A stretch of 64,000 nucleotides of DNA from the NCBI RefSeq assembly GCF_000240165.1, contig NC_017586.1, forward strand, positions 4,911,228 through 4,975,227. The letters are read 5' to 3'. This DNA is from Streptantibioticus cattleyicolor NRRL 8057 = DSM 46488. GTDB taxonomy: Bacteria > Actinomycetota > Actinomycetes > Streptomycetales > Streptomycetaceae. The notes under the pieces are model-generated. The model searched no databases, was not told the DNA's origin, and saw nothing but the letters and a program-made list of their open reading frames with translations. This document shows, in pieces, positions 1 to 64,000 of this stretch; the stretch's first letter is position 1; every line of letters begins with the position of its first letter. Made by a program: the position numbers and the translations under genes.

Positions 1-441
1 CCCGGCGCCGCGGTACGCCTGGCCCGCTGCTGTACCCCGGTGCCGCCGGACGAGGTGACCGGGTTCGTCATCCGCGGCGGCACCGTGGCCGTGCACCGCA
101 AGCAGTGCCCCCAGGTGACCCGGATGACCGCGGCCGGGCGCACCCTCAGCACGGTGCGCTGGCGGGACGATCCGCCGGCCGCCGGCTACCTGGTCACCGT
201 CCGCGCCGAGGCGCTGGGCCGCCCCCGGCTGCTCGCCGACCTCACCGAGGCGATCTCCGCCGCCGGCGTCGGCATCCTCGCCGCCGACGTCGAGCCCCCC
301 CAGCAGCACCGGGTCCGCCACACCTACACCATCGAGCTGCCGCGCGCCGGCGCGCTGCCCGAGCTGATGCGCGCCATGCGCCGGGTGCCGGGGGTCTACG
401 ACGTCTACCGCACCCGGCCGGAGGTCGCCGCCACCCCGTGA
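1..441 (+). CDS. RelA/SpoT-type (p)ppGpp synthetase/hydrolase, C-terminal end (partial)
   Basis: The reading frame is open from base 1, so only the last 146 codons are visible. They show the regulatory C-terminus of a long RelA/SpoT homologue. First comes the zinc-finger-like stretch with the Cys-Cys pair (ARCCTPVPPDEV), the GF-x-x-x-G-x-V-x-VHR-x-x-C signature and its third Cys. A C-terminal ACT domain follows, from about codon 70 (LVTVRAEALGRPRLLADLTE) to the end. In this family the region senses ribosome and amino-acid status and controls the N-terminal synthetase/hydrolase. The catalytic half lies outside the window, so I cannot say whether both activities are intact. Streptomyces usually carry relA plus a second long homologue, rshA. 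The position near hflX fits rshA, but that rests on remembered gene order. Confidence 0.85.
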   Translation, partial: PGAAVRLARCCTPVPPDEVTGFVIRGGTVAVHRKQCPQVTRMTAAGRTLSTVRWRDDPPAAGYLVTVRAEALGRPRLLADLTEAISAAGVGILAADVEPPQQHRVRHTYTIELPRAGALPELMRAMRRVPGVYDVYRTRPEVAATP

Positions 442-549
442 CCCCGGGCGCCCTCCCGGTTCCGTTTGCCCGCGCGGGGTGGACGCCGATCGGGTGGTGT
501 CCGGCCGAGTCGCGCACGGTGCCCCTCGGTGCGCTGGTAGCCGTGGGCC

Positions 550-2118
550 ATGACCCGTATCGCGTTCCGCAAGGCCACCGCCCTCGCCGCGGCGGCGTGC
601 GCGGTGCTCTTCACGACCGCCGCGCAACCGCAGGAGCCGCCCCGCACCGGGCTCGGCGACCGGCTCTACCCCGCCCTCGGCGACCCGCGCATCCACGTCG
701 GCGCCTACGACATCACGCTGGACTACCACGGCAACGACAAGCCGCTGGACGCCGTCACCCGGATGGAGGCCCGGGCCGTGACCGGCTTCGACCGGTTCCA
801 CCTGGACTTCACCCACGGCACCGTCCGCAAGGTCACCGTCGACGGACGGCCGGCCGCGTTCCGGACCACGGGGGAGTGGCTGGAGATCACCCCGGGGCAC
901 CACGTCGAGGCGGGCCGGCCGCTGCGCATCACGGTCACCCACACCAGCGACCCCTCCGGCACCGACGGCCAGGGCGGCTGGGTACGCACCGCCGACGGCC
1001 TGGCCCTGGCCAACCAGGCGGTCGCCGCCCACCACGTCTTCCCCTGCAACGACCACCCCTCCGACAAGGCGTTCTTCACCTTCCGGATCACCACCCCGAA
1101 GGGGATCACCGCGGTCGCCGGCGGCCTGCCGGCGGGCCGCCCCGCCTCCGGCGGCACCGCCCGCGCGGCCACCACCACCTGGACGTACACCACCGCCCAC
1201 CCGGTGGCCACCGAACTCGCCCAGGTCTCCATCGGACGCTCCACCGTGCTCCACCGCACCGGACCGCACGGGCTGCCCATGCGCGACGTGGTCCCCACCG
1301 CCGACCGCACGGTCCTCGCCGACCGGCTCGCGCTCACCCCGGCCCAGCTGAGCTGGATGGAGGGGCAGGTCGGCCCGTTCCCGTTCGAGACCTACGGCGT
1401 CCTGGCGGTCAACACCGCCACCGGCTTCGAACTGGAGACGCAGACCCTCTCCCTCTTCGAACGCCGGCTCCTGGTCGCCCCGGTCGCCTACGTCGCCCCG
1501 CTGATGATCCACGAACTGGCCCACCAGTGGTTCGGCGACAGCGTCACCCCGGCCGCCTGGTCCGACGTCTGGCTCAACGAGGGCCACGCCACCTGGTACG
1601 AGTGGCGCTACCGGGGCGAGAAGAAGTACGGCGACTCGCTGGACGCCCAGGCCAAACGGGCCTACCAGATCGACGCCCTGGCCCGCGCCGCCTACGGCCC
1701 GCCCGCCCGCCCCAAGGTGCCGCCGGCCGGCAGCAAGCTCGGCATCTTCCGGGAGAACGTCTACGGCGGCGGCGCCCTGGTGCTCTACGCCCTGCGCCAC
1801 GAGATCGGCGACCACGCCTTCCGCGAGCTGGAACGCGCCTGGGTGACCGAGCACCGCGACGGCAACGTCACCACCCACGACTTCGTCGCCCTCGCCTCCC
1901 GCGTCGCCGGCCGCGACCTGTCCGGCTTCCTCAACGGCTGGCTGTACGGCGCCAAGCCCCCGGCCATGCCCGGCCACCCGGACTGGAAGCCGCTGACCAA
2001 GCTCCCGGTGGCCACCGCGCTCCCCGGCAGCCCCGGCGCCGCCACCCGCCCCGGTGGCCGCCCGGCCGGCCGGGCACAGCGGCCGGCCCCGGCCGTCCCG
2101 GCACCGGTACGGCGGTAA
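550..2118 (+). CDS. Exported M1-family zinc metallopeptidase
   Basis: The 522-residue protein begins with a Sec-type signal peptide: Arg/Lys near the N-terminus, then an Ala-rich hydrophobic core to about residue 25. It should therefore act outside the membrane. The M1 gluzincin motif is complete: HELAH at residues 321-325 and the third zinc ligand Glu344 in NEGHATW, 18 residues after the second His. A beta-rich N-terminal domain (residues 40-230) precedes the catalytic domain. It is shorter than full aminopeptidase N and lacks the large C-terminal helical domain; the last 40 residues are Pro/Arg-rich linker. The usual GAMEN substrate motif is not literally present; the region at about residue 295 (TGFELETQTLS) takes its place. 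The ATG at 550 gives the signal peptide, and no strong ribosome site is visible. Confidence 0.88.
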   Translation: MTRIAFRKATALAAAACAVLFTTAAQPQEPPRTGLGDRLYPALGDPRIHVGAYDITLDYHGNDKPLDAVTRMEARAVTGFDRFHLDFTHGTVRKVTVDGRPAAFRTTGEWLEITPGHHVEAGRPLRITVTHTSDPSGTDGQGGWVRTADGLALANQAVAAHHVFPCNDHPSDKAFFTFRITTPKGITAVAGGLPAGRPASGGTARAATTTWTYTTAHPVATELAQVSIGRSTVLHRTGPHGLPMRDVVPTADRTVLADRLALTPAQLSWMEGQVGPFPFETYGVLAVNTATGFELETQTLSLFERRLLVAPVAYVAPLMIHELAHQWFGDSVTPAAWSDVWLNEGHATWYEWRYRGEKKYGDSLDAQAKRAYQIDALARAAYGPPARPKVPPAGSKLGIFRENVYGGGALVLYALRHEIGDHAFRELERAWVTEHRDGNVTTHDFVALASRVAGRDLSGFLNGWLYGAKPPAMPGHPDWKPLTKLPVATALPGSPGAATRPGGRPAGRAQRPAPAVPAPVRR

Positions 2119-2271
2119 ACCGGCGTGACGCGGCGGCCCCGGCGTGTCACCATCGTCCCCGGCGGCTTCGCCGGCCCGGCGGGAATGATCCGGCCGGCCC
2201 CGGCGTTGTCACCGGTGACGACGGACGGCTCCGGGCCGCCCGCTCCCTCGACCCCCGACGCAAAGGAACCA

Positions 2272-3786
2272 ATGACCAACTCCACTTCATCCTCTTCCGC
2301 CGCCCGCTCCGCCGCGGCCGACCGCCAGCGCCTCCCCGAGAGCCTTCGGGCCACCGCCCTGATGGAAGAGGACGTCGCCTGGAGCCTGGACGTCGACGGG
2401 GAGCGCGACGGCGACCAGTTCGACCGCTCCGAGCGCGCCTCGCTGCGCCGCGTCGCGGGGCTGTCCACCGAGCTCCAGGACGTCACCGAGGTCGAGTACC
2501 GCCAGCTGCGGCTGGAACGGGTCGTCCTCGTCGGGGTCTGGACCGACGGCACCGTCCAGGACGCGGAGAACTCCCTCGCGGAGCTCGCCGCCCTCGCCGA
2601 GACCGCCGGCGCCCTCGTCCTCGACGGCGTGATCCAGCGCCGCGACAAGCCGGACCCGGCCACCTACATCGGCTCCGGCAAGGCCCAGGAGCTGCGCGAC
2701 ATCGTCCTGGAGTCCGGCGCCGACACCGTGGTCTGCGACGGTGAGCTCAGCCCCGGCCAGCTCATCCACCTCGAGGACGTCGTCAAGGTCAAGGTCGTCG
2801 ACCGCACCGCGCTGATCCTCGACATCTTCGCCCAGCACGCCAAGTCCCGGGAGGGCAAGGCCCAGGTCGCGCTCGCCCAGATGCAGTACATGCTGCCCCG
2901 GCTGCGCGGCTGGGGCCAGTCGCTCTCCCGGCAGATGGGTGGCGGTGGCTCCGGTTCCGCGGGCGGCGGCATGGCGACCCGTGGCCCCGGTGAGACCAAG
3001 ATCGAGACCGACCGGCGCCGCATCCGCGAGAAGATGGCGAAGCTGCGCCGCGAGATCGCCGAGATGAAGACCAGCCGCGACCTCAAGCGCCAGGAACGCC
3101 GGCGCCACCAGGTCCCCTCGGTCGCCATCGCCGGCTACACCAACGCGGGCAAGTCCTCGCTGCTCAACCGGCTCACCGGGGCCGGCGTCCTGGTGGAGAA
3201 CGCGCTCTTCGCCACCCTGGACCCGACCGTGCGCCGCGCCGAGACCCCCAGCGGGCGGCTCTACACGCTCGCGGACACCGTCGGCTTCGTCCGCCACCTG
3301 CCGCACCACCTGGTGGAGGCGTTCCGCTCCACCATGGAGGAGGTCGCCGACGCCGACCTGGTGCTCCACGTGGTCGACGGGGCCCACCCGGTGCCCGAGG
3401 AGCAGCTCGCCGCCGTCCGCGAGGTGCTGCGGGACGTCGGCGCCGCCGACGTGCCGGAGATCGTGGTGATCAACAAGGCCGACGCCGCCGACCCGTTGGT
3501 GGTGCAGCGGCTGCTGACCCACGAGAAGCACGCCATCGCGGTCTCCGCCCGCTCCGGTGAGGGCGTCGCCGAACTCCTCGCCCTGCTCGACGCGGAGCTG
3601 CCGCGCCCGCGGGTGGAGATCGAGGCGCTGGTGCCCTACACCCACGGCGCCCTGGTCTCCCGGGTGCACGTCGGCGGCGAGGTGATCTCCGAGGAGCACA
3701 CCGCCGAGGGCACCTTGCTCAAGGCCCGGGTGCACGACCAACTCGCCGCGGAACTGGGCCCGTTCGCCCTCGCGGTCCAGCGCTGA
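2272..3786 (+). CDS. hflX: GTPase HflX
   Basis: HflX is a ribosome-associated GTPase that splits or rescues stalled ribosomes under stress. The 504-residue product has the family layout: an N-terminal HflX domain with the Gly-rich loop before residue 250, a basic coiled-coil linker, and a TRAFAC-type G domain. G1 is GYTNAGKS at residues 288-295, G3 is DTVGF at about 335, and G4 is NKAD at about 400. The frame is open back to a GTG at 2125, but the ATG at 2272 is preferred. It has an AAAGGA ribosome site 5-6 bases upstream, and the protein then starts with the usual short polar tail. The gene ends 18 bases before a strong hairpin and is convergent with the protease gene that follows. Confidence 0.95.
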   Translation: MTNSTSSSSAARSAAADRQRLPESLRATALMEEDVAWSLDVDGERDGDQFDRSERASLRRVAGLSTELQDVTEVEYRQLRLERVVLVGVWTDGTVQDAENSLAELAALAETAGALVLDGVIQRRDKPDPATYIGSGKAQELRDIVLESGADTVVCDGELSPGQLIHLEDVVKVKVVDRTALILDIFAQHAKSREGKAQVALAQMQYMLPRLRGWGQSLSRQMGGGGSGSAGGGMATRGPGETKIETDRRRIREKMAKLRREIAEMKTSRDLKRQERRRHQVPSVAIAGYTNAGKSSLLNRLTGAGVLVENALFATLDPTVRRAETPSGRLYTLADTVGFVRHLPHHLVEAFRSTMEEVADADLVLHVVDGAHPVPEEQLAAVREVLRDVGAADVPEIVVINKADAADPLVVQRLLTHEKHAIAVSARSGEGVAELLALLDAELPRPRVEIEALVPYTHGALVSRVHVGGEVISEEHTAEGTLLKARVHDQLAAELGPFALAVQR

Positions 3787-3803
3787 CCGCACCCGGCGAC
3801 GCC

Positions 3804-3859
3804 GGACAGGGGCCGCGGCCCGCCTCCCCCTCCCGGGAGACGGGCCGCGGCCCCTGTCC
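3804..3859. terminator. Bidirectional terminator hairpin after hflX
   Basis: Bases 3804-3822 and 3841-3859 are perfect inverted repeats: a 19-bp stem with an 18-base loop. It lies between the convergent hflX and serine protease genes, 18 bases after one stop and 12 after the other. It lacks a long T-run, as is usual for Streptomyces. Confidence 0.85.
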
Positions 3860-3870
3860 ACGCCCGGCCG

Positions 3871-5103
3871 CTACCCGGCCGCGGCGAACCGCCCGCTGAC
3901 CGCGTCGAAGACCGACCTGGCCTCCGCGCCCAGATGCGGACCGGCCAGCCAGGTGTTGTCGGACGGGCCGATCGAGGTGTTGGAGACCAGCGCCACGGTG
4001 CCGTCCGGCCGCTTGGCGAACCAGCCGCCGCCGGAGGAACCGCCGGTCATGGTGCAGCCGATGCGGTACTCGGTCGGCATCGACGGGTCCAGCGACAGCC
4101 GCCCCGGCTTGTCGAGGCAGTCGAACATCCGGGCGCCGTCGAACGGCGGGGCGGCCGGGTAGCCCCAGGCGCCCATCCTGCTGATCGCGGTGGCGGACGG
4201 CGCGTCGAACCACACCGGCAGCGCCGCCCCCACCGTCTCCTCCAGCGACTTGCCGGTGCCGTTCTCCGGGTGCACGTGGAGCACCGCGAAGTCGTACGGC
4301 GAGCCGGAACCGCCGCTCTCGGCGCCGGTGTCGATCCACTGCCGGGAGGTGCCCGCCCAGTCCGCCCACCACACCCCGTCCGGGGCGACCTGCTGGCGCG
4401 GGGCGCTCGCCGCCGCGGCGGCGGAGAGTCCGTCGTCGTTGTACGACGGCACGAAGACGATGTTGCGGTACCAGCCGCCCGCCTTGCCCTTGTGCACGCA
4501 GTGGCCGGCCGTCCACACCAGGTTGGACCTGCCCGGGTGCGCCGGATCCCGCACCACCGTGCCGGAGCAGACGAACGAGCCCTGCGGGGTGTCGAAGAAG
4601 ATCTTGCCGACCGGACCGGCGCTGCGGTGGTACGGGGTGGGCACCGGCACGGCCTGCACCGGCCGGGGCGCCGGGTCACTGACGCCCTGGTCGCCGCCGA
4701 TGTTGGGCGGCACCTGCGGCACCGGACGGTCCTTCGCCTCGGCCATCCGCCGCGGCTTCCACAGGTCCTTGATGACCGGGTTGGCGAAGTCGGCCGCCCG
4801 GCGCGCCCAGGAGTCCCACTTCCTCCAGTCGCCGTGCTTCCACTTCTCCAGGTCCGCCAGGCTGGTCGGGAACCCGCTGGGGAGCCGCAGCCCGTGGTGG
4901 CCGTCCTGTCCCTGTCCCGCCGAAGCGGTGGCGGCGGGCTTGCCGTCGGCCTTGGTGTCCGAGGGGCCGCACGCGGTGGCGGTCAGCGCGAGTGCGGCGG
5001 TGACGGCGGCGGCGGTCCAGGCGGCCGGCCGGTTCCGGCGCGCTCGGGGTGCTCGGGGCGCCGGCTGCTGCGGTCGCCGTGCGGTGGCGGGCGGGTGTGG
5101 CAT
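3871..5103 (-). CDS. Trypsin-fold serine protease, probable lipoprotein
   Basis: A 410-residue secreted serine protease of the V8/glutamyl endopeptidase-like branch of the trypsin fold. The N-terminus is basic and proline-rich, followed by a hydrophobic stretch ending in TATAC at Cys45. This looks like a lipobox, although the -3 residue (Ala) is weak. Residues 50-160 form a linker or pro-region. The catalytic triad is visible: His201 in TAGHC, Asp271 in YDFAVLH, and Ser357 in GSSGG. A GTG/ATG choice exists: the frame is open to 5136, but the ATG at 5103 follows a GGGGGA element and gives a sensible signal peptide. The substrate is unknown. It is divergent from the siderophore operon, with a 307-base shared upstream region, and there is no sign of a functional link. 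Confidence 0.85.
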   Translation of the reverse strand: MPHPPATARRPQQPAPRAPRARRNRPAAWTAAAVTAALALTATACGPSDTKADGKPAATASAGQGQDGHHGLRLPSGFPTSLADLEKWKHGDWRKWDSWARRAADFANPVIKDLWKPRRMAEAKDRPVPQVPPNIGGDQGVSDPAPRPVQAVPVPTPYHRSAGPVGKIFFDTPQGSFVCSGTVVRDPAHPGRSNLVWTAGHCVHKGKAGGWYRNIVFVPSYNDDGLSAAAAASAPRQQVAPDGVWWADWAGTSRQWIDTGAESGGSGSPYDFAVLHVHPENGTGKSLEETVGAALPVWFDAPSATAISRMGAWGYPAAPPFDGARMFDCLDKPGRLSLDPSMPTEYRIGCTMTGGSSGGGWFAKRPDGTVALVSNTSIGPSDNTWLAGPHLGAEARSVFDAVSGRFAAAG

Positions 5104-5410
5104 CGGTTCTTCGTCCCCCTGTGTCCCGTCCGGCACGGGCCGTGGCAGGGCGCGCGGCGGACGGGGGAATCCGTTGTGTCCTTGTCATGCCCCGGCTGGG
5201 GCGGCCCCCATCATGCCGGTCACCGGCCCGGCGCCGTCCGCCGGGTCGGCGGTCGGGCCCTTGCCGGGCCGGACCGCGCGCGGTACGCCGCACGCGGGGC
5301 CGGTACGCCGCCGTACCGAGGAAGTCGGCCCGGGGCCGTTGCCCGTCCGGCCGCCGACGCGTTGACAGGACGCAGGATTTTCCCCGCGTGACCCCCGGGA
5401 GGGACCAACC
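5104..5410. other. Divergent upstream region, protease / siderophore operon
   Basis: This 307-base spacer must hold promoters for both flanking genes. A TTGACA hexamer sits at 5362-5367, but no acceptable -10 element is seen 16-18 bases downstream. I looked for the actinobacterial iron box (TTAGG-TTAGGCT-type) that normally controls siderophore genes and did not find it. A good ribosome site (GGGAGGGA, around 5397-5404) precedes the GTG of the aminotransferase. No small gene is evident. Confidence 0.4.
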
Positions 5411-6874
5411 GTGGCCGGACCGCCAACCGCCCCCATGCCCACGGCAGAAGGCCGGCCGTCACCGCCGCAGGGGGCCGCCCCGGCCGACGGCCCCGGGGTG
5501 CCCGGCGGCGCCGACGCGATCCTCGGCCGTCAGGCGGCCCGCGAGTCGGCGGCCCGGACGTACGCCCGCTCGCTGCCGGTGGTGCCGGTACGGGCCCGGG
5601 GCATGACCATCGAGGGCGCCGACGGCCGCCGTTACCTCGACTGCCTGGCCGGCGCCGGCACCCTCGCCCTCGGGCACAACCACCCGGTGGTGCTGGAGGC
5701 CATCCGCGCCGTGCTCGACTCCGGCGCCCCGCTGCACGTGCTCGACCTCGCCACGCCCGTCAAGGACGCCTTCACCACCGCCCTGTTCGAGACGCTCCCG
5801 CCCGAGCTGGCGGAGAACGGGCGGATCCAGTTCTGCGGACCGGCCGGCACCGACGCCGTGGAGGCCGCCGTCAAACTCGTCCGCCACGCCACCGGGCGCT
5901 CCGGGCTGCTCACCTTCACCGGCGCCTACCACGGGATGACCGCCGTCTCCCTGGCCGCCGGCGGCGACACCACGGCACGGGCCGCCGTCGGCGAGGCCGA
6001 CGCCCGGATCACCCGGCTGCCCTACCCGTACGACTACCGCTGCCCGTTCGGGGTGGGCGGCGACCGCGGCGCCGAACTGTCCGCCCGCTGGACGGCCACC
6101 TTGCTCGACGACCCCAAGGGCGGGCTCCAGCCCCCCGCCGGGATGCTGCTGGAAGTGGTGCAGGGCGAGGGCGGCGTCGTCCCGGCCCCCGACGCGTGGC
6201 TGCGCCGGATGCGGCAGCTCACCAAGGACCGCGGCATCCCGCTGATCGCGGACGAGGTGCAGACCGGGGTCGGCCGCACCGGGGCGTTCTGGGCGGTCGA
6301 GCACAGCGGGATCGTGCCGGACGTCATGGTGCTCTCCAAGGCGATCGGCGGCAGCCTCCCGCTCGCCGTCGTGGTCTACCGCGAGGAGCTCGACACCTGG
6401 CACCCCGGCGCCCACGCGGGCACGTTCCGCGGCAACCAGCTCGCCATGGCCGCGGGCACCGCCACCCTGCGGTACGTCCGGGAGAACCGGCTGCACGAAC
6501 GGGCCGCCCGGATCGGCGCACGGATGCTCACCCGGTTGCGCGGACTCGCCGCGCACTACCCCTGCGTGGGGGACGTCCGGGGTCGCGGTCTGATGATCGG
6601 CGTGGAGCTGGTCGACCCGGCCCGCCCCCGGGACGAGTACGGCGCGCTCCCCGCCGCACCCCGGCTGGCCGCCGCCGTCCAGGCCCAGGCGCTGCGCCGC
6701 GGGCTCATCGTCGAACTCGGCGGACGCCACGGCAGCGTGGTCCGGCTGCTGCCCCCGCTCACCATCACCGACGAGCAGGCCGAGGCCGTCCTCGACCGCC
6801 TCTCCGACGCCATCGCCGCCGCTGAACGCACCGCCCAGCACCCCGGCGTGATCCCGGGCCAGGGGAGCGCGTGA
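5411..6874 (+). CDS. Class III PLP-dependent aminotransferase of siderophore operon (diaminobutyrate-type)
   Basis: A 487-residue fold-type I, class III aminotransferase, closest in appearance to diaminobutyrate--2-oxoglutarate transaminases that make diamine or diamino-acid building blocks for siderophores. The PLP-binding lysine is Lys310 in VMVLSKAIGG. Upstream landmarks are the substrate/PLP segment GPAGTDAVEAAVKL (about residue 145) and ADEVQTGVGRTG (about residue 280). The GTG start at 5411 has a strong GGGAGGGA site and leaves a roughly 45-residue polar extension before the conserved core. It is the first gene of the siderophore operon: its TGA overlaps the ATG of the next small ORF (TGATG at 6872-6876). 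In rhizobactin-type pathways the transaminase is paired with a decarboxylase. None is present here, so the actual amine substrate is open. Confidence 0.85.
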   Translation: MAGPPTAPMPTAEGRPSPPQGAAPADGPGVPGGADAILGRQAARESAARTYARSLPVVPVRARGMTIEGADGRRYLDCLAGAGTLALGHNHPVVLEAIRAVLDSGAPLHVLDLATPVKDAFTTALFETLPPELAENGRIQFCGPAGTDAVEAAVKLVRHATGRSGLLTFTGAYHGMTAVSLAAGGDTTARAAVGEADARITRLPYPYDYRCPFGVGGDRGAELSARWTATLLDDPKGGLQPPAGMLLEVVQGEGGVVPAPDAWLRRMRQLTKDRGIPLIADEVQTGVGRTGAFWAVEHSGIVPDVMVLSKAIGGSLPLAVVVYREELDTWHPGAHAGTFRGNQLAMAAGTATLRYVRENRLHERAARIGARMLTRLRGLAAHYPCVGDVRGRGLMIGVELVDPARPRDEYGALPAAPRLAAAVQAQALRRGLIVELGGRHGSVVRLLPPLTITDEQAEAVLDRLSDAIAAAERTAQHPGVIPGQGSA

Positions 6875-6987
6875 TGGCACCGCGAGCCCTGCGGTACGAG
6901 GACGCGCGGTGCCACGCGCCCGCCCGCGTCCGCCCCGCCGCCACCCGGGCCCAGGACCCGACCCGCACCCACGGAGCACAGCGATGA
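6874..6987 (+). CDS. Possible small bridging ORF in siderophore operon (37 aa)
   Basis: This 37-codon ORF exactly fills the gap between aminotransferase and synthetase. Its ATG overlaps the upstream stop (TGATG), and its TGA overlaps the next ATG (ATGA at 6984-6987). The product is Arg/Ala/Pro-rich with no recognisable domain. It could be a translational-coupling leader that delivers ribosomes to the synthetase start, or merely a chance open frame in GC-rich DNA. There is no separate strong ribosome site. I do not claim a functional peptide. Confidence 0.25.
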   Translation: MAPRALRYEDARCHAPARVRPAATRAQDPTRTHGAQR

Positions 6988-9734
6988 GCGCATCCCGGGA
7001 AGCCGCCCCGACCACCCCCCCACCGCCCAACCTCCCCCACGTCCCGCACGTCCCCCACGTCAGACGCCCCCTCGAACCCATGCCCCACCCCGCCGGGCCG
7101 ACTGCGGTGACGGACGCGGAACGTGACGGCGCGCCGGGCGGTGCCGACGACGCGGCCCCGCAAGGGGACGGGAGCGCCGTTCCGCGCGGCGAGGGCGACG
7201 CCACGGCCCCGGAGGGGCGTTCGGGCGGGGCCACGGCCTCGCAAGGGGAACCGGGCGGGGTCGCCGTCCCGCGCAGCGGAGCCGACACGTCGCTCGGCGG
7301 GGACGAGGACACCGTTCCCCCCGGGCCTTCGGGCGGGGCCGCCGGCACCGGCGGGATCCCGCTCCCGCGTACCGGGGCGAACGCGGCCCAAGACGTTGGC
7401 GCCGACACGGTCCCGCAGACGTACTCGGGCGAGGGCGCCGACCCGGGCACCGGGGGCAACGCATCGCACGAGGGGGACGGGGGCGATGACACCGCCCCAT
7501 CCGCCCGTTCGGGCGGGGCCGCCGACGCCGGCCGGATCCCGCTCCCGCGTACCGGGGCGAACACGGCCCACGACGTCGGCGCCGGCACGGCCCGACCCGG
7601 GCCCTCGGGCGGGACCGTCGACGCCGCCGACACCGGCGGGGCCGAAGGCGCGGCCCTGGACGCCGTCCCGCGCACCGGGGCCGACACACCTCTCGGCGGG
7701 GACCAGGACACCGTCCCCCCCGGGCCCTCGGGCGGGGCCGCCGACACCGGCGGGGCCGAAGGCGCGGCCCTGGACGCCGTCCCGCGCCCCGGGGCCGACA
7801 CACCGCTCGGCGGGGACGAGGACACCGTCCCCCCCGGGCCCTCGGGCGGGGCCGCGCTTCCGGGTACCGGCACCGGCGTGGCCCACGACGCGGGCCGGGG
7901 AACGGCCCGGCCCGGGCCCTCGGGCGGGGCCGTCGACACCGGCGGGGGGCACCACACCGTTTCCGCGGCCATTTCGCGGAACCCCCAGCCGGCGCTCCAT
8001 CCGCTCGACCACTCCGACCCCTACCGCGCGGCCGACGCCGTCGGGGTGGACAACCTGCTGCGCTGCTGGGTGCGGGAGACCGGGGCGGTGCCGGGGGCCG
8101 ACGGGGTGCTGCGGATCCGGCTGGGCACCGGCGGCGCGGTGCTGCGGACCCGGGTGACCTACTGGTCCGAGGCGGGGCACCACCGCTTCGGCCCGGTCGC
8201 CGTGGAGCCCGCGGATCCGGACGCCCCCGCCCTCGACTCCGTCACCCTCGCCTGCCTGCTCGCCCGCGAGGCCGGCACCGGCAGCGCCGAGACCGCCGAC
8301 CTCGCGGCCCGGGTCGCCGACTCCGTCCGCCACACCGCGCGCTTCCTCGGCGAACGCCGGACGCACCCGGGGCCGCCGCCCGGCACCACCCCGTTCCTCG
8401 ACGGCGAGCAGGCGCTGCTCACCGGCCACCCGCTGCATCCGGCGCCCAAGAGCCGCCAAGGGCTGCGCGACGGTGAAGTCGCCCGGTTCTCCCCGGAGTC
8501 GCGCGGCTCCTTCCCGTTGCACTGGCTCGCGGTCCACCGCTCGGTCGCGGCCGGCGACTCCGGCTGGACCGAACGCGGCCGGCCGGTCCCCGCCGACCTG
8601 CTCACCGCCCGGCTGGCCGGCCCCGGCCTCGCGCTGCCGCCGGACACCGTGGCGCTGCCGCTGCACCCCTGGCAGGCCGCCGACCTCGCCGACCGCCCCG
8701 CCGTACGACGGCTCCTCGACGCCGGGCTCCTGCACGACCTCGGCCCGCACGGGGAACCGTGGCACCCCACGTCCTCGGTACGCACCGTCTACCGGGCGGA
8801 CGCCCCCGCCATGCTCAAGCTGTCGCTGGGGCTGCGCATCACCAACTCCCGCCGGGAGAACCTCCGCAAGGAGCTGTGGCGCGGCGCCGAGGTGCACCGC
8901 CTGCTGCGCGGCGGACTCGCCCGGCAGTGGCACGCCGTCCACCCCCGCTTCGACATCGTGCGCGACCCGGCCTGGCTCGCCGTCGACGACCCCGACGGCC
9001 ACCCGGTACCCGGACTCGACGTCGTGCTGCGGCACAACGCCGTGGGCCCCGGCGCCGACATCGTCTGCGTCGCCGGGCTCACCGCGCCCCGCCCGACCGG
9101 GCCCGGACGGCCCGCGTGCTCCCGGCTCGCCGGACTCCTCGGCCGGCTCACCGCCCGTACCGGACGCCCCGCCGCCGCGGTCGCCGTGGAGTGGTTCCTG
9201 CGCTACCTGGAAGCCGTGGTCCGCCCCGTGCTCTGGCTCGACGGCGAGGCCGGCGTCGCCCTGGAGGCCCACCAGCAGAACACCCTGGTCGAACTGGACG
9301 GGGACGGCTGGCCCGTCGGCGGCCGTTACCGCGACAACCAGGGCTACTACTTCCGCGAGTCGCACCGCGCCGGCCTCACCGCCCGGCTGCCGGAGATCGG
9401 CCGGCGCAGCGAGACCTTCGTGGCCGACCCGGTCGCCGACGAACGCTTCGGCTACTACCTCGGCGTCAACAACGTCCTCGGGCTGATCGGCGCGCTGGGC
9501 GCCGAACGCCTCGCCGACGAGCGGCTGTTGCTGGCCGCCTGCCGCCGCTTCCTGGCCGACGCCGCCGCCACCGGCCGCTCCGCCCTCCCCGACCACCTGC
9601 TGAGCAGCCCCACCCTGCGCTGCAAGGCCAACCTGCTCACCCGCCTGCACGGCCTGGACGAACTCGTCGGGCCGGTCGACACCCAGTCCGTCTACGTCAC
9701 CGTTCCCAACCCGCTGGCCACGCCCGTGGCGTGA
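6984..9734 (+). CDS. NRPS-independent siderophore synthetase (IucA/IucC family) with low-complexity N-terminal extension
   Basis: The conserved synthetase begins at about residue 333 (NPQPALHPLD) of a 916-residue ORF. It ligates a carboxylic acid, classically citrate, to an amine through an acyl-adenylate. Family motifs are present: GHPLHPAPKSR in the ATP/substrate site, LPLHPWQ, KLSLGLRITNSRREN, and the HQQN segment (EAHQQNTLVELDGDG) of the C-terminal FhuF-like part. The first roughly 330 residues are a Gly/Ala/Pro/Asp-rich low-complexity tract built from degenerate repeats, including a nearly perfect 38-residue tandem pair. Typical IucA/IucC proteins are about 580-620 residues, so this tract is an extra. 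The ATG at 6984 has only a weak GGAG upstream. No in-frame ATG lies between the tract and the core, so a shorter true protein would need a GTG or TTG start. Confidence 0.87.
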   Translation: MSASREAAPTTPPPPNLPHVPHVPHVRRPLEPMPHPAGPTAVTDAERDGAPGGADDAAPQGDGSAVPRGEGDATAPEGRSGGATASQGEPGGVAVPRSGADTSLGGDEDTVPPGPSGGAAGTGGIPLPRTGANAAQDVGADTVPQTYSGEGADPGTGGNASHEGDGGDDTAPSARSGGAADAGRIPLPRTGANTAHDVGAGTARPGPSGGTVDAADTGGAEGAALDAVPRTGADTPLGGDQDTVPPGPSGGAADTGGAEGAALDAVPRPGADTPLGGDEDTVPPGPSGGAALPGTGTGVAHDAGRGTARPGPSGGAVDTGGGHHTVSAAISRNPQPALHPLDHSDPYRAADAVGVDNLLRCWVRETGAVPGADGVLRIRLGTGGAVLRTRVTYWSEAGHHRFGPVAVEPADPDAPALDSVTLACLLAREAGTGSAETADLAARVADSVRHTARFLGERRTHPGPPPGTTPFLDGEQALLTGHPLHPAPKSRQGLRDGEVARFSPESRGSFPLHWLAVHRSVAAGDSGWTERGRPVPADLLTARLAGPGLALPPDTVALPLHPWQAADLADRPAVRRLLDAGLLHDLGPHGEPWHPTSSVRTVYRADAPAMLKLSLGLRITNSRRENLRKELWRGAEVHRLLRGGLARQWHAVHPRFDIVRDPAWLAVDDPDGHPVPGLDVVLRHNAVGPGADIVCVAGLTAPRPTGPGRPACSRLAGLLGRLTARTGRPAAAVAVEWFLRYLEAVVRPVLWLDGEAGVALEAHQQNTLVELDGDGWPVGGRYRDNQGYYFRESHRAGLTARLPEIGRRSETFVADPVADERFGYYLGVNNVLGLIGALGAERLADERLLLAACRRFLADAAATGRSALPDHLLSSPTLRCKANLLTRLHGLDELVGPVDTQSVYVTVPNPLATPVA
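7627..7854 (+). repeat. 114-bp tandem direct repeat inside the siderophore synthetase gene
   Basis: Bases 7627-7740 and 7741-7854 are adjacent copies that differ at only three positions by eye. The unit is 38 codons, so the reading frame is kept. More diverged relatives of the same unit occur around 7273-7420 and 7515-7600, all sharing the pieces GGDEDTVPPGPSGGAA and LPRTGAN. The tract looks like an actively expanding coding minisatellite. Confidence 0.9.
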
Positions 9735-9761
9735 CCCCACGCAGAGGAAGGGGCGCCCACC

Positions 9762-10565
9762 ATGCCGTCCACCGACTCCAACACCGGCCTGCCGTCCATC
9801 GGACCCGCCCCGGACGACCTCCGCGCGGACCCGTCCGGCGCCGAGCCGCGGCAGCCCGCCTCCGGCGAGGACGTCCGCGGCGACGCCCCCGCGGACACCG
9901 ACGACACCCTCGACCTCACCCTGCCGCAGGACGTCCTCGACCTGCTGGAGGAGCCCGTCACCGCGCCCGGCCCCGGCGACCCGGCCACCGACGCCGACCT
10001 CCTCGACGACCTCCCCGACTGGGGCCCGGTCCGCACCCCGCGCGGCGTCTTCCAGCTCGTCCCCGTGGTGCTCAGCCGCGATCTGCCCATCGTGGCCCGG
10101 TGGATGAACGATCCGGCGGTCGCCGAGTACTGGCAGCTCGCCGGCCCGGAACGGATCACCGAGACCCATCTGCGCGCCCAGCTCGACGGCGACGGACGCA
10201 GTCGGCCCTGCCTCGGCGTGCTCGACGGCACCCCGATGAGCTACTGGGAGATCTACCGCGCCGACCTCGACCCGCTGGCCCGCCAGTACCCGGCCCGCCC
10301 CCACGACACCGGCATCCACCTGCTCATCGGCCGGATCGCCGACCGCGGCGACGGACTCGGCTCGGTGCTGCTGCGCGCCGTCGCCGACCACGTCCTCGAC
10401 CGCCGCCCGGCCTGCACCCGCGTCGTCGCCGAACCCGACCTGCGCAACACCCCCTCGGTGGCCGCCTTCCTCGCGGCCGGGTTCCGCTTCGCCGCCGAGC
10501 TGCGACTGCCCGACAAATCCGCCGCGTTGATGATCCGCGACCGCACGCTGCGCCACCTGCTCTAG
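9762..10565 (+). CDS. IucB/MbtK-type siderophore acyltransferase (GNAT fold)
   Basis: A 267-residue GNAT-superfamily protein of the IucB/RhbD/MbtK branch, which acylates (hydroxyl)amine nitrogens during siderophore assembly. The diagnostic segment is at residues 165-195: MSYWEIYRAD, then HDTGIHLLIG, typical for this branch. It is followed by the acetyl-CoA loop region (DRGDGLGSVLLRAV) and the beta-bulge C-terminus. Residues 1-85 are an acidic, low-complexity leader rich in Asp and Pro before the conserved domain. The ATG follows an AGGAAGG ribosome site. It lies 27 bases after the first synthetase and 143 bases before the second, in the same direction, so all four genes very likely form one transcript. 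An acyl donor other than acetyl-CoA is possible. Confidence 0.85.
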   Translation: MPSTDSNTGLPSIGPAPDDLRADPSGAEPRQPASGEDVRGDAPADTDDTLDLTLPQDVLDLLEEPVTAPGPGDPATDADLLDDLPDWGPVRTPRGVFQLVPVVLSRDLPIVARWMNDPAVAEYWQLAGPERITETHLRAQLDGDGRSRPCLGVLDGTPMSYWEIYRADLDPLARQYPARPHDTGIHLLIGRIADRGDGLGSVLLRAVADHVLDRRPACTRVVAEPDLRNTPSVAAFLAAGFRFAAELRLPDKSAALMIRDRTLRHLL

Positions 10566-10708
10566 GACGCGCCCGGTGAACCGCGGCCAACGGGGCGTGC
10601 GCTGCGCCTCCCGCGCCCCCGACTGCCCCCGCACCACGCCATCCGCGCCGGGTGCGGCAGCCCGCGGCGCGGCCGTCCATCACACCCGCTGTCCCCAGGA
10701 GCCGATAC

Positions 10709-12472
10709 GTGTTGCACCACCCACCGGAACTCACCGCCGAAACCTGGTCCCACGTCTCTCGCCGGCTGCTCGCCAAGCTCCTCGCCGAGCTGGCCTACGA
10801 GGAGGTGATCGCGCCACGGCCGGAGACGCCCCCGGCGGACGGCCCCGCCGACTACCGTCTCGTCCTCGACGACTGCGCCTACCGCTTCCGCGCCCGGCGC
10901 GGCGCCTACGGGCACTGGAGCGTCGAACCCGCCTCCATCACCCCGACCGGAGACCCCTTCCACTTCCTGCGCCACGCCCGCCACACCCTCGGCCTCACCG
11001 GCCAGACCCTGGGCCACCTGGTACGCGAACTCAACGCCACGCTCGCCGCCGACTCCCGGCTCGCCGCCCACGCGCTCCCCGTCGCCGAACTCGCCGGCCT
11101 CGACTACGCCGCCCTCGAAGGCCACCAGACCGGCCACCCGTGGCTGGTGGTGAACAAGGGGCGCCTCGGCTTCTCGGCCGTCGACGCCGACCGCTGGACC
11201 CCGGAGGCCCGCCGCCCCGGCCCGCTGCCCTGGCTCGCGGTGCGCACCACGCTCGCCGCCTACCGCGGGGTGCCCGCGCTCGCCACCGCCGAGCGGCTTT
11301 ACGCCGGTGAACTCGATCCCGCCGTACGCCACACGTTCGACGCCACCCTGCGCGACCGCGGCCTCGACCCGGCCGGCTACCTCTACCTGCCCGTCCACCC
11401 CTGGCAGTGGGACGAGACCGTGCTGCCGCTCTTCGCCGGGCAGATCGCCACCGCCGACGTCGTACCGCTGCCCAGCGACGGCGACCTGCGGCTGCCCCAG
11501 CAGTCGGTGCGCACCTTCCTCAACGTGTCCCACCCCGACCGGCACACCGTCAAGCTGCCGCTGTCCATCCTCAACACCCTGGTCTGGCGCGGCCTGCCCA
11601 CCGAACGCACCCTGGCCGCCCCCGCCGTCACCGGCTGGGTGCACGCCCTGCGCGACGCCGACCCGTTCCTGCGCGACGAGTGCCGGGTGATCCTGCTCGG
11701 CGAGGTCGCCTCGGTCACCGTCCACCACCCCTTCTACGACCGCGTGCCCGAAGTCCCGTACCAGTACAAGGAGTTGCTCGGGGCCATCTGGCGCGAACCG
11801 CTCGACCGCCATCTGCGCCCCGGTGAACGCGCCCGTACGCTCGCCGCGTTGATCCACACCGACCCCGAAGGACGCTCGTTCACCGCCGAACTCGTCCGCC
11901 GCTCGGGGCTGGACCCCGCCACCTGGCTGCGCCGGCTCTTCGCCGCGCTGCTCCCGCCGCTGCTGCGCTTCCTCTACCGCTACGGCACCGTCTTCTCCCC
12001 GCACGGCGAGAACGCGGTGGTCGTCTTCGACGCGGACGACGTACCGGTCCGGCTGGCGATCAAGGACTTCGTGGACGACGTCAATGTCAGCGACGAACCG
12101 CTGCCGGAGCTGGACGCCATGCCCGACGAGGTCCGCCGGGTGCTGCTCACCGAGCCGCCGGACTTCCTGCCCCAGTTCATCCACTCCGGGCTCTTCATCG
12201 GCGTCTTCCGCTACCTCGCCCCGCTCTGCGCGGAACAGCTCGGCGTCCCCGAGTCCTGTTTCTGGGGCCTGGTGCGCGAGGAGATCCTGCGCCACCAGGC
12301 CCGCTTCCCGGAGCTGAAGGACCGCTTCGCCCTCTTCGACCTGCTGGTGCCCCGCATCGACCGGCTCTGCCTCAACCGCAACCGGCTGTACCGGGACGGC
12401 TACCGCGACCGCCCGCAGCGCCCGCACGCCGCCGTCCACGGCACCGTCGCCAACCCGCTGCACGTCTCGTGA
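10709..12472 (+). CDS. NRPS-independent siderophore synthetase (second IucA/IucC family enzyme)
   Basis: A 587-residue synthetase of normal length for the family. Landmarks in order: EGHQTGHPWLVVNKGRLGFS at about residue 145, LPVHPWQWDE at about 230, the KLPLSILNTLVWRGLPTERT ATP-site segment at about 285, HGENAVVVFD at about 430, and a C-terminal FhuF-like helical region. I chose the GTG at 10709 because AGGAG lies seven bases upstream and the protein then begins like other IucC proteins; the frame is open further up to 10652. Together with the first synthetase it could condense two amine arms onto one polycarboxylate. Unlike its partner it has no low-complexity extension. The operon seems to end here; the next gene begins 77 bases on. 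Confidence 0.88.
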   Translation: MLHHPPELTAETWSHVSRRLLAKLLAELAYEEVIAPRPETPPADGPADYRLVLDDCAYRFRARRGAYGHWSVEPASITPTGDPFHFLRHARHTLGLTGQTLGHLVRELNATLAADSRLAAHALPVAELAGLDYAALEGHQTGHPWLVVNKGRLGFSAVDADRWTPEARRPGPLPWLAVRTTLAAYRGVPALATAERLYAGELDPAVRHTFDATLRDRGLDPAGYLYLPVHPWQWDETVLPLFAGQIATADVVPLPSDGDLRLPQQSVRTFLNVSHPDRHTVKLPLSILNTLVWRGLPTERTLAAPAVTGWVHALRDADPFLRDECRVILLGEVASVTVHHPFYDRVPEVPYQYKELLGAIWREPLDRHLRPGERARTLAALIHTDPEGRSFTAELVRRSGLDPATWLRRLFAALLPPLLRFLYRYGTVFSPHGENAVVVFDADDVPVRLAIKDFVDDVNVSDEPLPELDAMPDEVRRVLLTEPPDFLPQFIHSGLFIGVFRYLAPLCAEQLGVPESCFWGLVREEILRHQARFPELKDRFALFDLLVPRIDRLCLNRNRLYRDGYRDRPQRPHAAVHGTVANPLHVS

Positions 12473-12548
12473 GCCGCCCGGCCGGGACGGTCCCGGGCGA
12501 CCGGAAGCGGGACCGGCTGTCAGCGGGGCCGCGTAGGGTGGAACGACT

Positions 12549-14525
12549 ATGAGCAAGCCCGCCCTCACCGATCTCCTGCACGCCGCCGTGGCCGCCGTCG
12601 GCGGTGTGGAGCGCCCCGGTCAGGTCGCCATGGCCGAGGCCGTGGCGGCGGCCGTCGACGACGGCAGCCACCTGCTGGTCCAGGCCGGCACCGGCACCGG
12701 CAAGTCCCTCGGCTACCTGGTGCCCGCGCTGGCCCAGGGGGAGCGCGTGGTGGTGGCCACCGCCACCCTCGCCCTCCAGCGGCAGCTCGTCGAACGCGAC
12801 CTGCCCCGCACGGTGGCCGCGCTCAAGCCGCTGCTGCGCCGCGAGCCGCAGTTCGCCATGCTCAAGGGGCGCTCCAACTACCTGTGCCTGCACCGGGTGC
12901 ACGAGGGCGTGCCCAGCGACGAGGAGGACGGCCTCTTCGACCCCATGGAGCAGATGGGCGGCCCCACCAGCAAGCTCGGCAAGGACCTGGTCCGGCTGCG
13001 CGACTGGGCGGACGAGACGGAGACCGGCGACCGCGACGCCCTCAGCCCCGGCGTCTCCGACCGCGCCTGGGCCCAGGTCTCCGTCTCCTCCCGGGAATGC
13101 CTCGGCGCCACCAAGTGCGCGTACGGCGCCGAGTGCTTCGCCGAGGCCGCCCGGGAACGCGCCAAGCTCGCCGACGTGGTGGTCACCAACCACGCCCTGC
13201 TCGCCATCGACGCGATCGAGGGCGCCCCGGTGCTCCCCAGCCACGAGGTGCTGATCGTGGACGAGGCCCACGAGCTGGTCTCCCGGGTCACCGGGGTGGC
13301 CACCGGCGAGCTGACCCCCGGCGCGGTCAACCGGGCGGTGAAGCGCTCGGCCAGACTCGTCGACGAGAAGGCCGCCGACCGGCTGCTCACCGCCGCCGAG
13401 GGCTTCGAGCGGGTGATGGAGCTGGCCCTCCCCGGACGCCTCGAGGAGATCCCGGAAGACCTGGCCTACGTGCTCGCCGCGCTCCGCGACGCCTGCCGCC
13501 AGGTGATCACCGCCATCGGCGACGTCCGCGACAAGTCGGTGCCCGACGAGGACGCGGTGCGCAAGCAGGCCCTCGCCTCGGTGGAGAACGTGCACGGGGT
13601 GGCCGAGCGGCTGCTGGAGGGCTCCGAGTACGACGTGATCTGGTGCGAGCGCCACGACCGCTTCGGCGCCTCGCTGCGGGTGGCCCCGCTGACCGTCTCC
13701 GGGCTGCTGCGGGAGAAGCTCTTCGCCGAGCGGTCCGTGGTGCTCACCTCGGCCACGCTCAAGCTCGGCGGTGACTTCAACGGGGTCGCCGCCTCGCTGG
13801 GGCTGGCCCCGGAGGGCGTGGCCGACACCGAGGGGGAGGGGGAGGCCCCGCCCTGGCAGGGCATCGACGTCGGCTCGCCGTTCGAATACCGCAAGCAGGG
13901 CATCCTGTACGTGGCCAAGCATCTGGCCACCCCGGGCCGAGAGGGCAGCCGCTCCGACATGCTGGACGAGCTGGCCGAGCTGATCGAGGCGGCCGGCGGT
14001 CGGACGCTGGGGCTCTTCTCCTCGATGCGGGCCGCCCAGGCCGCCGCCGAGGCGATGCGCGGCCGGCTGGACTTCCCCGTCCTCCTCCAGGGCGAGGAGA
14101 CGCTGGGCGAGCTGATCCGCACCTTCGCCGACGACGCGGGCACCTGCCTGTTCGGCACGCTCTCGCTCTGGCAGGGGGTGGACGTCCCCGGCTCCAACTG
14201 CCAGCTCGTGGTGATGGACCGCATCCCGTTCCCCCGTCCGGACGACCCGCTGATGAGCGCCCGGCAGAAGGCCGTGGAGGAACACGGCGGCAACGGATTC
14301 ATGGCGGTGGCGGCCACCCATGCCGCCCTGCTGATGGCCCAGGGCGCGGGCCGTCTGATCCGGGCCAGTGGCGACCGGGGCGTCGTCGCGGTCCTCGACC
14401 CGCGGCTCGCCACCGCCCGCTACGGGAGCTTCCTGCGGGCCTCCCTGCCCGACTTCTGGTACACGGTCGACCGCAACCAGGTCCGCCGGTCCCTGGCGGC
14501 CATCGCGGCGGCGGCCGACGCGTAG
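12549..14525 (+). CDS. DinG/XPD-like ATP-dependent DNA helicase
   Basis: A 658-residue superfamily-2 helicase of the iron-sulphur XPD/DinG group, expected to unwind 5'-overhang, R-loop or G-quadruplex structures during repair. Walker A is GTGTGKS (residues 47-53) and the DEAH box is at 238-241. Four cysteines at 113, 184, 190 and 196 lie between motifs Ia and II, where the 4Fe-4S cluster sits in this family. The C-terminal helicase half carries SATLKLGGDF, QGVDVPG and the final QGAGRLIR motif. The ATG at 12549 has a weak ribosome site and follows the siderophore operon by 77 bases. It is convergent with lexA across a hairpin. No SOS box is seen upstream, unlike dinG in E. coli. Confidence 0.9.
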   Translation: MSKPALTDLLHAAVAAVGGVERPGQVAMAEAVAAAVDDGSHLLVQAGTGTGKSLGYLVPALAQGERVVVATATLALQRQLVERDLPRTVAALKPLLRREPQFAMLKGRSNYLCLHRVHEGVPSDEEDGLFDPMEQMGGPTSKLGKDLVRLRDWADETETGDRDALSPGVSDRAWAQVSVSSRECLGATKCAYGAECFAEAARERAKLADVVVTNHALLAIDAIEGAPVLPSHEVLIVDEAHELVSRVTGVATGELTPGAVNRAVKRSARLVDEKAADRLLTAAEGFERVMELALPGRLEEIPEDLAYVLAALRDACRQVITAIGDVRDKSVPDEDAVRKQALASVENVHGVAERLLEGSEYDVIWCERHDRFGASLRVAPLTVSGLLREKLFAERSVVLTSATLKLGGDFNGVAASLGLAPEGVADTEGEGEAPPWQGIDVGSPFEYRKQGILYVAKHLATPGREGSRSDMLDELAELIEAAGGRTLGLFSSMRAAQAAAEAMRGRLDFPVLLQGEETLGELIRTFADDAGTCLFGTLSLWQGVDVPGSNCQLVVMDRIPFPRPDDPLMSARQKAVEEHGGNGFMAVAATHAALLMAQGAGRLIRASGDRGVVAVLDPRLATARYGSFLRASLPDFWYTVDRNQVRRSLAAIAAAADA

Positions 14526-14566
14526 CGCCTCCGGGCCCCGGCCCGGCGTGGAGCGCCGCGAACGAA

Positions 14567-14600
14567 GGACCCCGGAACCGGCGCAGGGGTTCCGGGGTCC
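14567..14600. terminator. Terminator hairpin between helicase gene and lexA
   Basis: A perfect 13-bp stem (14567-14579 with 14588-14600) with an eight-base loop lies 42 bases after the helicase stop and 82 bases beyond the lexA stop. It can serve both convergent transcripts. Confidence 0.8.
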
Positions 14601-14681
14601 GGCTAGGGGCGGGCGGGGCCGGACGGGGGTCCGGCGCCGGGACCGTGGGCCCCGGCATGCCTCCCCGTGGGGCGGGGACCC

Positions 14682-15452
14682 TCAGACCCGGCGCAGTACG
14701 GCCACGACCTTGCCGAGGATGGTCGCCTCGTCACCGGGGATGGGCTGGTAGGCGGCGTTGTGCGGGAGCAGCCACACATGGCCGTTCTCCCGCTTGAAGC
14801 GCTTCACGGTGGCCTCGCCGTCGATCATGGCGGCCACGATGTCGCCGTTCTCCGCGACCGGCTGGCGGCGCACCGTCACCCAGTCGCCGTCGCAGATGGC
14901 CGCCTCGATCATCGAGTCGCCGACGACCTTGAGCACGAAGAGCTCACCGTCGCCGACGAGTTGCCGCGGCAGCGGGAAGACGTCCTCCACCGACTCCTCG
15001 GCGAGGATCGGGCCGCCGGCGGCGATCCGGCCCACCAGGGGCACGTAGGAGGCGGAGGGCTTCCCCGTGGTGTCGGTGGGCTGGCTGTGCGGGGCGTCGG
15101 AGCCGCGCACCTCGTAGGCCCGCGGGCGGTGCGGATCGCGCCGGAGAAAGCCCTTACGTTCCAGCGCCATCAATTGGTGGGCCACCGAAGAGGTGCTGGA
15201 GAGCCCGACCGCTTGGCCGATCTCCCGCATGGATGGCGGGTAACCGCGTCGTTGCACCGAATCCCGGATGACCTCGATCACCCGGCGCTGCCGATCGGTG
15301 AGCCCCGAGCTGTCCGCGCGAATTCCTGGCGGGCGGCCGGGGAGCGCTCGTCCTGGCTTGGGCGTGTCCTCGTTCGTCGTGGGCATGGGATTGAGCCGGT
15401 CCTGGGCGTGGTCCTGGGCAGTGATGGTCGCGCTGTCTGCGGTCGTGGTCAC
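14682..15452 (-). CDS. lexA: SOS-response repressor LexA
   Basis: A 256-residue LexA with the actinobacterial layout. A roughly 40-residue polar leader is followed by the N-terminal winged helix ([40 protein letters not shown]) and the C-terminal S24 autoprotease domain. The cleavage site is Ala-Gly in [14 protein letters not shown], the nucleophile Ser is in [11 protein letters not shown], and the Lys is in [12 protein letters not shown]. RecA filaments trigger self-cleavage in this family, releasing SOS genes. The GTG at 15452 is chosen over an upstream TTG because AGGGG precedes it by about five bases. An SOS box lies about 60 bases upstream, so LexA should repress itself. It is divergent from nrdR across a 638-base region. 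Confidence 0.96.
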
Positions 15453-15513
15453 GGCGGCCCCTCTCAAGTGTTCTCCCTAGCGAGACAACGGTAGTTGCTT
15501 TCGAAAGGTTGCG

Positions 15514-15529
15514 CCAAACACACGTTCGA
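15514..15529 (-). promoter_or_regulatory. SOS box (LexA operator) of lexA
   Basis: Read on the minus strand, this 16-mer matches the actinobacterial SOS consensus TCGAACRNRYGTTYGA at 15 of 16 positions; only the last base differs. It lies 62 bases upstream of the lexA GTG, as expected for autoregulation. Confidence 0.9.
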
Positions 15530-15904
15530 GTGAACTTTCACGAATCGGCTGACATGATCAAGTTATTGGGTGTAATGGGCCCGTAATTGCATTCAGTTGG
15601 AATTCCGTGCCCCGGGTACGTGCCTTCCCGTGGCCCTTCGTTTTCGCCGTCCCGTTCGCCCTTCCGGGCCGCCGGTGGGGCTCGCCGGCCCGGCGCCGTC
15701 CGGCCGCGCGCGGTCCCGCGCGTGGTCCGCCGTACCCCGGCGGCACCGGTCCGGCACCCAGTGTGACACCGGTGCCCGGCCGCACGTGTCACCGGTGCCT
15801 CGCGTAGGCTCTCACGCGCCCCACCACCCCCTCGCGTCGGACGCGCGGGTGGCGGCGGCCCTGGGCCCGTACCGCGACACGCGACCGGCCCCCTGCGTAC
15901 CCCG
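15530..15904. repeat. lexA-nrdR intergenic region with paired CACCGGTGCC repeats
   Basis: This stretch has no convincing gene. Its only notable structure is a direct repeat of CACCGGTGCC at 15767-15776 and 15790-15799. The copies are 23 bases apart, about two helical turns, and each contains the palindrome CACCGGTG. This spacing suggests a protein-binding pair, but no regulator is known to me for it. The first 80 bases are comparatively AT-rich and may hold the lexA promoter. Confidence 0.35.
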
Positions 15905-15952
15905 GCACCAGATCTAGTGGTTTGATGGGTGCCGGTCGCCCACAAGTTGTGG
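15905..15952 (+). promoter_or_regulatory. Tandem NrdR boxes upstream of nrdR-nrdJ
   Basis: Two imperfect palindromes fit the NrdR box pattern acaCwAtATaTwGtgt. Box 1 (15905-15920) is centred on AGATCT and keeps the outer CAC/GTG. Box 2 (15937-15952) contains CACAAGTTGTG. Their centres are 32 bases apart, about three helical turns on the same DNA face, as in known nrd promoters. They lie 139 bases upstream of nrdR and should let NrdR repress its own operon when dATP is high. Confidence 0.75.
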
Positions 15953-16090
15953 TTGCCCTGGACTTCGCGGTCCCCGGCATCGCCTATGCTTGTGGCTGCT
16001 TCGCGGGGCCCGGAAGGGTCCGGCGCAGGTGTGCTTTTCCATATCGCGTGGCGGTCGTGCGCGCGCACAGAGGGTGAGGAGGGAACGGAC

Positions 16091-16726
16091 ATGCACTGCC
16101 CCTTCTGCAGGCACCCCGACAGTCGCGTCGTCGACAGCCGGACCACCGACGACGGAACCTCGATCCGGCGTCGGCGCCAGTGCCCCGACTGCGGCCGGCG
16201 GTTCACCACCGTCGAGACGGCGTCCCTGATGGTGATCAAGCGCAGCGGGGTGACCGAGCCCTTCAGCCGCGACAAGGTCATCGCGGGCGTCCGCAAGGCG
16301 TGCCAGGGCCGTCCGGTCACCGAGGACGCGCTCGCCCAGCTCGGGCAGCGGGTCGAGGAGGCGGTACGGGCCACCGGCAGCGCCGAGCTGTCCACCCACG
16401 ACGTGGGCCTGGCGATACTCGGTCCGCTGCGCGATCTCGACCTCGTCGCCTACCTGCGGTTCGCCTCGGTCTACCGGGCGTTCGACTCGCTGGAGGACTT
16501 CGAGGCCGCGATCGCCGAACTGCGCGAGGCGGGGGCGGGCGCCCCGACCGCGGCGGGGTGCCGCTGCGGCCGGCCCGAGGAGGGGTCCGACGACGGGTCG
16601 GAGCGCCCCGGCCACGACCAGCCGTCGGCGAGACCAGCCGGTCCACGTTCCGGAGCCGAACGTTCCGGAGCCCCCCAGGGCGGCGGGACCAAGGTCCCCG
16701 CCCCGTCCGGCCCCGGCGCCGACTGA
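16091..16726 (+). CDS. nrdR: Transcriptional repressor NrdR
   Basis: NrdR represses ribonucleotide reductase genes in response to ATP/dATP. The 211-residue product starts [17 protein letters not shown]. The N-terminal zinc ribbon has the Cys pairs CPFC and CPDC, then the basic [15 protein letters not shown] segment. An ATP-cone domain follows at about residues 48-140, starting [16 protein letters not shown]. The ATG at 16091 has a GGAGGGA site upstream; an earlier in-frame GTG at 15929 lies within the operator region and is rejected. Residues beyond about 150 form a Gly/Pro/Ser-rich tail of roughly 55 residues, longer than usual. It includes a second Cys pair (CRCGRPEE). It is co-directional with nrdJ, 285 bases downstream. 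Confidence 0.95.
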
Positions 16727-17011
16727 GGGCGGCGCGGCCCGTGCCCGCCCTGACGGGCGGCCGGGCCGCGACGGGCCCCGTACGCCTGACGCGCGCGCCA
16801 CGAGCGCGCGCCGGGCGGGCGGAAACGGCGGAAACGCCACAACAGCACCACAGGACGACACAACGGCGAAGCCCCGGCCCGGCGGCGGGCGGGCGGCAGC
16901 GGCGGCATACGAACGTGCCGAGGCATCGGGTGTGCCGAGGCGGCAGAAAACACTGTGCAACGGGAAGATCCGAGGCACTTCAGGGCGTTTTCGCCCGTAC
17001 AGGGAGGCGGC

Positions 17012-19933
<2,922 letters not shown>

Positions 19934-19981
19934 CGACGGCCGGAGCCGGCCCGGTGACGGGCCGGCCCCCCGGGTCCGGTT

Positions 19982-20018
19982 CCGACGGGCCGCCACGGCT
20001 TTCGTGGCGGCCCGTCGG
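19982..20018 (+). terminator. Terminator hairpin after nrdJ
   Basis: Bases 19982-19997 and 20003-20018 form a perfect 16-bp stem with a five-base loop, 48 bases after the nrdJ stop. A run of GGGTAC-like hexamers (20026-20056) follows and has no obvious role. Confidence 0.88.
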
Positions 20019-20170
20019 CCCGTTCCGGGACGGGTACGGGTACGGGAACGGGTACGTGACGGTGCTCGGAAGCGCGCGTTCCGGGCACCGGCCGCGGCAC
20101 ACCTGCCGATACCGTCCCGTACCGCGGACGTCCGGTCTGCCGACCGGCGCCGAGCCCATAGCCTCGGGCC

Positions 20171-21415
20171 ATGACCGTCGTGGAGATACCCGGATCCAAA
20201 TCCGTCACCGCCCGCGCCCTCTTCCTCGCCGCCGCCGCGCGTGGCACCACCGTGCTGCGCGGACCGCTGGTCTCGGACGACTCCGAGGGCTTCGCGGAGG
20301 GCCTGATCACCCTCGGCTACCAGGTCGAACGGGGCCCGGACGCCTGGACGATCACCGGCCGCCCCGAGGGCCCGGCCGTCAACGAGGCGGACGTCTACTG
20401 CCGGGACGGCGCGACGACCGCGCGCTTCCTGCCCGCGCTCGCCGCCGCCGGACACGGCCTGTTCCGCTTCGACGCCTCCGCGCAGATGCGCCGCCGCCCG
20501 CTCGGCCCGCTCACCCGCGCCCTGCGCGACCTCGGCGTCGACCTCACCCACCAGGAAGAAGAGGGCCACCACCCGCTGACCGTGCGGGCCGCGGGCATCA
20601 AGGGCGGCCAGGTCACGCTGGACGCCGGGCTGTCGTCCCAGTTCCTGACCGCGCTGCTGCTCCTCGCCCCGCTCACCGAGGAGGGGCTGCGGATCACCGT
20701 GACCGACCTGGTCTCGGTGCCGTACGTGGAGATCACCCTCGTCATGATGCGCCGCTTCGGCGTCGAGACGGTCCGCGAGGGCGACACCTTCGTCGTGCCG
20801 CCCGGCGGTTACCGGGCCACCGACTACCCGGTCGAACCGGACGCCTCCACGGCGAGTTACTTCCTGGCCGCCGCCGCGCTCACCGGACGCCGCGTCACCG
20901 TGCCCGGGCTCGGCGCCGGTTCGCTCCAGGGCGATCTGCGCTTCGCCGAGGTGCTGCGGTCGATGGGCGCCGAGGTGACGCTCACCCGCGACTCGGTGAC
21001 CGTCACCGGCGCCGACGGCGGCCGGCTGCGCGGACTCACCGTGAACATGCGGGACATCTCCGACACCGTTCCCACCCTCGCCGCCATCGCCCCCTTCGCG
21101 GACGGGCCGGTACGCATCGAGGACGTCTACAACACCCGGATCAAGGAGTGCGACCGGCTCGACGCCTGCGCCGAGAACCTGCGCGCCCTCGGCGTCCCGG
21201 TCGCCACCGGACGCGACTGGATCGAGATCCGCCCGGCCCGCCCCGCCGCCGCCCGCATCGCCTGCCGTGGCGACCACCGCATCGCCATGTCCTTCAGCGT
21301 CACCGGCCTGCGCACCCCCGGCATCACCCTCGACGACCCCGGGTGCGTCAAGAAGACGTTCCCCGGCTTCCACGAGGCGCTCGCCGCGCTGCGGACAGCC
21401 TGGGAAACGGAGTGA
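20171..21415 (+). CDS. aroA: 3-phosphoshikimate 1-carboxyvinyltransferase (EPSP synthase), divergent
   Basis: EPSP synthase joins shikimate-3-phosphate with PEP in the sixth shikimate-pathway step. This 414-residue protein is slightly short. Recognisable elements: PGSKS with Lys10, Ser11 and Arg15; MRRRPLGPL at about 106 (E. coli Arg124 region); LSSQFLTA with Ser155-Ser156-Gln157; RDISDTVPTLA with the catalytic Asp; RIKECDRL; and GDHRIAM near the end. The loop that is usually NAGTAMR reads DGATTAR (79-85), putting Ala81 where most enzymes have the Gly that contacts PEP. The ATG is close to the preceding region, with no clear ribosome site. Its location among unrelated genes leaves open whether it is the only aroA of the genome or a second copy. 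Confidence 0.85.
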   Translation: MTVVEIPGSKSVTARALFLAAAARGTTVLRGPLVSDDSEGFAEGLITLGYQVERGPDAWTITGRPEGPAVNEADVYCRDGATTARFLPALAAAGHGLFRFDASAQMRRRPLGPLTRALRDLGVDLTHQEEEGHHPLTVRAAGIKGGQVTLDAGLSSQFLTALLLLAPLTEEGLRITVTDLVSVPYVEITLVMMRRFGVETVREGDTFVVPPGGYRATDYPVEPDASTASYFLAAAALTGRRVTVPGLGAGSLQGDLRFAEVLRSMGAEVTLTRDSVTVTGADGGRLRGLTVNMRDISDTVPTLAAIAPFADGPVRIEDVYNTRIKECDRLDACAENLRALGVPVATGRDWIEIRPARPAAARIACRGDHRIAMSFSVTGLRTPGITLDDPGCVKKTFPGFHEALAALRTAWETE

Positions 21416-21581
21416 CCCGCCGTACCCCGCTTCACACGTACGGGTGAACTACGGGGTCGGCAGCGGTCCTCGGGAATCGCCGAGGCGGGCCGGTCGTTGA
21501 CCCGGCATACATGATCGTCGATCAGGCGTTCGGTCGGCTTCGCAGGGCGACCGCGCACGGATCCGGATGACGGGGGCTGCC

Positions 21582-22358
21582 ATGGCAGAGCTGACCATCG
21601 AGTACGTGGGCGGGCCGACCGCGGTGATCGAGGCCGCCGGGCTGCGGCTGCTCACGGACCCCACGTTCGACGGCCCGGGGGAGCATCCGGTCGGCAGCCG
21701 CTCGCTCACCAAGACCGCCGGCCCCGCCCTCGCCCCCGACGCCGTCGGCCCCGTCGACGCCGTGCTCCTCTCGCACGACCAGCACCCCGACAACCTCGAC
21801 ACCTCGGGCCGCGCGTTCCTGGCGCGGGCGCCCCTGGTGCTCTCCACCGAGGCGGCCCGCGACCGCCTCGGCGATCCGGTCCGCGCGCTGCCGGCCGGGG
21901 AGTGGGCCGAGCTGCCCCGGCCCGACGGCGGCACGCTGAGGATCACCGGGGTGCCCGCCCAGCACGGCCCGGACGGCAGCGAGTCCCTGGTGGGCCAGGT
22001 CACCGGCTTCCTGCTGACCGGGCAGGGGGTGCCCACGGTCTACGTCAGCGGGGACAACGCCTCGCTGGACGTGGTGCGTTCCATCGCCGACACCCACGGC
22101 CCGGTCGACGTCGCCGTGCTCTTCGCCGGCGCGGCCCGCACCCCGCTGGTCCCGGACGCGTATCTGACCCTCACCAGTGAACAGGCCGCCGAGGCCGCCC
22201 GCATACTCGGCGCCCGCCAGGTCGTCCCGCTCCACTTCGAACACTGGGGCCACTTCACCCAGGGCCGGCAGACGCTGCTGGACGCCTTCGCCACGGCTGG
22301 CGACGGGGTACGCGGGACGCTGCGCCTGCTGGAGCCGGGGGAGCGGCTCACCCTGTGA
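21582..22358 (+). CDS. Metallo-beta-lactamase-fold hydrolase (L-ascorbate-6-phosphate lactonase-like)
   Basis: A 258-residue metal-dependent hydrolase of the MBL superfamily. Visible elements: the strand LLTDPTFDGPGEH near residue 25, the metal motif SHDQHPDNLD at about 65 (a variant of HxHxDH, with Gln replacing the usual second-position residue), a conserved GD at VSGDNAS, and the C-terminal His in VVPLHFEHWGHF. The substrate is unknown. An in-frame ATG at 21567 is also possible; 21582 is preferred for the GGGGG stretch just upstream and because the family usually begins a few residues before the first strand. Its 3' end overlaps the convergent MFS gene by 11 bases. Confidence 0.8.
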   Translation: MAELTIEYVGGPTAVIEAAGLRLLTDPTFDGPGEHPVGSRSLTKTAGPALAPDAVGPVDAVLLSHDQHPDNLDTSGRAFLARAPLVLSTEAARDRLGDPVRALPAGEWAELPRPDGGTLRITGVPAQHGPDGSESLVGQVTGFLLTGQGVPTVYVSGDNASLDVVRSIADTHGPVDVAVLFAGAARTPLVPDAYLTLTSEQAAEAARILGARQVVPLHFEHWGHFTQGRQTLLDAFATAGDGVRGTLRLLEPGERLTL

Positions 22359-23766
22359 CGGCCGGGCGGCGCCGTCCGCCGTCCCCACGCAGCAGCACGG
22401 CGACGGCCGTCCCGGTGCACAACAGCGCCACGCCGCCGGTCAGCAGCGACAGCCGCATCCCCGGCAGGAAACGGCCGCCGCCGATGAACGCCCCGAAGAG
22501 CGCCACCCCGACCGCCCCTCCGGTCTGCCGGGCCGCGTTGAGCACCCCGGACGCCAGCCCGGAACGCTCCGCCGGGACCGCCTCCAGCATCGTGGTGGTC
22601 AGCGCCGGCGCCGCGAGCCCCGCCCCGACCCCCAACGGAAGGAGAGCCGCCGACAACAGCGGTACGGGCGTGCCCGGGCCCACCGCCGGCAGCGCGAGCG
22701 ACGCCGCCCCGGCCAGCAACTGCCCGGCCGCCAGCGGCAGTCGCGGCCCGTACCGCGCGATCACCCGCCCGGAGACCACGTTCACCACCGCGATCAGCCC
22801 GGTCATCGGCAAGAACATCACCCCGCCGACGAGCGCGGAGAGGTGGCGCTGCGTCTGGAAGAACATGCTCAGCACGAAGACGGCACCGTAGAAACCGAGG
22901 TTCATGGTCAGACCGGCCGCGGTGCACACGGCCACCGCCCGCTCCCGGAACAACGCCGGCGGCACGGCCGGATGGCGCACCCGGGCCTCCACGGCCAGGA
23001 ACGCCGTGCCCGCCGCCACCGCCACCGCCGAGGCCACCGCCACCTCGGGCGAACCGAACCCCGTGGCCCCGCCCTCGATCACCGCGAACACCAGCGCCGC
23101 CAGGGCGAGGACGACCGCGCTCTGCCCGGCCCCGTCCAACGGCGCCGGACGTGGCCGGATCCGCGGCGTCCTGGACAGCGCGGCGAGCGCCGCCACCCCC
23201 ACCGGGACGTTCAGGAAGAAGATCGACCGCCACCCCAGCGCCTGGGTCAGCACCCCGCCGGCCACCGGCCCCGCGGCCACCGCCACCCCGCTGGCCGCGG
23301 TCCACAGCGCGAACCCCCGCGCCCGCTCGGCCGGATCGGTGCGGGTCCGCCGGATCAACGACAGCGAGGCGGGCAGCATCAGAGCCGCCGCCGCCCCCTG
23401 CGCCGCACGGGCCCCGATCAGGAAGGCGGCGTCAGGGGCGAGAGCGCAGGCGGCCGACATCACCGTGAAGCCCGCCAGCCCCACGGCGTAGACGCGGGTG
23501 GCCCCGAACCGGTCCGAGACCGTCCCCGCCGACAGCATCAACGCGGCGAACAACAACGTGTACGCGTCCAGCACCCACTGCAGCGCGGTGACGCCCACGC
23601 CCAGCTCACGGCCGATGTGCGGCAGCGCGACGGTGACGGCGTTGACGTCCAGGGTGATGACGAAGAAACCGGTGCAGGCGACGAGCAGGGTCAGTACGGG
23701 GTGGTGGTCCGGAGGTTCTCCGGCGGGCGTGCGGACAGGGGCGGGGGGTGCGGAATCCCGGTGCAT
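22348..23766 (-). CDS. MFS drug:proton antiporter, DHA2-like
   Basis: A 472-residue integral membrane protein of the major facilitator superfamily. Its N-terminal helix pair reads VLTLLVACTGFFVITLDVNA, with the Asp typical of the drug:H+ antiporter-2 family. Motif A (GTVSDRFGATRVYAVG) sits between helices 2 and 3, and LxxPxPGGVLTQALGWRSIFFLNVPVG marks motif C and helix 6. Around 13-14 hydrophobic segments can be counted. The ATG at 23766 has AAAGGA five bases upstream; the frame is open to 23901. No regulator gene is directly divergent, so control is unclear. It shares an 11-base tail-to-tail overlap with the MBL gene. Multidrug export is an inference from family. Confidence 0.88.
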   Translation of the reverse strand: MHRDSAPPAPVRTPAGEPPDHHPVLTLLVACTGFFVITLDVNAVTVALPHIGRELGVGVTALQWVLDAYTLLFAALMLSAGTVSDRFGATRVYAVGLAGFTVMSAACALAPDAAFLIGARAAQGAAAALMLPASLSLIRRTRTDPAERARGFALWTAASGVAVAAGPVAGGVLTQALGWRSIFFLNVPVGVAALAALSRTPRIRPRPAPLDGAGQSAVVLALAALVFAVIEGGATGFGSPEVAVASAVAVAAGTAFLAVEARVRHPAVPPALFRERAVAVCTAAGLTMNLGFYGAVFVLSMFFQTQRHLSALVGGVMFLPMTGLIAVVNVVSGRVIARYGPRLPLAAGQLLAGAASLALPAVGPGTPVPLLSAALLPLGVGAGLAAPALTTTMLEAVPAERSGLASGVLNAARQTGGAVGVALFGAFIGGGRFLPGMRLSLLTGGVALLCTGTAVAVLLRGDGGRRRPAVTG

Positions 23767-23918
23767 GTGGTCCTTTCCGCGCGCCCGGACCCATTGAACG
23801 GGATGGGGCGGGGTGTGCCGCAACCGGTTTTCCCGCGGGCCGAGTTGACCGCCGGGAACGGACCGGGGCACCCCGGTGGCTCCCCGCGGGCCGAGGCGCA
23901 CGGGGAGCCGCGCGCGGC

Positions 23919-24323
23919 TCAGTAGGACTGCAACTCGATGAGGTTGCCCTCGGGGTCACGCAGATGCGCGGTGCGCAGCCCCGGCCCCCACTCCGGGCGG
24001 TCCTGCGGGGCGGCCACCACGGTGGCGCCGTGGGCGGCGAGCCGGGCGGCGGCGTCGTCGGTGTCCGCCACGCGCAGCACGAGCATGCCGGTGTCCTGCG
24101 CGGCGGCGTGTTCCGGCAGCGAGTCGGTGCCGACGATCCTGACGATGTTCTCCCGCGCGAAGATCACCAGGACCGCCTGGCCGTCCAGGTCCCAGTTGGC
24201 GTACCTGGCCTCGGGCACCACCTTGACCGGCTCGATGCCGTGCAGCGCGCGGAGCGCGGCGGTCCAGAAACGGAGCGAGGTGTCGAAGTCGCGGACGAGG
24301 AGCCGCGGATGGAGGGCGTCCAT
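23919..24323 (-). CDS. VOC/glyoxalase-family protein
   Basis: A 134-residue vicinal-oxygen-chelate protein with two beta-alpha-beta-beta-beta repeats: LHPRLLVRDFDTSLRFW at the start and MLVLRVADTDDAAARLAAHG in the second half. It ends HLRDPEGNLIELQSY, the usual C-terminal signature with the metal-ligand Glu in NLIELQ. Function cannot be deduced beyond a possible small-molecule dioxygenase, lyase, or antibiotic-binding role. The ATG at 24323 has no good ribosome site, so this may be a leaderless or weakly translated message. It is divergent from the DUF4937 gene, with 86 bases between starts. Confidence 0.83.
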   Translation of the reverse strand: MDALHPRLLVRDFDTSLRFWTAALRALHGIEPVKVVPEARYANWDLDGQAVLVIFARENIVRIVGTDSLPEHAAAQDTGMLVLRVADTDDAAARLAAHGATVVAAPQDRPEWGPGLRTAHLRDPEGNLIELQSY

Positions 24324-24397
24324 GCCGTGATCGTACGAGCTTGCGGGCCACGGGAGTTGACCGGGTGACGGAAGCGGAGGGCGCCACGGCACGGCCA

Positions 24398-24403
24398 TAG
24401 TAT
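24398..24403 (+). promoter_or_regulatory. -10 element for a leaderless transcript
   Basis: TAGTAT ends seven bases before the GTG at 24410. That places the transcription start at or next to the start codon, and there is no ribosome site between. No good -35 is seen at the standard distance. Confidence 0.45.
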
Positions 24404-24409
24404 GGCGCG

Positions 24410-25015
24410 GTGCTGGTGAAGTGGATTCGCTGTCGCGTCACGGACCGGACCGGTTTCGAACGCGGACAGCGCGAATGGGCGGCGCTCTTCGGCGAGCCCG
24501 GGTTCCGGGGGCAGGGCGGCGGCTGGGGCCGCGGCCGGCCGGACGAGGCGCACATCTTCTGCTTCTGGGAGAACCGGTCGTACTACGACATGTTCATGGC
24601 CGGTCCGCACGACGGCATAGCCATGGCCCAGGCCGGCACCTACGACCGGATGGACGTGCGCCTCTTCGAGCAGCGCCAGGAGGTGAAGATCGGCTTCCGC
24701 GCCGTCTTCTCCGACGCCGACCTGGTGCGGGCGGCCCACTGCCGCGTCCGGCCGTCCCAGGTGGAACACTTCATGCTGATGCAGGAGAAGGTGTGGAACC
24801 CGGCCATGGCCGGCTCGCCCGGAATGCTGCGGGGGATCTTCGCCGAGGGCGCCGGGAGCGAGTTCCTGGTGCTGTCGATGTGGGATTCCGCCGCCGAGCG
24901 GGCCAAGTACCGTGACGCGGCCGTCGGCCGGCTGGAGGAACGCGCCGGACTCGGCGAGGACGTGTTGTCGGTGGCGGGTGAGATCGTGGACGTGGTGCAG
25001 GCGTGGACGGTGTGA
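24410..25015 (+). CDS. DUF4937 (YdbC-like) domain protein
   Basis: A 201-residue soluble protein that looks like the DUF4937/YdbC family, made of two related ferredoxin-like (ABM-type) halves. Residues 1-100 contain KWIRCRV and ENRSYYDMFMAGPHDGIA. Residues 110-200 contain the second half, with EVWNP-like EKVWNPAMAGSPGMLRG and LVLSMWDSAAERAKYRD. Such folds often bind small aromatic or haem-like molecules as monooxygenases, but no function is established for this family as far as I know. The start GTG lies seven bases after a TAGTAT element. Its stop overlaps the next gene's GTG (GTGA at 25012-25015), suggesting coupled translation with the sigma-factor-like gene. Confidence 0.75.
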   Translation: MLVKWIRCRVTDRTGFERGQREWAALFGEPGFRGQGGGWGRGRPDEAHIFCFWENRSYYDMFMAGPHDGIAMAQAGTYDRMDVRLFEQRQEVKIGFRAVFSDADLVRAAHCRVRPSQVEHFMLMQEKVWNPAMAGSPGMLRGIFAEGAGSEFLVLSMWDSAAERAKYRDAAVGRLEERAGLGEDVLSVAGEIVDVVQAWTV

Positions 25016-26250
25016 GCGGTACGTCCGACGGCCCAGGCATAGCCAACGGCGCCCCGCAGGCCGTGGCGGGGGTGTCGTCGGCTGGGCGCGGTGGATCGGG
25101 TTCCGTTGCGGGAACACCGTTGGCCGGGGCTGGTGGGTCGGTTCCCGCTGTGGGGGCGTCGTCGGCGGGGGCTGGGGGGATGGGTCCCGTCGCGGGGGTG
25201 TCGTCGGCGGGGGCTGGTGGGCCGGATTCCGCTGCGGACGCGTTGCGGGCCGGGGAGGATCGGCCGGGTTCCGTTGCGAGGACATCGGCGACCAGGGCAG
25301 ACCGGCCGGGTCCCGTCGCGGGCGCGTCGTCGGCCGGGGACGGCGGTTCGGATCCGGCCCGGCCGGGGCCGGGTGGGGGCGCGCTGCCGGGTGAGGGCGG
25401 CTCGCCAGGGCGCTTCGCGCTCGCCTACCTCCTGCTGGGCGCGGCCTCCTCGGCCGAGGAGGTGCTGGCCCGCGTGCCCGGCGGGGCGCCCGCCGTGACG
25501 GAGGGGCGTGGGCCGGAAGGCGCGGTGGTCGGGGCCTGCCTGGACGCTCTGGCGTCGGCCCGGTCACGTCACGAGGCGTACGTCGGCCCGTGGCTGCCGG
25601 AGCCGGTGCTCACCGTGGACGGGCCGTTCGGCCCGCTGGAGGACCCCGCGCTGCGGGAGTCGGTCTCGCTGCCGTGGCTGGTGCGGCTGGAACGGCTGAC
25701 CCCGGCCGAGCGGGCCGTCCTGGTGCTCCACGAGACGTACGGCCGGCCGCTGCCGGAGATCGCCGGCCTGCTCCGGACGACGCCGCAGGGGTGCGAGGGT
25801 TTGCTGCGCAGCGCCCGGCAGCGTACCGGGCTGCCCCGCGTCCGGCACGAGACGGGGTGGGACGAACGGCGGCGGGTTCTGGAGGAGTTCCTCGCGGCGG
25901 CGGTCGACGGCGACCTGGCCGGCGCGGCCGAGTTCCTCTCCCAGGACGTCGTGGCCTGGGCGGACGGCGGCGGAGTGATAGACGGCGCGGCCCGCCGCCC
26001 GGTCCTGGGCGCCGAGAAGGCGGCCCGCTACGTCTCCGGGGTGCTCGCCCGGGCCCCGCGAAGCGTCCTGGAGCTTTCGGTGGCCGAGGTCAACAGCGAG
26101 CCCTCGGCCGTCGCGGTGCTCGGCACCGCGGTGGTCGGGGTGCTGGTGCCGGAGTTCGGCCCCGACGGCATCGTGGGGCTGCGCAACGTCCTCAACCCGC
26201 ACAAGCTGGAGTTCATCGGCCGCCAGTGGGCCCGGCTCCCCACCGGGTAG
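25012..26250 (+). CDS. Degenerate ECF41-type sigma factor with SnoaL-like C-terminus
   Basis: The C-terminal two-thirds is clearly an ECF41 (SigJ-like) sigma factor. It has the linker motif YVGPWLPEP at about residue 190, a region 4 helix-turn-helix (LTPAERAVLVLHETYGRPLPEIA, about 229-255), and a SnoaL-like extension with DGGGV at about 323 and NPHKLEFI near the end, matching the family motifs DGGGK and NPDKV. Region 2, which binds core polymerase and the -10 element, is reduced to RFALAYLLLGAASSAEEVLARV plus a short helix. The usual DAWLRW segment is missing. Residues 1-135 are instead a Gly/Ala/Ser low-complexity tract of VAGVSSAGAGG-like units. The GTG at 25012 overlaps the upstream stop; a GTG at 25003 is equally open. 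Whether it still works as a sigma factor is doubtful. Confidence 0.8.
   Translation: MSGTSDGPGIANGAPQAVAGVSSAGRGGSGSVAGTPLAGAGGSVPAVGASSAGAGGMGPVAGVSSAGAGGPDSAADALRAGEDRPGSVARTSATRADRPGPVAGASSAGDGGSDPARPGPGGGALPGEGGSPGRFALAYLLLGAASSAEEVLARVPGGAPAVTEGRGPEGAVVGACLDALASARSRHEAYVGPWLPEPVLTVDGPFGPLEDPALRESVSLPWLVRLERLTPAERAVLVLHETYGRPLPEIAGLLRTTPQGCEGLLRSARQRTGLPRVRHETGWDERRRVLEEFLAAAVDGDLAGAAEFLSQDVVAWADGGGVIDGAARRPVLGAEKAARYVSGVLARAPRSVLELSVAEVNSEPSAVAVLGTAVVGVLVPEFGPDGIVGLRNVLNPHKLEFIGRQWARLPTG
25060..25400 (+). repeat. Low-complexity coding repeat in the ECF41-like gene
   Basis: Degenerate units of about 36-60 bases encode GAGG/VSSAG/PVAG blocks. Third codon positions use many A and T bases (GGT, GCT, GTT, GGA), unlike the nearly all-GC third positions of neighbouring genes. 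This suggests repeat expansion under weak selection. Boundaries are approximate. Confidence 0.6.
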
Positions 26251-26272
26251 CCACGAGGCCGCTCCCCTCCCG

Positions 26273-26299
26273 TGTCACATTCCGGCGGCCCCGTCTGTC
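26273..26299 (+). promoter_or_regulatory. ECF41-type promoter candidate upstream of the NAD(P)-binding gene
   Basis: TGTCACA at 26273-26279 equals the -35 motif known for ECF41 sigma factors. CGTC (26292-26295) and TGTC (26296-26299) lie 12 and 16 bases downstream; the family -10 motif is CGTC. The site sits 60 bases before the start of the next gene and directly after the sigma gene. Confidence 0.55.
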
Positions 26300-26338
26300 C
26301 CCCCTCCGGAAACTGATCACCACCGGAAGGACGGCGAG

Positions 26339-27163
26339 ATGAACGACACCACCTTGGTCACCGGCGGCACCGGGGTGCTGGGCACCGCACTGGTGGCACG
26401 GCTGCGCGCGGCGGGCCGCCCGGTACGGGTGCTCAGCCGCCGTCCGCCCGCCCCCGACGCCGTCCCGCTCGAGGGCACCGAGTGGGCGGTGGGCGACCTG
26501 ACCAGCGGGGCGGGACTGGCCGCGGCGCTGGAGGGAGTCGGCACCGTGGTGCACTGCGCGACCGACAGCCGGCGCTGGAAGAACGATCCCGTCGCGGCCG
26601 AACGGCTCGTCGAGGCCGCCCGCGCGGCCGGTTCCCCGCACCTGGTGTACATCTCGATCGTCGGTATCGACCGGGTGCCCTTTCCCTACTACCGGGCCAA
26701 GCTCGCGGTGGAGCGGATCGTCGCCGGCTCAGGGCTGCCGTGGACCGTGCTGCGCACCACCCAGTTCCACGACCTGCTGCTGGCGGTCGCGCGGCAGTTG
26801 ACCCGGCTCCCGGTCGCCCTGGTGCCGTCCGGGGTGCGGATGCAGCCGGTGGACGTGGCCGACGTCGCCGCCCGCCTGGCCGACCTCGCCGCCGGTGCGC
26901 CGGCCGGCTGCGTCCCCGACATGGGCGGACCCGAGGTGATGACGCTCGCCGACGCCGTCCGCGCCGTGCTGCGTGCCACCGGTGGCCGCCGCCCGGTGCT
27001 CGAGGTGCCCCTGCCCGGCGGACTCGTGCGCGCCACCCGGCACGGCGGACTGCTGGCACCGGACAACCCCGCGGACGGACACCGCTTCACCGACTTCCTG
27101 GCCGAGGCGTCCTTCGACTCCCGGCGGTACGGCGCCGCGAGCCGTGGGGGAGGACAGTCGTAA
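26339..27163 (+). CDS. NAD(P)H-binding, NmrA/atypical-SDR family protein
   Basis: A 274-residue atypical short-chain dehydrogenase. The dinucleotide motif is VTGGTGVLGTAL at residues 6-17, followed by VRVLSRRP (NADP phosphate site) and GDLTSGAGLAAALEGVGTVVHCA. The core YxxxK is present in modified spacing (YYRAKLAVERI at about residue 119), as in NmrA-like reductases and NAD-dependent epimerase relatives. A ribosome site (GGAAGGA) precedes the ATG. ECF41 genes commonly lie beside carboxymuconolactone decarboxylase, oxidoreductase or epimerase genes that they activate. Position plus the TGTCACA element make this the likely target gene of the preceding factor. Substrate unknown; convergent with the tetR gene. 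Confidence 0.82.
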   Translation: MNDTTLVTGGTGVLGTALVARLRAAGRPVRVLSRRPPAPDAVPLEGTEWAVGDLTSGAGLAAALEGVGTVVHCATDSRRWKNDPVAAERLVEAARAAGSPHLVYISIVGIDRVPFPYYRAKLAVERIVAGSGLPWTVLRTTQFHDLLLAVARQLTRLPVALVPSGVRMQPVDVADVAARLADLAAGAPAGCVPDMGGPEVMTLADAVRAVLRATGGRRPVLEVPLPGGLVRATRHGGLLAPDNPADGHRFTDFLAEASFDSRRYGAASRGGGQS

Positions 27164-27197
27164 GGGGCCGGCCCGCGTGGCCGCTGCCGCGGGGCGG

Positions 27198-27803
27198 CTA
27201 CCCGCCGGCGTCCGGGACCGCCATCAGCCGGCGCAGCGCGGTGGTGAGTTCCTCGGCGAGCTCGGCGCCGACCGGGGCGTGGCGGCTTATCAGCCGGTAC
27301 CACATCGTGCCGAAGGCGAAGTCGACCGCGAGCTCCAGCGAGCACTCGCGGTCGCTGAGCCGGCCGCTGAGCACGCCCTTGCGCAGCACCTCGCGCAGCG
27401 CCGCGCGGCGCGGACCTGTCACCGTGCCCTGGAGCCGGGCGGCGAGCTCCGGGTCGTTCTGGGCCTCGGCCATCAGGCCCACCACCGCGTTGCCGGTGAC
27501 CTCCCGGGTGAAGGTGAACGTGGCGGCGAGCAGGACGTGCACGTCGCGGAGGGCGTCACCGGTGTCGGGTGCCAGCCGGGGGCTCTCGCGCAGCGCCAGG
27601 TCGCGCAGCGCCTCCAGCAGCACCGCCTGCTTCGTGGGCCACCACCGGTAGACGGTCTGGCGGCCGACCCCGGCCCGCTCCGCGATGCCCTTGATGGTCA
27701 GCGCCTGGTAGCCGTCGCGCTGGCACAGTTCGAGGGCCGCGTCGAGGACCGCCCGGCGGGCCACCTCGCTGCGCGGTCTGCCCCGGGCCACTGGTTCGGT
27801 CAT
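27198..27803 (-). CDS. TetR-family transcriptional regulator
   Basis: A 201-residue one-component regulator. The N-terminal TetR helix-turn-helix spans about residues 14-60 (RRAVLDAALELCQRDGYQAL, IAERAGVGRQTVYRWWPTKQ). The all-helical C-terminus (80-195) would bind a small ligand and dimerise; it looks like the TetR_C_33-type domain. It is divergent from a short-chain dehydrogenase gene 169 bases away, with an inverted repeat between them. Local repression of that gene and of itself is the simplest reading. The ATG is at 27803; the start codon is supported by the usual short tail before the helix-turn-helix. Confidence 0.9.
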   Translation of the reverse strand: MTEPVARGRPRSEVARRAVLDAALELCQRDGYQALTIKGIAERAGVGRQTVYRWWPTKQAVLLEALRDLALRESPRLAPDTGDALRDVHVLLAATFTFTREVTGNAVVGLMAEAQNDPELAARLQGTVTGPRRAALREVLRKGVLSGRLSDRECSLELAVDFAFGTMWYRLISRHAPVGAELAEELTTALRRLMAVPDAGG

Positions 27804-27826
27804 GGCGCCACTCTACCCCCTTTACA

Positions 27827-27839
27827 AGACATCGTGTCT
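27827..27839. promoter_or_regulatory. Inverted repeat, candidate TetR operator
   Basis: AGACA-TCG-TGTCT is a perfect 5+5 palindrome 24 bases upstream of the tetR start, within the small AT-richer part of the divergent spacer. It is a likely operator for the adjacent TetR protein. Confidence 0.5.
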
Positions 27840-27971
27840 CGCATATTCTCAACGAGGCACGGTGGTTCGTAAATGGCTGTCGCCGACTGGCCCCGGCCGT
27901 CGGCGAACGCCGCCACCGGCGACCGTCACGCACCGGCCCGTCACGCGGGCCGCCGGCAGGGGGAGACGCGG

Positions 27972-28694
27972 ATGACCGAGCGCGTTGTGATGATCGGTGG
28001 CACGTCCGGGATCGGACTGGCCGTAGCGCAGGGCCAGTTGGCGGCGGGGCGGGAGGTCGTGGTCACCGGACGCGACGCCGCCAAGCTCGCCGCGGTGGTG
28101 GAGAGGCTGGGCGCCGGCGCTTCCGGCGAGGCGGTGGACGCCCGCGACGAGGAGGCCATGCACGCCTTCTTCGCCGGCCTCGGTGCCGTCGACCACGTCG
28201 TGGTCACCGTCACCGGTCACAGCGCGGCCGGAGCCTTCCGCGACCTCACGGCGGACGCGCTGCGCAGCGCCGGCGAGGGCAAGCTGATAGCCCAGACGAT
28301 CGCCGCCCAGGCCGCGTTGAAGGTGTTGCGCGCGGACGGTTCGCTGACCTTCGTCACCGCGGGCTCCGCCGGTGCCGCCAGGCCGGGCACCGCGGGGCTG
28401 GCCGCGGTCAACGCGGCGGTGGAGGCCATGGTTCCGGTCCTCGCCGTCGAGCTGGCCCCGGCACGGGTCAACGCCGTCTCGCCCGGCATCATCGACACCC
28501 CGTGGTGGGACTGGATGGACGCCGAGACGCGGCAGCAGACGTTCGAGAACTACGCCCGGGCCACCCCGGTCGGCCGGGTGGGTCGCGCCGAGGACGTCGC
28601 CGAGGCGATCGGCTACCTCATCGGGGCCGGCTTCGTCTCCGGTGTCGTGCTCGGCGTCGACGGCGGCTCACGGCACCGCCCGACCGCCCTGTGA
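27972..28694 (+). CDS. Short-chain dehydrogenase-like protein lacking the catalytic Tyr-Lys
   Basis: A 240-residue classical SDR fold. It has the dinucleotide motif GGTSGIGLAVA at about residues 7-17, TGRD for NADP preference, the NAG-equivalent VTVTGHSAAG, the strand LTFVTAGSAG, and PGIIDTPWW after the active site. Where family members carry YxxxK, this protein reads LAAVN: Leu143 and Asn147. Both catalytic residues are therefore missing, and it may be a binding or regulatory protein, or use another mechanism. The ATG at 27972 follows GGGGGAG; the frame is open to 27873. It is divergent from tetR and probably controlled by it. Confidence 0.8.
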   Translation: MTERVVMIGGTSGIGLAVAQGQLAAGREVVVTGRDAAKLAAVVERLGAGASGEAVDARDEEAMHAFFAGLGAVDHVVVTVTGHSAAGAFRDLTADALRSAGEGKLIAQTIAAQAALKVLRADGSLTFVTAGSAGAARPGTAGLAAVNAAVEAMVPVLAVELAPARVNAVSPGIIDTPWWDWMDAETRQQTFENYARATPVGRVGRAEDVAEAIGYLIGAGFVSGVVLGVDGGSRHRPTAL

Positions 28695-28837
28695 ACCTCC
28701 GCCCCCGGCGGGCGCCCGCTTCCGGTATCGTCCGGCAGGCCGTCCGGCGCCCACCCGGGACCCCTCCGGGGCCGCAGGTGAGATTGGGCACAGGGTGATT
28801 GACCCTGATGGGGGGTGATGTCAGAGTTTCCGTCGTC

Positions 28838-29758
28838 ATGACCGTTGATCCCCTCTTTTCCGATCGGTACGATCGCGCCCTCGCCAGCCTCCGCGGCCTC
28901 TCCGTGGGGGATGCCCTCGGCTCCCAGTTCTTCGTCCCCGCCAACTACCCGGCGCTCCGGAGTGGCGAGCTGCCGCCAGGGCCGTGGCAGTGGACCGACG
29001 ACACCGAGATGGCCTGCTCGATCGTGGCCGTCCTCGCCGGCCACGGCCGGATCGACCAGGACGCGCTGGCCGACTCCTTCGCCGAGCACCACGACACCGA
29101 CCGGGGATACGGGCCCGCCGTCAGCCGCATGCTGCGGCTGATCCGGCAGGAAGGCGCCGACTGGCGTGAGCTGGCGGCGGCGCTCTTCAACGGCCAGGGC
29201 TCCTGGGGTAACGGCGCCGCCATGCGCATCGCACCCCTCGGCGCCTGGTACGCCGACGACCCCGTACAGGCGACCCACCAGGCCGAGATCTCCGCGTACA
29301 CCACCCACCAGCACCGTGAGGCGGTCGTCGGCGCGATGGCGGTGGCCGCGGCAGCCGCCCTGGTCGCCGCGGCGGACGGCCCCCGGGACCCCTCGGCGCT
29401 GCTCGGTGAGGTCATCGCGCTGATCCCGCGCAGCGCCGTGCACGCCGGGCTGCGCCGCGCCCGCGACATGCTGGACTTCGCCGACGTGGCCACCGTCGCC
29501 GCCGTGCTCGGCTGCGGACGTCGCACCAGCGCGCACGACACCGTGCCGTTCGCGCTGTGGGCGGCGGCCCGGCACCTGGACGACTTCCCGGCCGCCTTCT
29601 GGACCGCCGCCCGGGCCGGCGGTGACATCGACACCACCTGCGCCATCGTCGGCGGGGTGCTCGCCTCCCGCCCCGCCGGTCTGCCGCCGGAGGAATGGCG
29701 GGCCCGCACCGAGGAACTGCCCGGCTGGCTGCCCAGCCTCCGGCACCCCGGACAGTGA
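28838..29758 (+). CDS. ADP-ribosylglycohydrolase family protein
   Basis: About 306 residues with the DraG/ARH fold, which removes ADP-ribose from proteins or hydrolyses related N-glycosidic bonds using two Mg2+ ions. Metal motifs are intact: WTDDTEM at about residue 54 (TDDT) and AGGDIDTTCAIVGG at about 260 (DxDT). GDALGSQFF near residue 25 is the family's N-terminal signature. The frame is open to a TTG at 28799, with ATGs at 28808 and 28838. The last is used because it places the first helix near the N-terminus, but no start has a good ribosome site. No partner ADP-ribosyltransferase lies nearby, so the target is unknown. Confidence 0.85.
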   Translation: MTVDPLFSDRYDRALASLRGLSVGDALGSQFFVPANYPALRSGELPPGPWQWTDDTEMACSIVAVLAGHGRIDQDALADSFAEHHDTDRGYGPAVSRMLRLIRQEGADWRELAAALFNGQGSWGNGAAMRIAPLGAWYADDPVQATHQAEISAYTTHQHREAVVGAMAVAAAAALVAAADGPRDPSALLGEVIALIPRSAVHAGLRRARDMLDFADVATVAAVLGCGRRTSAHDTVPFALWAAARHLDDFPAAFWTAARAGGDIDTTCAIVGGVLASRPAGLPPEEWRARTEELPGWLPSLRHPGQ

Positions 29759-29843
29759 CCGCCGCCCGCCCGCCGCGGACCGCCGGCGATTGAAAAGAAC
29801 CCACTACTGCCGCGCGGGAAGCGGGGCGTAGTCTGGTGCCGCC

Positions 29844-30542
29844 ATGGCATACGAACCACCCACCCACAGCGTCGAGCGCTCGATGCGGGCCACCCTCGGT
29901 GTCAAGGTCGTCGCAGGCATCGACGAAGTCGGCCGCGGCGCGTGGGCGGGACCGGTCACCGTGTGCGCGGCCGTCACCGGGCTGCGTCGTCCGCCGGAAG
30001 GGCTGACCGATTCCAAGCTGCTGACCGTCAAGCGCCGCACCGCACTGGCCGCCACGCTCGCCGGCTGGGTGACCGACCACGCGCTGGGCCACGCCTCGCC
30101 CGAGGAGATCGACGACCTCGGGATGACGGTCGCGCTCCGCCTCGCCGCGCTGCGTGCCCTCGAAGGGCTCTCGGTGCGGCCGGACGCCGTCATCCTGGAC
30201 GGCAAGTACGACTACCTCGGCGGTCCGTGGCGGGTGCGTACCGTGATCAAGGGCGATCAGTCCTGCGTCCCGGTCGCCGCCGCCTCCGTGATCGCCAAGG
30301 TGCACCGTGACGCGATGATGGGCGAACTGGGCCTGGAACACTCCGCGTTCGGTTTCGCCGAAAACGCGGGGTACCCTTCGCCGGTGCACCGCGCCGCGCT
30401 GGAGGAGTTGGGTCCCACCCCGCACCACCGGCTGTCCTGGGCGTATCTCGACGCCCTGCCGCGCTGGCGTCACTTGAAGAAGGTCCGCGGCACCGCGGAG
30501 CAGGCCGAGCAACTGGGCCTGGACCTCGGGCCCGTCTTCTGA
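29844..30542 (+). CDS. rnhB: Ribonuclease HII
   Basis: RNase HII removes RNA from RNA:DNA hybrids and single ribonucleotides from DNA. The 232-residue protein carries the four acidic metal ligands: Asp27 and Glu28 in [13 protein letters not shown], Asp119 in AVILDGKYD, and Asp156 in [10 protein letters not shown]. The family GRG motif and DSK (56-58) are present. The C-terminus extends about 20 residues beyond the core. TAGTCT at 29829-29834 sits just ahead of the ATG at 29844, consistent with a very short or absent leader. A short hypothetical gene follows in the same direction, 48 bases downstream. Confidence 0.96.
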
Positions 30543-30589
30543 CCCACCCGCCGCTGTGCCCGCACAGCGCGTTTGATAGACAACTCACC

Positions 30590-31204
30590 ATGCCTCTCAT
30601 CCCCGAGGAGCCACAGATTCACGAGAGTGTCCCGGGTACGCGCCCCGCCACGGGGGGTACCCGTACGCCGCAGCCCCCGCGTCCCGTTCCGGCTCCCGGT
30701 CCCCGGCCCGGTCCTCGTCCGGGCCCGCCCCGCGCGAACCGCACCCATCCCACGCCGGGCCGTCCGGGCCCCGGCCGGCCCGCCGCACCGGGGCCCGCCG
30801 TTCCGGCCCCGGCACGTCCCGCCGACGACGCCGTCCAGATACAACTCGTCCCGGCCACCGAGGAAAGCGCGGTGACCGCGGCCGACGAGGCCGTCGACGT
30901 GCTGCTCGACTCCGGCCGTGCCCCGGACGACATACTGGTCCTCACCACCGGCGAGCAGCACCCCTGGGCGCAGCACGAGCTCTCCTTCGGCGAGGACTCC
31001 TACTGGCGCCAGCAGGACGAGGGCGGCGATGTCTTCTTCGCCCACGCCACCGCCGAACGCGCCGCCAAGCGCCCGGTCGTGGTCCTCACGGTCAACGGCG
31101 GCACGGACGAGGACACCTCCCGTGCGCTGCCCGCCGCCATGGCCCGCGCCGGAAGCCTGCTCATCGTCTGCGGCGACCCGGAGCGGCTGCGCAACCTGTT
31201 GTGA
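30590..31204 (+). CDS. Hypothetical protein with Pro-rich N-terminus and UvrD-C-like remnant
   Basis: A 204-residue protein of unknown function. Residues 10-80 are almost only Pro, Gly, Arg and Ala. Residues 83-204 form a compact alpha/beta domain ([60 protein letters not shown]). By eye, the order of strands resembles the last RecA-like part of UvrD/Rep helicases, where LVVVGDP-like strands occur, but no helicase motif or Walker A is present. It follows rnhB by 48 bases and may share its transcript. From memory, a similar gene lies here in other Streptomyces. No ribosome site is obvious. Confidence 0.6.
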   Translation: MPLIPEEPQIHESVPGTRPATGGTRTPQPPRPVPAPGPRPGPRPGPPRANRTHPTPGRPGPGRPAAPGPAVPAPARPADDAVQIQLVPATEESAVTAADEAVDVLLDSGRAPDDILVLTTGEQHPWAQHELSFGEDSYWRQQDEGGDVFFAHATAERAAKRPVVVLTVNGGTDEDTSRALPAAMARAGSLLIVCGDPERLRNLL

Positions 31205-31281
31205 CCCCGGACGGCCCGACGCGACCACGGCCTGCCGCATCCCCACGTGCGGCGGCCCCTCGGTCGACGGGCCGCCCGCGG

Positions 31282-31878
31282 TCAGCGGGCCACATGGCGG
31301 CGCACCGCCTCCGGCACGCCGTCGCCGACGGGCAGCACGGCACCGCCCCTGGCGGCCCGCTCCGACCAGGAACCGGCATGCGGTCTGCGGCCACCGCGTC
31401 CGTCGCCGAGCACCAGCCAGCCGTGCGACGTCAGCGTGACGTAGGCGCCGCAACGCAGCCCGTGCAGCGTGCACGCGTCCCGCAGCCCCCACATCCAGGC
31501 GCCGTCGGCCGGCGTCCAGCCCGGTATGCCGTCCCGGCAGACCAGCAGCACGGCGGTGCGCACCGGAGAACGCAGCCGCAGATCGTGCGGTATCACCCGG
31601 CGCAGATGGTGCAGGATCGCGTTGCGGTGCTCCCAGCCGTCCCGGCTCCCGGCGGGGGCGGCGAACGAGGCGCTGGCCACCGTGCGCCCGGTGGGGTCGA
31701 GCACGGCGATCACCACCGTGGACGGGGACGGCAGATGGCGGTCGCAGACCTCCTTCACCAGATCCCGCGGACTGTTCAGCGAGGGGATCGCGGACGCCGC
31801 CCATTCGTCGGCTCCGAGGATCCGGCTCAGCCGGGGGGCGGCCTCGGCGGTGGTCTGCGGAGCGAAACCGAAAGCCAT
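31282..31878 (-). CDS. Conserved hypothetical protein
   Basis: A 198-residue protein I do not recognise. It has an acidic helical N-terminus, then an alpha/beta core with the strand STVVIAVLDPTGRTVASASF, a second strand block (RTAVLLVCRDGIPGWTPADGAWMWG), and LHGLRCGAYVTLTSHGWLVLG near the end. The hydrophobic strand with DPTG loosely recalls RadC/MPN-like folds, but the HxH metal motif is absent, so I do not assign that family. The ATG at 31878 is clear: GGAGG precedes it by four bases, although the frame is open to 32052. It is transcribed in the same direction as, and downstream of, recQ, with 217 bases between. Confidence 0.65.
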   Translation of the reverse strand: MAFGFAPQTTAEAAPRLSRILGADEWAASAIPSLNSPRDLVKEVCDRHLPSPSTVVIAVLDPTGRTVASASFAAPAGSRDGWEHRNAILHHLRRVIPHDLRLRSPVRTAVLLVCRDGIPGWTPADGAWMWGLRDACTLHGLRCGAYVTLTSHGWLVLGDGRGGRRPHAGSWSERAARGGAVLPVGDGVPEAVRRHVAR

Positions 31879-32094
31879 GGTCCTCCCTTCGTGCCGGGGT
31901 GCCCGGTGGCGCCTCACGGTGCCCGGGCGCACGCCGTCGTGCGGCTCCGCGAGCCGTCCGGGGGTCCCGTCCGATTCTCCCCGGTGCGGCCACGCTCGGC
32001 AACGAGCAAATGACGCCGCGCTGTTGACGTCATCCGGACACCGCGCGACCACGTCGGTCCACGCGGAGGTGCCGTGGTCGGCCGGCCCGCGCCG

Positions 32095-34278
32095 TCAGCC
32101 CTGCACGGCCAGGACCAGCGGCAGCACCGCCGACGCGCCCGAACGCAGCAGGAGACGAGCGACCACCGCCAGCGTCCAACCGGAATCCGTCAGATCGTCG
32201 ACGAGCAGCACCGGACCGGGGTTGGCCGCCAGCGCCGCGGCGAGCTCCGGCGGGACGGTGAACGCCTCGTGCAGCGCGCGCAACCGCTGCGCGCTGTTGG
32301 ACCGGGCTATGCGCTCCGGCGCGGCCTGCGGCGCGTAGCCGACCCGGCCGAGCAGTGGCATCCGGCCCACCTGCGCCACGCGTGCCGCCAGCGACTCGAT
32401 CAGCCGTGGCCGGGTGTGCGAGTCGACGGTGACCACGCCCACCGGCCGGGCGGGGGCTCCGGGCGTGCCGCCGGCCCAACCCCCGGGCCCCTTGGCCCAG
32501 TCGGCGAGCACCGTGACCACGGCGTCCACCACGTCGTCCGGCACCGGCCCGTCGGGCGCGCCCGGGGCGAACATCGGCCGCAGCCGGTTGCCCCACCCGA
32601 TGTCCGACAGCCGGCCCAGCGCCCGCCCCGCCGACGCCTGCTCCCCGGCCGGGATACGCCCCTTGAGGTCGACTCCGATGGCCGGCATGCCGGTCGGCCA
32701 CATCCGACGCGGTTCGACCTCGACACCGGGCCTGCCGAGGGCCGCCCGCGCCGACTCCAGGGCGGCGGCGGAGACTTCGGTGGTGAAGCGGGCCCCGGCG
32801 CAGTTGTCGCAACGGCCGCACGGCTCGGCCGTCTCGTCGTCCAACTGCCGCCGCAGGTATTCCATCCGGCACCCGGTGGTGGTGGCGTACTCGCGCATCG
32901 CCTGCTGCTCGGACTCGCGCTGCCGGGCCACCCAGGCGTACCGCTCGGCGTCGTACGTCCACGGCCGGCCGGTCGCCGTCCAGCCGCCGCGCACCCGGCG
33001 TACCGCGCCGTCCACGTCGAGGACCTTCAGCATCGTCTCCAGCCGCGACCGGCGCAGTTCGACCATGGCCTCCAGGGCCGGCAACGACAGCGGGCGGCCG
33101 GCGTCGGCGAGGGCCTGGAGGGTGCGGCGCACCTGCTCCTCGGGAGGGAAGGCGAGCGAGGCGAAGTAGCGCCAGATGGCCTCGTCCTCGGCGCCCGGCA
33201 GCAGCAGGACCTCCGCGTGCTCGACCCCGCGGCCGGCCCGTCCCACCTGCTGGTAGTAGGCGATGGGGGAGGAGGGCGACCCCAGGTGGACCACGAAGCC
33301 CAGGTCGGGTTTGTCGAACCCCATGCCCAGGGCGGAGGTGGCCACCAGCGCCTTGACCCGGTTGGCCAGCAGGTCGGCCTCGGCGGCGCGGCGGTCGGCG
33401 TCCTCGGTGCGGCCGGAGTAGGCGGCCACGGTGTGTCCGCGCTGCCGCAGGAAGGCGGCCACCTCGTCGGCCGCGGCCACGGTGAGGCTGTAGACGATGC
33501 CCGAGCCCGGCAGGGTGTGGAGGTGATCGGCGAGCCAGGCCAGCCGGTGGGCGGCGTCCGGCAGGCGCAGTACACCGAGCGAGAGGGATTCGCGGTCCAG
33601 CGGCCCGCGCAGCACCAGGGCGTGCGTATCGCCCCCGCCCGCGTCGCCGTCCGCGCCGGTGGTGCCCAGTTGCTCGGCCACGTCCGCGGTGACCCGGGCG
33701 TTGGCGGTGGCGGTGGTGGCCAGCACCGGGGTGCCGGGCGGGAGGTCGGCGAGCACGGTGCGCAGCCGCCGGTAGTCGGGGCGGAAGTCGTGGCCCCAGT
33801 CGGAGATGCAGTGGGCCTCGTCGACCACGAGCAGCCCGGTCGCGGCGGCGAGCTTGGGCAGCACCGAGTCGCGGAAGTCCGGGTTGTTGAGGCGTTCCGG
33901 GCTCACCAGGAGGACGTCGACCGCGCCGGCCGCGATCTCCGCCTGGACCTCGTCCCACTCCTCGGTGTTGGCCGAGTTGATCGTGCGGGCCCGGATGCCG
34001 GCCCGCTCCGCCGCCTCGATCTGGTTGCGCATCAGGGCGAGCAGCGGGGAGACGATCACGGTGGGACCGCCGCCGCGCTCGCGGAGCAGAGCGGTGGCCA
34101 CGAAGTAGACGGCCGACTTGCCCCAGCCGGTGCGCTGCACCACCAGGGCCCTGCGACCCTGCGCGACCAGCGCCTCGACCGCCCGCCACTGGTCCTCACG
34201 CAGGGCCGCGGTGCCGGTGGGGTCGCCGACGAGCCGGCGCAGGACGGCGTCGGCGCGGGTACGCAGTGGTTCGTTCAT
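32095..34278 (-). CDS. recQ: RecQ-family ATP-dependent DNA helicase with phosphoribosyltransferase-like C-terminus
   Basis: A 727-residue 3'-5' helicase. Walker A is GWGKS (51-55), the DEAH box is at 153-156, and the RecQ loop reads [18 protein letters not shown] zinc-binding subdomain has the cysteine pattern C-x16-C-x2-C-x2-C (from GCRMEYL to CGRCDNCAG). There is no HRDC domain. Instead, after residue about 560, the protein ends in a phosphoribosyltransferase-like fold with the PRPP motif VDDLTDSG at 693-700. This replaces the usual C-terminal domain and might sense a nucleotide. The ATG at 34278 has GGAGA upstream; the frame is open to 34347. It is divergent from the DUF4192 gene across an AT-rich spacer with DnaA-box-like sites. 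Confidence 0.92.
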
Positions 34279-34330
34279 GTCTCCATGCAACCCGATGCCA
34301 CCGACAACGCGCGAACCCGGCCGCCGGGCC

Positions 34331-34415
34331 TGTGGAAAACCGGTCACTCGATCCAGTGACGAATTTTCCGGCTCCTAAACCCTACTAATACGAAAATATA
34401 CGGAAGTTATCCACA
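34331..34415. promoter_or_regulatory. AT-rich spacer with two DnaA-box-like 9-mers
   Basis: TTATCCACA (34407-34415, plus strand) is a perfect DnaA box by the E. coli consensus. TTTTCCACA on the minus strand (34331-34339) is one change away. They face each other across unusually AT-rich DNA (34362-34406). The site lies between the divergent recQ and DUF4192 genes, not near an origin gene set. Confidence 0.55.
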
Positions 34416-34455
34416 GGGCTGGTGGAATCGGGGCAGACGCGGAATCTTTCCGGAC

Positions 34456-35733
34456 ATGACTCAGCACACACAGCCCACCAGTGACCTTCTGGAACCGCAC
34501 GTCACCCTGCGCACCCCCGCCCAGCTCGCGGAGGCCCTGCCCTACCTGCTGGGCTTCCACCCCGACGACAGCATCGTGCTGATCGCGATGCACGGCGGAC
34601 GAGGCCGCTTCGGCGGACGGCTGCGGATCGGCATCCCCGAATCCGAGACGGAGTGGCCGCACCTGGCCGCCGAACTCGCCGACTGCCTGGTGAACGCCCC
34701 GAGCCGGTTCGGCAGGCCGAACGGGATCGCCGCCTTCCTGTGCCAGGACCCGCGTGGCGACGAGACCCCGGCCAGGACCATGGAACGCCTGCGTCCCCTC
34801 GCCCAGCACCTGCGCACCGCGTGCGGCGCCCAGGACGTCCCGGTCTTCGAGGCGCTCTGCGTCAGCGGCGGGCGGTGGTTCTCCTACTGCTGCCCGAACC
34901 CGGCCTGCTGCCCGCCCGAGGGCGGCGAGATCAACCGGGACGGCACCTCGGTCATGGCGGTGGCCGCCGCCTACGCGGGCATCCGGGTACGCGGCAGCCT
35001 GCGTGAGATGCGGGCCCGCTTCGCCCCGCTCACCGGGGCGCGGTCCGAGGCCCAGGAAACCGCGCTCGACACCGCCTGCGGCGAACTCGTGCCGCGCATG
35101 CTCGACGGCGGCGCCGGCTCCGGCACCGTGCGGGAGGAGACCATCGCCCTCGCCGCGGCGGCCCTCCAGCGGTTCAAGGACGCCCCCGCGGAGCACGACG
35201 ACCCCACCGGGGACGCCCACGACGACACGCTGCTCGGCGACGAGGAGGCCGCGGCCGTCCTCATCGGCCTCCAGGACCGCGACACCCGCGACATCGCCGC
35301 CGAATGGCAGGAGGAGTGCGACCAGGCCGCCGCCCTGCGCCTGTGGCGGGCGCTGGCCCGGCGCTGCGTGGGCGCCTACGCGGGCTACGCGGCGCCCCCG
35401 CTCACCCTGGCCGGGCTGGTCTGCTGGCTCGCCGGCGACGAACCCTCCGCCCGGGTCGCCTTCGGGCTGGCGCTGGAGGCCGACCCCGACTACGTCTTCG
35501 CCCAGCTGCTGCACGAAGCCTGCAATCACCACGTCGACCCGGAGCCGCTGCGCCGGCGGCTGCGGGAGGAACACGCCAAGCGGTCGGCCCGTCCGGCCCG
35601 GCCGCCGCGTCCCGGTCGGGCCGGCACCGGGCCCAAGGGCCGGCCGTCGGGCGACACCCGCCCGGTCACCCGCACCACGGCCCGCCCCCGCACCCGCCGC
35701 CGGGTCCGGGCCGACGGGGACGAGCGGGCATGA
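34456..35733 (+). CDS. DUF4192 domain protein
   Basis: A 425-residue actinobacterial protein of unknown function. The family core spans about residues 15-340. It starts with VTLRTPAQLAEALPYLLGFHPDDSIVLIAM (the LGFxPxxSxV signature), continues through a Cys-rich piece RWFSYCCPNPACCPPEGG at about 140, and ends with FGLALEADPDYVFAQLLHEAC. The last roughly 60 residues are a basic Pro/Arg tail. The Cys cluster could bind a metal. The ATG at 34456 has a weak GGA upstream. The gene is divergent from recQ, which may hint at a DNA-related role, but that is only context. Confidence 0.85.
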   Translation: MTQHTQPTSDLLEPHVTLRTPAQLAEALPYLLGFHPDDSIVLIAMHGGRGRFGGRLRIGIPESETEWPHLAAELADCLVNAPSRFGRPNGIAAFLCQDPRGDETPARTMERLRPLAQHLRTACGAQDVPVFEALCVSGGRWFSYCCPNPACCPPEGGEINRDGTSVMAVAAAYAGIRVRGSLREMRARFAPLTGARSEAQETALDTACGELVPRMLDGGAGSGTVREETIALAAAALQRFKDAPAEHDDPTGDAHDDTLLGDEEAAAVLIGLQDRDTRDIAAEWQEECDQAAALRLWRALARRCVGAYAGYAAPPLTLAGLVCWLAGDEPSARVAFGLALEADPDYVFAQLLHEACNHHVDPEPLRRRLREEHAKRSARPARPPRPGRAGTGPKGRPSGDTRPVTRTTARPRTRRRVRADGDERA

Positions 35734-35831
35734 GGGCGCGCGCCCCGGTCGCGCGGCTGTCGCGGTTCCGGTCGCGGCAGAGGCGGTGGCCGTGGCTCGT
35801 GGGCCGGGCGGTCCGCCGTGGCGGGCGGTGG

Positions 35832-37142
35832 TCACACCTCGCCGCGCACCATCCGGATCAGCCGGTCGAGGACCCGCCCGCCGCTGGCGCGCAGGCCGTC
35901 GTGCTCGTACTCGTCGGTGACCCAGGTCCGCAGGGAGTTCACCGCGCGCGCCGTGGCCAGCGAGTCCGCCGTGTCGACGTACATGTCGTCGTGGTAGACG
36001 GCCGCGGCGACCGGAACCTCGTTGCGGGCGAGCCGGTCGGCGTCGTAGAGGTCGGGCCAGTCACCGCGGGCCGCCAGCTCCTCGGCGACGCCACGCAACG
36101 GCACCAGCGCCGGGTCGGTCTCGAACATCCAGGGATAGATCATCTCCCCGGTGAAGAGCACCGGTTCGCCCGCCGACAGCGCCCGGTCGGCGTCGAACCG
36201 GGGGAACTCGTCCCGCACCGACTGCGCGGCCCAGCCGGTCGCCGCCCGGGAGACCGAGCGCTGACCGTAGATCGCCTCGTGGAGCACGGCGTACAGCGGC
36301 CGTTGCGCGAACGACAGGTGCTGCTGCGCCTGGTGGAGGAAGGAGTCGGACAGGGCCGCGTCGCCCGGCCCCGGGAGGAAGGCGTCCTCGAGCAGGTAGT
36401 GCAAGGTGTGCGAGCCGGTGCTGGAGCCCAGCATCATGCCGAGCGACTGGAAGGCCGGCACGGTCAGCAACCCGCCGTCCGGCAGCCGCACTTCACGCTC
36501 GGCCAGGTGCCGGGTGATCTTCCGGACGGCCTCGACGTCCTCGGGATAGCGCCGGTAATGCCCGTCGTTCTTCCGCTCCACCCGCGGATACGCCGACCGG
36601 TACACGTCCCGCGCGCTCACGCCGAGCCCCGCCAGGCCGCCGGTGACGAACGCCTCGCGCAGCCCCTCCGGCGCGAACGACAGGTACGTCAGGGTGCAGA
36701 AGCCGCCGAAACTCTGGCCCAGCAACGACCACTTGGCGTCCTCGCCGAGGAGCTGACGCCGGATCAGTTCGCAGTCGGCCACGATGGAGTCGGCACGGAA
36801 GTGCGACAGGTGGTCGGCCTGGGCGGCGGCGTCACCGCGACGCGGCAGGGTCTGCCGGTTCACCGGGGTGGAGCGTCCGGTTCCGCGCTGGTCGAGGAGG
36901 AGCACCCGGTAGTCGTCGAGCGCCCGCACCAGCCAGCCGTCCTTGCCCAGCGGTCGCGGGGAGCTGCCGCCCGGGCCGCCCTGGAGGAAGAGCAGCCACG
37001 GCAGCGAGTCCTTCTCCCGGCCCGCCGCCACCACCTCGCGCGCGTAGACCTCGATGCGCTCCCCGCCCGGATCCGAGTGGTCCAGGGGGACGCTGAAGAC
37101 GTGGTCGGTCAGGACGGTGCCGGGCTGGCGGTGGACGGCCAT
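35832..37142 (-). CDS. Alpha/beta-hydrolase, prolyl aminopeptidase (S33) family
   Basis: A 436-residue cytosolic alpha/beta hydrolase, most like proline iminopeptidases, which release N-terminal proline from peptides. It has the oxyanion motif LFLQGGPGGSSPRP at about residue 45, LLDQRGTGRSTP at about 80, and the nucleophile elbow GQSFGG at about 135. The charge-relay Asp and His are likely in DDMYVD and EYEHDGL near the C-terminus. The ATG at 37142 is preceded by GAGGAG, which settles the start; the frame is open to 37460. The actual peptide substrate and any link to the neighbouring Nudix regulator are unknown. Confidence 0.88.
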   Translation of the reverse strand: MAVHRQPGTVLTDHVFSVPLDHSDPGGERIEVYAREVVAAGREKDSLPWLLFLQGGPGGSSPRPLGKDGWLVRALDDYRVLLLDQRGTGRSTPVNRQTLPRRGDAAAQADHLSHFRADSIVADCELIRRQLLGEDAKWSLLGQSFGGFCTLTYLSFAPEGLREAFVTGGLAGLGVSARDVYRSAYPRVERKNDGHYRRYPEDVEAVRKITRHLAEREVRLPDGGLLTVPAFQSLGMMLGSSTGSHTLHYLLEDAFLPGPGDAALSDSFLHQAQQHLSFAQRPLYAVLHEAIYGQRSVSRAATGWAAQSVRDEFPRFDADRALSAGEPVLFTGEMIYPWMFETDPALVPLRGVAEELAARGDWPDLYDADRLARNEVPVAAAVYHDDMYVDTADSLATARAVNSLRTWVTDEYEHDGLRASGGRVLDRLIRMVRGEV

Positions 37143-37512
37143 CGAACTCCTCGGACTGCTCGGTGCGGACGGCGGCCCGGGTGGCCGCCGGCCCTCCGAA
37201 CGGTAGACCGAGCCCCGGCGACGGCTCGCGCGGGGCGCCCCCGAGGGTCCGCGGCGGCGGGTGGCGCCGGGCCGTGGCGCCCGGGCACTGCGGCCCCCGA
37301 GGGTCGCACCCCGCGCCCGGGTCCTCCGCGTCCGGCCCCGCCCGCTGGGACCGGGCACCCCCTTCGCCCCGCCGTCACACCGGCCGTGCCGTGCGCGTCC
37401 CGGCGAGCGCGACCGGGGGGGCCGGGACCACGCCACCGGGGAAGCGGCCGAAAGCATCACGCGTGCCCTGGAACCTCCTGTTTATCGTCAGGCAGACGAC
37501 TATGATCACCAC
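37143..37512. promoter_or_regulatory. Divergent spacer with NrtR-type operator and leaderless promoter
   Basis: Most of this 370-base spacer shows nothing clear. At its right end, TCGTC-aggca-GACGA (37485-37499) is a perfect 5+5 inverted repeat, directly followed by TATGAT (37501-37506). That -10 lies six bases before the ATG of the Nudix regulator. A repressor bound to the repeat would block the spacer of the promoter, fitting NrtR autoregulation. The message would be leaderless. Confidence 0.6.
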
Positions 37513-38295
37513 ATGCCCCCCTACGACCCGTCGGCCCACCCGCCGTTCGCCGTCACCGTGGACCTGGTCGTGCTCACCGTGCGCAGGCACGCGTTGTGCG
37601 CGCTCGTGGTGCGCCGGGGCGAGCCGCCGTTCCAAGGCCGTTGGGCGCTGCCCGGCGGATTCGTCCGGCCCGACGAGAACCTCACCGAGGCCGCCGCCCG
37701 CGAACTCGCCGAGGAGACCGGGCTGCGGGCCCAGGTCGCGGTGGGGGCCGGCGGCGCGGAGGCGCCGGATCCGTACGGTGGTGCGGGGGCCCACCTGGAG
37801 CAGCTGGCCACCTACGGCGACCCGCACCGGGACCCGCGCATGCGCGTGGTGAGCGTGGCCCATCTGGCGCTCGCCCCCGATCTGCCGGCGCCCCGGGCGG
37901 GCGGTGACGCGCGCAGCGCCCGGTGGGCACCGGTGGACGAGCTGCTCCAGCGCGACGGGGCGCCCGGCGCGGAGGGCGTCGCGCAGCTCGCCTTCGACCA
38001 CGCCAGGATCCTCGCCGACGGGGTGGAGCGCGCCCGGTCGAAGATCGAGTACTCGTCGCTGGCGACGGCGTTCTGTCCGCCGGAGTTCACCGTGGGCGAG
38101 CTGCGCCGGGTGTACGAGGCGGTGTGGGGCGTTGCGCTGGACCCGCGCAACTTCCACCGCAAGGTCACCGGCACCCCCGGCTTCCTCGTCCCGGCGGGCG
38201 GGACGACGACGCGGCAGGGCGGCCGTCCCGCCCAGTTGTTCCGGGCCGGCGGTGCCACGCTGCTCAACCCGCCGATGCTGCGTCCCGAGGCCTGA
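37513..38295 (+). CDS. NrtR-type Nudix-domain transcriptional regulator
   Basis: A 260-residue NrtR-like protein. The N-terminal Nudix domain includes the complete Nudix box at residues 49-71 (G-x5-E-x7-REL-x-EE-x-G-L), so hydrolysis of ADP-ribose-type compounds is possible. A C-terminal winged helix (about 165-240) reads [28 protein letters not shown], then [13 protein letters not shown], typical of NrtR DNA-binding domains. Known NrtR proteins control NAD synthesis or pentose use and respond to ADP-ribose. No such gene is adjacent, so here it may act mainly on itself and on the divergent aminopeptidase or on distant genes. The ATG at 37513 follows a -10 element by six bases. Confidence 0.88.
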
Positions 38296-38563
38296 GCGGC
38301 GCGGCGGCGGTGACGGCCGCCGTCCGACCGTCGTCCGCCCCGGCGCCGCCGGGCGCGCGCGGCGCGGTCAACTCGCGGACGGGCGCGCGCAGTTGTGTCC
38401 GGGTGGTCCATGGCGCCTGGCGGGGCGTGGTTTTGGGGCGGGTGACCGCGGAGTGCGAGCCGAAGTGTTCGTAACTCTGTTGAGAAAGTGCGTTTCTTTC
38501 CGATAAAGCGTCAATTGTGCGGAGAGGGGCGATCACCCTTTCGTGTGCTTTTCAGCAAAGCCC

Positions 38564-38591
38564 TCAAGGCCGTCCGGGTCATCGCCGACAA
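38564..38591 (+). promoter_or_regulatory. Sigma-WhiG-like promoter of whiH
   Basis: TCAA at 38564-38567 and GCCGACAA at 38584-38591 are separated by 16 bases and resemble the WhiG/FliA consensus TAAA-N15-GCCGATAA. whiH is a known sigma-WhiG target in S. coelicolor. The -10 lies only seven bases before the GTG start. The rest of the 303-base spacer (38296-38598) shows nothing else clear. Confidence 0.65.
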
Positions 38592-38598
38592 AGGATGC

Positions 38599-39486
38599 GT
38601 GAGTACCCTTGCGCACACCATGATGACCGCGGCCCGCTCCGCCGACACCGGCCTCGCCGGGCCGGGGGACCTGGACCGATACCCGTTCGCCGACGCCCCC
38701 GGCGTCGACCGCGCCGGACCGCCCAACTGGGACGGCGCCGAGACGGAGATGGGCCGGGTGGGCCGCCGCGCGGGCGGCAGCCGGGGCCGTGGCCTCCACG
38801 GCCAACTCGTCCAGCAGCTCGGCCAGATGATCGTCTCGGGCGATCTCGGCGCCGACCGTCCGCTCGTCCCGGAGGAGATCGGGCAGCGCTTCGAGGTCTC
38901 CCGGACCGTGGTCCGCGAGTCACTGCGCGTCCTGGAGGCCAAGGGCCTCGTCAGCGCGCGCCCCAACGTCGGCACCCGGGTCCGTCCGGTCAGCGACTGG
39001 AACCTGCTCGACCCCGACATCATCGAGTGGCGGGCCTTCGGACCGCAGCGCGAGGACCAGCGGCGGGAGCTGTGCGAGCTGCGGGCCACCATCGAGCCGC
39101 TGGCCGCCCGGCTCGCCGCGGGCCACGGCCGCGAGGACGTCCAGCAGCGCCTCGTCGACATGGCCGGGATCATGGGCCACGCCGTCACCCAGGGGGACTC
39201 GCTGACGTTCTCCCGCGCCGACGCCGAGTTCCACGCCCTGGTCCTCCAGGTCACCGGCAACCGGATGCTGGAGCACCTGTCCGGCATCATCTCCGCCGCC
39301 CTCCAGGTCTCCGGCGGCCCGGTCACCGGCTGCGACCGGCCCAGCGAGTCGACCGTGGCGCTCCACACCGGGATCGCCGAAGCGCTCGCCACCGGGGACG
39401 GGCCCGGCGCCGAAGCGGCGATGCGGCAGCTGCTCACCGTCCACCCCGAGGTGGAGCACGTCGTACCCGCGCCCCGGGAGCACTGA
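38599..39486 (+). CDS. whiH: GntR-family sporulation regulator WhiH
   Basis: A 295-residue FadR-type GntR protein that I recognise as WhiH, needed for sporulation septation in aerial hyphae. The leader runs to about residue 65 (MSTLAHTMMTAARSADT). The winged helix follows (HGQLVQQLGQMIVSGDLG, EEIGQRFEVSRTVVRESLRVLEAKGLV), then the FCD ligand domain (130-280) with RADAEFHALVLQVTGN and the metal-ligand histidines. The GTG at 38599 has AAAGGA four bases upstream. ATGs at 38620 and 38623 are alternatives if transcription really starts just before 38599. Immediate neighbourhood to hrdB matches S. coelicolor. Regulation by sigma-WhiG is inferred from the promoter. Confidence 0.92.
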   Translation: MSTLAHTMMTAARSADTGLAGPGDLDRYPFADAPGVDRAGPPNWDGAETEMGRVGRRAGGSRGRGLHGQLVQQLGQMIVSGDLGADRPLVPEEIGQRFEVSRTVVRESLRVLEAKGLVSARPNVGTRVRPVSDWNLLDPDIIEWRAFGPQREDQRRELCELRATIEPLAARLAAGHGREDVQQRLVDMAGIMGHAVTQGDSLTFSRADAEFHALVLQVTGNRMLEHLSGIISAALQVSGGPVTGCDRPSESTVALHTGIAEALATGDGPGAEAAMRQLLTVHPEVEHVVPAPREH

Positions 39487-40117
39487 CCCGGAGCACCGAC
39501 CGCCCGTCTCCCGGGAGCGTCGACCGTCCCGCCTCCCGGGACGCCGAGGCCGCCCCTCCCGGGAGCGCCGGCCGCACCGCCCGGCCGTCCCGCGCGCACG
39601 CCGGCCCCGTCTCCTCCGGACGTCCGAGGGAACGGCGCCGCCTCCGCCCCGGGCCGCCTCCCGGCCGCCCCGCCACGTACGTCCAGGCGCTGCCCGTCCG
39701 TCGTGCACCGGCAGGCCCCGGCTCGCCCGTGAGCGCCCCCGCCGCCGTCGGCGCCGTCACGTGTCCGCCGCGCCTCCGCATCGCGTCCCCGTACCCCCGC
39801 CTCCCGTCGCGTCGCGGCGATTTTCCGCGCCCACCGGGTTTCCCGCACCCCGTGGCCTGGGAGGAATGCAGGCGTACGCACTGGTTTACGGGGAAATAGG
39901 GTGTGACGCGGGCCACGTAAGAGCCGCGTAACACTCTGCGGGGAGGCGCGATGACGTAAGAGGTGGTGCCACGAGTAGGAATACGGTCAGCCGTCCCCGG
40001 CGCTGTAACCGACACGCGGACCCGCCCTACTGCCGGTCCCATCCCCGCCGGCGGCCGACGGCCTTGCCGAGTGCAGGCGCGGTCGGAAGTCGTTCCCATC
40101 GTTCCGAGAGGTTGTTC
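39487..40117 (+). promoter_or_regulatory. whiH-hrdB spacer and hrdB promoter region
   Basis: This 631-base region has no credible gene. At 39508-39565 three short units with the palindrome TCCCGGGA repeat, perhaps serving as the whiH terminator. From about 39880 the composition changes and TAGGGT (39897-39902) and similar hexamers appear, so hrdB promoters probably lie between there and 40110. I could not fix a -35/-10 pair. A GGAAT at 39978 does not match a sigma-R promoter because no GTT follows at 18 bases. Confidence 0.45.
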
Positions 40118-41671
40118 GTGTCGGCCAGCACATCCCGTACGCTCCCGCCGGAGATCACCGAATCCGAGTCTCTGATGGCGCTCATCGAGCGGGGTAAGGC
40201 TCAGGGCCAGATCGCAGGCGACGACGTACGTCGGGCCTTCGAGGCGGACCAGATTCCGGCAACCCAGTGGAAGAACGTCCTGCGCAGCCTCAACCAGGTC
40301 CTCGACGAGGAGGGTGTGACGCTGATGGTCAGTGCCGCGGAGGCGCCCAAGCGCACCCGAAAGAGCGTCGCAGCCAAGAGCCCCGCCAAGCGTGCCGCCG
40401 CCAAGCCCGTCGCCACCACCACGGTGACCAAGCGGACCGCGGCGGCCAAGACCGTCGCCGCGCCGGCCGCCACCGCCGAGGTCCCGTCGGACGCGGGCGA
40501 GGAGACCGCCCCCGCCGCCAAGAAGACCGCTCCCGCCAAGAAGACCGTGGCCAAGAAGGCGGCGGCCAAGAAGACCGCCGCCAAGAAGACCGTGGCGAAG
40601 AAGGGCGACGACGAGCTGCTCGTCGAGGGCGAGGACTTGCTGGAGGACGTGGCGCCCGGCAAGGGCGGCGAGCCCGGGCCGGACCAGCCGGAGTCCGAGG
40701 GCTTCGTGCTCTCCGACGAGGACGAGGACGACGCCCCGGCGCAGCAGGTGGCCGCCGCCGGAGCCACCGCCGACCCGGTCAAGGACTACCTCAAGCAGAT
40801 CGGCAAGGTCCCCCTGCTCAACGCCGAGCAGGAGGTCGAGCTGGCCAAGCGCATCGAGGCCGGTCTCTTCGCCGAGGACAAGCTCTCCTCCGCCGACAAG
40901 CTGGCCCCCAAGCTCCAGCGCGAGCTGGAGATCATCGCCGAGGACGGCCGCCGCGCCAAGAACCACCTGCTGGAGGCCAACCTCCGACTGGTGGTCTCGC
41001 TGGCCAAGCGCTACACCGGCCGCGGCATGCTCTTCCTGGACCTGATCCAGGAGGGCAACCTGGGCCTGATCCGCGCGGTGGAGAAGTTCGACTACACCAA
41101 GGGCTACAAGTTCTCCACGTACGCCACCTGGTGGATCCGGCAGGCGATCACCCGTGCCATGGCCGACCAGGCGCGCACCATCCGCATCCCGGTGCACATG
41201 GTCGAGGTCATCAACAAGCTCGCCCGTGTGCAGCGCCAGATGCTCCAGGACCTGGGCCGCGAGCCCACCCCGGAGGAGCTGGCCAAGGAGCTCGACATGA
41301 CCCCGGAGAAGGTTATCGAGGTCCAGAAGTACGGCCGCGAGCCCATCTCGCTGCACACCCCGCTCGGCGAGGACGGCGACAGCGAGTTCGGTGACCTCAT
41401 CGAGGACTCCGAGGCCGTGGTCCCGGCCGACGCGGTCAGCTTCACCCTGTTGCAGGAGCAGCTCCACTCCGTCCTGGACACCCTCTCCGAGCGCGAGGCG
41501 GGCGTGGTCTCCATGCGCTTCGGCCTCACCGACGGCCAGCCCAAGACGCTGGACGAGATCGGCAAGGTCTACGGGGTCACCCGGGAGCGGATCCGGCAGA
41601 TCGAGTCCAAGACCATGTCCAAGCTGCGCCACCCGTCCCGGTCCCAGGTCCTCCGCGACTACCTGGACTGA
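40118..41671 (+). CDS. hrdB: Principal RNA polymerase sigma factor HrdB
   Basis: The essential sigma-70 of Streptomyces, 517 residues. The first 60 residues are a region-1.1-like segment ([34 protein letters not shown]). Residues about 90-170 are a Lys/Ala repeat tract ([14 protein letters not shown]) typical of HrdB. Region 1.2 begins [22 protein letters not shown], region 2 contains [21 protein letters not shown], region 3 contains [19 protein letters not shown], and region 4 contains [20 protein letters not shown], ending QVLRDYLD. The GTG at 40118 has GAGAGG upstream and gives the known N-terminus [12 protein letters not shown]. It lies downstream of whiH and is followed by a terminator. 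Confidence 0.98.
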
Positions 41672-41825
41672 TCCGGCCGCCCGCGTCACCCCGCATCGAC
41701 GCCGTATCGCCCGTACGTGGTGAACGGCGTCTGTCGGTGGGGTGACGGGGCCCTGGCGGGGTTGACGCCGACGGTGGACCGCCGGTTACCGGGGGCGCCC
41801 GGCTCCGGCCGGGAAACGGCCTGTT

Positions 41826-41866
41826 GAGGGGGTTGGAGCCGGGTCCGGTTCCGACCCCCTCTTTCT
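41826..41866 (+). terminator. Intrinsic terminator downstream of hrdB
   Basis: GAGGGGGT (41826-41833) pairs with ACCCCCTC (41854-41861), and an inner GGAGCC/GGTTCC stem continues the hairpin. CTTTCT follows, giving a more classical terminator than the others in this window. It lies about 155 bases after the stop. Confidence 0.75.
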
Positions 41867-41953
41867 GTCGGTCTTTCGATCGTTCCGGATGCGCCCGCGC
41901 CCCGGGTGGACCACGCTGAGTGTTCCACCAGTCGCGGAACGTCAGGAGACCGT

Positions 41954-42796
41954 ATGCGTATCCGACCACCCCGTCGCGTCGGCGCCGCCGTGCTGGGCGC
42001 GTTCGCGTTGATCGCGGCGGCATCGCCCCTCGTCGCTCCCGAAACCCCGGCAGCCGCCCGTGGGCTGGTCGTCGGGGGACGCCCCGTCGACATCGGAACG
42101 CATCCGTGGGCGGTGGCGCTGTCGAGCCGGCAGCTCTTCGGGGCCGGACGGGCGGGTCAGTTCTGCGGCGGCGCCGTGGTGGGGCCGCGAACCGTGGTGA
42201 CCGCGGCGCACTGCTTCGGCCACGAGGTGCTCGGCTCCGACTGGCACGTGGTGCGCGACCTGCGGGTGCTGGCCGGCCGGGCGGATCTGCACAGCACCAC
42301 CGGGCGCGAGGTGCGCCTGCACGACGTGTGGATCAACCCCTCGTACGACGACCGCACCAACGCCGGGGACATCGCCGTGGTCACCCTGGCGCAGGAGCTG
42401 CCGCGCCGCTGGGCCGTCCCGCTGGCCACGGCGGCCGACCGGGAGGCGTACCGGCCGGGACGGCGCGCCAGGGTCTACGGCTGGGGGGACACCACCGGCC
42501 ACGGCACCTACGCCACCGTGCTGCGCTCCGCCGAGGTCGCCGTGATGCCCGACCAGCGGTGCGCCCAGGCGTACCCGGGGACGGCCGAGGGGGTCTACAC
42601 GGCCGCCTCGATGATCTGCGCCGGGGATCCGCGCGGCGGCCGGGACGCCTGCCAGGGGGACAGCGGGGGCCCGCTGGTGGCCGACGGTCGGCTGATCGGG
42701 CTGGTCTCGTGGGGCACCGGCTGCGGGGAGGCCGGGCACCCTGGGGTCTACACCCGGGTCTCGGCGTTCGCCTCCGCCGTCGCGGAGCAGCTCTGA
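41954..42796 (+). CDS. Secreted trypsin-like serine protease (S1A)
   Basis: A 280-residue exported protease. A twin-arginine-like basic N-terminus and hydrophobic core (residues 9-25) form the signal peptide, and the short pro-part ends near Arg36 before LVVGGRPV, the typical mature start. The triad is His86 (TAAHC), Asp139 (GDIAVV) and Ser237 (GDSGGP). Asp231 sits six residues before the Ser, as in trypsin, so cleavage after Arg/Lys is expected. Six cysteines fit three disulphides. The ATG at 41954 has AGGAGA upstream; the frame is open to 41906. It is followed by a perfect hairpin. Confidence 0.93.
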   Translation: MRIRPPRRVGAAVLGAFALIAAASPLVAPETPAAARGLVVGGRPVDIGTHPWAVALSSRQLFGAGRAGQFCGGAVVGPRTVVTAAHCFGHEVLGSDWHVVRDLRVLAGRADLHSTTGREVRLHDVWINPSYDDRTNAGDIAVVTLAQELPRRWAVPLATAADREAYRPGRRARVYGWGDTTGHGTYATVLRSAEVAVMPDQRCAQAYPGTAEGVYTAASMICAGDPRGGRDACQGDSGGPLVADGRLIGLVSWGTGCGEAGHPGVYTRVSAFASAVAEQL

Positions 42797-42836
42797 GTGG
42801 CCGCGGCCCTACCGGGAGTACGCGGGAACGGCAACG

Positions 42837-42868
42837 AGTGGGCCACCCCTCGGCGGGGGTGGCCCACT
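42837..42868. terminator. Terminator hairpin after the trypsin-like gene
   Basis: A perfect 13-bp stem (42837-42849 with 42856-42868) and a six-base loop lie between the convergent protease and DUF7455 genes, so it can act on both. Confidence 0.85.
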
Positions 42869-42957
42869 GCGTTTCCGGCTGCCGCCGGATCGAGCTCGTC
42901 GTGTGCGAGTCGTGCGATATGTGAGGTCGGATGCGGGACGCCGGCGCGTCCCGGAGG

Positions 42958-43182
42958 TCAGTCCTCGGCGGCGGGGGTCGGGGACGCGTGGAGTCGTCCG
43001 GTCTCGTCCTGTATTTCCGCGGCGATCTTCTTGAGTTCGGGTTCGAACTTGCGCCCGTGGTGTGCGCAGAAGAGGAGCTCGCCACCGCTGATGAGCACGA
43101 CGCGCAGGTAGGCCTGGGCGCCGCAGCGGTCGCAGCGGTCTGCGGCGGTCAGCGGACTCGCGGGGGTCAGAACAGTAGTCAC
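42958..43182 (-). CDS. Small zinc-binding DUF7455 protein
   Basis: A 74-residue protein with a compact zinc-ribbon-like core: Cys pair CDRC at residues 17-20 (DRCDRCGAQAYLRV), then LLFCAHHGRKFEPEL, whose Cys and His residues complete a metal site. The tail is helical and acidic. Such short proteins are conserved next to parE in Streptomyces, from memory; their function is not known to me. The GTG at 43182 is preceded by GAGG at about four bases. It is divergent from parE across a 427-base spacer. Confidence 0.8.
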   Translation of the reverse strand: MTTVLTPASPLTAADRCDRCGAQAYLRVVLISGGELLFCAHHGRKFEPELKKIAAEIQDETGRLHASPTPAAED

Positions 43183-43465
43183 GTCGCCTCTTCTCTAGCT
43201 CGACGAGCTGTCGTACCAGGGTCAACATCCAACCAGCCCGAAAAACTTCCCGCTCGTGGCTTTTTCTCGAAAGTCGGTCCCGAGGCGGTTGGATGTCACC
43301 GGTTGGCGGCGAATGGGGCCTTGGTGCGTCGCGGGTGGTCTTTGAGGTCGGCTGTCGGTCAGGTCCGGGTCGGCAGGGTTGCCGGTTGTTGCTGAGGACG
43401 TGCCCGGAGCCTAAACGGTTCATGCCTCCTTGGGAACGTGATGTGCCTATCACCCGAAGGAGGGA

Positions 43466-43481
43466 TCGAACGTACGATCGA
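43466..43481. promoter_or_regulatory. SOS-box-like site upstream of parE
   Basis: The 16-mer matches TCGAACRNRYGTTYGA at 15 of 16 positions; the only change is A for T at position 12. It lies 129 bases before the parE GTG, between parE and the divergent DUF7455 gene. A candidate -10 (TAGCAT, about 43490-43495) follows it closely, so bound LexA would overlap the promoter. The remainder of 43183-43609 has no gene. Confidence 0.6.
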
Positions 43482-43609
43482 CCTGGGTCTAGCATAAGGG
43501 GGCGTAGCCGGGTCGTGGCGATCGCCGACTTCCCGGCATCGGTACCCTCTCTTCGGGCCAGGAGCGCCCTTCAAGGACCCGGTTGCAAGAACTGCGAGGA
43601 GCTGCCCGC

Positions 43610-45742
<2,133 letters not shown>

Positions 45743-45802
45743 CCGCCGCCGGGCCGCCGTCCGCGGCGGACGGTCCCGGGCCGCGCCGCCCTCCGCGTCG
45801 CG

Positions 45803-45830
45803 CCGGTCTCCACCCACGGGTGGAGACCGG
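45803..45830 (+). terminator. Terminator hairpin after parE
   Basis: A 12-bp perfect stem (45803-45814 with 45819-45830) and a CACG loop, 60 bases after the parE stop. Confidence 0.75.
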
Positions 45831-45930
45831 GTTCCACCCCGGTTCAACCCGGGCGCCGATCCGGGCGGCGGCCACGCTCCGTAGCGTCGGGGGTGTTGGA
45901 AACCCCTAGCGCGGAGTACGGAGAGTTCCC

Positions 45931-46419
45931 ATGTCGGGTCTTGTCGATGCGGTCGCGATCGTCGCGGTCGTCGGGCTGGTCGTCAGCCGTCAGCTCAAGC
46001 CGCAGAAGGTCGCCGACGCCGACGCGCGGTGGTGGCTGATGCCGGTGGTGCTGGTGGTGCTCGCGGTACGCCAGCACGGGCTGACCGACCCGCACCACCA
46101 GGTGCTCTCGGCGGTCCTGCTCGCCGCCGGGGTGATGGTGGGCGCGGGGATGGGCGCCGCCTGGGGGTTCACCACCCGGGTCTGGGCCGAGCGGGACGGG
46201 ACGGTGTGGTCCAGGGGCACCAAGGCCACCGCGGCGGCCTGGGCCGGCGGCATCGTGCTGCGCGGCGGCCTGGCGGCGGTCGGGGCGATGCTGGGCGTGC
46301 ACCAGGGCAGCGGATCGATAATGCTGGCGTTGGCGGCCACCCTGCTCGTCCGCACCGGCGTGGTCGTCTGGCGCGCCCGGGAACTGCGGTCGGCGCCCCG
46401 GGCGACCGTCCTCGGGTGA
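45931..46419 (+). CDS. Small membrane protein, CcdC/DUF1453-like
   Basis: A 162-residue integral membrane protein with about four or five hydrophobic helices: residues 5-20, 35-48, 60-82, 100-120 and 128-145. A cytoplasmic loop RQLKPQKVADADARWW follows the first helix, as in DUF1453/CcdC-like proteins. The ATG has GGAGA upstream. It is followed within 57 bases by a histidine kinase and response regulator in the same direction. This suggests it is an accessory of, or is regulated with, that two-component system. Its molecular role is unknown. Confidence 0.75.
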   Translation: MSGLVDAVAIVAVVGLVVSRQLKPQKVADADARWWLMPVVLVVLAVRQHGLTDPHHQVLSAVLLAAGVMVGAGMGAAWGFTTRVWAERDGTVWSRGTKATAAAWAGGIVLRGGLAAVGAMLGVHQGSGSIMLALAATLLVRTGVVVWRARELRSAPRATVLG

Positions 46420-46475
46420 GGTCCACCGTGGCGGGCGCCGGGCACCGGGTGCCGCGTGATGCGGAGGGAGCGCAG

Positions 46476-47630
46476 ATGCCGATGAGCCAGTGGACGGCGT
46501 GGCCGTCCCGGGAGGCGCTGACCCGGGAGTTCCGCCACCCCGCCCACCGGGGGCTCTCGGTCTTCGTGCGCGTGCTGATCTTCGCCGGGCTGCTGTGGGG
46601 GGCGTTCAGCGGCGCCCCGCACCACGGGCTGGCGCGGCTCTGGCTGGCGCTCGGCTCGGTGGGCGCCGGGCTCGCCTTCTGGGGGCTGATCCGCTGCACC
46701 CTGCACCACCGGCTGTGGCCCTCGCTGGCGCTGCTCGCCGTCATCGTCGCCGGTGCCTTCGGGGCCCAGTCCGCGCAGGCCACCTTCGCCGCCATAGTGC
46801 TGTGGTGCGCCTCGGCGATGGTCGCCATGGAACGGATGCCGCTGGCCGCCGCCGTCCCGTTCACCGCGCTCGCGCTGGGCGCCTACGCGGTGGCCGACAA
46901 CGAACGCTGGATGGCCACCACGCTCACCACGATCGGGCTGGGGCTGGCCGGATACGTCCTGCGGCTGGACGCGGAGGCCCGCGGCAACGCCCGCCGGCTC
47001 CTGGACCAGGAACGGGCGGCCCGGGTGGCGGAGGCCGAGACGGCGGCGCTGCGTGAACGCGGCCGGATCGCCCGGGAGATCCACGACGTGCTGGCGCACA
47101 GCCTGTCCGCGCAGCTGGTCCACCTGGAGGCGGCCCGGCTGCTGATCGAACGCGGCGGCGAACGCGACCAGGTGCTGGAACGGGTGGTCTCCGCGCGCCG
47201 GATGGCCCGACAGGGGCTCGTCGAGACCCGGCAGGCGCTCTCCGCGCTGCGCGGCGAGATCACCCCGGCCGAGGACTTCCTGCGCGAGCTGGCCGCCTCC
47301 GAGTGCGTCACCTTGCGCATCGGCGGCGAACGGCGCCGGCTCGGCGCGGAAGCCGGCCTCGCGGTGCGCCGGGTCGCCCAGGAGGCGCTGACCAACGCCC
47401 GCAAGCACGCGCCGGGCTCCAAGGTCGAGATGTCGTTGGACTACGGTGCCGGTGAGGTGGAACTGGTGGTGCGCGACACCGGCGGCCGGGCCCCCGACCC
47501 GGCGCTCGGCGCTTCCGGGGCCGGCTACGGGCTGCTCGGGATGCGGGAGCGCGCCGAACTGCTGGGCGGCACGCTGGAGGCCGGCGTGGCCGAGGAGGGG
47601 TTCACGGTGCGGTTGCGGGTGCCGGCATGA
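46476..47630 (+). CDS. Sensor histidine kinase, NarL-associated (HisKA_3) family
   Basis: A 384-residue membrane kinase. Five or six hydrophobic helices (about residues 26-165) form the sensor part, with no large extracellular domain. A short coiled linker precedes the HisKA_3 box REIHDVLAHSLSAQLVHLEA with the phosphoacceptor His203. The ATPase domain has AQEALTNARKHA (N box) and GAGYGLLGMRERAELLGG (G box), typical of the DesK/NreB-like class. GGAGGGAG lies before the ATG. The last bases overlap the response regulator ATG (ATGA at 47627-47630), so the pair is translationally coupled. The signal is unknown. Confidence 0.92.
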   Translation: MPMSQWTAWPSREALTREFRHPAHRGLSVFVRVLIFAGLLWGAFSGAPHHGLARLWLALGSVGAGLAFWGLIRCTLHHRLWPSLALLAVIVAGAFGAQSAQATFAAIVLWCASAMVAMERMPLAAAVPFTALALGAYAVADNERWMATTLTTIGLGLAGYVLRLDAEARGNARRLLDQERAARVAEAETAALRERGRIAREIHDVLAHSLSAQLVHLEAARLLIERGGERDQVLERVVSARRMARQGLVETRQALSALRGEITPAEDFLRELAASECVTLRIGGERRRLGAEAGLAVRRVAQEALTNARKHAPGSKVEMSLDYGAGEVELVVRDTGGRAPDPALGASGAGYGLLGMRERAELLGGTLEAGVAEEGFTVRLRVPA

Positions 47631-48331
47631 CGGCCGGGCGGACGGTGACGGTGCTGGTCGCCGACGACCAGACGGTGGTGCGCGAGGGCATCGTGATGCT
47701 GCTGCGGCTGATGCCCGGCCTCGACGTGGTGGGCGCCGCCGCCGACGGCGACGAGGCGGTGCGGCTGGTGGCCGAGAAGGACCCGGACGTGGTCCTGATG
47801 GACCTGCGCATGCCCCGCTGCGACGGGATCGAGGCGACCCGGCGGATCCGTGCGGAGCATCCGCGTACCCAGGTGGTGGTGCTCACCACCTTCGACGACG
47901 ACGAATGGCTCTTCCCCGCGCTGCGTGCCGGAGCCCGCGGCTACCTGACCAAGGACGCCGGTGAGCGGGAGATCCTGCGGGCCGTCGAGGACGTGCTGGC
48001 GGGCGACGCCGGGCTCTCCCCGAAGGTCCAGCGCCGGCTGGTCGAACGCCTCTCCCAGGCCCCCGCGAAGCCGGCCGCCGGCCCCGGCGCCGCGCTGCCC
48101 GACCCGCTGCCGGACGGGCTGACCGCCCGCGAGGCCGAGGTGCTGGCGCTGGTCGCCCAGGGGCTGTCCAACGCCGAGATCGCCGCCGAGCTCTACGTCA
48201 GCCAGGCCACCGTGAAGACCCACATCAACAACCTCTTCGCCAAGACCGGGGTACGGGACCGGGCCCAGGCGGTGGGGTACGCGTTCCGCAAGGGCATCGG
48301 CGGCACCTCGGGTCAGGCCACCGAGCGGTAA
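47627..48331 (+). CDS. Response regulator, NarL/LuxR family
   Basis: A 234-residue regulator and partner of the preceding kinase. The receiver domain has the acidic pocket ADD (12-14), phosphoacceptor Asp59 in VVLMDLRMP, the conserved Thr in VVLTTFD and Lys in YLTKDAG. A Pro/Ala linker of about 20 residues leads to a LuxR-type helix-turn-helix (LTAREAEVLALVAQGLSNAE, LYVSQATVKTHINNLF). The 3' end overlaps the convergent CitB-type regulator by 19 bases, so the two systems lie tail to tail. Targets are not apparent, but the upstream membrane-protein gene is a natural first candidate. Confidence 0.93.
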   Translation: MTAGRTVTVLVADDQTVVREGIVMLLRLMPGLDVVGAAADGDEAVRLVAEKDPDVVLMDLRMPRCDGIEATRRIRAEHPRTQVVVLTTFDDDEWLFPALRAGARGYLTKDAGEREILRAVEDVLAGDAGLSPKVQRRLVERLSQAPAKPAAGPGAALPDPLPDGLTAREAEVLALVAQGLSNAEIAAELYVSQATVKTHINNLFAKTGVRDRAQAVGYAFRKGIGGTSGQATER

Positions 48332-49002
48332 CGGTGCTCGGGGCGGCCGGTCGTGCCGTACCGCAGTTCCAGCCGGGCCAGCCCCTCACGGACCAGGTAG
48401 GACAGGTAGCGCTGCGCGGTGGCCCGGGAGACCCCGGTGGCCGCGGCGACCTCGGCGGCCGACAGATCGCGGCGCGCGGCCCGTACCGCGTCCCGCACCA
48501 GGGCCAGGGTGGGCGCCGAGTGGCCCTTGGCCGGCACCGGGGGCAGCGCGGTCGGGCGGGCGGCGCTGAACAGCGCGTCCACATCGGCCTGATCGGTCTC
48601 GGCGGCCGGGTCGAGCGCGTCCACCCGGTGCCGCAACCCCCGGTAGGCGGTGAGCCGTTCGGTGAGCGCGGCGGAGGCGAACGGCTTCACCAGGTAGCCG
48701 ACGGCGCCCAGTTTGAGCGCGGTGCGCACCGAGGTGACGTCCCGGGCCGCGGTCGTCATGATCGCGTCGGGACGGGCGCCCCCGGCGTCCTCGGTGAGCC
48801 GGCGCAGCACCTCCAGGCCGCTGCCGTCCGGCAGGTACACATCGAGCAGCAGCAGATCCGGAAGGGTCTCGCGGACCCGGTCCAGGCACTCGGCGACGCT
48901 CCCGGCCCGCCCGGCCACCTCGAAGCCCTCGGTCCGGGCCACGTAGGCGGCGTGGATGGCGCTCACCCGGAAGTCGTCCTCCACCACCAGCGTCCTGATC
49001 AC
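48313..49002 (-). CDS. Response regulator, CitB/DcuR family
   Basis: A 229-residue regulator whose receiver has Glu-Asp-Asp at 8-10, the phosphoacceptor Asp54 (LLLDVYLPDG), and Lys in YLVKPFA. The C-terminal winged-helix-like output region (DLSAAEVAAATGVSRATAQRYLSYL) is typical of CitB/DcuR/DpiA-type regulators paired with kinases of the CitA group. The GTG at 49002 overlaps the stop of the kinase (GTGA at 48999-49002 on the minus strand), so the pair is coupled, with the kinase first. A GGGAG site precedes the start. The nearby ABC importer is the most likely target. Confidence 0.9.
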   Translation of the reverse strand: MIRTLVVEDDFRVSAIHAAYVARTEGFEVAGRAGSVAECLDRVRETLPDLLLLDVYLPDGSGLEVLRRLTEDAGGARPDAIMTTAARDVTSVRTALKLGAVGYLVKPFASAALTERLTAYRGLRHRVDALDPAAETDQADVDALFSAARPTALPPVPAKGHSAPTLALVRDAVRAARRDLSAAEVAAATGVSRATAQRYLSYLVREGLARLELRYGTTGRPEHRYRSVA

Positions 49003-50732
49003 CGGTCGGCTCCCTTCGCCGTCAGGGCCGCACGGCGGTCGTCCGCCGGATCCGGTACCGGCAGCACCACCGTGAAGACCGCGCCCCGGCCCTCGCTCAC
49101 CTCGATCGTTCCTCCGTGCCGCCGCACCAGCCGGTGCACCAGCGCCAGCCCCAGCCCGCGCCGCGCGGTGCCCCGCCCGGGCCGGGTCGACCAGCCGTCC
49201 TCGAAGATCCGCGAGCGCGCCCACCCCGGCACCCCGGGGCCGGTGTCGGCCACCCGCACCCGCACGGCCGCCGCGTCCTCGGTGAGCCGCAGCGTCACCT
49301 GGCGCGGACCACCGGCGGGGGGCGGGCCGTCGGCCGCGGCGTCGACGGCGTTGTCCACCAGGTTGCCCACGATCGTCAGCAGCCGGTCCAGATGCGGCGG
49401 TGCCTCGCCCAGCTCCGAGGCCGCGTCGAGGGCCAGCCGCACCCCGCGCTCCTGGGCCACCGTGGTCTTCGCCATCACCAGCCCGGCCATCAGCGGGTTG
49501 CCGATCCGGTCCCGTACCGACCCGGCCAACGACGGCTCGGCGCCCGCCGATTCGACCGCGAACTCCAACGCCGCCTCGTGCTCGCCCAGTTCGAGCAGGC
49601 CGGCCAGGGTGTGCATGCGGTTGGAGAACTCGTGCTGCTGGGAGCGGAGCGCGTCGGTGAGGCCGCGTACCGAGTCCAGCTCCCGCAGCAGCCCGACGAG
49701 TTCGGTGCGGTCGCGTACGGTGACCACGGCGCCGAGTTCGCGGCCGTGCAGCACCACCGGCATCCGGTTGACGGCCAGGCAGTGGCTGTCGGTGAGCACG
49801 GTGATGTCGTGGCCGGCCAGCGTGCCGTCCAGGGCGCGGCGCAGCCGTCCGTCGGGCAGCACCTCGGCCAGGGTGCGGCCGAGCGCGGTGCCCAGCCCCA
49901 GTAGGCGCCGGGCCTCGTCGTTGACCACGGTGATCCTCTCCCGCCGGTCGAAGGCGAGCACCCCTTCCCGGATGCCGTGCAGCATCGCCTCCCGGTCCTG
50001 GAGCAGCTCGGTGATCTCCTCCAGCTCCAGCCCGAACGTGGAGCGCTTCAGCCGCCGGGCCAGCAGCACCGAGGCGCCCGCGCCCACCGCCAGCGCGACC
50101 CCGGCGAAGAGCCCGAAGACCGGCAGCTCCTGCCAGAGCTGGTCGACCACCGTACGCTCCCGGATCCCGGCCGAGACCTGGCCGACCAGGTCGCCCGCCG
50201 GACCGTACAGCGGCGCCCGGCCGTTGGCCGAACGGCCGGTGGAGCCGTTGTCGACGCCCACGTGGGAACGGCCGTCCAGCCGGGTGCCGGGGGCGTCCAC
50301 CCGCACGCCGACCAGTTCCGGGTGCGGATGCGAGTGGCGGATGCCGTGCCGGTCGATCACCACGACGTAGGAGGCGCCGGTGGAGGCCGCGATCCGCTGG
50401 GTGACCGCCTGCACCACGTCGCCCCCGGTGCCGTACGCGATGGCCTGCCGGATCTGCGGCTCGGCCGCGGTGGTGGTGGCGATCGCCAGCGCTTGGCGCT
50501 CGTACTCCCGGTCGAGCTGGCCGCGCTGCGCCACGGCGAAGAGGACGAAGCCGATCGCGCTGGTGAGCCCCAGGATCGCCAGCTGGCCGGCGAGGATGCG
50601 GCCGGAGAGCTTCCGGTTGCCCCGCGGCCGGCGCGCCACGGCGGTGACGGCGCGCGTCAGCCGTGCCCGGGCCGTGGCGGCGGCCCTGGCCGGTGGCCGG
50701 TCGTGGGCCGGTCCGGGCGCGCGCATCGGCAT
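48999..50732 (-). CDS. Sensor histidine kinase, CitA/DcuS-like
   Basis: A 577-residue kinase. One transmembrane helix at about 48-68 and a second at about 205-225 flank an extracytoplasmic Cache-like sensor (75-195) containing VVVIDRHGIRHSHPHPELVG, the ligand-binding signature of citrate and C4-dicarboxylate sensors. A cytoplasmic PAS domain (about 245-345) and then the SpoOB-type dimerisation box QQHEFSNRMHTLAGLLELG with His367 follow. The ATPase domain shows GNLVDNAVDAA and DTGPGVP. The ATG at 50732 is the first after the divergent region; the frame is open far upstream. Citrate-like ligands are suggested by family only. Confidence 0.9.
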   Translation of the reverse strand: MPMRAPGPAHDRPPARAAATARARLTRAVTAVARRPRGNRKLSGRILAGQLAILGLTSAIGFVLFAVAQRGQLDREYERQALAIATTTAAEPQIRQAIAYGTGGDVVQAVTQRIAASTGASYVVVIDRHGIRHSHPHPELVGVRVDAPGTRLDGRSHVGVDNGSTGRSANGRAPLYGPAGDLVGQVSAGIRERTVVDQLWQELPVFGLFAGVALAVGAGASVLLARRLKRSTFGLELEEITELLQDREAMLHGIREGVLAFDRRERITVVNDEARRLLGLGTALGRTLAEVLPDGRLRRALDGTLAGHDITVLTDSHCLAVNRMPVVLHGRELGAVVTVRDRTELVGLLRELDSVRGLTDALRSQQHEFSNRMHTLAGLLELGEHEAALEFAVESAGAEPSLAGSVRDRIGNPLMAGLVMAKTTVAQERGVRLALDAASELGEAPPHLDRLLTIVGNLVDNAVDAAADGPPPAGGPRQVTLRLTEDAAAVRVRVADTGPGVPGWARSRIFEDGWSTRPGRGTARRGLGLALVHRLVRRHGGTIEVSEGRGAVFTVVLPVPDPADDRRAALTAKGADR

Positions 50733-50895
50733 GTGCTCTTCCGTCCCCGCGGCTCGTCGTCGCTGCGGGCGGACGCGTCGTCCCACCGCCGCGCCCGCCG
50801 CCGGGTGCGGCCCTGCCCCGCACCACGATGCGCAGATTGTGCCTGGCAGCGGGCCGTCTGCCCACCCCCGGGGCGGTGAGCACAACGAGCAGAAC

Positions 50896-50927
50896 CCGCG
50901 CAACGCGGGAAAGCCGCGCAACGCGGG
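50896..50927. promoter_or_regulatory. Tandem palindromes, candidate CitB-type operator
   Basis: CCGCG-CAA-CGCGG occurs twice with an 18-base period (50896-50909 and 50914-50927), in the 273-base spacer between the CitA-like kinase and the ABC-transporter operon. Two closely spaced copies of one palindrome are what a dimeric response regulator would bind. The rest of the spacer shows no gene. Confidence 0.5.
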
Positions 50928-51005
50928 GAAGGCTCCCGCCCCGCCCCCGCGCGCCCTAACGTCCCCGGCACCCGAACCCCTCGCCCAAGGCGGTGCCAGC
51001 ACACA

Positions 51006-51935
51006 GTGAACGAGACAGCCACCGGCCCGGTTCCGGCGATCGAGCTGCGGGCCACCACCAAACGCTTCCGCACCCCGTCCGGCGGCGTCCACACCGCCAT
51101 CCGCGACCTGAGCATGACGGTGGCGCCGGGGGAGTTCTGCGCCGTGGTCGGCCCCACCGGCTGCGGCAAGTCGACCACGCTCTCGCTCGTCTCCGGGCTG
51201 GAGCGGCCCGGGAGCGGACAGGCCCTGATCCACGGCGAACCGGTGACCGGCATCGACCGCCGGGTCGGCTTCATGTTCCAGACCGACGCCGTCTTCCCCT
51301 GGAAGTCGGTGCTGGACAACGTCGCCGCCGGACCGCAGTTCCGCGGCACGGCACGCAAGGACGCCGTCGAGTCGGCACGCGACTGGCTGCGCCGGGTCGG
51401 CCTGGCCGGCTTCGAGGACCGGCTGCCGCACCAGCTCTCCGGCGGCATGCGCAAACGCGTCGCCCTCGCCCAGACGCTGATCAACGAACCCGAGATCCTG
51501 CTGATGGACGAGCCGTTCTCGGCGCTGGACGTGCAGACCCGGCAGATCGTCCAGGACGAACTGCTCGCGCTGTGGGAGCTGACGCGGCCCGCCGTCGTCT
51601 TCGTCACCCACGACCTGGAGGAGGCGATCGCCCTCGCCGACAAGGTCGTGGTGCTCACCGTGGGCCCCGGCACCGTCAAGGACGCCTTCCGCATCGACCT
51701 GCCACGCCCCCGCAAGGTGCAGGAGGTCCGCTTCCACCCGCACTTCGTGGCGGTGTACGAGCGGATCTGGCGCAGCCTGCGGGACGAGGTGCAACTCGCC
51801 TACGAGCGCACCGCGGGCACCACCGCGGCACCCGGCGGCCCCGGGGAGCCCGGCCCGCCGGCCGACACGCGCACCGGCGACGCCGTGGGCACCGGACAGA
51901 ACCTCACCGACGCGACGAAGGGGCACCACCACTGA
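51006..51935 (+). CDS. ABC transporter ATP-binding protein, NitT/TauT type
   Basis: A 309-residue ATPase of a solute importer. Walker A is GPTGCGKST (about residues 49-57), the Q-loop FQTDAVFPW, the signature LSGGMRKR, Walker B ILLMDEPFSALD and the H-loop VTHD. The remaining roughly 60 C-terminal residues are Pro/Gly-rich, ending in KGHHH. Sequence type (SsuB/TauB-like) points to nitrate, sulphonate, taurine or related organic solutes. The GTG at 51006 has no strong ribosome site. Its TGA overlaps the permease ATG (TGATG at 51933-51937), so the genes are coupled. The substrate is not deducible; control by the divergent CitA/CitB pair is inferred. Confidence 0.9.
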   Translation: MNETATGPVPAIELRATTKRFRTPSGGVHTAIRDLSMTVAPGEFCAVVGPTGCGKSTTLSLVSGLERPGSGQALIHGEPVTGIDRRVGFMFQTDAVFPWKSVLDNVAAGPQFRGTARKDAVESARDWLRRVGLAGFEDRLPHQLSGGMRKRVALAQTLINEPEILLMDEPFSALDVQTRQIVQDELLALWELTRPAVVFVTHDLEEAIALADKVVVLTVGPGTVKDAFRIDLPRPRKVQEVRFHPHFVAVYERIWRSLRDEVQLAYERTAGTTAAPGGPGEPGPPADTRTGDAVGTGQNLTDATKGHHH

Positions 51936-52813
51936 TGGCCACCGGAACCCTGGCCGCGGCGCCCGGCGCCGAGGCCGACGAGACCGCGCTCGCCCGCACC
52001 GCCGCCTCCCGCCGGCGCCGCCGCGGGGCGCTGGTCCACACCGTCCAGGCGCTGCTGGTCGTGGTGGTGGTCGGCGGCTGGCAACTGGCCTCCGCGCGGG
52101 GCGCGTTGGACACCTTCACCTACGGCTCGCCGGGCGGGGTGGTCCACCAGCTGAAGACCTGGTTCACCGACGGCACCCCCACCGGCTCCATCTGGTACAA
52201 CATCGGCATCACCATGGAGGAGACCGTCCTGGGCTTCCTCATCGGCACCGCCGCCGGGGTGGTGCTCGGGGTGGCGCTCGGCCGCGTCCAGGCGCTGGCC
52301 GAGGTACTGGCGCCGTTCATCAAGGCGGGCAACTCCATCCCGCGCGTGGTGCTCGGCTCGATGTTCATCATCTGGTTCGGCCTGGGCCCCTCCGGCAAGG
52401 TGGCGCTCGCCGTGGTCCTGGTCTTCTTCTCGGTCTTCTTCAACGCCTTCCAGGGCACCCGCGAGGTGGACCGCGACCTGATCGCCAACGCCCGGGTGCT
52501 GGGCGCCTCCCCGTGGCGGGTCACCTCGCAGGTGGTGCTCCCCTCGGCGATGACCTGGATCGTCGCCTCGCTGCACGCCGCGTTCGGCTTCGCGCTGATC
52601 GGGGCGATCGTCGGCGAGGTGCTGGGCGCCCAGGCCGGGCTCGGCCAGCTCATCCAGCAGGCGCAGCAGACCTTCAACGCCAACGGCGTCTACGCCGGCA
52701 TCGTCGTCATCGCGGTGCTGGCGCTGGCCGCGGAGTTCCTGATCACCCGGTTCGAACGGCGGGTGCTGCGCTGGCGTCCCACCCAACTCGCCGGTGACTC
52801 CGCCGGGTTGTGA
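51935..52813 (+). CDS. ABC transporter permease, NitT/TauT type
   Basis: A 292-residue inner-membrane permease with about six helices. The first spans residues 37-55, and the remaining ones lie between 88 and 280. The coupling-helix EAA motif is recognisable (NARVLGASPWRVTSQVVLPSAMTWI), as in SsuC/TauC-type proteins. The N-terminal 35 residues are a basic soluble tail. The ATG overlaps the upstream stop, and a solute-binding protein gene follows after 69 bases. It forms the translocation path with the ATPase; two copies per transporter are usual. Confidence 0.9.
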   Translation: MATGTLAAAPGAEADETALARTAASRRRRRGALVHTVQALLVVVVVGGWQLASARGALDTFTYGSPGGVVHQLKTWFTDGTPTGSIWYNIGITMEETVLGFLIGTAAGVVLGVALGRVQALAEVLAPFIKAGNSIPRVVLGSMFIIWFGLGPSGKVALAVVLVFFSVFFNAFQGTREVDRDLIANARVLGASPWRVTSQVVLPSAMTWIVASLHAAFGFALIGAIVGEVLGAQAGLGQLIQQAQQTFNANGVYAGIVVIAVLALAAEFLITRFERRVLRWRPTQLAGDSAGL

Positions 52814-52882
52814 CCGGCCGTCCCCTCCGCTCCCGTCCCCCCCCGTTCCCACCCGCTCGTTCCCACCAGAAGGAGACCAGCG

Positions 52883-53926
52883 ATGACGCCGGTCAGAAAG
52901 TCCGTGCTGACGGCCGCCGCCTGCGCGCTCGCGCTGTCGCTCACCGCGTGCGGCGGCGGTGCCGCCAAGACCGCGCCGAAGAACGCCGCCGGGCAGTCCA
53001 CCGTGAGGATCATGGTGGGCGGCCTCGACAAGCAGATCTACCTGCCGGTGACGCTCACCCAGAAGCTCGGCTACTTCGCCTCCGAGGGGCTGGACGTGCG
53101 CCTGTCGGACGAGCCGGCCGGGGTGGACGCCGAGACCGCGATGGTCGCCGGGCAGGTCGACGCGGTGGTGGGCTTCTACGACCACACCATCGACCTGCAG
53201 TCCAAGGGCAAGTCCACCGAATCCGTGGTGCAGTTGCTCCAGGCGCCCGGCGAGGTGGAGATGGTCCGCGCCGACGAGGCCGGGGCGATCCGCTCGCCCG
53301 CCGACTTCAAGGGCCGCAAGCTCGGGGTCACCGGGCTCGGCTCGTCCACCAACTTCCTCACCCAGTACCTGGAGGAGAAGAACGGCGTCAGGAGCAGCGA
53401 GGCCACCTCGGTGGCGGTGGGCGCCGGCTCCACCTTCGTCGCCGCGATGAAGAACAAGCAGATCGACGCCGGGATGACCACCGAGCCCACCATCTCGGTG
53501 CTCCAGCGGCAGGGGCTGGCCCGCCCGCTGGTCGACATGCGCACCGTGGCCGGCGCCAAGGCCGCCCTCGGCGGCACCTACCCGTCCTCCTGCCTGTACA
53601 TGACCACCGACTACATCCGGAAGAACCCCGAGGTCGCGCGGAAACTGGCCGTCGCCTTCGTCCGGACCCTGAAGTGGATCCAGGGCCACAGCGCCGCGCA
53701 GATCGCCGACCGGATGCCGGCCGGTTACTACGCGGGCATCGGCAAGGAGCTGTACACCAAGGCGCTGGAGGACGAGAAGGGCATGTACTCGCCGGACGGG
53801 CTGATGCCCGCCGACGGCCCGCGCACCGTCCTGTCGGTCCTCTCCGCCTGGGACCCCTCGGTCAAGGGCCACCGGGTGGACCTGTCGAAGACCTACACCG
53901 ACGAGTTCGTCAAGCAGGCCCGGTAG
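52883..53926 (+). CDS. ABC transporter substrate-binding lipoprotein, NitT/TauT type
   Basis: A 347-residue periplasm-side lipoprotein. The signal peptide ends in a good lipobox (SLTAC, Cys23), so it is anchored by its N-terminal Cys. It has two alpha/beta lobes of the NMT1/SsuA-like class: IYLPVTLTQKLGYFASEGLDVRL near residue 50, and GVTGLGSSTNFLTQYL and GAGSTFVAAMKNKQIDAGM further on. AAGGAG precedes the ATG. It is the last gene of the operon, ending 13 bases before the convergent sucrase/ferredoxin-like gene. The ligand is unknown. Confidence 0.9.
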   Translation: MTPVRKSVLTAAACALALSLTACGGGAAKTAPKNAAGQSTVRIMVGGLDKQIYLPVTLTQKLGYFASEGLDVRLSDEPAGVDAETAMVAGQVDAVVGFYDHTIDLQSKGKSTESVVQLLQAPGEVEMVRADEAGAIRSPADFKGRKLGVTGLGSSTNFLTQYLEEKNGVRSSEATSVAVGAGSTFVAAMKNKQIDAGMTTEPTISVLQRQGLARPLVDMRTVAGAKAALGGTYPSSCLYMTTDYIRKNPEVARKLAVAFVRTLKWIQGHSAAQIADRMPAGYYAGIGKELYTKALEDEKGMYSPDGLMPADGPRTVLSVLSAWDPSVKGHRVDLSKTYTDEFVKQAR

Positions 53927-53939
53927 CCCGGCCCGCGGT

Positions 53940-54881
53940 TCAGGGAACGGGAAACTCCCGGGGGAGGGACGGGGGTTGCCCCCGCACCGAGGTCACCGTC
54001 ATCCGCTCCGGGGTGCCCGGGGCCTTCCCGCAGCTCTCCGGACGCGGCGGCGCGGAGACCTCCCGGGCCACCCGTACCGACCAGCGGCGGCCGTCGCGGT
54101 GGAGCACGTCCACCGTCCAGCCGCCGTCGTCGGCCGGCATCGGCGGCCCGGCGGTCAGCGCCTCGGCGTCCGCCTCGCCGGTGAGCCCGCGTACCGCCAG
54201 CTCGGCGGCCTGGCCCGGCCGCTCCCAGGTCGAACGGCCCCGGCAGTGCCGGTGCACCATGCGGCCGTCCCGCGCCGCGCGCAGGATGCGTTCCGCGTCG
54301 GCGACGGCGAGCCGGGCGTAGGCGTAGCCGTACGGCAGCACGAGCATGGTGGGCGCGAAGCGGTGGCCGCCGAGGTGGGTGACCTCCCAGACGTCGCCGA
54401 GCCCGGTGCCGGCGAGTCCGGCGGCGAGCGGCCTGCCCAGCAGGGCGCAGCAGCGGTCGCGCCGGCCGTTGGTGCACACCAGCGCGAGCGGGGCGCCGTG
54501 GTGCGGGGTGCCGAAGCCGTCGTGGTGTCCGGCGCCGAGCCGTGCGAGGTCCAGCTCCAGCAGGTCGCGCGGGTCGTCGACGACGGCCTCGCGGATCCAG
54601 CCGCGCCCGGGCGCGGTGTGCGCCACGACGACCCGGCGCGAGCCCGGCGCCCGGTCCGCCCCGGACTCCCGCCCCGGCCGCCGGACCAACGCCGTCCGCA
54701 CCCCCGTCCCGCCCGCCGCCGACTCCAGCGCGCGCCCCACCTCCGGATCGAGCCGGCTCCCGGTCAGCGCCTTCGCCCCCCACGGCCCCGGCTGTTCCAC
54801 CAGTACCCACGTACGCGCCACCGCCGCCGTGGCGGCGGGCGGCTCGGCCAACTCCCAGGAAACGGTTGCGCAGGTAGTCAC
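53940..54881 (-). CDS. Sucrase/ferredoxin-like (Suc_Fer) protein
   Basis: A 313-residue protein of the Suc_Fer family, related to thioredoxin-like 2Fe-2S ferredoxins. The conserved cysteines and histidine are visible in LVCTNGRRDRCCALLGRPLA (residues about 133-152) and VHRHCRG (about 213), with WEVTHLGGHRFAPTMLVLPYG between them. These can ligate an iron-sulphur cluster. The name 'sucrase' is historical; the function is unknown. The GTG at 54881 follows directly after a possible iron box that also contains a TAGGCT -10-like element, suggesting a leaderless, iron-responsive message. It is convergent with the ABC operon. Confidence 0.83.
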   Translation of the reverse strand: MTTCATVSWELAEPPAATAAVARTWVLVEQPGPWGAKALTGSRLDPEVGRALESAAGGTGVRTALVRRPGRESGADRAPGSRRVVVAHTAPGRGWIREAVVDDPRDLLELDLARLGAGHHDGFGTPHHGAPLALVCTNGRRDRCCALLGRPLAAGLAGTGLGDVWEVTHLGGHRFAPTMLVLPYGYAYARLAVADAERILRAARDGRMVHRHCRGRSTWERPGQAAELAVRGLTGEADAEALTAGPPMPADDGGWTVDVLHRDGRRWSVRVAREVSAPPRPESCGKAPGTPERMTVTSVRGQPPSLPREFPVP

Positions 54882-54900
54882 AAAGGGGAGCCTAACCCGC
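54882..54900 (-). promoter_or_regulatory. Possible iron box (IdeR/DmdR type) before the Suc_Fer gene
   Basis: On the minus strand this 19-mer shares 12 of 19 positions with the box TTAGGTTAGGCTAACCTAA, including the uninterrupted core GGTTAGGCT. It touches the GTG start codon, so a bound repressor would block a leaderless promoter. Confidence 0.4.
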
Positions 54901-55212
54901 CCTTCACGCCCCCCTGAGCCCCATTCCCGCCATCCCCTCGGGCCCGGTGTCCGGCGTGGCCGCGGATCCCGCCGACGCCCGGGTGGTCCGGCCCGGGTGG
55001 GGTGCCCTGGCGGGGGCGGCGCGCCGTGTGCGGACGCCGCCCCGCGTACCGGGGCCTACCCGGGCCGGCCGCGGCCCAGGCGCAACCGCCCCCGGGCCCC
55101 GGGTGACCGGCCAGGCCGGAGCCGCGCCGCGGCGGACCCCGCCCGTGCGCGGGTGGTCCGGCACGCCGCGCTCAGGCCGACGCACCCCGTGGCACGCCCG
55201 GGGCGCCGGCGG
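54901..55212. other. Spacer upstream of Suc_Fer, downstream of parC
   Basis: About 310 bases of very GC-rich DNA after the parC stop on the minus strand. I see no gene, no strong terminator hairpin and no clear operator other than the iron-box candidate at its left edge. Confidence 0.4.
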
Positions 55213-57660
55213 TCACGCCGGGCCGGCCACCGCGGTGATCGGCTTGCGGAGGGCGACGCCCGAGCCGTCCCGGCGGGGATCGGGGTCGGGGAGGTCGGCG
55301 GGGGAGCCGTCGGCGGCGCAGGCACGGGCCGGGGCGGGGCCGGCCCAGGCGAACGCCAGGCCGTCCTCACCGCGCAGGAACCGCTGGCAGCGCACCCCGC
55401 CGGTGGCCCGGCCCTTGCGCGGATACTGGTCGAACGGGGTGAGCTTGGCGGACGACTGCGTCGTACCGTCCAGCGTGCCCTCGGCCCGCGCCACCGTCAG
55501 CACCACCGCGTCCGAACCCGGATCCACCGCGGTGAACGAGATCACCTTCGCCCCCGCGCCCAGCTTGATCCCGGCCATGCCGCCCGCCGGACGCCCCTGC
55601 GGCCGGACCTGCCCGGCCGGATACCGCAGCAACTGCGCGTCGTCGGTGACGAAGACCAGATCCTCCTCGCCGGTACGCAACTCGGTGGCGCCGACCAGCC
55701 GGTCGCCCTCCTTGAGCGTGATCACCTCGAACTCGTCCTTGTTCCCGGGGAAGTCCGGGACCACCCGCTTGACCACGCCCTGTTCGGTGCCGAGCGCCAG
55801 CCCCGGCGACGACTCGTCCAGCGTGGACAGGCACAGCACCCGCTCGCCCTCGGCCAGCGACACGAACTCGGTGACCGGCGCGCCCCCCGACAGCGTGGGC
55901 GCCGCCTTCTCCGGCAGCACCGGCAGATCCACCACCGACACCCGCAGCAGCCGGCCTGCCGAGGTGACCACCCCCACGTCACCCCGCGTGGTGGCCGGCA
56001 CCGCGGAGACGATCACATCGTGCTTGCCGCGCTTGCCGCCGGCGGGCTGGAACTCCTCGTCCCGCTCGGTGCGGGCCAGCAGCCCGGTGGAGGAGAGCAG
56101 CACCCGGCACGGGTCGTCGGAGATCTCCAGCGGCACCGCGGCCACCGGCGCCCCGGCCGACTCCAGCAGCACCGTGCGCCGGTCGGTGCCGTACTTCTTG
56201 GCGACCGCGGCCAGTTCGCCCGAGACCAGCTTGCGCAGCTCGGCGTCGGACTCCAGCACCTTGGTCAGCTCGGCGATCTCCGCGGTGAGCCGGTCGCGTT
56301 CGGACTCCAGCTCCAGCCGGTCGAACTTGGTGAGCCGCCGCAGCGGGGTGTCCAGGATGTACTGGGTCTGCGCCTCCGACAGCGAGAAGTGCGCCATCAG
56401 CCGCTCCTTGGCCTGCGCCGAGTTCTCACTGGAGCGGATGAGCCGGATCACCTCGTCGATGTCGACCAGCGCGACCAGCAGCCCCTCCACCAGGTGGAGC
56501 CGGTCGCTGCGCTTGCCGCGGCGGAACTCGCTGCGCCGCCGCACCACGTCGAAGCGGTGGTCGACGTAGACCTCCAGCAGCTCCTTGAGCCCCAGCGTGA
56601 GCGGCTGGCCGTCGACCAGCGCCACGTTGTTGATGCCGAAGGACTCCTCCATCGGGGTCAGCTTGTACAGCTGCTCCAGCACGGCCTCGGGGTTGAAGCC
56701 GTTCTTCACCTCGATCACCAGCCGCAGCCCGTGCTCGCGGTCGGTGAGGTCCTTGACGTCGGCGATGCCCTGGAGCTTCTTGGCGCCGACCAGGTCCTTG
56801 ATCTTGGCGACGACCTTCTCGGGGCCGACGTTGAAGGGCAGTTCGGTGACGACGATGCCCTTGCGGCGCGCGGTGACCGTCTCGATGGTGGCGGTGGCCC
56901 GGATCTTGAAGGTGCCGCGGCCCGTCTCGTACGCGTCGCGGATGCCGGACAGGCCGACGATGCGCCCGCCGGTGGGCAGGTCGGGGCCGGGGATGAAACG
57001 CATCAGCGTGTCGAGGTCGGCACCCGGGTGCTTGATGAGGTGGCGGGCGGCGGCGACGACCTCGGTGAGGTTGTGCGGCGGCATGTTGGTGGCCATGCCG
57101 ACCGCGATCCCCGAGGCCCCGTTGACCAGCAGGTTGGGGAAGGCCGCGGGCAGGGTGACCGGCTCCTGCTCCTGGCCGTCGTAGTTGGGGGCGAAGTCGA
57201 CGGTGTCCTCGTCGATCGAGTCGGTCATCAGGTTGGCCGTCGGGGCCATCCGGGCCTCGGTGTACCGCATCGCGGCCGGCGGGTCGTCGTTGCCGAGCGA
57301 ACCGAAGTTGCCGTGGCCGTCGACGAGCGGGACGCGTTGCGAGAAGTCCTGCGCCATGCGCACCAGCGCGTCGTAGATGGACGCGTCACCGTGCGGATGC
57401 AGCTTGCCCATCACCTCGCCGACGACGCGGGCGCACTTGACGTACCCGCGGTCCGGGCGCAGGCCCATCTCGTTCATCTGGTAGATGATCCGGCGCTGGA
57501 CGGGCTTGAGTCCGTCGCGGGCGTCCGGCAGCGCGCGGGAATAGATGACGGAGTAGGCGTACTCCAAGTAGGAGCGCTGCATCTCGTCGACGACGTCGAT
57601 GTCGAGGATGCGCTCCTCGAAATCGTCCTCAGGCGGGGTCTTCGTGCTGCGGCGGGCCAT
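55213..57660 (-). CDS. parC: DNA topoisomerase IV subunit A (GyrA-like)
   Basis: An 815-residue type IIA topoisomerase A subunit. The breakage-reunion domain begins [37 protein letters not shown], includes the quinolone-resistance region [20 protein letters not shown], and has the catalytic Arg132-Tyr133 (MRYTEARM). The C-terminal beta-pinwheel runs from about 500. Its blades are visible as repeats, but the canonical gyrase GyrA box (QRRGGKG) is not present, which favours topoisomerase IV over gyrase. The ATG at 57660 has AAGGAG about ten bases upstream; the frame is open to 57918. It is divergent from the M16 pair. Its partner parE lies about 9.5 kb away. Confidence 0.93.
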
Positions 57661-57890
57661 CGCGCGGCTGCTCCTTGGGCGGGACCGGAACGGATGTCTG
57701 ACGCGGTCCATTGTGGACCGCACCACGGACAGCGCCGACCACCACCCGGTGCGGCGGCGGGCCCGAGGGCCGTGGACGCCCCGCCACACGGGCCCTCGGG
57801 CACGCACGGGTGACGGGAACTTCGCGTGGTGTCCATGCGCTTGCCTAGAGTGGCACCACACGACGTAGCGACCGGAAGGACAGCTTGCCC

Positions 57891-59228
57891 ATGGGTCACA
57901 CGGCCACGCCGGAGGCACGATCCGGCGGCCTGACAGCGACCGAGCACCGCCTGGCCAACGGCCTGCGTGTGGTGCTCTCCGAGGACCACCAAACCCCGGT
58001 CGCCGCGGTCTGCCTCTGGTACGACGTCGGCTCGCGACACGAGGTCGCCGGCCGCACCGGACTCGCCCACCTCTTCGAGCACTTGATGTTCCAGGGCTCC
58101 GCCCAGGTGCCCGGCAACGGTCACTTCGAGATGGTGCAGGGCGCCGGCGGTTCGCTCAACGGCACCACGAGCTTCGAGCGCACCAACTACTTCGAGACCA
58201 TGCCGGCCCACCAGGTCGAACTCGCCCTGTGGCTGGAGGCCGACCGGATGGGCAGCCTGCTGTCCGCGCTGGACCAGGAGAGCCTGGACAACCAGCGCGA
58301 CGTGGTCAAGAACGAGCGCCGCCAGCGGTACGACAACGTGCCCTACGGCACCGCCTTCGAGCGGCTGACCGCCATGGCCTACCCCGAGGGCCACCCCTAC
58401 CACCACACCCCGATCGGCTCCATGGCCGACCTGGACGCCGCCTCGCTGGAGGACGCCCAGGAGTTCTTCCGCACCTACTACGCCCCCAACAACGCGGTCC
58501 TCGCGGTCGTCGGCGACATCGACCCGCAGCAGACGCTGGCCTGGGTGGAGAAGTACTTCGGCACCATCCCCGCGCACGACGGCAAGCCCGCCCCGCGCGA
58601 GGGCGCGCTGCCGGGCACCATGGGCGAGCAGAAGCGCGAGGTGGTCCACGAGGACGTCCCGTCCCGCGCGCTGATGGCCGCCTACCGGCTGCCGCAGGAC
58701 GGCACCCGGGCCGCCGACGCCGCCGACCTGGCGCTCACCGTCCTCGGCGGCGGCGAGTCCTCCCGGCTCCACAACCGCCTGGTCCGCCGGGACCGCACCG
58801 CGGTCGGCGCCGGCTTCGGCATGCTGCGGCTGGCCGGGGCGCCCTCGCTGGGCTGGCTGGACGTCAAGGCGTCCAGCGGCGCCGAGGTCGCCGACATCGA
58901 GGCGGCGGTCGACGAGGAGCTGGCCCGGCTCGCCGAGGAGGGCCCCACCACCGAGGAAATGGAGCGCGCCCAGGCCCAGTTGGAGCGCGAGTGGCTCGAC
59001 CGGCTGGCCACCGTGGGGGGCCGCGCCGACGAGCTGTGCCGGTACGCCGTCCTCTTCGGCGACCCGCAGCTCGCCCTCACCGCGGTGCGGCGGGTGCTGG
59101 AGGTCACCGCGGAGGAGGTCCGCGAGGTGGCCGCCGCCCGGCTGCGCCCGGACAACCGCGCCGTGCTGGTCTACGAGCCGACCGGCGGCACCGAAGAAGA
59201 CGGCCCGGCCCAGGGCGAGGAGAGCTGA
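57891..59228 (+). CDS. M16-family zinc peptidase, catalytic subunit
   Basis: A 445-residue M16B peptidase. The inverted zinc motif is HLFEH (His60, Glu63, His64) and the distal ligand Glu141 lies in KNERRQR, 77 residues later. Two mature M16 half-domains follow. This family forms a clam-shell that degrades peptides. The ATG at 57891 is used; a TTG at 57885 lies closer to the GGAAGGA site and is a fair alternative. The stop overlaps the next ATG (TGATG), so this catalytic subunit is made with the following non-catalytic one. The peptide substrate is unknown. It is divergent from parC. Confidence 0.92.
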   Translation: MGHTATPEARSGGLTATEHRLANGLRVVLSEDHQTPVAAVCLWYDVGSRHEVAGRTGLAHLFEHLMFQGSAQVPGNGHFEMVQGAGGSLNGTTSFERTNYFETMPAHQVELALWLEADRMGSLLSALDQESLDNQRDVVKNERRQRYDNVPYGTAFERLTAMAYPEGHPYHHTPIGSMADLDAASLEDAQEFFRTYYAPNNAVLAVVGDIDPQQTLAWVEKYFGTIPAHDGKPAPREGALPGTMGEQKREVVHEDVPSRALMAAYRLPQDGTRAADAADLALTVLGGGESSRLHNRLVRRDRTAVGAGFGMLRLAGAPSLGWLDVKASSGAEVADIEAAVDEELARLAEEGPTTEEMERAQAQLEREWLDRLATVGGRADELCRYAVLFGDPQLALTAVRRVLEVTAEEVREVAAARLRPDNRAVLVYEPTGGTEEDGPAQGEES

Positions 59229-60619
59229 TGACCGGCACCACGGCCCCCACCATGACGTTCCACCCCAAGCCGGCCGGCGGCCCGGCCCGGCCGTGGGCGT
59301 TCCCCGCGCCCGAACGCGGCACGCTGCCCAACGGGCTCACCGTGCTGCGCTGCCATCGCCCCGGCCAGCAGGTGATCGCGGTCGAGGTGAGCCTCGTCGC
59401 GCCGCTGGAGGCCGAGCCCGCCGGGCTGGACGGGGTGGCCACCATCATGGCCCGGGCGTTCTCCGAGGGCACCGACACCCTCAGCGCCGAGCAGTTCGCC
59501 GCCGAGCTGGAGCGGTGCGGCGCCACCCTGGACGCGCACGCCGACCACCCCGGGGTGCGGCTCTCCCTGGAGGTGCCGGTCTCCCGGCTGGAGCGCGCCC
59601 TCGGGCTGCTCGCCGACGCGCTGCGGGTGCCGGCCTTCCCGGAGGACGAGATCGAGCGGCTGGTGAAGAACCGGCTGGACGAGATCCCGCACGAGCTGGC
59701 CAACCCCGCCCGGCGCGCCGCCATGGCGCTCTCCGCCGAGCTCTTCCCGGCCGACTCGCGGATGTCCCGCCCCCGGCAGGGCACCGAGGCCACGGTCGCC
59801 CGCATCGACCGGGCGGCGGTACGGGACTTCTACACGGCCCATGTCCGTCCGGCCACCGCCACCGCCGTCGTGGTCGGCGACCTGACCGGGGTCGACCTCG
59901 ACGCGCTGCTCGGCCGCACCCTCGGCGCCTGGACCGGGGACACCGTGGCCCCCCGCCCGGTGCCGCCGGTCACCGCCGACGACGCCGCCCGGGTGGTCGT
60001 GGTCGACCGGCCCGGCGCGGTCCAGACCCAGCTGCTCATCGGCCGCACCGGCACCGACCGGCACGACCCGGTCTGGCCCGCCCAGGTGCTCGGCACCTAC
60101 TGCCTGGGCGGCACGCTGACCTCCCGGCTCGACCGGGTGCTGCGCGAGGAGAAGGGGTACACCTACGGGGTGCGCTCCTTCGGCCAGGTGCTGCGCTCCG
60201 CCCCGGACGGCACCGGCGCCTCGCTGCTGGCCATCAGCGGCTCGGTGGCCACCGACGTCACCGGCCCCGCGCTCGCCGACACCTGGCAGGTGCTGCGCAC
60301 CCTGGCCGAGGAGGGCCTCACCGACGAGGAACGCGACGTCGCGGTGCAGAACCTGGTGGGCGTCGCCCCGCTGAAGTACGAGACCGCCGCCGCCGTCGCC
60401 GCCACCTTCGCCGAGCAGGTCGAGCAGCACCTGCCCGACGACTACCAGGCCCGGCTGTACGAGCGGCTGGCGGCCACCGGCACGGTCGAGGCCACCGCCG
60501 CCGTGGTGCGCGCCTTCCCGCCGGACCGCCTGGTGGTGGTCCTGGTCGGGGACGCCGCCGCCATCGAGGGCCCCGTCGCCGAACTGGGCATCGGTCCGGT
60601 CACGGTGGTCAAGGGCTGA
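59228..60619 (+). CDS. M16-family peptidase-like, non-catalytic subunit
   Basis: A 463-residue M16 homologue lacking the HxxEH zinc site; the corresponding region reads GVATIMARAFSEGTD. It keeps the R/Y pair in the second half (LREEKGYTYGVRS at about residue 300), which binds substrate in two-subunit M16B enzymes. Together with the preceding gene it should form a heterodimer: one subunit gives zinc, the other the R/Y pair. Translation is coupled through the TGATG overlap at 59226-59230. A hairpin follows the stop. Localisation is probably cytosolic; no signal peptide is seen. Confidence 0.9.
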   Translation: MTGTTAPTMTFHPKPAGGPARPWAFPAPERGTLPNGLTVLRCHRPGQQVIAVEVSLVAPLEAEPAGLDGVATIMARAFSEGTDTLSAEQFAAELERCGATLDAHADHPGVRLSLEVPVSRLERALGLLADALRVPAFPEDEIERLVKNRLDEIPHELANPARRAAMALSAELFPADSRMSRPRQGTEATVARIDRAAVRDFYTAHVRPATATAVVVGDLTGVDLDALLGRTLGAWTGDTVAPRPVPPVTADDAARVVVVDRPGAVQTQLLIGRTGTDRHDPVWPAQVLGTYCLGGTLTSRLDRVLREEKGYTYGVRSFGQVLRSAPDGTGASLLAISGSVATDVTGPALADTWQVLRTLAEEGLTDEERDVAVQNLVGVAPLKYETAAAVAATFAEQVEQHLPDDYQARLYERLAATGTVEATAAVVRAFPPDRLVVVLVGDAAAIEGPVAELGIGPVTVVKG

Positions 60620-60642
60620 CGCCCCGCCGCCCGGCCCGGCCC

Positions 60643-60683
60643 GCGCGGCCCCGGTCCCCGTTCCGACGGGGCCGGGGCCGCGC
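60643..60683 (+). terminator. Terminator hairpin after the M16 pair
   Basis: Bases 60643-60659 pair with 60668-60683 over 16 bp with a single bulged T and an eight-base loop. GTTTCCCC follows shortly after. Confidence 0.8.
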
Positions 60684-60819
60684 CCGTTTCCCCGCCGATT
60701 CCGTCCGGAACTCCGGGGTGCGTTTCCGTCGAATTCCCCGGCGCCGGGAAAATCCCGGCCGTTCTCGAATAGAGTCACGGCACAACGGGAAAGGGGAAAC
60801 CGGCGATGCGGGACGCGAA

Positions 60820-61560
60820 GTGAACGGCGAGCGGGCGCGCGGCCCGCGGGACTTGGCCGGTACGGTGCCGCCGGCGCGACGCCCCACCGCGCGGCGGGAC
60901 TTCGGCCGCACCGTGTGCGCCGCCATCCGCGCCGACATCGTCAGCGGCCACTTCGCCCCGGGCGGCCGGCTGACCGAGGAGCTGCTGGCCAAGCGGTACG
61001 GGGTCTCCCGGGTGCCGGTGCGCGAGGCGCTGCGGGCGCTGGAGTCCGAGGGGTTCGTCCGCAGCCGGCGGCACATCGGCGCCTCGGTGGCCGAGCCCAC
61101 CGAACAGGAGGCCCGCGACCTGCTGGAGATCCGCGCGCTGCTGGAACCGCTGGGGGCCGCCCGCGCCGCGAGCCGCCGCACCGAGGCCCAACTGCGCGTC
61201 CTGCGCGGCCTGGTAAGGCTCGGCCGGGACCGCGTCCGCCAGGGCCATCTGCCCGAACTCCCGGCGCTGGACGCCTGGTTCCACGAGACGCTGGCCCAGG
61301 CGTCCGGCAGCCCGAGCCTGGCCGCGCTCCTGACCCAGCTGCGGCAGAAGATCTGCTGGATGTACGCGGTCGAGCCGGCCGGCCGCGCCGCCGCCTGCTG
61401 GGACGAACACGGCGCCCTCACCGACGCGGTGGTCCGCGGCGACGCCGAACGGGCCCGCCGGCTCGCCGCGCTGCACGTGGAGCGCTCCAACGCGCTCTAC
61501 CGGCTGCGCCGCCGTTCCCGCACCCCGCCGGAGAACGCCCCGAGCCGAAACATTCCGTGA
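60820..61560 (+). CDS. GntR-family regulator with FCD domain
   Basis: A 246-residue FadR-type regulator. The winged helix spans about residues 25-90 (TVCAAIRADIVSGHFAPGGRLTEELLAKRYGVSRVPVREALRALE), and the FCD-type helical domain follows (LLEIRALLEPLGA, then LDAWFHETLAQASGSPSL and the final His in ALHVERSN). The metal/ligand residues Asp-His-His are present. I chose the GTG at 60820, although it has only a weak ribosome site. A five-codon mini-ORF (60806-60823) with a better site (AAAGGGGA upstream) ends by overlapping it (GTGA), which could feed ribosomes to the GTG. TAGAGT near 60769 may be its -10. Target genes are not apparent; it is not DasR, which belongs to the HutC group. Confidence 0.83.
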   Translation: MNGERARGPRDLAGTVPPARRPTARRDFGRTVCAAIRADIVSGHFAPGGRLTEELLAKRYGVSRVPVREALRALESEGFVRSRRHIGASVAEPTEQEARDLLEIRALLEPLGAARAASRRTEAQLRVLRGLVRLGRDRVRQGHLPELPALDAWFHETLAQASGSPSLAALLTQLRQKICWMYAVEPAGRAAACWDEHGALTDAVVRGDAERARRLAALHVERSNALYRLRRRSRTPPENAPSRNIP

Positions 61561-61620
61561 ACACGGCGCGCGACCGGAATTAACAAGGGTGCCGCACAAT
61601 ACCGCCGCACGGAATTGTGG

Positions 61621-61651
61621 CCGCCTTTTCCGGGCCCTACGGAAAAGGCGG
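61621..61651 (+). terminator. Terminator hairpin after gntR
   Basis: A perfect 12-bp stem (61621-61632 with 61640-61651), A/T-containing in its upper half, with a seven-base loop. It lies 60 bases beyond the gntR stop. Confidence 0.75.
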
Positions 61652-61682
61652 GCCGTCCTCCGGGACGTTCCCGGAAAGGCGG

Positions 61683-61725
61683 ACGGCGGTGTTCCCCCGG
61701 TGCGGGACCGGGGGAACACCGCCGT
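61683..61725 (-). terminator. Terminator hairpin of ptsH
   Basis: A perfect 19-bp stem (61683-61701 with 61707-61725) and a five-base loop, 26 bases downstream of the ptsH stop on the minus strand. It is the longest uninterrupted hairpin of the window together with that after hflX. Confidence 0.88.
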
Positions 61726-61750
61726 GGGCCGCCGTACCCGGCGGAAGGGG

Positions 61751-62032
61751 TCAGACGGTCTCGGGAAGCTCGTCGCGGCCCTCGGAGACCAGCTGGGCCA
61801 GCCGGTCCAGGGCCGACTCCGCGCCCTCGGCGTCGGAGGCGAGCACGATCTCCTCGCCGCCCTGTGCGCCCAGGCTGAGCACGGCCAGCATCGAGGCGGC
61901 GTTGACCGGGGAGCCGCCGGGCTTGGCGATCGTCACCGGGACGCCGGCGGCGGTCGCGGCGCGGACGAAGATCGACGCGGGACGGGCGTGCAGGCCCTCG
62001 GCCCAGCCGACGGTGACGCGGCGCTCAGCCAT
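61751..62032 (-). CDS. ptsH: Phosphocarrier protein HPr
   Basis: HPr passes phosphate from enzyme I to sugar-specific EIIA proteins of the PTS, which in Streptomyces imports N-acetylglucosamine and fructose. The 93-residue protein has the active-site His15 in GLHARPAS and the regulatory-site region NAASMLAVLSLGA. Typical secondary structure is evident: RRVTVGW strand, helix after His15, VTIAKPG strand, and the C-terminal helix ALDRLAQLVSEG. It is alone in its transcript, not in an operon with enzyme I, as is usual for the genus. A DasR-type element lies 24 bases before the ATG, so GlcNAc-dependent control is expected. Confidence 0.96.
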   Translation of the reverse strand: MAERRVTVGWAEGLHARPASIFVRAATAAGVPVTIAKPGGSPVNAASMLAVLSLGAQGGEEIVLASDAEGAESALDRLAQLVSEGRDELPETV

Positions 62033-62055
62033 GGTTCAACCCTTCTGGTGGTTCT

Positions 62056-62071
62056 GGTTGTCTAGACCAGT
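62056..62071. promoter_or_regulatory. DasR-responsive element (dre) before ptsH
   Basis: The 16-mer agrees with the dre consensus ACTGGTCTAGACCACT at 12-13 positions; the central GTCTAGACCA is intact and only the left outer arm deviates. It is located 24-39 bases upstream of the ptsH start. DasR is known to repress pts genes in Streptomyces until glucosamine-6-phosphate is bound. Confidence 0.75.
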
Positions 62072-62176
62072 GTAAGCACGGTCGCGGGGTGTTCCGGTGC
62101 CCTTCCCCGCCCGGCCCCGCGGCACACCCGAACAGGCCCGGGGGCGTCCGCCCCGGCGGCGGCCTACCCTTACGCC

Positions 62177-64000
62177 ATGGAGTCCACGCCCACGGCCGCG
62201 TACCCGGTCCACTGGGAGGCCGACGTGGTGCTGCGCGACGGCGGCATCGCCCATGTGCGCCCCATCACCCCGGACGACGCCGAGCGCCTGGTCAGCTTCT
62301 ACGAGCAGGTCTCCGACGAGTCGAAGTACTACCGCTTCTTCGCCCCCTACCCCCGGCTCTCCGACCGGGACGTGCACCGCTTCACCCACCACGACTACGT
62401 GGACCGGGTGGGGCTCGCCGCCACCGTGGGCGGTGAGTTCATCGCCACCGTCCGCTACGACCGGCTCGACGACGGGGTGGCCGAGGTCGCCTTCCTGGTC
62501 CAGGACGCCCACCAGGGGCGCGGCGTCGCCTCCGCGCTGCTGGAACACATCGCCGCGGTCGCCCGGGAGAACGGCATCCGGCGCTTCGACGCCGAGGTGC
62601 TCCCCGCCAACCGCAAGATGATCAAGGTCTTCACCGACGCCGGCTACACCGCGCAGCGCAGCTTCACCGACGGTGTCGTCCGCCTCGAACTCGACCTGGA
62701 GCCCACCGAGGCGTCGGTGGCCGTCATGCGCGCCCGGGAACAGCGCGCCGAGGCCCGTTCCGTCCAGCGGCTGCTGGCCCCCCGCTCGGTCGCCGTGGTC
62801 GGCACCGGCCGCGCCGAGGGCGGCGTCGGCCGCACCGTCCTGCGCAACCTGCTCGCCGCCGGATTCACCGGCCACGTCCACGCCGTCAACCGCAACTTCC
62901 CGGCGGTGCCCGGCGTCCTGGAGCCCGAGGGCGTCCCCGCCTACCGCCGGGTGGCCGACATCGGCGAGCCGGTCGACCTCGCGGTGCTGGCGGTGCCGGC
63001 CGAGGCGGTCCCCGAGGCGGTCGCCGACTGCGGGGCCCACGGCGTCCAGGGGCTGCTGGTGATCGCCAGCGGCTACGCCGAGTCCGGGCCGCACGGCCGC
63101 GCCCGCCAGCGCGAACTCGTCCGCCAGGCCCGCTCCTACGGGATGCGGGTGATCGGACCCAACGCCTTCGGCATCCTCAACACCGCCCCCGAGGTCCGCC
63201 TCAACGCCTCGCTCGCCCCGCAGCAGCCGGCGACCGGACGGCTCGGCCTGTTCACCCAGTCCGCGGCCATCGGGCTGGCGCTGCTGAGCGGACTGCACCG
63301 GCGCGGCGCCGGACTCGGCGCCATCTCCACCTTCGTCTCGGCCGGCAACCGCGCCGACGTCTCCGGCAACGACCTGCTCCAGTTCTGGCACGACGACCCG
63401 GCCACCGACGTGGCGCTGATGTACCTGGAGACCATCGGCAACCCGCGGAAGTTCACCCGCCTCGCCCGGCGCACCGCCGCCGCCAAGCCGGTCGTCGTGG
63501 TCAAGGGCGCCCGCCACTCCGGCAGCCTGCCGCCCGGCCACACCGTGCCCGCCACCCGGCTGCCCGACGCCACCGTCTCCGCGCTGCTGCGCCAGGCCGG
63601 CATCATCCGGGTGGAGACCGTCACCGAACTCCTCGACACCGGGCTGCTCCTGGCCCACCAGCCGCTGCCGGCCGGCCCGCGCGTGGCCATCCTCGGCAAC
63701 TCCGAATCGCTCGGCCTGCTCGCCTACGACGTCTGCCTCACCGCCGGGCTGCGCCCCGGCCCGCCGCGCGACCTGACCACCGCCGCCGCCCCGGAGGACT
63801 TCCGCGCCGCGCTGCGCGACGCCCTCGCCGACACCGGCACCGACGCCGTCGTGGTCACCGCCATCCCCCGGGTCGGTGCCATCGACGCCCGCCATCCCGA
63901 CTCCGGCGACGACCCGCCGCTCGCCGACGCCCTGTTGGAGGCCGCCCGCGGCGGCGCCGGCAAGCCCGTCGTCGTGGTCCACCTCGCCCTCGGCGGTCTC
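62177..64000 (+). CDS. Protein acetyltransferase: GNAT domain fused to NDP-forming acyl-CoA synthetase-like domain (partial)
   Basis: The frame is open to the end of the window (608 codons visible). Residues about 15-175 are a GNAT domain: VRPITPDDAERLVSFYEQVS, then FLVQDAHQGRGVASALLEHIA, the acetyl-CoA P-loop (QGRGVA). From about 195 follows an acyl-CoA-synthetase (ADP-forming)-like part. It has a CoA-binding Rossmann domain (RSVAVVGTGRAEGGVGRTVLRNLLAAGF), GVQGLLVIASGYAE, VIGPNAFGILN, and a ligase-CoA domain (LFTQSAAIGLALL, VSAGNRADVSGNDLLQFW). The GNAT-first order is that of the Streptomyces Pat enzyme, which acetylates lysines in acyl-CoA synthetases. In some such proteins the synthetase part is inactive. 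The ATG at 62177 has no strong ribosome site. The 3' part is missing. Confidence 0.88.
   Translation, partial: MESTPTAAYPVHWEADVVLRDGGIAHVRPITPDDAERLVSFYEQVSDESKYYRFFAPYPRLSDRDVHRFTHHDYVDRVGLAATVGGEFIATVRYDRLDDGVAEVAFLVQDAHQGRGVASALLEHIAAVARENGIRRFDAEVLPANRKMIKVFTDAGYTAQRSFTDGVVRLELDLEPTEASVAVMRAREQRAEARSVQRLLAPRSVAVVGTGRAEGGVGRTVLRNLLAAGFTGHVHAVNRNFPAVPGVLEPEGVPAYRRVADIGEPVDLAVLAVPAEAVPEAVADCGAHGVQGLLVIASGYAESGPHGRARQRELVRQARSYGMRVIGPNAFGILNTAPEVRLNASLAPQQPATGRLGLFTQSAAIGLALLSGLHRRGAGLGAISTFVSAGNRADVSGNDLLQFWHDDPATDVALMYLETIGNPRKFTRLARRTAAAKPVVVVKGARHSGSLPPGHTVPATRLPDATVSALLRQAGIIRVETVTELLDTGLLLAHQPLPAGPRVAILGNSESLGLLAYDVCLTAGLRPGPPRDLTTAAAPEDFRAALRDALADTGTDAVVVTAIPRVGAIDARHPDSGDDPPLADALLEAARGGAGKPVVVVHLALGGL

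Follow-up and report, generated by a model that had tools for sequence, protein, structure and literature searches.

The window, which is the whole stretch of 64,000 nucleotides of Streptantibioticus cattleyicolor NRRL 8057 that was analysed, was found to contain a gene of ECF41 type with an eroded sigma domain at 25003–26250 on the forward strand. A DUF4937 (NIPSNAP-like) gene was present on its 5′ side (24410–25015, forward strand; PF16291, E = 1.2e-31), and its 3′ side contained a predicted ECF41-type promoter, TGTCACA-N16-TGTC (26273–26299, forward strand), followed by an NmrA-like/NAD(P)-binding gene (26339–27163, forward strand; PF13460, E = 7e-21 and PF05368, E = 4e-13), the presumed ancestral ECF41 target. 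The comparison covered 394 genomes of the family, in which the window genus was represented by one genome, the sister genus g13 by three genomes and the genus g6 by 35 genomes, the last searched at E ≤ 1e-30, a threshold that weaker remnants may have escaped. The open reading frame at 25012–26250 (forward strand) was real and its frame was unbroken. The encoded protein would be 415 amino acids long from the GTG codon at 25003 and 412 amino acids long from the GTG codon at 25012. Position 25003 was occupied by GTG, ATG or TTG in all nine syntenic copies, and the codon matching 25012 was CTG in 5/5 of the g6 copies, which makes GTG at 25003 the more likely start on comparison of the copies. Whichever of the two codons is used, the sigma-like gene begins before the DUF4937 gene has ended and overlaps its stop codon (25013–25015). 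The score of the window protein, the only protein scored, against TIGR02957 (NCBIfam) was 174 bits and did not reach the cut-off of 323.

An antisense open frame of 467 amino acids (24164–25567, reverse strand) spanned the DUF4937 gene and the repeat of the sigma-like gene; several frames are open there from the G+C content, so that openness alone is no coding evidence. Further downstream, a short-chain dehydrogenase gene (27873–28694, forward strand), situated between a TetR and an ADP-ribosylglycohydrolase gene, had no match in the g13 and g6 loci retrieved. Elsewhere in the window, a 114-bp tandem duplication of two copies with a 97% match was present at 7623–7855, and repeats of 15 and 30 bp were present at 40503–40603, where one putative frame would be Lys/Ala-rich (AKKT-type), as in histone-like tails.

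The N-terminus of the sigma-like protein (25003–25410, forward strand) was a low-complexity stretch of 136 residues before RFALAY, of which 61% were Gly, Ala or Ser. It was devoid of a codon-position signature, the GC content at the three codon positions being 0.787, 0.794 and 0.765, respectively, against 0.818, 0.532 and 0.950 in the rest of the gene. A 42-bp tandem repeat (25066–25339, forward strand), with 6.5 copies, 69% matches and a unit of about VAGVSSAGAGGSDP, was found within it; elsewhere in the genome, one further match of 30 bp was found among the 40 of 295 candidates scored. The initial annotation had described a Gly/Ala/Ser repeat of 130 residues with an unusual third-codon composition, and both observations were borne out. 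The N-termini of eight syntenic orthologues were shorter, about 30–50 residues, so that the N-terminus of the window protein probably arose by local expansion of a linker.

For the state of the sigma domains, an alignment (A1) of 55 of 57 rows was used, from which L005 and L006 were excluded, and a residue was called conserved when 80% or more of 48 intact relatives had it; this reference excluded L007 (another family), L045 (partial) and the syntenic L025, L028 and L033. The linker motif GPWLPEP (25585–25605, forward strand) was intact, with 6/6 conserved residues of WLPEP, and the SnoaL/NTF2-like C-terminal extension (25858–26250, forward strand) kept 21/24 together with its DGGG and NPHKL motifs. 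The SnoaL_2 match of this extension was 18 bits, under the Pfam cut-off of 27, as it was likewise under the cut-off in two of the three g13 copies. Region 4 (25657–25827, forward strand; PF08281, 26.3 bits, just over the cut-off of 25.7) kept 15/19 conserved residues in region 4.1 and 5/9 in region 4.2. The recognition helix of region 4.2 was damaged, with TPQGCEGLLRSA against the majority SEANCRQLYRRA, and the R-Q pair of this -35 recognition helix, each residue of which was present in 47/48 intact relatives, was E-G in the window. In g6 the Q of the pair was lost in 5/5 copies and the R in two. Linker, region 4 and extension had all been described as intact; this holds for the linker and the SnoaL domain, but for region 4 it fails at the recognition helix.

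Region 2 (25411–25584, forward strand) consisted of short 2.1 and 2.2 helices, a low-confidence loop and a 2.3–2.4 helix, and the conserved residues kept were 4/7 in region 2.1, 3/8 in region 2.2 and 5/12 in regions 2.3–2.4. Regions 2.2–2.4 were six residues shorter than in g13, in agreement with the shortened region 2 noted beforehand; region 2 was trimmed and mutated, not absent. Pfam Sigma70_r2 (E ≤ 0.01) matched 49/55 aligned relatives. In scans of single sequences it matched 3/3 g13 copies but neither the window nor the five g6 copies, which together account for the six relatives without a match; among the g6 copies, G074 showed a sub-threshold match (E = 0.096). The A-E-D-x-V-Q stretch of region 2.2 contained a D and a Q that were invariant in 48/48 intact relatives. 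In the window the D was substituted by E and the Q by A, followed by an alignment gap, and the W-L of region 2.3 was also lost. The invariant D was changed in 6/6 eroded copies (to E in four) and the Q in 5/6. We take these two positions to be the equivalents of those through which sigma-70 contacts the beta-prime coiled coil. The change of two residues that are otherwise invariant supports a loss of the core-binding surface.

An assembly or sequencing error could mask an intact region 2, as the stretch is very G+C-rich and lies after the repeat. The missing helix was sought by eye in the three forward frames of 25342–25611, and none was seen in them; eroded versions were also present in five other genomes, and the assembly consists of two contigs and is 100% complete. 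An error of this kind, which the initial annotation had kept in view, is thus extremely improbable.

The AlphaFold2 model of the core, built with all relatives aligned, had a mean pLDDT of 89 and contained region-2 helices at residues 6–16, 19–28 and 42–62, with the loop between the last two helices badly placed (mean pLDDT of 51 for block 31–40); the intact relatives in this alignment pull the model toward three region-2 helices. With the six eroded sequences only, the mean pLDDT was 77 and that of block 31–40 was 45, and the helices stayed. The all-relatives model matched SigJ (5xe7) with Z 24.0 and rmsd 3.2 over 260 aligned residues, and, as the second structural match, SigG1 (7qh5) with Z 22.8 and rmsd 3.2 over 262 residues. 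The sigma part of PhyR gave Z 8.5–11.8, a range that may be common for helical bundles according to a warning of the tool. Since three region-2 helices are retained in both models, some residual core binding may persist. An unusual but working sigma factor, with a trimmed region 2 that still binds core, if weakly, and with compensation by the low-complexity tail or by a partner, would agree with the helices predicted even from the eroded-only alignment and with the TGTCACA-N16-TGTC kept at 26273. The changed D and Q of region 2.2, the lost W-L of region 2.3 and the damaged -35 helix speak against it, and the evidence from the g6 loci and from promoters given below makes it quite improbable.

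A match to the protein at E ≤ 1e-50 was found in 52/394 genomes of the family, whereas the DUF4937 gene was present in 293/394. Both were near each other in three g13 and five g6 genomes only, among 62 re-checked loci that include some genomes twice. The DUF4937 protein was about 84% identical to that of the window in g13 and 64–68% identical in the five g6 sigma-bearing loci. In 3/3 g13 genomes the order was DUF4937 gene, intact sigma and NmrA-like gene (about 65% identical), and in 5/35 g6 genomes (E ≤ 1e-30) an eroded sigma was present at the DUF4937 locus. The initial annotation would have been refuted by orthologues that shared its short region 2 and were proven sigma factors; instead, the nearest ones, those of g13, had an intact region 2, and those of g6 were eroded in another way. 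No match to the NmrA-like gene was found in the stretches of 7.6–9 kb around the five eroded g6 loci, which also counts against a working sigma factor; the window keeps this gene beside its eroded sigma. Among the 28 DUF4937 loci examined from the 293 genomes with the gene (18 g6 loci were viewed downstream), six contained a full-length sigma, intact or eroded, one contained a remnant and 21 contained no detectable sigma within 1.5 kb. The remnant, directly after the DUF4937 gene in G031 of g6 (L139), was frameshifted and deleted and is a pseudogene. A near full-length NmrA-like gene was kept in five sigma-less loci, and G016 held a match of 41 residues. The remnant and the 21 loci without sigma indicate that the sigma-like protein is dispensable.

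The selection on each region was examined by pN/pS, calculated as raw NG86 proportions with no saturation correction. In two disjoint g6 pairs the ratio was 0.94 in regions 2.2–2.4, followed by 0.43 in the linker, 0.35 in SnoaL, 0.34 in region 4 and 0.09 in region 2.1, and the nonsynonymous excess of regions 2.2–2.4 over region 4 was significant (Fisher p = 3e-9). In two g13 comparisons regions 2.2–2.4 gave 0.13 and 0.20. Region 2.1, region 4 and SnoaL of g6 are thus under purifying selection while regions 2.2–2.4 are neutral, which argues that the protein has outlived its core-binding region; this neutral drift is a further point against a working sigma factor. For the window against two g13 copies, where the values also contain the constrained g13 branch, the ratios were 0.89–1.14 in regions 2.2–2.4, 0.63–1.33 in region 2.1, 0.28–0.64 in the linker, 0.57–1.01 in region 4 (1.01 against G012) and 0.53–0.62 in SnoaL. 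Since the split, the window branch has accumulated about 0.57 changes per site and that of g13 about 0.18–0.22.

Plain decay is an alternative: the gene would be a sigma factor that paralogues have rendered redundant and that is being lost, with the window copy at a late stage in which the frame is still open, ahead of pseudogene formation and deletion. The pseudogene of G031, the 21/28 DUF4937 loci without sigma within 1.5 kb, the long window branch, the ratio of 1.01 in region 4, the damaged 4.2 helix and the expanded repeat N-terminus all agree with decay. However, neutral loss should strike all regions equally, whereas g6 constrains regions 2.1, 4 and SnoaL and not 2.2–2.4; in the window, the nonsynonymous changes of SnoaL against g13 were still below the synonymous ones (p = 0.008 for one comparison and 1e-4 for another, with the g13 side common to both), and the third-position GC was 0.95 outside the repeat. 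We regard decay as a serious explanation of the whole pattern, though not the favoured one. For the window lineage, in which the constraint is weak and the evidence of retention is weaker, it is a close rival.

The nine syntenic sigma copies formed one clade (100/95), within which the sigma tree joined the window to g13 (98/69; 89/68 with 29 rows), and a single eroded clade was not rejected by this tree alone (p-AU 0.26). The DUF4937 tree of 31 rows placed the window with g13, g7, g16 and g17 (100/99) and kept its 18 g6 rows separate from this group. The patterns of erosion also differed, as the window keeps the end of region 2.4, LDALASARSRHEAYVG, which is lost in g6, whereas g6 keeps RMLGSA, which is lost in the window. 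Two independent erosions, in the window lineage and in g6, are the most likely course on these trees and patterns, a reading that is favoured rather than proven.

The promoter before the NmrA-like gene was also examined. When the intergenic stretch of the window was shuffled, TGTCACR-N15/16-NGTC was found in 3/20000 cases. TGTCACR-N16-NGTC was present before the NmrA-like gene in 3/3 g13 genomes and in 4/5 genomes with an NmrA-like gene but without a local sigma; on shuffling, the pattern of these four was held by 23, 12, 6 and 7 of 20000 (0.03–0.12%). These four genomes contained two to five ECF41-type matches elsewhere. In the fifth, G006, the pattern was absent, about 30 bases lay between the genes, and no ECF41-type match was found at E ≤ 1e-25. 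The retention of the pattern without a local sigma where other ECF41-type genes exist suggests, through a small correlation over five genomes, that another ECF41 probably serves the promoter in trans; such retention also speaks against a working local sigma factor. The window genome contained five further ECF41-type genes. One of them adjoins a carboxymuconolactone decarboxylase gene (PF02627, E = 1e-19) with a TGTCACA-N16-CGTC promoter, and its product is a candidate for the trans-acting factor. All five were situated on the 1.8-Mb contig 1 and none on the 6.3-Mb contig of the window. A genome-wide scan for the promoter pattern gave 10 sites against five for a reversed-pattern control, so single sites are weak evidence. 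We abandoned the possibility that region 2 and the -10 box of the window promoter had diverged in parallel, because TGTC at N16 lies within the published variants; the available text on ECF41 gives TGTT and CGTC as -10 boxes and TGTC among putative sites (PMC3426412).

The protein might also have become a repressor or activator that binds the -35 site with the specificity of region 4 kept. The constraint on region 4 in g6 is in favour of such a conversion, as is the letter-for-letter identity of the window and G025 over the -35 box and the spacer that precede the NmrA-like gene (TGTCACATTCCGGCGGCC). The R-Q pair of the recognition helix, however, is E-G in the window and was lost in part or whole in g6, no GTCAC box was seen in the stretch after the sigma in the five g6 loci, and the box is also kept where no local sigma exists. 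DNA binding of this kind is therefore unlikely. The initial annotation had proposed either a decaying sigma factor or a DNA- or ligand-binding regulator that no longer needs polymerase, and this is partly supported; both outcomes were seen among the orthologues, as selection in g6 and as the pseudogene of G031, and the loss of the core-binding surface agrees with it. The lost R-Q pair weakens its DNA-binding version, and a ligand-binding or folded-shell version fits better.

Our preferred reading, to which we give a probability of about 0.6, is a retired ECF41 sigma factor whose non-sigma shell has been kept in g6, with weaker constraint and possible loss in the window. The sequences show that an ECF41 gene situated between the DUF4937 and the NmrA-like gene lost the region 2.2 residues kept in intact relatives and much of regions 2.3–2.4, both in the window lineage and in g6; the likeliest start was redundancy with paralogues, followed by the loss of polymerase binding. 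Every step after the loss of the core-binding residues is what we infer. The protein would be unable to assemble a functional holoenzyme, and the promoter that it formerly served would depend on another ECF41 of the genome acting in trans. What remains, a shell of helix 2.1, the WLPEP linker, region 4 and the SnoaL pocket, is kept by selection in g6, where it would act without polymerase; our guess is that it binds a small molecule and, as a SnoaL-gated sigma look-alike, acts through contact with other proteins. In the window lineage the same protein is less constrained and may be losing its function altogether. After the loss of polymerase, the outcome would thus be either reuse of the SnoaL-centred shell, as supported in g6, or loss of the gene; the protein has probably been reused for another job in g6 and may be on its way out in the window genome. 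A more elaborate version is tentative and rather doubtful: in at least two actinobacterial lineages, an ECF41 sigma independently gave up polymerase binding and became a stable, SnoaL-gated, small-molecule-sensing look-alike that acts by protein contact. The overlap of the two genes would couple its production to that of the DUF4937 protein, and its promoter would have passed to a paralogous ECF41.

At this locus, one and the same sigma gene occurs in a natural series of deletion stages, in which it is intact, has lost its grip on polymerase with or without the target gene, is a pseudogene or is gone. Such a series shows which parts of ECF41 selection keeps after the loss of core binding, and it offers a way to test the role of the SnoaL domain by itself. 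It is also a warning that a protein detected by its region 4 alone is not necessarily a sigma factor.

A search of the open-access literature with narrow phrases on sigma factors without region 2, degenerate sigmas and sigma pseudogenes found nothing relevant. In Bacillus, the sigma functions are divided between two proteins, SigO and RsoA, and it is this division that makes the pair comparable to the present case. The hallmarks of ECF41, as given in the available text of Wecke 2012 (PMC3426412), are the WLPEP linker, the SnoaL extension, the NP-KL motif, an NmrA/epimerase-type neighbour and the TGTCACA promoter, and no anti-sigma partner is known according to the same text. The window shares with the ECF41 factors, such as SigJ of M. 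tuberculosis and Ecf41 of B. licheniformis and R. sphaeroides, the domain order, the WLPEP linker, the SnoaL extension (with NPHKL for the NPDKL-type motif), the neighbouring gene and the promoter (TGTCACA-N16-TGTC for TGTCACA-n16-CGTC). Unlike them, it has eroded regions 2.2–2.4, a damaged region 4.2, a long low-complexity N-terminus and the DUF4937 overlap, and its score lies below the TIGR02957 cut-off. The gene is ECF41 by descent, as judged from these features, but we do not file it as an ECF41 sigma factor because it has neither a functional-looking region 2 nor an intact -35 recognition helix. With the ECF56 factor SigG1 of Streptomyces tsukubaensis (7qh5) it shares an ECF core with a SnoaL_2 extension; SigG1 differs in that it contains the Pfam region 2, has the anti-sigma partner RsfG and, in the available text, is without NPDKL (PMC7730460). 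No receiver domain, a feature of PhyR, was found in the Pfam scans of the window protein. According to the available text (PMC5898713), the sigma-like domain of PhyR does not serve as a sigma factor but acts by binding an anti-sigma factor, and PhyR is thus a precedent for a sigma-like domain that is kept for protein contact alone.
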